Assembly (NCBI GenBank): GCA_005790565.1
Contig: SXUJ01000143.1
Coordinates: forward strand, 1-33,209
Length of the DNA stretch: 33,209 bases
Direction of reading: 5' to 3'
Origin: Planctomycetia bacterium
Lineage (GTDB): Bacteria; Planctomycetota; Phycisphaerae; Phycisphaerales; SM1A02
In this document: positions 1 to 33,209 of the stretch, one piece after another
Numbering within the stretch: the first letter of the stretch is position 1
Layout: each line of letters starts with the position of its first letter
Notes under the pieces: generated by a model
Databases searched by the model: none
The model's input: the letters and a program-made list of their open reading frames with translations, nothing else
What the model was told of the DNA's origin: nothing
Made by a program: the position numbers and the translations under genes

Positions 1-10
1 CAGGGGGTGC

Positions 11-115
11 CGCGCGCCGAAGACACGGCGCGTCGCCGGGGTCGCCGCGCGCCGACGAAACGGCGCGTCTACTGGGTTGCCGCGCGCCGAAGCAACGGCG
101 CGTCTCCTGCCCAGA
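11..115. repeat. Three tandem 35-bp GC-rich hairpin repeats
   Basis: Three copies of a 35-base unit start at 11, 46 and 81. Each begins CGCGCGCCGA and carries a perfect 7-bp stem, CGCGCCG/CGGCGCG, around a 6-base loop. The loops differ (AAGACA, ACGAAA, AAGCAA) while both stem arms are identical, and the 3' spacer of each unit also varies. Bases 1-10 resemble the end of a spacer, so the array may continue to the left. No T-tract follows, so these are not typical intrinsic terminators. The array lies upstream of rpoA, where an S4 or S11 gene often sits. Its function is unknown. Confidence 0.8.
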
Positions 116-201
116 TCAGTTTCAGCCGGCGCTCGCGCGCAGCTGAGCGTCTTGTCTGAAGTCAGTCTGCATTGTTTGGTCTCTGTGTAGGGTTGGCTGC
201 A

Positions 202-280
202 AAGAAGGTCGCTCCATACCGTCCAGCAGGGCGTGGAGCACCGAGAGGCAGTCGAACCACCTTCTTGAAGGTCCTGCTGG
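202..280 (+). promoter_or_regulatory. Structured rpoA leader, possible pseudoknot
   Basis: Three perfect complementary pairs can be seen: AAGAAGGT 202-209 with ACCTTCTT 259-266; GCTCCA 211-216 with TGGAGC 234-239; and CCAGCAGG 223-230 with CCTGCTGG 273-280. The third pair joins the loop of the inner hairpin to the segment just before the GGAG ribosome site at 286-289, so it crosses the other two and would form a pseudoknot. A competing hairpin, ACCTT 259-263 with AAGGT 268-272, would exclude the outer stem. This layout suits translational control, as known for S4 on the E. coli alpha-operon mRNA, but the ligand here is unknown. Confidence 0.6.
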
Positions 281-297
281 TAATTGGAGTTTGCACT

Positions 298-1296
298 ATG
301 CATGTTCGATGGCGCGGTCTTGAACTTCCGTCTCGAGTCGTCAAGGACTCGAAGAGCTACACGCAAAACTTTGGCCGGTTCATCATTGAGCCGTTCGAGC
401 CAGGTTTCGGCACGACCATTGGCAACAGCCTTCGGCGCGTCCTTCTCTCCTCGATTGAAGGTGCTGCGATCACCAAGGTGCGCATCACTGGAATCGATCA
501 CGAGTTTTCCTCGCTCCCAGGTGTGCTCGAAGATGTCACCGACATCATCTTGAACATCAAGGGCGTCATCGTTTCGATGTCCGGTGATGCCGAGACGAAG
601 ACGCTTCGTCTCGAGGCCACTGGACCAGGCGATGTGACCGCGGATCTGATTGAGTGCGATACCACCGTCGAGATTCATAACCCGGAGAAGGTCATCGCGA
701 CCCTCACGGACAAGGTCGACTTCGGCGTGGAGTTCACGGTTGCGCGCGGTCGTGGATACATGCCTGCAAGCGAGCAGTTCTCTAAGGGTGAGCAGTGCAT
801 CGGCGAGATTGAGATTGATGCGATCTTCTCGCCTGTGCAGCGCGTCCGATTCCACTGCGAAGATACCCGCGTCGGTCAGAAGACAACCTACCAGCGTCTT
901 GTGCTCGACATCTGGACCAACGGCACGGTCTCTCCGGAGATGGCACTCGTTGAGGCAAGCAAGATTCTGCGCAAGCACCTCAATCCGTTCGTCCAGTTTG
1001 AGGACATTGGGTCCTCGATTGTCTCTGAGGATGTGGCGACTAAAACGGCGACCGATGTCGAGTTCATTCGCAAGCTGCAAATGTCAGTGAACGAGCTCTC
1101 GCTTTCTGTTCGCGCCAGCAACTGCCTTGAAACCGCCCGCATCGCAACGATCGCGGAATTGGTTTGTCGCACCGAAGACGACCTCCTTGGGGTTCGCAGC
1201 TTCGGAAAGACTTCGCTCAAGGAAGTCGAGTCGCAACTCGCGCTCATCGGCCTGCATCTGGGTATGCAAATCCCAGAGGGCGTTCTTCCATCCTGA
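298..1296 (+). CDS. rpoA: DNA-directed RNA polymerase subunit alpha
   Basis: This is the alpha subunit that dimerises to nucleate assembly of RNA polymerase and contacts promoter UP elements and activators. The 332-residue length is normal for the family. The N-terminal domain shows the FEPGFGTTIGNSLRR assembly segment and the C-terminal domain ends with the usual helix-hairpin-helix region (LLGVRSFGKTSLKEVESQL). The reading frame is open upstream to 172, but the start at 298 is chosen because GGAG at 286-289 is 8 bases away and the upstream residues do not resemble RpoA. The gene is followed by rplQ, the conserved order. The structured leader before it suggests translational control. Confidence 0.97.
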   Translation: MHVRWRGLELPSRVVKDSKSYTQNFGRFIIEPFEPGFGTTIGNSLRRVLLSSIEGAAITKVRITGIDHEFSSLPGVLEDVTDIILNIKGVIVSMSGDAETKTLRLEATGPGDVTADLIECDTTVEIHNPEKVIATLTDKVDFGVEFTVARGRGYMPASEQFSKGEQCIGEIEIDAIFSPVQRVRFHCEDTRVGQKTTYQRLVLDIWTNGTVSPEMALVEASKILRKHLNPFVQFEDIGSSIVSEDVATKTATDVEFIRKLQMSVNELSLSVRASNCLETARIATIAELVCRTEDDLLGVRSFGKTSLKEVESQLALIGLHLGMQIPEGVLPS

Positions 1297-1302
1297 ATTC
1301 AC

Positions 1303-1382
1303 CCGCGAACGATGGTTCGCGGTTCGTACTGTGTTTGACTTGAATGACTCCTTGAATGACTCTATGCCGTCGTGGACGGCAT
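1303..1382 (+). promoter_or_regulatory. Two intercistronic hairpins and a direct repeat between rpoA and rplQ
   Basis: The 107-base gap between the genes holds two perfect 8-bp hairpins. The first is CCGCGAAC 1303-1310 with GTTCGCGG 1315-1322 around a GATG loop. The second is ATGCCGTC 1364-1371 with GACGGCAT 1375-1382 around a GTG loop. Between them TTGAATGACTC is repeated at 1340-1350 and 1352-1362. Neither hairpin has a T-tract, so RNA processing or stabilisation, or control of rplQ translation, is more likely than termination. The second hairpin ends 9 bases before the rplQ Shine-Dalgarno. Confidence 0.6.
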
Positions 1383-1403
1383 CCAACGCCTGAGGTAATC
1401 AAC

Positions 1404-2018
1404 ATGCGGCATCGTGTATTCGGTAGGCAACTCTGTGTGAAAGAAGATCACCGTCGCGCGATGTTGCGCAATCTGGCGGCTGGACTTTTCGAGCACGGGC
1501 AGATCGAGACGACTTTCGCGAAGGCGAAGGCTGTGCAGCCATTCGTCGAGAAACTCATCACGCTTGCGAAGGGTTCAACCGGGCTCAACACCCGTCGGCG
1601 CATCACCGCGACACTTACGGATCGCAAGATTCACGCGTGGGTGGCGGATCCGAGCGTGCCCGAGTCGAAGCGAACCAATCCCTTCTTTGAGATTGCGTCG
1701 GCGGATGGCATCGAGTTCAACCGCTATGGCGAGCTTCGCAAGGCCCCGCGCCTTGTGCAGCATATTCTCACCAAGGTCGCGCCACTCTTTGAGGGTCGCG
1801 CGGGCGGGTACACGCGCATCGTGAAGCTCGACAAGCATCGACTTGGCGACGGCACTGATCTCGTCCTCCTGCAACTTGTCGGAAAGGAAGACGGCCCACA
1901 AGTTAGTGGTCGCCGATCCAATCGGCGCCGATCCGCCGATCGTCGCACCGCGTACGCGGCTGAACTTCGAAAGAAGGGGAGTGCGGCGCCAGCTGCGGAG
2001 CCGACGAGCGCTGAGTGA
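1404..2018 (+). CDS. rplQ: 50S ribosomal protein L17, C-terminally extended
   Basis: L17 is a large-subunit ribosomal protein near the exit tunnel. The sequence opens with the family signature (MRHRVFGRQL, then RRAMLRNLAAGLFEHGQIETT). The start at 1404 is supported by GAGG at 1392-1395, 8 bases upstream. The protein has 204 residues against about 120 in E. coli. The extra length comes from an insertion in the middle (after the TDRKIHAW segment) and a basic, then Ala/Pro-rich, tail after the VLLQLVGKE segment. Extended L17 proteins occur in several phyla. A strong terminator follows, so this is the last gene of the ribosomal-protein operon. Confidence 0.95.
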   Translation: MRHRVFGRQLCVKEDHRRAMLRNLAAGLFEHGQIETTFAKAKAVQPFVEKLITLAKGSTGLNTRRRITATLTDRKIHAWVADPSVPESKRTNPFFEIASADGIEFNRYGELRKAPRLVQHILTKVAPLFEGRAGGYTRIVKLDKHRLGDGTDLVLLQLVGKEDGPQVSGRRSNRRRSADRRTAYAAELRKKGSAAPAAEPTSAE

Positions 2019-2057
2019 CTTCGTGGGCGAGCGATTGCCCTCCATGCAGAGTTTTCG

Positions 2058-2092
2058 CCCGCCGGAGTCTCGAACTCCGGCGGGTTCTTTTT
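2058..2092 (+). terminator. Rho-independent terminator after rplQ
   Basis: A perfect 11-bp stem, CCCGCCGGAGT 2058-2068 with ACTCCGGCGGG 2074-2084, has a 5-base loop and is followed by TTCTTTTT at 2085-2092. It closes the rpoA-rplQ transcription unit 40 bases after the rplQ stop. Confidence 0.93.
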
Positions 2093-2118
2093 CGAGGTGA
2101 GCGCACGAAGGTGCTCCG

Positions 2119-2131
2119 ATACACTCACTCC
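2119..2131 (+). promoter_or_regulatory. Candidate -10 element directly upstream of pheS
   Basis: ATACACT at 2119-2125 contains the TANNNT pattern and lies only 6 bases before the pheS ATG; the spacer is CACTCC. With no Shine-Dalgarno in range and a terminator just upstream, this could be a -10 box giving a leaderless or nearly leaderless pheS mRNA. No convincing -35 was seen. The same ATACACT lies upstream of thrS. Confidence 0.35.
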
Positions 2132-3127
2132 ATGCTTGCTGAAATCGAAGCGAAGGAACGCGCCGCGCTCGACGCACTGTCTGCTCTCGCGGACGCGAGC
2201 GCGCTCGACACATGGAAGTCAACCTTCCTCGGACCGCAGGGTGCTCTGCGTGAATTCATGCAGGGGTTGAAGGGCGTCGCGAAAGAGTTGAAACCAGCCG
2301 TGGGTGCTCGGCTGAATCAGTGCAAGAGCACTCTCGAGTCCGCGTACGAAGCGCGACGCCGCTCGCTCCCAGAAGTTGCGGCGGGTCCGTCGATCGATGT
2401 CACAGAGCCAGGCGTCGAGGTTCCGCAAGGTTGTCGCCATGTCATCGCCAAGACGATCGAAGAGATCGTCGATGTCTTCGCGCGGATGGGGTTTGCGATT
2501 GCTGATGGCCCGGAACTTGAGGACGAATGGCACAACTTCAATGCGCTGAACATTCCAGCAGGCCATCCCGCGCGAGGTCCTGCCGACAACTTTTACCTCG
2601 GCGGAGCGGCGGCGGGGAAGCTGCTCCTTCGTACCCAAACCTCCACGGTACAGATTCGCGCGATGGAATCACAGAAGCCGCCGCTGAAGGTGATTGCGAT
2701 CGGTCGGGTCTATCGTCCAGACACCCATGACGCAACGCACTATTCGATGTTCCACCAAGTCGAAGGTCTCTGCATCGATCGTGGCGTGTCGATGGTTGAC
2801 CTCAAGACCACGCTCGTGCAGTTTGCGAAATCGTTCTTCGGTCCGGAGGCAGAGGTTCGCATGCGACCGAGCTTCTTCCCATTCACCGAGCCTTCCGCTG
2901 AACTTGATATGAAGATGCGGATCAAGGGCGAGTGGAAGTGGGTGGAGCTCGGGGGCTGTGGCATGGTTGATCCCAATGTCTTGACCGCGGTTGGTATTGA
3001 TCCCGAGGTTTGGACCGGCTTCGCGTTCGGGCTTGGGATCGAGCGCGTCGCGATGCGCCGCTACGGCATCACCGACATCCGACTGCTCTTCGAAAACGAC
3101 GCGCGATTCCTGCGCCAGTTCGCGTAG
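2132..3127 (+). CDS. pheS: Phenylalanyl-tRNA synthetase alpha subunit
   Basis: This is the catalytic alpha chain of the alpha2-beta2 enzyme that charges tRNA-Phe. It has an N-terminal coiled-coil region (about residues 1-90), then the class II core with RVYRPDTHDATHYSMFHQVEG as motif 2, the RPSFFPFTEPSAE segment, and motif 3, FGLGIERVAMRRYGI. The length of 331 residues is typical. The usual RTHTS segment reads RTQTS here. The frame is open upstream to 2015, but the start at 2132 gives the normal N-terminus; there is no clear Shine-Dalgarno. The beta-subunit gene pheT does not follow; a chemoreceptor does. Confidence 0.95.
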   Translation: MLAEIEAKERAALDALSALADASALDTWKSTFLGPQGALREFMQGLKGVAKELKPAVGARLNQCKSTLESAYEARRRSLPEVAAGPSIDVTEPGVEVPQGCRHVIAKTIEEIVDVFARMGFAIADGPELEDEWHNFNALNIPAGHPARGPADNFYLGGAAAGKLLLRTQTSTVQIRAMESQKPPLKVIAIGRVYRPDTHDATHYSMFHQVEGLCIDRGVSMVDLKTTLVQFAKSFFGPEAEVRMRPSFFPFTEPSAELDMKMRIKGEWKWVELGGCGMVDPNVLTAVGIDPEVWTGFAFGLGIERVAMRRYGITDIRLLFENDARFLRQFA

Positions 3128-3224
3128 CAGCGCGTTTGCACTTTCTACTCCCCTCGACGCGGCTGGCCTGGCGCAGCGGGCGGTTTTTGGCGTGGTCCGC
3201 GTGCCTCCTTGGGCATCGCGCGTG

Positions 3225-3240
3225 TGGGGAGGTTTCCCCA
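3225..3240. other. Small hairpin in the 218-base pheS to chemoreceptor gap
   Basis: TGGGGA 3225-3230 pairs with TCCCCA 3235-3240 around a GGTT loop. No T-tract follows, so termination is doubtful. I saw no clear promoter for the chemoreceptor in the rest of the gap (3128-3345). Confidence 0.35.
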
Positions 3241-3345
3241 TTCGAATGAAGCGTGTGCGCAATCACCGCAGTCTTGTCGGCGAATCTCCGAATCTGCGTT
3301 CATCGCCATTGTCTTTCGCACTTTTCAGCCTTGGAGTTCCCGATC

Positions 3346-5484
3346 ATGACCGCACCGACCCAATCCCATAGACCTCTCACCAGATGGCATCATCGAATAG
3401 GCGCCAGGCTCGCCATCGTCGTCGCTTTCGTCATTGCGCTTGTTGCGGTTGTCCTCGGATATGGGAGTTATGCCGTTGGGCAATCGTCGTTGATTGCCGC
3501 GCAGCGCGAAGCTCTTCATGCAACCCTTGAATCGCGCGCCGCGAGCGTCGCGGCGTGGGCGCAGTCCATGAGTGCGCAGGTCGAGTCCATGGCTTCGGAG
3601 CCCACGACTGTCACCGCGATTGAGCGGTTGACTGAAGGATTTCATGAGCCAGCCAAGGATGCCCCTGCCGCGCGCGCTGAGCTCATTGCGCATCATGAGC
3701 GAGAACTTGCAAAGCGCTTCCGCGACGGTGGCGCTGAATGGAATGGTGCGGCCACGATTCTTCCGAAGCTCGATCGCGCCGCGGAGTTGCAAGCGGAGTA
3801 CATCTGCCGAAACCCACACCCGATCGGATCGAAGCTGATGCTCGATGGCGGCGCTGAAGGGACTCTCTACGGCATGGCGCATGCCGCATTGCACCCACGA
3901 TTTCACGCGGTGCTTGACAAATTCAAGTACTACGACATCTTCCTGATCAACACCGATGGAACGGTTGTCTACACCTGTTTCAAAGAGACGGATTTCGCGA
4001 CCAATCTCTTCGATGGAGCATGGGCGAAGTCGTCGCTTGGTGTCACGGTTCGCGCTGCGCTGAACGCGACGAGCCCGCAAGCGGTCGCGAGTGACTTTGC
4101 GCCCTACGCGCCGAGCTATGGTGCTGCAGCAGGATTCATCGCCGCTCCCGTCTTCAAGGATGGTGTCGTGATTGGCGCGCTCGCAGCCCAGGTTCCGATT
4201 GATCAGATCGACGCAGTCTGCAATCTCGCCGCCGGACTTGGGGAAGGCGGAGAATGTGTGCTTGTCGGATCGGATCGGTTCCTTCGCAATAACACGCGGC
4301 TCTCCGAGGAATCAAGCGTGCTCAAGGCGCGCCGAGAAAACGCTGCGGTCGATGCTGCGTTTTCCGGAAAACCAGACACTTGCAGTTACGAGTCCAACGG
4401 CACTCGGTTCTTCGCGGCGGCGATGCCATTTGAGTATCTCGGGCACTCATGGGCGATGCTCGCCGAGGTCGACGAAGCCGAAGTGCTCGCGCCCGTAAAA
4501 CAACTCGCGGTCGCGAATGTGTCGATCGGTGCAATCGCCGTGATCGTCGTGACCACGGCCTTCCTTGCCATCGGCCGCTGGGTCTCGAGGCGAGCGAACA
4601 CGATGGTCGCTGGGCTCGGCCGTTTGGAGAGCGGGGATCTCAGCGCTCGCGCAGAACTTTCAGGGAACGATGAACTCGCCGCCATCGGCGGTGCGTTCGA
4701 TCGCTTCGTCACCGCGCTTGGTGACTCCATCGGTGTCGTTCGGACGAGTGCAAGTGAGATTCAGTCCGGTGTCGGCGCGCTCACAGGGACGAGTCAAGGA
4801 CTCGCTGATGTTGCCTCAGGGCAAGCCGCGACGCTTGAGGAAATGACCGCGTCCGTGACGGAGTTGACCCAAAGAACGCAGGATGGAGCCAAGCGAGCCG
4901 AACACGCGGCGCGGATGGCGGGGCAGGGACTCACGGCCGCTGAGGGTGCGGGCGCTTCGATGACGCGCATGAGTGAGGCCCTCTACGAGATCGAAAAGAG
5001 TTCGAAGGAGATTAGTCAGATCATCCGAGCGATTGATGAGATTGCATTTCAGACCAACCTGCTCGCGCTGAATGCGGAGGTGGAAGCTGCGCGGGCAGGT
5101 GATGCAGGTCGCGGATTCGCCGTGGTTGCACAAGAGGTCCGCGCGCTCGCGACTCGATCAGGAGAGGCGGCACGAACGACCGCAGATCTCGTCGAGGCGA
5201 GCAATGAACGCGTGAAGCGCGGGGTTGGCATCGGCGCGGAGGTTGGAACCGCGCTCGAGCAAATCGTCTTGGCCGCGAAGGATGTCGCAAAGACCGTCGA
5301 ATCGATGGCCAGTGAGCAGCGAGAGCAGGCCTGCGGAATCCAACAGATCGATCGCGCGATTACAGATGTGAGTAACCGAACGCAGCAGACGGCGGGGCAA
5401 TCGCAGGAAGTTGCCGCGGGTGCGCAGCAAGCGGCGAGCGAAGTGAGTGCGCTCCGGCAGGCGCTCGCGAGGTTCTCTGGCTAA
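3346..5484 (+). CDS. Methyl-accepting chemotaxis protein with periplasmic Cache-type sensor
   Basis: This membrane chemoreceptor signals to CheA/CheW. In order, it has a short basic N-terminus, a transmembrane helix at about residues 22-44, a long periplasmic region, a second transmembrane helix at about 387-409, a HAMP linker and the cytoplasmic signalling domain. The periplasmic part ([16 protein letters not shown], then [21 protein letters not shown]) looks like a Cache fold. The hairpin tip at about 565-590 is the highly conserved [20 protein letters not shown]. The protein has 712 residues, and no CheR-binding pentapeptide was seen at the C-terminus (it ends RFSG). The start at 3346 has GGAG at 3333-3336. 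The ligand is unknown, and no other che gene is in the window. Confidence 0.93.
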
Positions 5485-5508
5485 CAATCTGACTCTGCGA
5501 AAATCAAC

Positions 5509-5545
5509 CAGCGGGGCGCGCAACGACTTGTTGCTCGCCCCGCTG
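5509..5545. terminator. Hairpin between convergent chemoreceptor and argJ genes
   Basis: CAGCGGGGCG 5509-5518 pairs perfectly with CGCCCCGCTG 5536-5545. Inside, CAAC 5521-5524 pairs with GTTG 5530-5533. It sits between two converging stops (5484 and 5575). T-tracts are weak on both sides (GGTTGATTTT on the minus side), so it is probably a shared bidirectional terminator of modest strength. Confidence 0.65.
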
Positions 5546-5574
5546 TTCATGATGCTTCGGCGCGTTCCGGAAAC

Positions 5575-6780
5575 TCAAGTCGTGTACTCGGCGTTGAGCC
5601 GGACATACTCTTCCGTGAGACCTGAAGTGAGAAACGCATCGGCGTTCGTGTCGCCCTCGCTCCCAGTGGTGGCGCCGAGGTCAAGCAGCATCTCGACATG
5701 GGGGCCGTTGAAGGCAGCACGCACCGCGTCAGCATCGCACACGAGCGGCTGCCCGTGCGCAAAGATCTCGATCCCGCCCACGAAGAGTCGCAACTCCGAA
5801 GGATCAAACCGAACGCCCGCGCGACCAGCCGCCGCGACAATGCGCCCCCAGTTTGGATCTCCGCCGGTTATCGCGCAGCGGACGAGCAGGCTCTGTGCAA
5901 CCGTCTTCGCGACCGTTGTCGCTTCTTCTCGCGTCCTCGCGCCTTGCACACGCACCGACATCGATCGGGTGAATCCTTCCCCATCGGTGACGATCATGCG
6001 CGCGAGTTCCTCGCAGACCGCGCTCATCGCCTCCTGCAAGATCGCGGGATCGACGCGAGGACCCTGTCCGGAGGCAAACGCGAACAACGAGTCGTTGGTC
6101 GATGTGTCGCCATCCACGCTGATGCGATGGAAGGACTTGTCCGCTGCGACGCGAAGCATGCGGTCGAGTTCAGGCGCCGTGAGTTGTGCGTCGGTCATCA
6201 GGACCGAAATCATGGTTGCCATGTTCGGATGAATCATGCCCGCGCCTTTGGCGACCCCGCTCACGCGAACGATTTGTTCGCCAACACGAATCTCTCGTAC
6301 CGACATCTTCGGCCGCGTGTCGGTAGTCATGATCGCCCGCGCATAAGGTTCGAGCGAGGATTCAGCAGATGCGCGTGGCGCTTGGTTTGCCATCGACTCA
6401 AGGAGCGGCAGAATGCGTGGCATAGGCAACTGCGTCCCGATGACGCCCGTGGAATTCACGAGCACACTGAGCGCATCGACGCCGAGCGCTTTCGCCGTGC
6501 ATTCCACGCACTCCACCGCGTTACTCGCGCCGAGCGTGCCTGTTGCGGCATTGGCGCAGCCAGCATTGAGAAGCAGCGCAGTGGCGTGACCGCGAGAGTC
6601 CTTCAGATGTTGGCGCGAGAGGTGAATCGGCGCGGCGCAGAACAGATTGGTCGTAAAAAGCGCGGCGGCAGTCGCGCCCTCAGGCATATAGAGGAGCGCG
6701 AGGTCGTCACGCCCCGGCTTTTTGATGGATGCACCCGCGGTGGCAGACTGAAATCCCCGGGGGAAGCACAGCGCCGTCAC
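5575..6780 (-). CDS. argJ: Glutamate N-acetyltransferase ArgJ
   Basis: ArgJ moves the acetyl group from N-acetylornithine to glutamate, recycling acetyl units in arginine synthesis; some members also use acetyl-CoA. The proenzyme cleaves itself before a threonine. The site is clear here, MIHPNMATM, with the cut expected between Ala188 and Thr189. The oxyanion-hole segment NSTGVIG (109-115) is present, and 401 residues is a normal length. It starts with GTG at 6780 inside the argH stop (GTGA overlap), so the two genes are probably translationally coupled. Because argJ is present, the fused NAGS domain of the upstream gene would only need to prime the cycle. Confidence 0.96.
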   Translation of the reverse strand: MTALCFPRGFQSATAGASIKKPGRDDLALLYMPEGATAAALFTTNLFCAAPIHLSRQHLKDSRGHATALLLNAGCANAATGTLGASNAVECVECTAKALGVDALSVLVNSTGVIGTQLPMPRILPLLESMANQAPRASAESSLEPYARAIMTTDTRPKMSVREIRVGEQIVRVSGVAKGAGMIHPNMATMISVLMTDAQLTAPELDRMLRVAADKSFHRISVDGDTSTNDSLFAFASGQGPRVDPAILQEAMSAVCEELARMIVTDGEGFTRSMSVRVQGARTREEATTVAKTVAQSLLVRCAITGGDPNWGRIVAAAGRAGVRFDPSELRLFVGGIEIFAHGQPLVCDADAVRAAFNGPHVEMLLDLGATTGSEGDTNADAFLTSGLTEEYVRLNAEYTT

Positions 6781-8657
6781 TTGCCATTCTCTTTCGTCGC
6801 GGCGACATCCAAGACCATCGCGATCTCATCGCAGGCGTGATTCTTGGGGCACTTCGCGCAGTCCTTGAGCACCTTCTCGGGAAGGCTATTGACGCTGACC
6901 TGCCGGAAGCCTGACTTCTCAAAGAACTTCGGGGCGCGGGTGAGGACGAAGACCTTTGGAATGTGCAGCCGGCTCGTCCAGTCGACGAAGAAGGCCATCA
7001 ATTTCTGACCGATGCCATGCCCCATCGCGTCGGGACTCACGCCGAGCGAGCGGATCTCCGCGAGCTGTGGCGTGTAGACCCACAGCGCACCACATCCCAC
7101 GACCTTTCCGTCACGCACCGCAACGCCAAACTCGTTGATGCACTCGAGAATGTCTTCGCGTGAGCGTGGGAGATTCTCGCCTTCATTCGCCCAGTGCTCG
7201 ACAAGCGCGACGATTCCATCGAGGTCGTCCACGCGAGCACCTCGAACGCGCACGCCGCCGGCGGGCGTATTGAGTCGTCGCATGCCCATCTTCGCCGACC
7301 GGCCGCCGAGGATTTCGGCGACGCGATTGGGAGCCGTTCCTCCCGCGACATCACGCTTGCGAAGCGCGCTATCCACCGTGAGCGAGGCGTACACATCACT
7401 GCCGATGTTGGGATTGCTCTTGAGCATTTGCTCGACCGTCATCCCCTCCAGCGGCTTTGATTCTTGGATCGCGTCACGCACGATCCGGCCTGCGGCATGA
7501 TGCGCATCGCGGAACGGAACACCTTTGCGCACGAGGTAGTCCGCGAGTTCGGTCGCGTTGGAGTATCCGCCAATGGCGGCCGCGAGCGCTCGTTCATGAT
7601 GCACCGTCATTCCCTCAATGACGCGCACGAGCATCTGCAGGGAGATCGACAAGTGCTCCATCGCATCAAAGAGTGGCTCTTTGTCCTCTTGGAGATCCTT
7701 GTTGTAGGCGAGAGGCAGACCCTTGATCGTCGTGAGCATCGCGACAAGATTGCCGATGTGTCGGCCAGTCTTCCCCCGAATGAGTTCAAGCGCGTCGGGG
7801 TTCTTTTTCTGCGGCATCAAACTTGACCCGCTCGTGACAGCATCGCTCAGTTCGATGAATCCTGCTTCGCTTGTCGTGTAAAAGATGATGTCTTCCGCGA
7901 GTCGTGAGAGATGCACGGCGCACAACGCACATGCCGAGAGGCTCTCCACGACGAAGTCTCGATCGCTGACAGCGTCGAGCGAGTTCGAACTTGCGGAATG
8001 AAAACCGAGGCTCTCCGCGAGAGCCACGCGGTCGATCGGATACGCGGTGCCCGCGAGTGCGCCCGAACCAAGTGGACAGACGAGCGTGCGTCGCTCGGCG
8101 TCCGCGAATCGATCCGCATCTCGGCTGAGCATTTCGACATATGCCAAGCACCAGTGCGCGAAGAGAATCGGCTGCGCGCGTTGCATGTGCGTGAAACCCG
8201 GAAACGGAGTGGCCTTCTCGCGCTCCGCAATTCGAAGGAGCGCATCGATCGCGCCTTCGATCTCACTTCGACGAGCTTGCAGCGCGCGCGCGGTCCAGAG
8301 CCGTAGATCGGTCGCCACCTGATCGTTGCGCGAGCGACCCGTATGGAGCTTTTTTCCCAAGTCGCCAACGCGCGCCACAAGTTCTCGCTCGACCCAGGAG
8401 TGCACATCTTCATCATCTGCGTTGACAAGGGCGTCTGGCTGCTCGACCGCATAGCGACGGACTTCTTCGAGCGCGACCAGGATGCGCGCGAGTTCGTCGG
8501 CCTGCAACACGCCCGCCCTCGCGAGCGCCTTGGCCCAACCAACCGAGCCTGCGAGGTCATCCTCGACCAATGCGCGATCAAACGGGAGTGAGTCGTTGAA
8601 TCGGCGGAAGAGTGGATCTTGATCAGCGAGAAATCGACCAGCGTAAAGCGTGCTCAT
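6777..8657 (-). CDS. argH: Argininosuccinate lyase fused to N-acetylglutamate synthase, ArgH(A)
   Basis: The protein is a two-domain fusion of 626 residues. Residues 1-455 are argininosuccinate lyase, which splits argininosuccinate to arginine and fumarate; the signature SGSSLMPQKKNPD lies at 276-288 and HTGRSRNDQ at 105-113. After a short linker, residues 469-617 are a GNAT acetyltransferase with the acetyl-CoA loop GHGIGQKL (546-553), matching short-form N-acetylglutamate synthases. Near its end are three cysteines, C600, C603 and C609, in DCAKCPKNHACDE. Such argH(A) fusions are known in marine gammaproteobacteria (Vibrio, Moritella). GGAG lies 8 bases before the ATG. The gene is the sixth of the arginine operon and overlaps argJ by 4 bases. 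Confidence 0.95.
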   Translation of the reverse strand: MSTLYAGRFLADQDPLFRRFNDSLPFDRALVEDDLAGSVGWAKALARAGVLQADELARILVALEEVRRYAVEQPDALVNADDEDVHSWVERELVARVGDLGKKLHTGRSRNDQVATDLRLWTARALQARRSEIEGAIDALLRIAEREKATPFPGFTHMQRAQPILFAHWCLAYVEMLSRDADRFADAERRTLVCPLGSGALAGTAYPIDRVALAESLGFHSASSNSLDAVSDRDFVVESLSACALCAVHLSRLAEDIIFYTTSEAGFIELSDAVTSGSSLMPQKKNPDALELIRGKTGRHIGNLVAMLTTIKGLPLAYNKDLQEDKEPLFDAMEHLSISLQMLVRVIEGMTVHHERALAAAIGGYSNATELADYLVRKGVPFRDAHHAAGRIVRDAIQESKPLEGMTVEQMLKSNPNIGSDVYASLTVDSALRKRDVAGGTAPNRVAEILGGRSAKMGMRRLNTPAGGVRVRGARVDDLDGIVALVEHWANEGENLPRSREDILECINEFGVAVRDGKVVGCGALWVYTPQLAEIRSLGVSPDAMGHGIGQKLMAFFVDWTSRLHIPKVFVLTRAPKFFEKSGFRQVSVNSLPEKVLKDCAKCPKNHACDEIAMVLDVAATKENGK

Positions 8658-8678
8658 CGTGGGTCTCCGATGCTGCGG

Positions 8679-9908
8679 TCAGTGTGTCGCGTCGAGGGCC
8701 TGCATCGATTGCAGTGCGCGAATGCGGCTCGGCAACGCGAAGAGACGGATGAAGCCCGTCGCATCTGCATGGTCGTAGACCGCGTCCCTGCCGAAGGTCG
8801 CGAAGGAGTGACTGAAGAGCGAGTGCGGGCTGCGTCGGCGTGCCGTCTGCGCGCTTCCCTTGAAAACCCGAACCACCACGTCACCTGTCATGACCTGCGA
8901 CATAGAGAAGAAGGCCGCCCACATGGCTTCGCGCAGTGGGGAGTACCAGGTGCCGTTGTAAATGATTTTCGCGAAATCGAGCGCGAGCTTCTCTCGATAG
9001 TGCAGCGTCTCACGGTCATACACGAGTTGTTCGAGTCCTCGGAAGGCCTCGGTGAGAATGGTGCCGCCCGGCGTCTCATAAACCCCTCGACTCTTCATGC
9101 CGACGAGGCGGTTTTCGCAGATGTCGACGCGACCCACGCCGTGTCGACCGCCGATTGCGTTCAGCGTGTTCATGAGTGCGACGCTCGTGAGTGGCTTCCC
9201 GTCGACCGCGATCGGACGGCCCTTGTCGAACGACACAAGGATGTCTTGGAACTGATCAGGTGCCTCTTGCGGAGAAACGGTCAGCATCCACACATCCTCC
9301 GGCGGTGCGTTCCACGGATCCTCGAGTGCGCCGCCCTCATGCGAGATGTGCCAGATGTTTGCGTCGCGCGAGTAGATCTTTTCAGCACTCGCGGCGCAGG
9401 GGATGTTGCGCGTCTTGAGGTATCCGAGCATTGCTTCTCGACTTTTGAGCTCAAAGTTCGGAAGGCGCCATGGCGCGATCACGCTGAGTTGCGGGGCGAG
9501 TGCCGCGTAGGTCGATTCGAAACGGACCTGATCGTTCCCCTTGCCGGTGCAGCCGTGCGCCAGCGCATCGCATCCTGTGGTCAGCGCCGCTTCGACCTGA
9601 GCCTTGGCGATGATTGGTCGCGCGATGCTGGTTCCCATGAGGTATCGCCCCTCGTAGACGGCGCCCGAAAGCGCCATGGGAAATGCAAACTCCTCCAGGA
9701 ACTCCCGCTTCAGATCCACGACGATGCAACTGGACGCGCCCGATTGCTTCGCCTTGGCTTCGATGCCTTCGAGTTCTCGATCGCCTTGACCGACATCGGC
9801 GACGGCAGCCACAACTTCGCAGTCGTAGTTTTCGCGCAGCCAGGGAATGATGCAAGAGGTGTCGAGGCCACCGGAGTATGCGATGCAGATTTTTTGAGGA
9901 TTGGTCAC
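8679..9908 (-). CDS. argG: Argininosuccinate synthase
   Basis: ArgG joins citrulline and aspartate with ATP to make argininosuccinate. The N-terminal pyrophosphate loop AYSGGLDTS lies at 10-18, and the family segment HGCTGKGNDQVRFE follows. The 409-residue length is normal. The start is GTG at 9908; the bases just before it are CU-rich (CCCCTCCT) with no Shine-Dalgarno. It lies 61 bases after argF and 21 bases before argH, within the arginine operon. Confidence 0.96.
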   Translation of the reverse strand: MTNPQKICIAYSGGLDTSCIIPWLRENYDCEVVAAVADVGQGDRELEGIEAKAKQSGASSCIVVDLKREFLEEFAFPMALSGAVYEGRYLMGTSIARPIIAKAQVEAALTTGCDALAHGCTGKGNDQVRFESTYAALAPQLSVIAPWRLPNFELKSREAMLGYLKTRNIPCAASAEKIYSRDANIWHISHEGGALEDPWNAPPEDVWMLTVSPQEAPDQFQDILVSFDKGRPIAVDGKPLTSVALMNTLNAIGGRHGVGRVDICENRLVGMKSRGVYETPGGTILTEAFRGLEQLVYDRETLHYREKLALDFAKIIYNGTWYSPLREAMWAAFFSMSQVMTGDVVVRVFKGSAQTARRRSPHSLFSHSFATFGRDAVYDHADATGFIRLFALPSRIRALQSMQALDATH

Positions 9909-9969
9909 AGGAGGGGCTTTCTAGAGATCGGACGAGAGACGAGAGGTTTGCGTTGGATCGGGCAATTGC

Positions 9970-10920
9970 TCAGCGAACGCCGAGCAATTGGAGGAGGAGC
10001 GCGTTCTGGGCGTGCATTCGGTTTTCGGCTTGATCGAAAACGACAGAGGCGGGAGAGTCGATGACGCTGTCGATGACTTCCTCGCCGCGGTGCGCTGGGA
10101 GACAGTGCAGGAAAATAGCATTTTTCCCTGCGAGTTTGAGCGTTGCTTCGTTGACCTGAAACGGTCGCATCGACTCACGCTTGGCGGCGCTGTCGTTTTC
10201 CCCCATTGAAATCCACGCGTCCGTGTAGACCGCGTCGGAGGTCGCGATGTGCTTGACATCGCTCGTGTATTCGATTTGCGCGCCCGTGGTTCGCGAGAGT
10301 TCACTGGTTCGTGCCATCCATGCAGGGAGCGGGCGGCAATCCTCCGGGGTGGCGACCACCATCCGTCCGCCGAAGATCGCTGTGAGTTGCATGAGGCTAT
10401 TGCAAACATTGTTCCCATCGCCCAGCCACGCGAGGCGCATGGATGAGAGGTCAATGCCATGCTCTTCTAGCGTGAGCGCGTCGGCAAGAATCTGGCATGG
10501 GTGATGCGCGTCACAGAGCGCGTTCACGATTGGGACCTTTGTCGAGCGGTGCAATTCGATGAGCGTTTGGTGCCCAAGCACGCGACCGATCAACGCATCG
10601 GCCCATCGCTCCAGATTGCGCCCGTAGTCGGCGATGCTCTCGCGCTGTCCGATCGGGGAGGATTGATGATCGAGGTAGACACACGCGCCGCCAAGTTTGG
10701 CGATGCCAACCTCAAGGCTGACTCGCGTTCGGAGCGAAGCCTTTTCGAAGAGGAGCACGACCGCGCGCTGCTTCAGGGCAGAGGCAAATGGCGTGTAATC
10801 GCGCTTGAGTTCCTTTGCGAGATCGAGCGTCGCGCGAATCTCCGTGCGAGAAAGATCCGCGAGCGTCAGGACGCTGCGACGCGCGAGTGAGGAAGGAGGA
10901 GAAACAGAAAGCGTAGACAT
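9970..10920 (-). CDS. argF: Ornithine carbamoyltransferase
   Basis: ArgF makes citrulline from ornithine and carbamoyl phosphate. The carbamoyl-phosphate motif reads SLRTR (62-66) rather than the more usual STRTR. DAHHPCQ, the DGNNVCNS segment and the ornithine-binding HCLPAHRGEEV loop near the C-terminus are all present. The protein has 316 residues, normal for the family. The HCLPA loop argues for ornithine as substrate rather than the N-acetyl or N-succinyl form. No Shine-Dalgarno precedes the ATG. It lies between argB (36-base gap) and argG. Confidence 0.94.
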   Translation of the reverse strand: MSTLSVSPPSSLARRSVLTLADLSRTEIRATLDLAKELKRDYTPFASALKQRAVVLLFEKASLRTRVSLEVGIAKLGGACVYLDHQSSPIGQRESIADYGRNLERWADALIGRVLGHQTLIELHRSTKVPIVNALCDAHHPCQILADALTLEEHGIDLSSMRLAWLGDGNNVCNSLMQLTAIFGGRMVVATPEDCRPLPAWMARTSELSRTTGAQIEYTSDVKHIATSDAVYTDAWISMGENDSAAKRESMRPFQVNEATLKLAGKNAIFLHCLPAHRGEEVIDSVIDSPASVVFDQAENRMHAQNALLLQLLGVR

Positions 10921-10956
10921 GGTGTTGAAACTCGGGTCGAAGAGTGCCGGCCGTGG

Positions 10957-11784
10957 TTAGGCGTGGAGCGCGGTGCCTTGCCTGATGCTCGTGCCCACGC
11001 AAGAGTAGAGCGGCCCGTGCGCTTTCCAACTTGCGATGCGCACCGGACAGTCCGCTGCATTGGCCGCGTCATGCGCAGCGCGCAGCTTGGCCGTCATGCC
11101 GCCGTGCACGATGCCATCCGCGATCAGGGATTCGATACCGCGCGCATCAAGTTCCGGAATCACACGATTCGACGCGTCGAGTACCCCAGCGACATCCGTG
11201 AGTAGCAGGAGTTCACTCGCTTGCGTGATGCGCGCAATCGCGCTTGCGGCGTCGTCCGCGTTCACATTGAGCGGAGTTCCATCACGGTCGATCCCGATAC
11301 TGTTGAGGACGGGAAGGAATCCCCCGTGGAGGAGCGTGCGGAGAACGCTCGCGTCGCCATCAATGATTTCGCCGACGAGCCCTGCGTCGAATGGAAATCG
11401 AGTCGTGACTTGACAGTGGCAGAGTCCACCGTCACCAAGCGAGAGTCCAACTGCCCGTCCGCCGAGCATGTGGAGCAGTCCGAGCAACCGTTGGTGCACG
11501 CTTCCGGCAAGAACGCTCACGAGGTCATCGATGTGGGCGGCGGGCGTGAGGCGGATGCCATCGCGTTTTTCGCTCTCGATGCCGAGGCGCGCGAACTGCC
11601 GATCGACGGCGGCACCTCCCCCGTGCACGAGGACAACACCAAGCCCGCCGCGCGCGCGAATCTCTTCGTGCAAGGCGATGATTGCAGTGAAAGTGCCGTG
11701 AAACGCGGCAGAATTGTCGAGCAGGGCGCCTCCGACCTTCACGATTGTCAGTGTGTTTTTCACGCGAGGCATGCTCCCTCCCAT
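10957..11784 (-). CDS. argB: Acetylglutamate kinase
   Basis: ArgB phosphorylates N-acetylglutamate, the second step of the pathway. KVGG (16-19), VHGGG (53-57), the N-acetylglutamate-binding NVNADDAA segment and GGMTAK are all present in the amino acid kinase fold. The frame offers two starts, 11784 (GAGGGAGAG upstream) and 11772 (GGAGGG upstream at short spacing); both lie inside the end of argC, so translation is likely coupled. Only 11-15 residues precede the KVGG strand. Arginine-inhibited ArgB enzymes have a longer N-terminal helix, so this one may be insensitive to arginine (inference). Confidence 0.95.
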   Translation of the reverse strand: MGGSMPRVKNTLTIVKVGGALLDNSAAFHGTFTAIIALHEEIRARGGLGVVLVHGGGAAVDRQFARLGIESEKRDGIRLTPAAHIDDLVSVLAGSVHQRLLGLLHMLGGRAVGLSLGDGGLCHCQVTTRFPFDAGLVGEIIDGDASVLRTLLHGGFLPVLNSIGIDRDGTPLNVNADDAASAIARITQASELLLLTDVAGVLDASNRVIPELDARGIESLIADGIVHGGMTAKLRAAHDAANAADCPVRIASWKAHGPLYSCVGTSIRQGTALHA

Positions 11785-12872
11785 GCTCTCTCCCTCGCGG
11801 TGGCCGCGGCGAGGATGCCGAGCGTTGGCTGGAATCCGCAGCGCAGATTGAATGCCTGGACTGCTTGACCGGCGGCTCCCTTAAGGAGATTGTCAAGCGC
11901 GCTCTCGATGATGAGGTGGCCTCCCTCGACCGAGAGACCGATGTCGCAATAGTTGGTGCGCTCAACAGACGCGATTGCTGGCCATTGCCCGCTTGGAAGG
12001 ACGCGAACGAATGCACTTTCCCCGTAGTGACGGAGGAGGCATTCGCGAACGGCCTTCTCGGAGACCCCCTCGCGCAGGAAGAGGTGAATGGTCGACAGAA
12101 TTCCGCGATCGAAACAACCGAGGTGCGGCGTGAACACCGTCGAAATGCGCGCGTGCTCCATCATCTCCGGACGGTGACGGTGTTTCCATACGCCGTAGGC
12201 CTGCATGCTTACTTCGCAGAAGAGCGTCTTGAGCTCTGCTTTGCGTCCGGCGCCTGAAACTCCCGAAGTGCTGTCGACGATCGCGCCTCGATCGAGATCG
12301 ATGAGCCCGGCGTCCACGAGCGGTCGGGTGGGAAGAATGAAGGAGGTCGGATAGCACCCGGGAATCGCGAGCAGATTTGATTGCGTGATCAGGGAGCCGG
12401 CGATTTCCGGAAGCGCATAAACCGCTTCCCGAAGCAGCTGCGGATGCTCGTGCTTGAAGCCATACGCGCGCTCGAAAACACTCGCGTCAGACAGGCGGAA
12501 CGCCGCGCTGAGATCGACGACGAGCACGCTGTGTGCGAGCAGTGCCGGGACAATTGCGTGGCTTATCTCGTGCGGCGTGGCGAGAAACACCGCATCCACT
12601 TCGCTCGTGGCGAGCGTGGTCGCGTCGAGTGGTTGTACGGGTAACTCAGTCCGGCCGCGGAGCCGAGGAAAGAGATCGGCGAGGCCTTGCGATGGCTCGT
12701 CTCCGCGTCGCGCCGAACCGTACACCGCGCACAGTTCCACGAAGGGGTGACCGAGAAGAAGGTCGCAGAGTTCACATCCGGCGTAACCGGTTGCACCCGC
12801 CACAGCGACGCGAAGCGGGCGCTGCGCAGAAGTGCGCGATGCAATAGTCGGGATGAGTGGCGAGGTGTCCAT
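11760..12872 (-). CDS. argC: N-acetyl-gamma-glutamyl-phosphate reductase
   Basis: ArgC reduces N-acetylglutamyl phosphate to the semialdehyde with NADPH. The nucleotide loop GATGYAG is at 26-32, the catalytic cysteine is Cys173 in IPGCYPTS, and the KHRHRPE histidine segment follows. The frame is open well upstream (to 13118, over argR), but the start at 12872 is chosen because it gives 370 residues with about 20 before the Rossmann strand and lies 16 bases after the argR stop. No Shine-Dalgarno is seen; the leader reads CCCCAAGCTCC. The 3' end overlaps argB. Confidence 0.94.
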   Translation of the reverse strand: MDTSPLIPTIASRTSAQRPLRVAVAGATGYAGCELCDLLLGHPFVELCAVYGSARRGDEPSQGLADLFPRLRGRTELPVQPLDATTLATSEVDAVFLATPHEISHAIVPALLAHSVLVVDLSAAFRLSDASVFERAYGFKHEHPQLLREAVYALPEIAGSLITQSNLLAIPGCYPTSFILPTRPLVDAGLIDLDRGAIVDSTSGVSGAGRKAELKTLFCEVSMQAYGVWKHRHRPEMMEHARISTVFTPHLGCFDRGILSTIHLFLREGVSEKAVRECLLRHYGESAFVRVLPSGQWPAIASVERTNYCDIGLSVEGGHLIIESALDNLLKGAAGQAVQAFNLRCGFQPTLGILAAATARERAWEGACLA

Positions 12873-12888
12873 GGAGCTTGGGGCCGGT

Positions 12889-13335
12889 CTAGCTGATGTC
12901 TGCGATGGCGCGCAATCGCTTGGCGATGCGCTGCGCTGCCGCTTCGCTTCGCGCGGCGATGAAGATCGTGTCGTCCCCCGCAATAGTGCCGAGCGCGCCT
13001 TCGAGTTGTCCCGCGTCGATTTCGATCGCGAGTGCATTTCCGTGTCCACTCGGGGTGTGCAAGACAACGAGCGTTCCGCCCACATCGACACCAACGAGTT
13101 CGCGGCGGATCGCAGCATGCAGTCTCGAGTCGGAACTCAGCGCGCTTCCGTCCGCAGCGGGCAACCGATACCCATCGCGGCCTCGGAGAACGCCAATCTC
13201 GCGCAAGTCCCGCGAAAGCGTGGATTGTGTGGCTTCGATCCCTTCGTCGCGCAATCGAACCTGCAACTCCTGCTGGTTGCGAAGTTCGTCGCCCGCGACG
13301 AGCTTTCGAATGATGGATTGGCGACGGACTTTCAT
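12889..13335 (-). CDS. argR: Arginine repressor
   Basis: ArgR is a hexameric, arginine-responsive DNA-binding protein. The 148-residue chain has an N-terminal winged helix (STLSRDLREIGV, 38-49) and a C-terminal oligomerisation and arginine-binding domain with GTIAGDDT at 116-123. It is the first gene of the operon it should control, downstream of a promoter overlapped by ARG-box palindromes, so autoregulation is likely. The leader just before the ATG is CU-rich (CTCCCTCACTCCCGCTCCG) with no Shine-Dalgarno. Confidence 0.95.
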   Translation of the reverse strand: MKVRRQSIIRKLVAGDELRNQQELQVRLRDEGIEATQSTLSRDLREIGVLRGRDGYRLPAADGSALSSDSRLHAAIRRELVGVDVGGTLVVLHTPSGHGNALAIEIDAGQLEGALGTIAGDDTIFIAARSEAAAQRIAKRLRAIADIS

Positions 13336-13438
13336 CGGAGCGGGAGTGAGGGAGCGGGGCGCGGTGACGGAGAGATTGCGTGAGGAGGCTGGATGGACAA
13401 CGCTTCAGCGGCATTGGTGGTTAGCGAATGTGCTGAGG

Positions 13439-13466
13439 AATGCATTATTATGCAATTGATTGCATA
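13439..13466. promoter_or_regulatory. Overlapping ARG-box operators
   Basis: The first palindrome, TGCATTATTATGCA (13441-13454), fits the general ArgR core TGnATwwwwATnCA exactly. The second, ATGCAATTGATTGCAT (13450-13465), shares a half-site with it. The centres are about 10 bp apart, one helical turn, whereas E. coli uses two 18-bp boxes spaced 3 bp. This is the most AT-rich stretch nearby and overlaps the arginine operon promoter. It may also affect the divergent gene to the right. Confidence 0.75.
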
Positions 13467-13474
13467 AAAGTCAA
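13447..13474 (-). promoter_or_regulatory. Promoter of the arginine operon
   Basis: Read on the minus strand, a -35 box TTGACT (13474-13469) and a -10 box CATAAT (13452-13447) are separated by 16 bases; each matches five of six consensus positions. The start of transcription would lie near 13440, giving a leader of about 105 bases to argR. The ARG-box palindromes cover the -10 box and much of the spacer, the expected place for a repressor. Confidence 0.75.
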
Positions 13475-13581
13475 GCCACAGATGGCGAAACTCCGCGCTC
13501 GGCCGCTCCAGCGGAGCTCGCGGGTCGATCTTGCGCTCTCCGTCGCTCGGGTCGAGGCGCGAGGCTGAAAATCTTTTCTGG

Positions 13582-13596
13582 TTTTCGATCCGAAAA
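13582..13596. promoter_or_regulatory. Inverted repeat upstream of the HTH gene
   Basis: TTTTCG 13582-13587 and CGAAAA 13591-13596 form a palindrome around ATC. It lies about 105 bases before the chosen start of the HTH regulator and could be its operator. The rest of 13467-13702 shows no other clear signal; TATGAA at 13620-13625 could be a -10 box, which would rule out the ATG at 13622. Confidence 0.35.
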
Positions 13597-13702
13597 AAGG
13601 TCGGGTTTGATTGCTTTGCGTATGAATCGGAGTAGAAGTGAAGACGGCACAGGGGCAGTGCCTGAATCGACCTATCAGAAATGGTCGGCTCGGAGTGATC
13701 AG

Positions 13703-14947
13703 ATGGCTAGTGTGATCCGGCGGAAGCAGCGAATCGATCGGTTTGTCGATCTCGCTCGCGTGTATCGGGGCTGGAACAAGTCGGAGACATTCGAAGCGCT
13801 TGGGCGCGAGTCTGGCAAGGTGACCCCTGAGAGCGGGAATCCAAAGCTCGACTTGGTTGCTCGATTGGCGGATGCGCTCGACTGGGGCATCGGCGATGTC
13901 GCCGAAAGCGTCTGGCAGGCGGAGCCCGTCGGTGACGAGGAGTCCGCGCGACCGTTTGCCGAACTCGATCAAGAGGCGCAGTCGCTCCACCGCATGGGCG
14001 AGTATCAGAAGCTCCTGAGCGTCGCCGCTCGCATGCGAAAATGCGCGCGTTCCTCGATGGAACGAGCGATTGTGGCAAATCGATTGGCGGGCGCGTACGA
14101 CGGGCTCGGTCGATATGTCCGAACACTCGCCTGCGTGCAAGAGGGACTCGCGGAGTCCGCGCTGCCTCGTGATCTTCGCCTCATGTTGCTTGTGAATCTC
14201 GCGAACGCGCACTATTCCCTGTGGAATCTCCATGAAGCCCGTGCCATCGCGGGGGACATTCTCGATCGATTCGAACACTTCGCACCCATGGGTCGCCTGC
14301 AGCGCGTTGCCCGAGCATTCGCTCGTAGCGTTCGTGGAAATGCACAGCGCCGATTGCTTTGGAATGCGGATGAACCGTTTGAATTCTCCGTCGATGTCGC
14401 GAGCACTGATCTTCGCAGGGCACAACGCGAGTACGAGAGTCTTGCGCTCGAGTTTGGCGATTCGCAGTACCAAGCGATTGCCAACACCTGTCGCGGGGCG
14501 ATTCTTGAGCTTGATGCGGCGGCGGGGAGACTCGATGAGGAGACTGCGATCTCAGAGATTCTGGGCGCACTCGACCAAGTCGTGGATGTGGAAGCGTTCC
14601 CTAAAGGCGATCTGCTTGAGAGTTGGGGCTGGTGGTCGATCTACGGATGTAATGTGGCATTGCGATCCGCGAACACGGCTGCATTCGGGCGCGAGTTGGC
14701 GATCCTGACGAACAAAGCGGCAGAAATCGCTGATCGCCTCGACAACTGGGCGATGCGCGAGCGCGCGTTCACCATGGAGCACTTCCGCCGCGAGCGTGCG
14801 AGTGAAGATGGATTGGGCGAAGAACCAATGACGCTTGATCCAGACGACATTCGCGTGTTGGCTGGTGCGATGGGTCGCTTCCCGCTCTTCCGTCCAACCG
14901 GATGGGCGATCTTGGAGCGTGCTGGCGCGTTGACCGCAGAGGTGTAA
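13703..14947 (+). CDS. Putative HTH regulator with TPR-like helical repeats
   Basis: No family name is certain. Residues 10-72 of the 414-residue protein look like a Cro/CI-type helix-turn-helix (DLARVYRGWNKSETFEALGR, then LDLVARLADALDW). From about 85 the chain is all helical with TPR-like pairs (HRMGEYQKLLSVAARM; LAGAYDGLGRYVRTLACVQEG; NLANAHYSLWNLHEARAIAGDIL). The start at 13703 has GGAG at 13692-13695; an alternative ATG at 13622 lacks a Shine-Dalgarno. It is divergent from argR and followed, 102 bases on, by a small exported protein. The HTH plus TPR build recalls RRNPP peptide receptors, but this is only architectural resemblance. Confidence 0.7.
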   Translation: MASVIRRKQRIDRFVDLARVYRGWNKSETFEALGRESGKVTPESGNPKLDLVARLADALDWGIGDVAESVWQAEPVGDEESARPFAELDQEAQSLHRMGEYQKLLSVAARMRKCARSSMERAIVANRLAGAYDGLGRYVRTLACVQEGLAESALPRDLRLMLLVNLANAHYSLWNLHEARAIAGDILDRFEHFAPMGRLQRVARAFARSVRGNAQRRLLWNADEPFEFSVDVASTDLRRAQREYESLALEFGDSQYQAIANTCRGAILELDAAAGRLDEETAISEILGALDQVVDVEAFPKGDLLESWGWWSIYGCNVALRSANTAAFGRELAILTNKAAEIADRLDNWAMRERAFTMEHFRRERASEDGLGEEPMTLDPDDIRVLAGAMGRFPLFRPTGWAILERAGALTAEV

Positions 14948-15049
14948 TCCGATGGCACCTCGCTTGCGCACTTGATCGAATGCCGCATCTTGGCGCGAGC
15001 GGGCTGCCTTAGACATTCAAACGATTCAAAGAGAGGACCAGTTTCCAAA

Positions 15050-15376
15050 ATGAAAAATCAAATCATGCAACCGGAATTTGCTCGACGCCTCGTGCCTTCG
15101 CGGCGATCGGGAGTTCTGACCAGTCTGTTGGCGGTGTTCACGCTCTCGCTCATCCTTGCGGCGCGCGCGCACGCGGAGGGCTTGTGGTGTCCACGGGACT
15201 TTAGGGTCTTCAAGACCTGGCTCGTCACGAAGGACGACGCAACCCCGCAAGAGCGGTTTGTTGCCGACTACTTGATGAAGAACCCAGTGCCACTCATGTG
15301 GTCACACTCGATGCAGGAAATCATCCGCACGATGTACACCGATTGGCAGGGAGGCGGCAGCGAGTCTGCGGACTGA
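15050..15376 (+). CDS. Small exported protein of unknown function
   Basis: The 108-residue product has a basic N-terminus, a hydrophobic stretch (VLTSLLAVFTLSLILAA, about residues 22-38) and a signal peptidase I site after AHA, leaving a mature chain of about 66 residues that begins EGLWCPRD. It ends in a Gly/Ser/acidic tail and has one cysteine. I do not recognise it. The start at 15050 follows GAGAGG at 15031-15036 at long spacing. A direct repeat ATTCAAA lies at 15015-15021 and 15024-15030. The gene sits between the HTH-TPR gene and a strong terminator, so the two probably share a transcript and may act together. Confidence 0.72.
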   Translation: MKNQIMQPEFARRLVPSRRSGVLTSLLAVFTLSLILAARAHAEGLWCPRDFRVFKTWLVTKDDATPQERFVADYLMKNPVPLMWSHSMQEIIRTMYTDWQGGGSESAD

Positions 15377-15405
15377 GTGAGTCAGGCGTCCAGGGAAATC
15401 AACGA

Positions 15406-15442
15406 GGGCTCCACATCGGTTGACGATGTGGAGCCCACTTTT
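15406..15442 (+). terminator. Terminator after the small exported protein gene
   Basis: A perfect 12-bp stem, GGGCTCCACATC 15406-15417 with GATGTGGAGCCC 15425-15436, is followed by ACTTTT. It lies between converging stops (15376 and 15489), and may also serve infC on the minus strand. Confidence 0.85.
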
Positions 15443-15488
15443 CGTCTCGCACGGCAAGTCCGCTTCGCAGACTTTGTTCGCTCGATGC

Positions 15489-16160
15489 TTACTCGTCGCC
15501 GTCTTCGTCGTCATGATCCATTTCTTCGATCATGTCGGGGACACTCGGAAGAATGGGCTTGCCTTCGGCGATCATCTTCCGCTTCCACGCCTCGATTTTC
15601 TGCCGTTCCGGCACCATGACCATGGTGAGGCGGCGACCATTCAGGCGGGGGGACATTTCGATTTTCGCGAGGTCAGAGAGCGCGGTGATGATGTCATCCA
15701 TGCGGTCCTCTCCGCGGTGACGGTGCGCCATTTCTCGACCGCGGAAGTTCTGGACGATTTGCACGCGATGGCCTTCGATGAGGAATCGGCGTGCTTGCGC
15801 GACGCGAATCTCCACATCATGCGGATCGATCTTCATGGATCGCCCGAGCCGGACTTCTTTCATCTCCGAGACTTTGTTCCGCGCCTTGTTTGCACGCTCT
15901 TTCTTTGAGCTCTCATACTTGAAGCGACCGAAGTCCATCATCTTCACGACGGGCGGTCTGCTGTCTGCTGCGATCTCAACCAGATCGAGACCCTTCTCGT
16001 GCGCGAGTCGTCGCGCTTCATCGAGTTCGATCACACCGATCATTTCCCCGTCGGCATCGATGAGGCGGATGGGGGTGATGCGAATTCGGTCATTGACGCG
16101 AGGACCGTAATCGCGCGAATCGGTGCGTTGTCCTCCGGATGGTCTGCGTGGCGGATAGAT
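15489..16160 (-). CDS. infC: Translation initiation factor IF-3, ATC start
   Basis: IF-3 binds the 30S subunit, prevents subunit joining and checks the start codon. The protein shows VNDRIRI and LIDADGE in the N-terminal domain and RGREMAHRHRGEDRMD in the C-terminal domain, and ends in an acidic tail. The first ATG (16043) would remove about 39 residues including the conserved NDRIR segment. No ATG, GTG, TTG or CTG lies in frame between it and the upstream stop at 16197-16199. An ATC at 16160 has AGGA 8 bases upstream (16172-16169) and gives 223 residues. E. coli infC uses AUU, read poorly when IF-3 is present, so it controls itself; the same is likely here. Confidence 0.92.
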   Translation of the reverse strand: MYPPRRPSGGQRTDSRDYGPRVNDRIRITPIRLIDADGEMIGVIELDEARRLAHEKGLDLVEIAADSRPPVVKMMDFGRFKYESSKKERANKARNKVSEMKEVRLGRSMKIDPHDVEIRVAQARRFLIEGHRVQIVQNFRGREMAHRHRGEDRMDDIITALSDLAKIEMSPRLNGRRLTMVMVPERQKIEAWKRKMIAEGKPILPSVPDMIEEMDHDDEDGDE

Positions 16161-16172
16161 AAGAGCGTTCCT
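16158..16172 (-). promoter_or_regulatory. infC ribosome-binding site and ATC initiation codon
   Basis: On the minus strand AAAAGGA is followed after 8 bases by ATC at 16160-16158. It is the only well-placed Shine-Dalgarno in the open frame upstream of the conserved IF-3 N-terminus. A further non-standard candidate, ATT at 16190-16188, lacks a good Shine-Dalgarno. Confidence 0.8.
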
Positions 16173-16345
16173 TTTGTAAGAGCAAGCAATCGTGAGTCAG
16201 ACGAAGAATCGAGGGTGCGCCACGCCGCGCAGCGACGGAGGCGACACGCGTGCGGTGCAGCGGGTGGCGGGGTGGCGAAGCGGGTATGGAAAAATGGCAA
16301 CTCGCGTCCCGCGTGGGGACTGCGCGCGCGTCATGCCCATGGCAA

Positions 16346-16548
16346 CCACGGGAACTCGTCCGGCAGGGACGGGGATCATGAAGAGTTGCGCGCAGGGGAG
16401 TTGATCATCGACCCCACAAACATAGCATCAAATCGGAGGCGGGGGAAGCGCGTGATCGAGTCTTCATCGGCGGTTTTGGCGGGAATCACGGGGATCACCC
16501 ATCCACCGAGAGGGGTTTACGGTGCCACGGGGTTCGTCCGGCAGTGAT
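16346..16548. repeat. Imperfect direct repeat in the thrS-infC gap
   Basis: The segment at 16346-16370 and that at 16525-16548 share CCACGGG, then TCGTCCGGCAG exactly (16356-16366 and 16534-16544), then GA. The copies are about 178 bases apart. Their role is unknown; paired binding sites or a partial duplication are possible. Confidence 0.5.
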
Positions 16549-16578
16549 TTTCCCCGATCTTTGGTCTCTCGGAAAGCT

Positions 16579-16737
16579 GCGCTGAGTTTGGCCTTGCATC
16601 CACACCGGCTTCGTCTCTGAGAGCGAAGTGCGCCAACAGGCAGGTCCTCGCACGACGGGGACGACCTGTGCATTGAAGCGGACTCAGCGCACTGAAGCGG
16701 CGGCTTGTGTCAGGAGACGCAATGGAGAGCCGGTGTG
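16579..16737. other. Crossing inverted repeats, possible structured RNA
   Basis: Two perfect 9-bp pairs cross each other: GCGCTGAGT 16579-16587 with ACTCAGCGC 16682-16690, and CACACCGGC 16601-16609 with GCCGGTGTG 16729-16737. Local hairpins lie within: CTTCG/CGAAG at 16609-16628 with an inner CTC/GAG, and CAGGTC/GACCTG at 16641-16668. Both strands could fold. On the minus strand it would be the thrS 3' end or the infC leader. It matches none of RNase P RNA, tmRNA or SRP RNA as far as I can tell. Confidence 0.45.
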
Positions 16738-16763
16738 CGGTTCGCCCTCGCCGAAGCAGCCCT

Positions 16764-18854
16764 TCACGAGGGAGCTTTGCTCAACGCCGACTGCACTGTG
16801 CCCGACGCGCCACTGAGAAGTCGCTGTTCGAACTCCCTCGCAATGCCATCGACGAATGCACTGAAAGGCATTTCACCAAGATTCGCTTCGACGCCTCGCG
16901 CACGGACACTGACCACGCGATTCTCAGCATCTCGCGGCCCGACGACGGCCATGTAGGGGATCTTCGCGTCTGCCGCGACTTTGATCTTGGCTTGCACCCG
17001 ATCGTTGGCGTGATCGACGCTCGCACGGATCCCCCTCGACTTCAGCGCCGCGAGTAACTCGTTCGCATAGTCAGCGCTCTTCTCCGAGATTGGGAGCACA
17101 CGAACTTGTTCCGGAGAGAGCCAGAGCGGGAACGCGCCCGCAAAGTGCTCAATCAACACACCGACAAATCGCTCCATCGAGCCAAAGGGTGCGCGATGAA
17201 TCATCACGGGGCGATGCGACTTGTTGTCCGCGCCCACATAACTTAGGTCGAATCGAATCGGCAAGTTGTAATCCACTTGCACCGTTCCGAGTTGCCAACT
17301 TCGGCCGATGACATCCTTCACCACAAAGTCGATTTTCGGCCCGTAGAACGCGGCTTCCCCTGGCTCTTCACTGTAGGGAACGCCGAGCGTAGCAGCAGCA
17401 TTTCGGCACGCGGCCTCCGCCTTATCCCAATTCGCGCTCTCCCCAACATACTTCTGGCTATCCGGATCGCGTAGGCCCACGCGCACGCGATACTCCTCGA
17501 TGCCGAGCGTGGCAAAGATGAGTTTGACGATCGAGAGGCATCCCAAGACTTCCTCGTCGATTTGGTCTTCGCGAACAAAGAGGTGCGCGTCATCCTGCGT
17601 GAATCCGCGGACGCGAGTCATGCCGCCGATTTCGCCAGACTGTTCCCAACGATAGACGGTGCCGAACTCGGCGAGTCGCACGGGGAGATCGCGATAGCTC
17701 CGAGGTTCACTCGCGTAGATGCGAATGTGGTGCGGGCAGTTCATTGGCTTCAGCATGTAGCCATCGATTTCGCCTGCGGCCATGCGATTGGAGAGCTCGC
17801 CACAGGTGCAGCCTTCCTCGGCGAGCTTCGCCATCGCATCATGTTCGATGATGGGCGGATACTGGCTCTCGCGGTAGTAGGGGAAGTGGCCACTCGTGCG
17901 ATAAAGCTCAAGCTTGCCGATGTGCGGCGTAAACACCTGAAAATAGCCCTGTCGGCGCAGTTCGCTGCCAATGAAGGACTGCAACTCGTTGCGAACGATG
18001 CCACCGTTGGGCGTCCAAAGCACCAGCCCTTGACCAACCATTTCGTCGATGTGAAAGAGCTTCAACTGCTTTCCGAGCACCCGGTGGTCGCGCTTCTTGG
18101 CCTCCTCGGACTGCTTGGTGAACGCCGCGAGTTCCTCCTTCGTTGCAAACGCGGTGCCGTAGACGCGCGTCAGGCGATCGGACTTCTCGTCGCCCTTCCA
18201 ATAGCTTGACGCCAGCGAGAGCACCTTGAAGGCACCGATCCTTCCAGTCGCGGGAAGGTGAGGTCCCCGGCAGAGATCCTCCCAGTCCTTTCCCGGAACT
18301 CCGGTGGCGTACCACGAGAGTTCCGCCGAACCGGCCTCGACCGCGCGCTGCGCGTTGTCGAGTTTGTACTTTGACCCCTCCCGCGTGAGTTTGGCAAGCC
18401 CCTCCGCGATCGGCAGATTGACTCGTGTAAAGGCGCGGTTTTCTTCGATGATCCTGCCCATTTCTGCTTCGACGCGAGCGAAGTCATCCGTCGACATGAT
18501 CATTCCGTCAGGGAACGCCATGTCGTAGTAAAAATTTGTCTCGAGTGGCGGACCGTAGACCAACTGCACACCTGGGAAGAGTCGCGTGATCGCCTCGGCC
18601 ATCACATGCGCGCAGGAGTGGCGCAGGAGATACAACGACTCAGCGCTCACGGTGCCGTCACGATTCTTCGGAGTCACGATTTCAAGTGCGCTGTCAGCGT
18701 GGATGCGATGCGTCAGGTCAACGAGTTCCCCATTCACCTTCGCGCCAAGCGCTGCCTTTGCGAGACCGGCGCCAATGGACGCTGCCACTTCACCCGCGGT
18801 CGGGGCCGTTTCGAATTCTTTCGTGGTTCCGTCTTTGAGAGTAATGCGCACCAT
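16764..18854 (-). CDS. thrS: Threonyl-tRNA synthetase
   Basis: This enzyme charges tRNA-Thr and edits Ser-tRNA-Thr. In the 696 residues are a TGS domain (1-62), an editing domain with HSCAH (79-83) and CRGPH (195-199), the class II core with the zinc-binding cysteine in KPMNCPHH (Cys373) and the RWEQSGEIGGMTRVRGFTQD region, and the anticodon-binding domain (from about 590). An insert of about 38 residues at about 328-366, just before KPMNCP, contains C349-T-C351 and is absent from the E. coli enzyme. The ATG follows eight Cs with no Shine-Dalgarno. nrdR lies 41 bases upstream; infC lies downstream, the conserved partner. Confidence 0.96.
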   Translation of the reverse strand: MVRITLKDGTTKEFETAPTAGEVAASIGAGLAKAALGAKVNGELVDLTHRIHADSALEIVTPKNRDGTVSAESLYLLRHSCAHVMAEAITRLFPGVQLVYGPPLETNFYYDMAFPDGMIMSTDDFARVEAEMGRIIEENRAFTRVNLPIAEGLAKLTREGSKYKLDNAQRAVEAGSAELSWYATGVPGKDWEDLCRGPHLPATGRIGAFKVLSLASSYWKGDEKSDRLTRVYGTAFATKEELAAFTKQSEEAKKRDHRVLGKQLKLFHIDEMVGQGLVLWTPNGGIVRNELQSFIGSELRRQGYFQVFTPHIGKLELYRTSGHFPYYRESQYPPIIEHDAMAKLAEEGCTCGELSNRMAAGEIDGYMLKPMNCPHHIRIYASEPRSYRDLPVRLAEFGTVYRWEQSGEIGGMTRVRGFTQDDAHLFVREDQIDEEVLGCLSIVKLIFATLGIEEYRVRVGLRDPDSQKYVGESANWDKAEAACRNAAATLGVPYSEEPGEAAFYGPKIDFVVKDVIGRSWQLGTVQVDYNLPIRFDLSYVGADNKSHRPVMIHRAPFGSMERFVGVLIEHFAGAFPLWLSPEQVRVLPISEKSADYANELLAALKSRGIRASVDHANDRVQAKIKVAADAKIPYMAVVGPRDAENRVVSVRARGVEANLGEMPFSAFVDGIAREFEQRLLSGASGTVQSALSKAPS

Positions 18855-18873
18855 GGGGGGGGCAAGTGTATAG
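18855..18873 (-). promoter_or_regulatory. Candidate -10 element and C8 tract before thrS
   Basis: On the minus strand TATACACT is followed by TG, then eight Cs that abut the ATG. TATACA (18872-18867) could be a -10 box, which would put the start of transcription within the C tract and make the mRNA almost leaderless. No -35 match was seen. The ATACACT string also precedes pheS. Confidence 0.35.
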
Positions 18874-18895
18874 GCGTCCCCATCGTGGCGGGAGC

Positions 18896-19384
18896 CTAGA
18901 ACAGCGGTCGTTGATTGGGAAGTTCCGGCGGCTCGTCGAGCAAATGCCTGATTTCGTCGGCGAATTCCTCAAGGCTTCGGAAGCCGTGATACTCGCTCGC
19001 GAATCGCACATACGCAATCTTGTCGAGGGCGCGGAGCTTCATCGCCACTCGCTTGCCGACTTCATCGCTTCTCACTTCGCGATCAAACTCCGCGTGCAGC
19101 TCATCATCGACTTCCTGCGCGAGATGCAACTTCGCCGCCTCTGAAACGGGTCGTTTGCCGCACGCTGCCTGAATGCCGCGCATGATGTTCTCGATCTCGA
19201 AGGGGACGCACGCTCCATCTCGCTTCACGACCATGAGGCGCGCAGTCCGTTCGAGGCGCTCGTAGGTTGTAAACCGTTTCGCGCAGCGATTGCACTCCCG
19301 ACGACGACGAACCGCCGTGCCGTCATCCGACGGTCGACTGTCAATCACCTTGTCATCGTCTTCCTTGCAAGCAGGACACTGCAT
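18896..19384 (-). CDS. nrdR: Transcriptional repressor NrdR
   Basis: NrdR represses ribonucleotide reductase genes in response to ATP/dATP. The 162-residue protein has a zinc ribbon, with cysteines 3, 6, 31 and 34, and then an ATP-cone (about 49-139; LMVVKRDGACVPFEIENI). The start at 19384 is chosen over a longer open frame because it begins MQCPAC and has GAGG 8 bases upstream. It lies 22 bases after the beta-helix gene and 41 bases before thrS. No nrd gene or NrdR box was identified in the window. Confidence 0.95.
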   Translation of the reverse strand: MQCPACKEDDDKVIDSRPSDDGTAVRRRRECNRCAKRFTTYERLERTARLMVVKRDGACVPFEIENIMRGIQAACGKRPVSEAAKLHLAQEVDDELHAEFDREVRSDEVGKRVAMKLRALDKIAYVRFASEYHGFRSLEEFADEIRHLLDEPPELPNQRPLF

Positions 19385-19406
19385 CGGGAGTCCTCGTTGA
19401 GTGCGG

Positions 19407-21749
19407 CTAACCCTTGATGATCGGATCGATGGCCTCGAAGTAAACACGCAGGTGGGCGTCGCCTGCAGCATCAAAGTGCTCGACCTTGATTGGAATGTCG
19501 CGTTCTTCGGTGATTTCGAACGCAAAGGCGTCGTCGGTGATGCCGCTTTCGCCCGCTCGTTGGAAGTGGTCGAGCACGACGCGTCCATCGAAGCGAACGC
19601 GGGCTGCATCACAGGTTTCGAGGTGGATCCGGTACTTGCCTGGAATGAAGTGAAGCGTCGTCTCGGCAGTCATGCCAAAGCCATCGACCGGCAGCGTGAG
19701 CTTCTGCACATCTGGGTCATTGACGGCGGATTGCGGCGCACGGGCGCCGTATTCGAACAGTAACTCACGGAGCACAAACTCAAGCTCTTGCGCATCGGCG
19801 AGGGCGTCAAACGCAGCCCCGTCCTTTGCCGGATCCACGCTGCCATTCGCGCCTTGCAGCGCGAAGAATTTGGTCCGCCATTCTGCGGGGGCGAGGAGGT
19901 CGAGATAACGAACCTTGACCTTGTTCACCGCGCGAATCTGCACAAGGTAGGGCGTGACGAATCCGACGGGATCAGCCGCGACTTCCGCGCCGCGATCGTC
20001 GCGAGCCATACCGATAAACAGCGGTCCTCGGCCGAGGACATCGGCGCCGACCATCTTGGGAAATCCGTGCAGTCCATATTGCGCGCGACTCTGCGACTGA
20101 TTCAATCGGACGATGATCGGGCGATCCCATGCGTAGGGACCGCGTTCGAGCATGACGATGCGATCACGGCCGCGCAGTGCATCGCGAAGCCCAACGGCCT
20201 TGCGCTCACCAGGGAGACTCGCGAGGAGCGCGTCAACCTCGGTGGTCGGAGGCGCGATGGACGCGAGTCCCTTGTCGTGCTGTTGCGTCTGCGACGCTTG
20301 CTCCTCAACGATTTCCACAGCGCACTCTCTGAATCGATTGCTATCGAGCACGGTATCGGTCGCGCCAATCAGCACGATTGCCGCATCCTCCTTCGTGAAT
20401 GCGTTGGACTGAATGCGATTGCCCTTCGCCTCGCTTCCATTTGCTCTGGTCCAGGGCAGCTTGGCGAGCGTCGCATCGTCGTCCATCCAAATCGCGATGC
20501 CTTGTGGATCGAGTGAGAATTGGTTGTCCTCAATATGGGCACCTTGCGCATGCTCCATGGCAATTCCGCCGCGTTCGCGGCCATGACCCGCGCCCCCGTT
20601 TCCCTCAAAGGTGTTTGATGCCACAAGTGTGTTGCGAGAGTAGCCGCCCCAGATTCCGCAGAAACCATTGCCTTCGAAGCGGTTTCGGAGGATCTGATTC
20701 CCGAAACTAAAAGTCAGTTCAAGGCCGTGCGCCGACGCGAACGAGAGGTCGTTTGCGACGATGCGATTGTCGTTGCAACCTCGTCCGCGATACCACGCAA
20801 GCGGGTCGCTGTCTTCGTTGGTTGCGGGGGGCGGAGCCTCGCCCAGCGCCTCGCGACCAGCAAACGCGAAGATGCCATCGCCCGAGTGAGTGCAACTATT
20901 CAGTGCAATGACATTGTCCGAGCACTGCTCAAACATGAGGATTCCCGCGGAGTCTTGACCGCGCGCGTAGACCGCATTGGAGTAGCCTCGAATGCAGAAG
21001 TCAAAGCTATTGCGCGCGATTTGATTCCGATTCGAGCGCCAAAGCGCGAGCCCCCACCCCGAGAGGAAGGAGCAGTCGTTGTCGTAGATCTTTGAGTCAT
21101 TCACGCGAGAAAGCAGCAAACCGTTCTGCGTGCGATGGTTCGTGACGCGGCGGATCGTTACCCCGTTTGCGTTGGAGATGGACACGCCCGCGCCGTGTTG
21201 ATTGGCCCACTCTCCAGCATCATTCTGATGCGGGAACAGCCAGTCGGCACCGTGTTCTTTCCACGGTTTGGATTGCAGGACTTGCGCGTAGTTGTCGCTT
21301 GTGTCGAAGTCTTCGAGAACGAGCCCATCACAAGCACTGCCCTGGATTCCAATCTTGAAGCCCTTCACTCTGCCGTTGCGGAGCGTCACATTCTTCCCAG
21401 TGACAACGATCCCAATGCCAGACAGGCGGTCGCTTGGGAGGGCGCTCCCGAGCAGTGTGCCGCCGCCGAAATCGACGGTGATTGGCCTTCCCTCAGGGTC
21501 GCCCTGGATTTGGACGACGCCGTTGCCATCGAAATCTGTGAGGACGCCAACGATCGGTGTCGCCGCGCAACTAGTTGTGAGAATCGTATTGTCCGACTCG
21601 ATAATGACTGCGTTGCTCTTCCCACCCTGCGCGAGAGCGGTCGCTGGAAGGGTGGCAAGGGCAGTGCCCAACATCGCGGACGCCCGCGTGATCAAGCTCC
21701 TTCGGCCGAAGAGGCGAGTCGGAAGGATGCGGAACGATTCGTGCAACAT
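19407..21749 (-). CDS. Exported parallel beta-helix protein with C-terminal PA14-like region
   Basis: The 780-residue protein has an export signal with a twin-arginine-like motif, FGRRSLIT (14-21), a hydrophobic stretch and a cleavage site after ALA (residue 40). About residues 45-500 form a right-handed beta-helix of NosD/pectate-lyase type, with many turns such as NGVTIRRVTNHRTQNGLLLS and NRIVANDLSF. The C-terminal 150 residues (PGKYRIHLETCDAARVRFDG, then HLRVYFEA) look like a PA14-type carbohydrate-binding domain. Substrate and catalysis are unknown. The start at 21749 has GGAG 5 bases upstream; the longer open frame is rejected. It is the gene before nrdR. Confidence 0.8.
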   Translation of the reverse strand: MLHESFRILPTRLFGRRSLITRASAMLGTALATLPATALAQGGKSNAVIIESDNTILTTSCAATPIVGVLTDFDGNGVVQIQGDPEGRPITVDFGGGTLLGSALPSDRLSGIGIVVTGKNVTLRNGRVKGFKIGIQGSACDGLVLEDFDTSDNYAQVLQSKPWKEHGADWLFPHQNDAGEWANQHGAGVSISNANGVTIRRVTNHRTQNGLLLSRVNDSKIYDNDCSFLSGWGLALWRSNRNQIARNSFDFCIRGYSNAVYARGQDSAGILMFEQCSDNVIALNSCTHSGDGIFAFAGREALGEAPPPATNEDSDPLAWYRGRGCNDNRIVANDLSFASAHGLELTFSFGNQILRNRFEGNGFCGIWGGYSRNTLVASNTFEGNGGAGHGRERGGIAMEHAQGAHIEDNQFSLDPQGIAIWMDDDATLAKLPWTRANGSEAKGNRIQSNAFTKEDAAIVLIGATDTVLDSNRFRECAVEIVEEQASQTQQHDKGLASIAPPTTEVDALLASLPGERKAVGLRDALRGRDRIVMLERGPYAWDRPIIVRLNQSQSRAQYGLHGFPKMVGADVLGRGPLFIGMARDDRGAEVAADPVGFVTPYLVQIRAVNKVKVRYLDLLAPAEWRTKFFALQGANGSVDPAKDGAAFDALADAQELEFVLRELLFEYGARAPQSAVNDPDVQKLTLPVDGFGMTAETTLHFIPGKYRIHLETCDAARVRFDGRVVLDHFQRAGESGITDDAFAFEITEERDIPIKVEHFDAAGDAHLRVYFEAIDPIIKG

Positions 21750-21905
21750 AGGAACTCCGGCGTCACCAGCGGGTAATGGCGTGATGACAGGTGTAGGGAA
21801 TCGCCGCGCTGAGGTTTCGTTGGCGATTCGAGGTTCGACGATGCATCGCGCAGGCGAGCACAAGGGGTAGGAGGATGGAGGCTCACGGCAGCCGGTGGCG
21901 ACCGC

Positions 21906-22472
21906 TCAGACTTCCTCAATCTCGGTCACCTTTTTCTCGGCAAGCTCGTCCACGCGTTCGCAGTACTTCTTCGTCATCTCGTCGATCTCCTCCTTGGACT
22001 TCTTCGCAGCGTCTTCGGGGATCGCATTCTTCTTATCGGCGACGAGATGTTCAATGGCCTTGTTGCAGTCGCGGCGCTCGTTGCGAATCGCGACCTTTGA
22101 CTCCTCTGCAAGCTTCTTGACCTGCACCACGAGTTGCTTGCGGCGGTCGGAGGATGGCGCGGGGACGCTCACTCGAATCGCATTGCCTTCCACCTGCGCC
22201 CGCGCTCCTACTCCTGCCGCCTCAATCGCCTTTACGACTTCGGTCTTACAACCCGGGTCGAATGGTTTCACCATGAGTTGGGTCGCGTCGGCGACATTGA
22301 TCATGGCGAGCTCGCGGAGGTCAGTGTGCGATCCGTAGTAGTCCACCTTCACATACTCAAGCAGCGCAACGGTCGCGCGACCAGTGCGCATGCCGCGGAG
22401 TTCCTTCTGCAGGTAGTCCGTGGTTTTTTGCATGCGGTCGTCGGTTTCAAGGATGAGAGTGTCGATGTCCAT
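21906..22472 (-). CDS. frr: Ribosome recycling factor
   Basis: RRF splits post-termination ribosomes with EF-G. The 188-residue chain shows the normal family segments: ELRGMRTGRATVALLE near the N-terminus, NAIRVSVPAPSSDRRKQL in the middle, and the helical C-terminus. It lies 78 bases after pyrH, the usual bacterial order, and about 156 bases before the beta-helix gene. The ATG is preceded by CTCCTCCTCCTC with no Shine-Dalgarno. Confidence 0.96.
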   Translation of the reverse strand: MDIDTLILETDDRMQKTTDYLQKELRGMRTGRATVALLEYVKVDYYGSHTDLRELAMINVADATQLMVKPFDPGCKTEVVKAIEAAGVGARAQVEGNAIRVSVPAPSSDRRKQLVVQVKKLAEESKVAIRNERRDCNKAIEHLVADKKNAIPEDAAKKSKEEIDEMTKKYCERVDELAEKKVTEIEEV

Positions 22473-22550
22473 GAGGAGGAGGAGGAGACCGCGCCGTCGC
22501 GGATGCTGTCGCGCGAGACCCCAGCGCTGCAGTAGGAAGTCGTGGTGTGT

Positions 22551-23276
22551 TCAGGACTTCGTGACGAGGGTTCCGATGCGTTCACCGCTCACAACCCGCT
22601 TGATGTTCCCCGCAACGCGGTAATCAAAGACGCAAACGGGAAGGTCGTGTTCCATGCACATCGTGAGCGCGGTGAGATCCATGACCCCAAGTTTCTGCTC
22701 GATCGCCGACGCAAAGGTCAAGCGATCGAATCGAGTTGCTTGCGGATTCACCTTGGGGTCTGCCGAGTAAATGCCGTCGACTTTGGTCGCCTTCAATAGC
22801 ATGCTCGCGTTGAGTTCAATCGCGCGGAGAGATGCACAAGTGTCAGTCGTAAAGAAGGGATTGCCAGTGCCCGCCACGAGCACGACAACGCGCCCCTTCT
22901 CGAGGTGCCGGACGGCGCGCGCACGAATGAACGGTTCTGCGACGGATGGAACATTGATCGCGCTCATCACTCTCGCTGGCCGTCCGAGTTCTTCGATCAC
23001 TTCCTTCAGTGCCATTCCATTCATCACGGTCGCGAGCATGCCCATGTAGTCAGCGGTCGATTGATGAATGATGCCGCTGGCGGCAAGCTTCGCGCCTCGA
23101 ACGATGTTTCCACCCCCGACGACGACGGCGATTTCACCCCCGAGTTCCGCTGCGGCATAGATTTCTTTCGCGATGACTGTCAACTCCTCCGTGCTGATGC
23201 CGAGTTGGCCAGGTTGCGCGAGACTCTCGCCAGAGATCTTGAGGAGGATGCGGTTCTTGGGGCGGCTCATCGGCAT
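22551..23276 (-). CDS. pyrH: Uridylate kinase
   Basis: PyrH phosphorylates UMP to UDP, as a hexamer of the amino acid kinase fold. ILLKISGESL opens the chain, GGGNIVRG follows, and GTGNPFFTTDT and LKATKVDGIYSADPK are clear. It has 241 residues. Two ATGs, 23276 and 23270, can start it, and neither has a Shine-Dalgarno. The gene is divergent from the von Willebrand operon across a 159-base gap (23277-23435), in which no convincing promoter was seen; a small hairpin, ACCCC/GGGGT, lies at 23394-23406. rpsB and tsf, usual upstream partners, are absent. Confidence 0.95.
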   Translation of the reverse strand: MPMSRPKNRILLKISGESLAQPGQLGISTEELTVIAKEIYAAAELGGEIAVVVGGGNIVRGAKLAASGIIHQSTADYMGMLATVMNGMALKEVIEELGRPARVMSAINVPSVAEPFIRARAVRHLEKGRVVVLVAGTGNPFFTTDTCASLRAIELNASMLLKATKVDGIYSADPKVNPQATRFDRLTFASAIEQKLGVMDLTALTMCMEHDLPVCVFDYRVAGNIKRVVSGERIGTLVTKS

Positions 23277-23435
23277 AGGGAGAACTCGTCGGAGCGAAGG
23301 GGCGCGGTGGCGTCGTATTCTCTGCGAAATCTAGTTTTTTTGCATGGAGGCTGCGCGCACAGCGTGGGCGATCTCGTAGAAACTGACGAGAGTACCCCGA
23401 CGGGGTCCGTGTCGCGCAAATTCAGCAGGAACTTC

Positions 23436-24476
23436 ATGCTCGGTCCGGCAAGTCCAACCCGCGATACTGGTGCTGCTTCCGCGATGGCTCAGTCGCACGC
23501 GAGAGCGCAAAACATCCGCGCATTGGGTGATCACAAACGGTACAGCCGCGAGTACTGGTTGCATCTCCTGCTGTTCGCGTTCGCGATCTCGCTCACGCTC
23601 CACATTTGTGTGATGCTCTCGCTTTGGTGGTATCGGCAGCCGGCAGTCGATGCGCGGCGATTTGAAACCCCGGTCGAAATGAACCTTGCCGATGCGCAAG
23701 AAGCGATCACGCCGGACGAGCAGGTTGAATTACCTGATCCTTCCCCGCTCGCCGCGGGCGAGATCATGCCCGATCCCGATGAGATTCCGGCGCTGAGTTC
23801 CGAACTCGCAAGTGCTGATCCAACGCAAGACAGCTTCGGCATGACGCAAGCGCCAGGACCGGGGGGCATCGTTGGTCCTGGTGGTGCCGGTCAAGGGATC
23901 GGCGTCGGAAGTGGTCGAGGCGGCGGGGGGACGAGTTTCTTTGGCGTGGGTGGCCGCGGGACGAGATTCGCGTTTATCGTCGATGTCTCCGGCTCCATGC
24001 AAATGGACGACCGATTCGTGGTTGCCATGAACGAACTGAAGCGATCGATTGCTGCGCTCCCTGATTTTACGAGTTTTTATGTCGTGCTCTACTCCGATGA
24101 CAAGCGCATTCCGGATTGGGAGGAGAGTTGGATTCGTGCGTCGAAGGGCAACATCCTTCGCATGAAGAAGTGGATCGAAGAGCAATCTCCGGGAGGCGGA
24201 ACCTATCCGATGACCTCGTTCGAACGGGTGTATGAACTTCCTGCGTCGCCCGATGTCATCTTCTTTCTGACAGACGGCGAGATTCCGGGTGATGGGACGG
24301 CCGAGATCACTCGTCTCAACCATAAGCAGCGTCGCGCCTCGATCATCAACACGATCTGCTTTGGATCGGAGACCGGTCGAGCGGGGCTCGAACAGATTGC
24401 CCGCGAAAACGAAGGTGTTTTTCGCTTCGTCCCGGTGACCGGAGGCGTTCGCATCACAATCCCCGCATCGCCATGA
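23436..24476 (+). CDS. Membrane-anchored von Willebrand A protein with TonB-like transmembrane motif
   Basis: The 346-residue protein has a cytoplasmic N-terminus, one transmembrane helix at about 40-66, a Pro-rich then Gly-rich linker (about 100-175) and a von Willebrand factor A domain (176-346). The metal site is complete: DVSGS (183-187), Thr256 in GGGT and Asp280 in TDGE. The transmembrane helix carries S52-L-T-L-H56, the S-x-x-x-H pattern essential in TonB. ExbB and two ExbD genes follow, so this may be the energised arm of that motor. The start at 23436 has AGGA 5 bases upstream; the frame is open to 22905 over pyrH, which is rejected. Confidence 0.82.
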   Translation: MLGPASPTRDTGAASAMAQSHARAQNIRALGDHKRYSREYWLHLLLFAFAISLTLHICVMLSLWWYRQPAVDARRFETPVEMNLADAQEAITPDEQVELPDPSPLAAGEIMPDPDEIPALSSELASADPTQDSFGMTQAPGPGGIVGPGGAGQGIGVGSGRGGGGTSFFGVGGRGTRFAFIVDVSGSMQMDDRFVVAMNELKRSIAALPDFTSFYVVLYSDDKRIPDWEESWIRASKGNILRMKKWIEEQSPGGGTYPMTSFERVYELPASPDVIFFLTDGEIPGDGTAEITRLNHKQRRASIINTICFGSETGRAGLEQIARENEGVFRFVPVTGGVRITIPASP

Positions 24477-24485
24477 TCATGCTTT

Positions 24486-25661
24486 ATGTTTGACTTTCGC
24501 TCTTCGCAAATCTCGCTGTGCGCGCACACTGCAATCAGTGTGATCTACGCGTGCGCGCCGATGGCGGCCGCGGATGTACGGGTTGCCTTACGCGATGGTG
24601 GCACGGTGTTTGAGGGCGCGAGCGCGGTCGTTGACGACTCTGGCATTCGAGTGAAGGGCGCAGACGGGATCGATCAGGTTGCTTCATGGGATCAAGTCCG
24701 GACGGTTTCCGGTTCGACGGCGCCCGAGAGCATCGACGCGCAATTGAAACTCGGCGAGTTGCTCTGGCGTGCGCGAACAAGGGTCTTGCGCGGCGACTAT
24801 GAACTTGCGGAGCCGCTCTTGCACGAAGCGTGGCGATCTTTGCGCGAACCCCGTCAGCACGAACTTGGATACCTCGCCGCGGAAGGACTCTTGCGTTGCG
24901 CGCTTGCGCGAGGCGATTCGGTAGGCGCCCTTGAGCCGTGGATCCATATGGTTGCGATGCATGCGGCAGGACGCGCGCCGTTGGCGCCTCCGTTTTCTTC
25001 CCTCGGCCCCATCCTTGATGCAGGCACGCTCTTTTCGCGCGAGATCGCACCCTTTGCAACACCAGAAATCGCCGCTCGCGCGGCGCAGGTTCTTGAGACG
25101 CGGGTTGGTGCGGTGGCGGGAGGACCGTCGACCGTCGATCGATTCGCACGACTCCTTCGAGGTGCGCCCGAGCATGTGCAGCCCACGGCTGGCGCCTCAG
25201 TCGCGGAACAATTGCTCGCGAGCTTGGAAGAACTAGCGCTGGCGGAAACGGAACGCGACCGCGCGCGCCTTGCCGAGGGTTTCTTCGCGCTCGCGTGCAA
25301 AGCCGGCGGGGGCGAGGCGCCTCGCTTTCTCCTCGCATGGAGTTCGATGGTGCTCGGGCGCTCTCTTGTGGCACAAACTGCTCCTACGGCACAGGAGATC
25401 GGCGTCCTTGAACTGCTCACGGCTGCGGTCATCGAAGGCGAATCTGCACTCGGTCGACTCGCGCTCTCCGAGGCTGCGGCCGCGTGCCGGGCGCGGGGTG
25501 ATTCGAAGAGCGCAGCGATCATCGAACGGATCCATGCGGAAAACGATTTGAGCGTGCCCATCCTTGGTGCAGCGCAAAGTTCATCGAAGGCGCACGCCGC
25601 GGCACAGGTTGCGGCTGCACCCTCAGACGGTTCTCGATTGAAAGGTAACGAAACTCCATGA
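24486..25661 (+). CDS. Exported helical-repeat protein of unknown function
   Basis: I do not recognise this 391-residue protein. It has a signal-peptide-like N-terminus with a likely cleavage site after PMAAA (about residue 29). A short beta region follows (DVRVALRDGGTVFEGASAVVDD), then a long Ala-rich helical part resembling TPR repeats (LRGDYELAEPLLHEAWRSL). It starts 9 bases after the von Willebrand gene and overlaps the ExbB gene by 4 bases (ATGA), so it belongs to the same operon and is probably a periplasmic partner of the motor. Confidence 0.72.
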   Translation: MFDFRSSQISLCAHTAISVIYACAPMAAADVRVALRDGGTVFEGASAVVDDSGIRVKGADGIDQVASWDQVRTVSGSTAPESIDAQLKLGELLWRARTRVLRGDYELAEPLLHEAWRSLREPRQHELGYLAAEGLLRCALARGDSVGALEPWIHMVAMHAAGRAPLAPPFSSLGPILDAGTLFSREIAPFATPEIAARAAQVLETRVGAVAGGPSTVDRFARLLRGAPEHVQPTAGASVAEQLLASLEELALAETERDRARLAEGFFALACKAGGGEAPRFLLAWSSMVLGRSLVAQTAPTAQEIGVLELLTAAVIEGESALGRLALSEAAAACRARGDSKSAAIIERIHAENDLSVPILGAAQSSSKAHAAAQVAAAPSDGSRLKGNETP

Positions 25662-26371
25662 CGCATTTTCTCCTCCAAGCAGCCGCAAGTTCCACCAGCC
25701 CTTCGAACACGAGTAGTTCCGCGCTCAAGTTCATCACGGGCGGTGGAGTCATTGGCTACATCATCGTGCTCCTCTCGATCGTGGCGCTCGCGTTCGTGAT
25801 CATTCATTTCGTGCAGATTCGCGCAAGCGTGCAACTACCAAGAGATCGCATCAACGCCGTCAAGGAGTTGCTTGCGCGCGGGCAGTTTGAGCAAGCATTG
25901 CAGTACGCGCAGTTGCCGGCCAACGACTGCTACTTTTTGCGCATCCTCGCGCCGGGCCTCAAGCGATTCATCGCGTCGCCGTTCGGCGCGTTCGAAATGA
26001 AGAGTGCCCTCGAAGAGAGTGGATTGGAACAGACGGCACGCCTCTATCGCACGATGGATGTGATTGGCGTCATCGGTTCCGTCGGTCCATTGCTTGGACT
26101 GCTCGGGACTGTGCAGGGCATGATTGGCGCATTCGAAACGGTTGCGTCGAGCGCCGCGCATGACTCGACCTACTATGAGGCGCTTGCGTACAACATCGCG
26201 ATTGCGCTCATCACAACCTTCCAAGGTCTGGTGGTCGCGATCCCTTGCGTTTCGCTCTACAGCTTCTTCCGAAATCGCGTCGATCGTCTCGCAGGCGATG
26301 CGGCAGCGGAAATGGAAGAGGTTGTCGCGATCATCGAGAACAGCAGCAAGACCAAGTTGGCGCGCGTCTGA
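25658..26371 (+). CDS. MotA/TolQ/ExbB-family proton channel subunit
   Basis: The 237-residue protein has three transmembrane helices (about 32-54, 134-160 and 178-203), a cytoplasmic loop of about 80 residues and a short C-terminus, as in ExbB and TolQ. The family signature GPLLGLLGTVQGMI lies at 143-156 and the third helix carries threonines (Thr186-187) at the proton-path position. With ExbD it would form a channel that converts proton flow into motion. No tol-pal or TonB-dependent receptor gene is nearby, so ExbB versus TolQ cannot be assigned. It overlaps the genes on its left by 4 bases. Confidence 0.92.
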   Translation: MTHFLLQAAASSTSPSNTSSSALKFITGGGVIGYIIVLLSIVALAFVIIHFVQIRASVQLPRDRINAVKELLARGQFEQALQYAQLPANDCYFLRILAPGLKRFIASPFGAFEMKSALEESGLEQTARLYRTMDVIGVIGSVGPLLGLLGTVQGMIGAFETVASSAAHDSTYYEALAYNIAIALITTFQGLVVAIPCVSLYSFFRNRVDRLAGDAAAEMEEVVAIIENSSKTKLARV

Positions 26372-26397
26372 ACGCTGGTCGTAGAGAAGTTTCTCGC

Positions 26398-26826
26398 ATG
26401 CGTTTTTTCCCTCGCAATAGCAGCTCTCGCGCCGCAGTCGTCGACATGACGCCACTGATCGATATTGTGTTTCAACTGCTTATCTTCTTTCTCGTGACTG
26501 GCCAAGCGGCCCAACAAGCGCGCACGGAGTTGGCACTGCCAAAGGAACCAGGCCGCGAAGTCAACACGACCGAGCAGGCGGGTGTCGTGCTGAATGTGCT
26601 TGCCGATGGCAGCATCATCGTGAACGAGAACGCAGTTTCACTCGAACGCGTTGGCGAACTCGTCGCCGAGGCGGCTGCGCAAACGGAAGGTGGCGTGACC
26701 AAGCTCCGACCGCTCGTTCGGGCAGATCGTGGCGCACGCACCGATGTCCTCAACAGCGTTCTCGAACGCCTTTCGCAGGCCGGCGTGGTCGCCGTGCGCG
26801 TCGCGACGGAGGGAGCATCGAAATGA
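26398..26826 (+). CDS. ExbD/TolR-family protein, first copy
   Basis: The 142-residue protein has a short cytoplasmic N-terminus, one transmembrane helix (about 18-36) with the essential aspartate at Asp22 in MTPLIDIVFQLLIFFLV, and a periplasmic domain of about 100 residues. It would pair with the ExbB gene 26 bases upstream. The start at 26398 gives the usual short N-terminus; the longer open frame over exbB is rejected. It ends in an ATGA overlap with the second ExbD. Confidence 0.92.
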   Translation: MRFFPRNSSSRAAVVDMTPLIDIVFQLLIFFLVTGQAAQQARTELALPKEPGREVNTTEQAGVVLNVLADGSIIVNENAVSLERVGELVAEAAAQTEGGVTKLRPLVRADRGARTDVLNSVLERLSQAGVVAVRVATEGASK

Positions 26827-27236
26827 GATTTCGTCGAGCAGGAAGCGAGCGTGACCGCAAGCCGGAGATCAATCTCGCAGCGATGATTGATGCGACTTTC
26901 CTGCTCTTGGGTTACTTCTTGTTTACGCAGTCAGCGGCGTCGCGCGAAGCGCAACTTGATCCGCAGCTCGCAACGCAACAGGGGAGTAACAAGCGATCCG
27001 ATCTTGAGCCGCAGAATGTTGATGTACTTGAGGAAAACGGCGAGCGGGTCTACCGCGTGGGTGGTGCCACCTACGCCGACAAGGCATCACTCACCGAGGC
27101 GCTGCGGGCGTTGAATCCGGACGACAGCCTCTTCGTGCGGGTTCGAGATGGGGTGGACTTTGGATTTGCCGCTGCGGCGGTGCAGGCCGCGCATGATGCC
27201 GGATACAAGAATGTGACCTACGTGCCATTTCGTTGA
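26823..27236 (+). CDS. ExbD/TolR-family protein, second, divergent copy
   Basis: The 137-residue protein has the ExbD layout: a charged N-terminus, one transmembrane helix (about 17-36) with Asp23 in INLAAMIDATFLLLGYFLF, and a periplasmic domain. The Thr-Pro that usually precedes the helix aspartate is Ala-Ala. The periplasmic domain differs strongly from that of the first copy, so the motor may hold an ExbD heterodimer. The start overlaps the first copy by 4 bases; the following gene starts 10 bases after its stop. Confidence 0.88.
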   Translation: MRFRRAGSERDRKPEINLAAMIDATFLLLGYFLFTQSAASREAQLDPQLATQQGSNKRSDLEPQNVDVLEENGERVYRVGGATYADKASLTEALRALNPDDSLFVRVRDGVDFGFAAAAVQAAHDAGYKNVTYVPFR

Positions 27237-27246
27237 ATGAAACAAG

Positions 27247-29925
27247 ATGAGCGGACATGCGCATGCAACTCTTCGTCGTACCACCGCCCTGCTGGGCGTT
27301 GTGTTCGGACTTTGCATCGCGCCTGCGCACGCGGACGAAGTCGCTGATTGGCTTGAAGCGCGCGGCCTCGATGGGCTTCTCGCGACCCGGCTGGAGTTGA
27401 TCGCTCGAGATTCGACTGGCGAAGATCTCAAGCGGGTGCGCGAGCGATTGGTCGCGACTTACGCCCGCTTACTCGATCTCTCGGTCCGGGGCGCAGAGCG
27501 GGACGCGCTCATCGCGCGCGCAGAGGGAGCGCTTCGGGAGCGATCGGGATTCGCGTCGGACCTCCTCGACCTCGCCATCGCACGCGCGCGATATCGCACC
27601 GCGGCGGAAATCGCGGAGGACATGCGGGCGGCCGTGCGATTGCCGGCGGACGCGACTTCGCACGCCATGGCGCAACTCGCGGCGGTGCTCCCAGTGCTTG
27701 AGACATTGCAAACGCAGTCGCTCAAGCGAGCGCAGGATCTTGACCGACGCATCGATTCACTTGTGGGACTCACGCAGGATCTCGCACGGTCAGACATCAC
27801 GCGCGCCGAACAAATCGCCACGGAGTGTCGCTTTCTTCGCGCATGGGCGATGCTCTACAAAGGACTCCTCGGGGAGACGACCGCGGAGTCCGAAGCCGCC
27901 TCACAACTCTTCATGGAGATTGCAGGCGCACGCAGTGGTCGCCTTGAGCCGAGTGAGGTCTCCCTTGACTTGCGCACAGAGGAGTCCTTCGCGTCGACGA
28001 TCCTTGGAATCGGACTCGCCAAGGCGGAAACCCAGGGCTTTGGCGAAGCGTCGAGGTGGCTGAACTTGCTGGAGGTGCCGCAGGCCTTTGAGGGGATTCG
28101 AGCGCGCCTTGATGGGTGGCGTCTCGCCGCAGCCATCCGCGCGAAGGACTGGGTTGCGGCGAGGAGAATATTGAAGACACTCGGCGCCCAGCACGCCGTC
28201 GAAACGGCTTGGTTTCGTGTGGCTGCGGCGGGTGGGCTTCGTGCGGTGATCGCGGGCGCAGACGGAGGAGCGGCTCTCGGTCTTGCGCAAGAGGCGATCG
28301 CGCATCTCGCCACGCGGCGCGAACTCGCGCAGGTGCGAGACCTCGTGGAGCAGTTTGATGGGCGAGGAGTGGAAGGCGATGGATTCGTCGCTCGGTATGT
28401 CGCGTCGCTTTCGCTCTACGATGCAGCGCGAGCGTGCGATGAGGCACTTGTGCTCGCGATGGAGAGTGCGAGATCGCGTGGAACAAGCGTCGACACGGCG
28501 ATGAGTGAGAACTCGGGGCGCGTGCATCGTGACGCGCTCAAGAGCCTCGACGCGGCGCTCGCAGCAAAGGATGTGGAGCAGTATCCGGATGCGCGCGACG
28601 GGTGTCGCCTCATGCGTGCGTATTGCCTTCGTGGGGCGCGCGACCTTCGCGGCGCATCCGCCGCGTTTGACGAACTGGCGAGCACGCTGACGGGGGAGCG
28701 AGGCGAAGACGCAGCGTGGGCCGCGATTGCCTGCCTTGATGAACTTTCTCGCACTGTGCAAGGTCCGGAGCGAACAGCGCTCGACGCACAAATCGACGCC
28801 ATGAGTGAGGGTTTCCTCCGACGATTTCCAGCCTCGATGCGCGTCATTGAACTCTTCGTGCGGCGCGTGCAAGCGGATCCTCTTCCCGATGCAGCCGACA
28901 TCGAGAAGTTGCTCTCCGTGCCGAGCACAGAACCATCATTCGAGACTTCGCGACGGGCGGCGCTTGCTGGGCTTTACCGCAGTTTCCGTGCCTCCAAGGA
29001 TGTGCCTGAGCGGACAATCCTTGGCCGCCGATACATCGGCGTCTTGATGACCCTTCCAGAGGATCTCCGCGCGCAAGGACTTCCGTCGGGCAGTGTTGGC
29101 ATTGCGCGCCAAGCGCTTGAAGTTGCGCTGTCGCCAGAGGTCGCCGATACCTCTCTCGCTTCGCAACTTCTCGGCGCGATTGATGCGGCAATCGCGCGCG
29201 GGGAGTTCGAACTGTCGGAGGCGCGCCTCGAACTCGCTTACCGACGCTTGCAGTTGGCCATCACTCAGAATCAGTGGGAGTTGGTGGACAGCGGATTGTC
29301 GGAGTTCGAAAGACCCGACGCCGATCCGATGTGGGCGGATGCTGCACTTCGTCTTGCGATGCGTGGCGCGGAGTTGGCGCGGCGCGCAACGGCGAAGGAC
29401 GATCCCCGTCGCAGCGCGTTCGTCGCGACGAGTGTGCGCGCAGGGGATGCGTTGATCGCGCGAGACGGCGGTCTCGAAAAGGCGGTCAAGTCCACGGCAC
29501 ACCTAGCGGTCCTTCGTGCGCTGCTTGATGCGCGACGCGAGATGGTCCTCTCGAGTGCATCGCCGGAGGAAGCGAAGCAGGGGCTCAAGATCGCGCTCGC
29601 ACTGCTTGGCGCAGGGACTCGCGAGGCCGGGGTGCTGCAAAGCGCAGCGTTCTTCGCGGAATCAAGCGGAGAGTATGAAGTCGCGATCGAACAACTCAAG
29701 GCGCTCGTTGCGGGGGTGCCTTCCCGCACGGAACCGTGGTTTCGCGCGAAGTACGACCTCGCTCGTGTGCTGTTGCGTATTGATCCCGTGCGTAGTCTCG
29801 CGGTGCTTGCGCAACACCGCAAATTGCACCCCGATCTTGGACCGCCGGCGTGGAAGGCGAAGTTTGAGGCGTTAGAAGTTGAGGCGAGGCAAAAGCAGGG
29901 CGCGGTGGCGGGAGGGGCGTCATGA
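27247..29925 (+). CDS. Large exported TPR-like helical-repeat protein
   Basis: The 892-residue product begins with a signal peptide ending APAHA (residue 29). The rest is almost wholly helical and Ala/Arg/Glu-rich. Near the C-terminus TPR-like units can be read (FFAESSGEYEVAIEQLKALV), followed by RAKYDLARVLLRIDP. It has no catalytic motif I can recognise. It lies 10 bases after the second ExbD gene and overlaps the next gene by 4 bases, so it should be made with the motor and act in the periplasm, perhaps as a scaffold (inference). Confidence 0.75.
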   Translation: MSGHAHATLRRTTALLGVVFGLCIAPAHADEVADWLEARGLDGLLATRLELIARDSTGEDLKRVRERLVATYARLLDLSVRGAERDALIARAEGALRERSGFASDLLDLAIARARYRTAAEIAEDMRAAVRLPADATSHAMAQLAAVLPVLETLQTQSLKRAQDLDRRIDSLVGLTQDLARSDITRAEQIATECRFLRAWAMLYKGLLGETTAESEAASQLFMEIAGARSGRLEPSEVSLDLRTEESFASTILGIGLAKAETQGFGEASRWLNLLEVPQAFEGIRARLDGWRLAAAIRAKDWVAARRILKTLGAQHAVETAWFRVAAAGGLRAVIAGADGGAALGLAQEAIAHLATRRELAQVRDLVEQFDGRGVEGDGFVARYVASLSLYDAARACDEALVLAMESARSRGTSVDTAMSENSGRVHRDALKSLDAALAAKDVEQYPDARDGCRLMRAYCLRGARDLRGASAAFDELASTLTGERGEDAAWAAIACLDELSRTVQGPERTALDAQIDAMSEGFLRRFPASMRVIELFVRRVQADPLPDAADIEKLLSVPSTEPSFETSRRAALAGLYRSFRASKDVPERTILGRRYIGVLMTLPEDLRAQGLPSGSVGIARQALEVALSPEVADTSLASQLLGAIDAAIARGEFELSEARLELAYRRLQLAITQNQWELVDSGLSEFERPDADPMWADAALRLAMRGAELARRATAKDDPRRSAFVATSVRAGDALIARDGGLEKAVKSTAHLAVLRALLDARREMVLSSASPEEAKQGLKIALALLGAGTREAGVLQSAAFFAESSGEYEVAIEQLKALVAGVPSRTEPWFRAKYDLARVLLRIDPVRSLAVLAQHRKLHPDLGPPAWKAKFEALEVEARQKQGAVAGGAS

Positions 29926-32924
29926 GCCTTGCTTCTATCGAGCGGTTCATCGCGATCGGGAAGGACAAGAGCGCGCGAGGAGTCTTGGGACTCGGCGCGG
30001 GCACGCTGAGCTTTGGCATAGTGGAAGCGGCACTTGCCCGTCGGATCGAAAAGGTGCGCAGCCATCCTCTGTCGGATTCTCCCGAGGCCGCGCGTGCGAT
30101 CGGGCACTTAGAAGCACTCGCGCGCGAACTGGAGCTCGAGATTTCGCTCGTGGGCGAACCGAGTGCCGCGCCCGTACACCCGCTTGCGAAACAGCGCATC
30201 GAGGCGCCTTCGCCGCAAGGATCGCTCGCCCACACGCCCGTGCGACCGAGGGGTGGAGTGACCGAGGAGCAATTGACGGAGTTCGACCGCGTCGTGTTGA
30301 CGATTCTCGTCGCGGGCGGCGGCTGGAATCCGAGGACCGCTGCGCAACTTGCCGCACTCAGTGCCGAACATGGCGTGAGCAGTGAGGGCTTGCACCTCGT
30401 GGTGGCGGGGCTCGCGAAGTTTATGCGGGACGGCGGCGCTGCCGCGCTCCGCAAGGATCTCGGTTCGGTCGGTGTTTCTGCCGAACAACTCCACGCGCAT
30501 CATGTGCGCAAGGCAAGCGCGGCGGAAGCAGCAGTGGATCGCATCACCAGTTCGATTGGTGACGAAATGCGTGGCCGTTCGCCATGGTCTGCGTTGCGGC
30601 TGACCGCATTTTTTGGAACGGTTGCCGTGGGAATCACGCTCGCGATTGTTTGGATGATCGTGCGTGGCGCCACGACGCAGGAAGAGATGATCATCGCCCC
30701 AACGCCGCGAGTGCTTGCAGAATCCGCGTCCACGCAGCGCGAGAGAACCGCAGCGGATCTTGCGCAGAAGTTCTCGCCTCCGGATACCAACATCGAGGCC
30801 CTCGCAGCGCCCGCCAAATTCGCACGCGCGCCAGGATTTGCGTCGAGTCCCACGCCCGCGCAAACCCTACTCCTCTCCAATCAGTGGCCGGACTTTCTTA
30901 CATCGCTCGATGAACTTGCGCGCAAGTTGAAAACCAATCGAGGTCGCCTCGAAGGCTCCAACGCCGCTGAACTCGCAAGTTGCGCACGCTTGGCTGGCGA
31001 GTCGTGGGCGGTTTCGGGTGCATTTCGCGCCGAGTTCGTCACGGGCGTGGTGCAGCTCGCGCGCGCAGTCCACGGGGATGAGAGTGCGCGTGCGCTGTTG
31101 CTGGCGTTGCACGGAATTCCGGCGTCCTCGGCCGGCGCAGATCGCGTGCCACTGTGGAAAGAAGTCTGGCAGGCAGCGTTCGCCGCGGGATTGACGGCAG
31201 AACTGTTGGGTGATCCGGAAGTAGGTGGCGAAGTTGCAGCCGCGGCGCGCGAGTCGTTGCGTCGCGAGGGCATCACGAGCTTGGCGAATGCAGGAAGCAA
31301 TCGATTTGGAGTCGCCGCTATCTCCAGTCTCACCCGTGATGCAGTCGCGCTCGCGGATGGAACGGACTCAGGCAGTGCATCAGTCACCCTTGATGATTGG
31401 TCCCGCTGGCTTGAAGCGGTCGACGCAGCGGGTTCGACTGCGAAGCTCCGTGAGGCGGCGCGGCTCGCAGCGATGGAAGCGCTCTTACATAGCGCGGCAC
31501 CGATTGACTTGCAGAACACCGCGAGTGATGCGCTCGGCCGACTCATGACGGATATTGATTGGTCGAACCGTGGTGTGAGTGGTGATCAAGCGCGTACGGC
31601 GTTTGGCGCGTGGTTTGCAAACCCTTCGATTCTTGCGACGCGATTGTGGGTGCTCACGAGCATGCTCGACCGCAATCATCGCATCGGATGGTTTTCTCCT
31701 GAAATGGTGCTTCCGGTGGACGCGAATGTGAACCGGCGCGATGCGGCACTGCAGCGGATTCTTGCGGCATGGCCAAAGTCGGTCGGTGGTGTCGAGGGAG
31801 AGATGCTCGCGTTTGCAGGCGTCACTGTGGAATTGCTGCGAAGCACCAACACAGAACTCTCAGCACATGCCGCAAGGCCGCAGGATGACATCGAAGCGCT
31901 CGCCATCGCGAACGGCGCATTGCAATCCGTGCTCGCGGTTCGACTTCTTGAGGCGGGGAAATCCACGCAGGCGAATGCGGCGCTCGAAAGCGCCACCGAT
32001 GCGCTCAAGTTTGATCGAAGTGCATTGGAAGCGCCGTTTTCGGGCGACGGCGGATTGCGGCCGTCGGGCATCAAGGATGGCGAGTGGGCAACAGAGTTCG
32101 CGCAACCAGGTCTGAATGCCGAATCGCGGCAGAGGCTCATCGCCTCGCTTCGCGCGCTTCCTGCGGCGGGCGATCTTGGACCACGCGACGCGGAGGTCCT
32201 CGCGCGCGAATCCTTCCAAGGAAACGCGGCGGACATTCGCCGAGAGGCGCAGGGCGCAATCGCGGACAAGTTCGCGAGCGGAAGAACCGTGCTGCTCGCG
32301 GTGCTTGACGCGCTGACGGAGTCGAAGCCCCGTGAGGAATTCGCGGGCTTTCTGGCGGCGTTGTTGAATCGTGAATTCACTGGACGCGACTGGATACCAA
32401 TTGCGCGCGCGGCGCTCGTGGATCGCATCCTCTCGCTCGAGTCGAGCCGCGAGGCGGCGGTGGATCGACTCGCGGCGCGAGTGGCGGCGAGTGCCGTGAG
32501 CTTGACCGCGCAGTACGCCCCAAACTCCGCGCCCACGGATCTTGCGCCGAGCATGGATACCTCCATTGCCATGTTGGCCACCGCGTTGCGCGCCAATGCC
32601 GAAGAACGATTCCTCTCTGAGCCGTTTCCTGCTTCGCCTGGAGAACTCGACCGACTGCGGATCGCACGACGCGGCCTTGCGGATGGAGCAATGCAACGCG
32701 CGGTTGCGGATGCGGCTTCATTGCTTGAGCACGCGACGGCAATCGAAGCGGCGCGCCGACCGCAGTCGATCTCCGCGCTTCGCGAGATTCTTGCGGAAAC
32801 GATGCTTGCGCGAAGTCAAGCGCAGAGCGCATCGGCGCAACTTGCGATCACGCTGTGCGCGCTCGCGCGCGTGTCGATGGTCAATGTTGAGTCTGAGGCA
32901 GTGGATCGGGAGGATGCAGCGTGA
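29922..32924 (+). CDS. 1000-residue single-pass membrane protein of unknown function
   Basis: No signal peptide is seen. The first 225 residues are soluble and presumably cytoplasmic, with two helical blocks (about 1-70 and 110-170). One transmembrane helix follows at about 226-248 (AFFGTVAVGITLAIVWMIVRG). The remaining 750 residues, presumably periplasmic, are helical and Ala-rich, without recognised motifs. The build, a cytoplasmic domain joined to a long periplasmic arm, suits a link between the cell interior and the ExbB-ExbD motor. It starts at an ATGA overlap and ends at a GTGA overlap. Confidence 0.75.
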   Translation: MSLASIERFIAIGKDKSARGVLGLGAGTLSFGIVEAALARRIEKVRSHPLSDSPEAARAIGHLEALARELELEISLVGEPSAAPVHPLAKQRIEAPSPQGSLAHTPVRPRGGVTEEQLTEFDRVVLTILVAGGGWNPRTAAQLAALSAEHGVSSEGLHLVVAGLAKFMRDGGAAALRKDLGSVGVSAEQLHAHHVRKASAAEAAVDRITSSIGDEMRGRSPWSALRLTAFFGTVAVGITLAIVWMIVRGATTQEEMIIAPTPRVLAESASTQRERTAADLAQKFSPPDTNIEALAAPAKFARAPGFASSPTPAQTLLLSNQWPDFLTSLDELARKLKTNRGRLEGSNAAELASCARLAGESWAVSGAFRAEFVTGVVQLARAVHGDESARALLLALHGIPASSAGADRVPLWKEVWQAAFAAGLTAELLGDPEVGGEVAAAARESLRREGITSLANAGSNRFGVAAISSLTRDAVALADGTDSGSASVTLDDWSRWLEAVDAAGSTAKLREAARLAAMEALLHSAAPIDLQNTASDALGRLMTDIDWSNRGVSGDQARTAFGAWFANPSILATRLWVLTSMLDRNHRIGWFSPEMVLPVDANVNRRDAALQRILAAWPKSVGGVEGEMLAFAGVTVELLRSTNTELSAHAARPQDDIEALAIANGALQSVLAVRLLEAGKSTQANAALESATDALKFDRSALEAPFSGDGGLRPSGIKDGEWATEFAQPGLNAESRQRLIASLRALPAAGDLGPRDAEVLARESFQGNAADIRREAQGAIADKFASGRTVLLAVLDALTESKPREEFAGFLAALLNREFTGRDWIPIARAALVDRILSLESSREAAVDRLAARVAASAVSLTAQYAPNSAPTDLAPSMDTSIAMLATALRANAEERFLSEPFPASPGELDRLRIARRGLADGAMQRAVADAASLLEHATAIEAARRPQSISALREILAETMLARSQAQSASAQLAITLCALARVSMVNVESEAVDREDAA

Positions 32925-33209
32925 CGCGATGTTCATGGCTATGCGAAGCGGTTCTTGCGGTCGCGCTTGGTGTCGTGCTTGCTCCAAGCCTGAACGCGCA
33001 GACGCAGCTAGTACCAGCGGCTCCGCCGTCAGAGCGGCCCACGTCGAAGTGGGACGCACGACTTCGGGCCCTCGATCCGACTCGTCCGATGGACTATTTC
33101 CTGCTCGGTGAGGAGGTCGTCGACGCTGCGCAGAGCGATGCCGAGCGGCAACTCGCGCGAGAACTCTTCGGACTCGCGGGCGCGCTCGATCGGGAGAGGT
33201 TGGGTCGAA
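32921..33209 (+). CDS. Exported protein, N-terminal part only
   Basis: The frame opens with GTG at 32921, overlaps the previous stop as GTGA, and runs without a stop to the end of the window, 96 codons. GGGAGGA lies just upstream (32908-32914) at good spacing. The N-terminus is a signal peptide (VLAVALGVVLAPSLNA) with a likely cut before QTQL. Beyond a Pro-rich stretch, the visible part (DYFLLGEEVVDAAQSDAERQ) looks helical and may be another TPR-like protein. It continues the motor operon beyond the window. Confidence 0.75.
   Translation, partial: MTRCSWLCEAVLAVALGVVLAPSLNAQTQLVPAAPPSERPTSKWDARLRALDPTRPMDYFLLGEEVVDAAQSDAERQLARELFGLAGALDRERLGR

Follow-up and report, generated by a model that had tools for sequence, protein, structure and literature searches.

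A von Willebrand A protein with a TonB-like membrane helix in a conserved ExbB–ExbD–ExbD gene cassette of planctomycetes

Results

A cassette of seven genes

The window, by which we mean the whole 33,209-nucleotide stretch of DNA analysed here, carries a run of genes ordered VWA, orf5, exbB, exbD, exbD, orf6 and orf7 that extends through position 32924, with small gaps or four-base overlaps between neighbours. Its genes and their features are the following:

23436..24476, + strand: von Willebrand A (VWA) force-transducer-like protein, 346 aa, with a transmembrane helix, a disordered linker and a VWA domain
23568..23624, + strand: single transmembrane segment, residues 45–63 (AlphaFold2, sequence scan)
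23589..23603, + strand: S52-L-T-L-H56, S-x3-H motor-coupling motif as defined in PMC12215075
23655..23915, + strand: disordered Pro/Gly/acidic linker, residues 74–160 (AlphaFold2, composition)
23670..23690, + strand: candidate motor box P79-V-E-M-N-L-A85, predicted to bind ExbD (from the make-up of the alignment columns)
23925..24434, + strand: VWA domain, residues 164–333, with a complete MIDAS (Pfam, alignment, AlphaFold2, Foldseek)
24486..25661, + strand: orf5, 391 aa, probably secreted, with an N-terminal beta domain and TPR-like helical repeats
25658..26371, + strand: ExbB/TolQ-like channel protein (Pfam) with near-invariant S40, T151, T187 and P196
26398..26826, + strand: ExbD/TolR-like protein 1 (Pfam) with invariant D24 (P0003 numbering)
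26823..27236, + strand: ExbD/TolR-like protein 2 (Pfam) with invariant D23
27247..29925, + strand: orf6, 892 aa, probably secreted and TPR-like, fused to orf5 in some relatives
29922..32924, + strand: orf7, 1000 aa, with one transmembrane segment near residues 229–247 and a large, probably periplasmic C-terminal part

Across the cassette, only VWA, MotA_ExbB and ExbD were recognised by Pfam. The first-pass annotation had placed genes for a channel and two ExbD proteins after the VWA gene, and ExbB and both ExbDs indeed score above the Pfam cut-offs; it did not mention orf5, located between the VWA gene and exbB, nor the two genes onward to the end of the cassette. Matches of orf5 to TPR models are weak. 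The orf6 product of the window has no Pfam match, and those of several family members match TPR models. For orf7, no known family was recognised; a J-domain-like appearance of its N-terminus (LGL ... HP ...; window 29922–30100, L138 13621–13850) had no Pfam support and is not claimed.

Nearly every family locus of sufficient length has the order VWA–orf5–ExbB–ExbD–ExbD–orf6–orf7, in line with the gene-order conservation that had been proposed as a check. Of 91 loci with enough upstream sequence, 88 have pyrH beside the cassette and 80 have frr; given this fixed place, the cassette is inherited vertically. A scan of named genomes found the same features in Phycisphaerales and other Planctomycetota.

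Architecture of the VWA protein

The start of the VWA protein is uncertain, with an alternative ATG at 23484. Residues 45–63 LLFAFAISLTLHICVMLSL form its only hydrophobic segment and contain no Asp. The S-x3-H pattern is present once across the entire protein, inside this segment; L63 completes S-x3-H-x6-L, and R67 replaces the last Ser of SHLS. In cryo-EM structures, the Ser and His of S-x3-H-x6-L in TonB and TolA contact ExbB and TolQ, and the Leu and the last Ser of the helix motif are less conserved in TonB too (PMC12215075).

An AlphaFold2 monomer prediction run with 31 sequences gave a helix spanning residues 12–66 (pLDDT >90 near the membrane part), disorder in residues 74–160 (pLDDT <50; 12 Pro and 13 Gly in its 87 residues) and a confident VWA fold for residues 164–333. 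The candidate motor box within the linker has an alternating hydrophobic pattern, V80-x-M82-x-L84-A, of only moderate conservation in the homologue alignment. The VWA domain matches Pfam VWA_3 above the cut-off, and Foldseek against the PDB returned VWA/I-domain folds, including integrin I-type domains and BatB; a PDB sequence search with the protein gave no match at E 0.1. Its metal site is complete (D183-x-S185-x-S187, T256 and D280). Model and alignment thus agree with the first-pass description of a Pro-rich linker followed by a VWA domain with a full metal site in place of the TonB C-terminal domain. Because the N-terminus preceding the helix is basic, the positive-inside rule would place the VWA domain in the periplasm.

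Conservation of the motif, the metal site and the motor

We searched 101 genomes of the window's family, fetched the loci with their flanks and aligned 90 VWA homologues; a match to the VWA protein was present in 96 of the 101 genomes. S52 is Ser in 86/90 homologues, H56 is His in 84/90 and L63 is Leu in 78/90. The Ser and the His are the only near-invariant columns of the helix, the remaining positions varying among hydrophobic residues, and the S...H pattern appears in just 3 of 656 background membrane-like segments taken from other reading frames. The TonB-like character ascribed to the S-L-T-L-H helix is therefore real. Neither of the two conditions named in advance as refuting it holds: the two residues are conserved, and most homologues adjoin exbB/exbD genes. 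The metal site is retained to a similar degree, with its Asp and two Ser residues found in all 90 homologues and its Thr and last Asp in 86 each.

Exceptions to the motif are few. Ala replaces the Ser in two related loci (L053 and L054), which keep the motor genes where the contig shows them, and Asn replaces the motor-coupling His in one genus (L024, L030 and L039), with the motor genes still adjacent in L030 and L039. In L074, L080 and L085 the motif is absent and no cassette ExbB is adjacent in the stretch examined. Motor and S-x3-H helix are both missing in the VWA relatives L074, L177 and, on a short contig, L080, which favours a link between the two.

The residues expected of a working motor are conserved as well. 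In ExbB, the ring threonines T151 (70/70) and T187 (69/69), the helix proline P196 (69/69) and S40 (77 of 78 homologues) hardly vary, and the pore Asp is present in every homologue of both ExbD 1 (D24, 68/68) and ExbD 2 (D23, 67/67). By motif comparison, S40 is the probable counterpart of the TonB-contacting Ser34 of E. coli, an equivalence drawn in this way because the PDB alignment did not cover the first ExbB helix. At position 44, the place of the E. coli Trp38 that contacts the TonB His, the homologues have Leu, Val or Met and no Trp, and the contact network thus differs in part from that of E. coli. Judged by its residues, the ExbB–ExbD–ExbD motor appears competent, and since the two ExbDs are distinguishable families, they likely form a heterodimer.

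VWA genes separated from the motor

Two sampling routes together yielded 110 S-x3-H VWA genes with ExbB near and 13 without it despite sufficient room. The four-way table of motif against motor rests on automatic helix finding, which scored L064, L078 and L169 as helix-less even though they show S-x3-H, and its Fisher p of 0.0002 is indicative only, the related genomes being non-independent and a few of them being counted in both routes.

The cassettes of one genus of the family, and those of some other Phycisphaerales, contain VWA, orf5 and orf6 but lack exbB–exbD–exbD. Seven such genomes carry a free-standing ExbB–ExbD1–ExbD2 set elsewhere, its second ExbD being of the cassette type. In a tree of 63 ExbBs, the seven relocated ExbBs form one group (100/100) within the cassette group (99/97); none of the other ExbBs sampled in these genomes groups with them. 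This placement in the cassette clade indicates that the motor moved rather than being lost. Moreover, orf5 and orf6 form a single protein in five loci of the motor-less lineage (L052, L057, L061, L121 and L122), which suggests that their products work together.

The argument that homologues lacking an adjacent exbB disprove coupling was therefore rejected for the fusion lineage and its relatives, in which the orthologous motor lies elsewhere, with genome G104 and several Planctomycetia excepted. A cassette-type motor was not found in G104, the genome behind L149, and the Planctomycetia VWA genes with S-x3-H and no ExbB nearby are those of L136, L155, L160, L171, L172, L173 and L183. In L172 (8452–10463), the S-x3-H VWA protein without ExbB is followed by a secreted protein resembling orf5.

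Further systems in the genome and the TonB/Tol setting

The window's own genome (G000) encodes a paralogous set on another contig (L223, 3261–8558, − strand), consisting of a second VWA protein (VWA'), ExbB, two ExbDs and an 840-aa protein; further genomes of the family have comparable sets (L089 to L092). The helix of VWA' reads S-I-A-I-H, and the last Asp of its metal site is replaced, so that this domain may not bind metal. The same genome has a third ExbB-like gene (L224, 6501–7220, − strand), next to which no transducer or ExbD was recognisable.

Of 61 family genomes, 21 have a TonB_C match above the cut-off; about two thirds of those sampled, the window's own genome among them, have none. 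A TonB-dependent receptor barrel likewise occurs in 21/61, with one copy in the window's own genome. TolB_N was above the cut-off in none of 31 family genomes, and an OmpA domain is present in 60/61. Given this distribution of TonB and its receptors, and with the VWA cassette being much commoner than TonB in the family, the cassette is not an accessory of TonB transport.

Discussion

The first-pass annotation took the locus to be an undescribed system. The class, however, is already contained in Williams-Jones et al. 2025 (PMC12204202), whose section on 'vWA force transducers' defines them by an SHLS helix, a motor box, a disordered linker and a VWA domain, describes loci with tolQ-like, paired tolR-like and TPR genes in Planctomycetes and other phyla, and presents complex models that place the transducer helix at the TonB/TolA site. 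As in that account, the window combines the SHL of the motif, a disordered linker comparable to the one of about 100 residues given there, a C-terminal VWA domain, a TolQ-like protein and an unlike pair of TolR-like proteins. In helix, linker, VWA fold, motor genes and TPR gene, the system has the tested features of the vWA force transducer (SHLS) class. It differs in gene order, as the PVC-group loci described there have the VWA gene after the TPR and motor genes, whereas in the window it comes first. The section text of PMC12204202 does not contain orf5, orf7, the conservation of the metal site, the motor relocation or the orf5–orf6 fusion, and in the open-access literature we found no description of the system beyond Williams-Jones et al. 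2025.

The S-x3-H-x6-L helix, the linker and the ExbB and ExbD residues are shared with TonB–ExbB–ExbD, and the helix motif and motor type with TolA–TolQ–TolR (Tol-Pal). Unlike the former, the system has no TonB C-terminal domain and possesses two different ExbDs; unlike the latter, it has a VWA domain in place of TolA domain III. Membership of the VWA protein in TonB/TolA is ruled out, as its C-terminal domain is a VWA domain and Pfam gave no TonB_C match in it. The Vibrio TonB2 system includes a true TonB, serves iron uptake and, to our knowledge, has no VWA protein. What it shares with the cassette is a motor–transducer operon encoding proteins beyond ExbB, ExbD and TonB (PMC6957404). The TPH-vWA proteins, as described in the section text of PMC12204202, also combine a VWA domain and one transmembrane helix beside a TolQ-like gene, yet they lack both SHLS and ExbD genes and have an Asp within the helix; the window system is the reverse in each respect, and its SHL, Asp-free helix and two ExbDs rule out that class.

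We consider it probable that the VWA protein is a vWA force transducer driven by the ExbB–ExbD1–ExbD2 motor. Its N-terminus would lie in the cytoplasm and its helix would pack on the outside of the ExbB pentamer via S52 and H56, with the VWA domain held in the periplasm on a flexible linker of about 87 residues. Proton flow through ExbB around the ExbD dimer, probably a heterodimer, would move the arm in the manner of TonB and TolA, and the metal-site VWA domain would grip a periplasmic or outer-membrane partner and pull or remodel it. The secreted TPR-like orf5 and orf6 products would form one periplasmic assembly, most likely within the partner complex or scaffolding the partner. We infer complex formation, the force, its direction and the ligand of the arm; the motif, the motor residues, the gene order and the relocation all agree with the earlier proposal of a TonB-like arm coupled to this proton motor. 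Speaking against this reading are the missing Trp of ExbB, the loci that keep the motor genes despite Asn or Ala in the motif, genome G104 and the Planctomycetia S-x3-H genes with no ExbB beside them.

The same contacts between helix and ExbB would be conserved if the protein were a gate rather than a transducer, with its VWA domain sensing a ligand, its helix switching proton flow, and the ExbD periplasmic domains, together with the TPR proteins, carrying out the work of ExbB–ExbD. The Ser and His of TonB have been proposed to signal to ExbB Pro190 (PMC12215075), whose equivalent is invariant here, and two unlike ExbDs together with large TPR partners could form the working end. Nevertheless, a gate seems unlikely to us, as the TonB-like layout and the long disordered linker are better suited to an arm that reaches out than to a sensor fixed in place. 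The VWA protein could also be an assembly factor, the role proposed for MoxR/Bat-type VWA proteins, and merely share an operon with the motor, its S-x3-H being a family relic; the Foldseek matches to BatB, the relatives without a motor and the genus without the His are compatible with this. We give the idea little credence, however: no other helix position is conserved as well as the Ser and the His, the motor has been retained where it left the operon, and none of the cassette genes encodes a MoxR ATPase.

That the arm is a motor-driven, metal-dependent adhesin, as first suggested, could account for the complete and conserved MIDAS and for the Foldseek matches, which include integrin I-type domains among other VWA domains. 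Of that suggestion, the periplasmic placement follows from topology, but adhesion is unsupported, the conserved metal site indicating metal-dependent ligand binding and no more. VWA domains act just as well in assembly, both inside cells and in the periplasm. Furthermore, the domain would be tethered to the inner membrane, no gene for a surface-exposed partner was recognised in the cassette, and near-universal presence in the family with vertical inheritance beside pyrH–frr is unlike typical adhesins. Adhesion is thus, in our estimation, the least probable of these explanations.

For the force transducer that we favour, a Tol-like role is possible. A more far-reaching proposal, which we regard as rather doubtful, is that the cassette serves the family as its main means of transmitting force across the envelope and does a Tol-like job, with the VWA arm pulling an orf5–orf6 periplasmic scaffold. 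Such a scaffold would connect inner membrane, cell wall and outer membrane; most of these cells lack TonB, and TolB was not found above the cut-off in 31 family genomes.

In the textbook view, energy from the inner membrane reaches the outer membrane by way of two arms, TonB and TolA; the vWA arm, announced in 2025, is a third type. To this picture, the present analysis adds that the arm belongs to a cassette of seven genes, that motif and metal site are strictly conserved apart from the exceptions described, that the motor relocated in a lineage where orf5 and orf6 are fused in five loci, and that TonB and TolB contrast with the cassette in their occurrence. A match to the VWA protein in 96 of 101 family genomes, as against TonB in roughly one third and no TolB over the cut-off, suggests a core role in the envelope; the defined set of genes, the partners they encode and the point mutations they allow offer a way to find that role.
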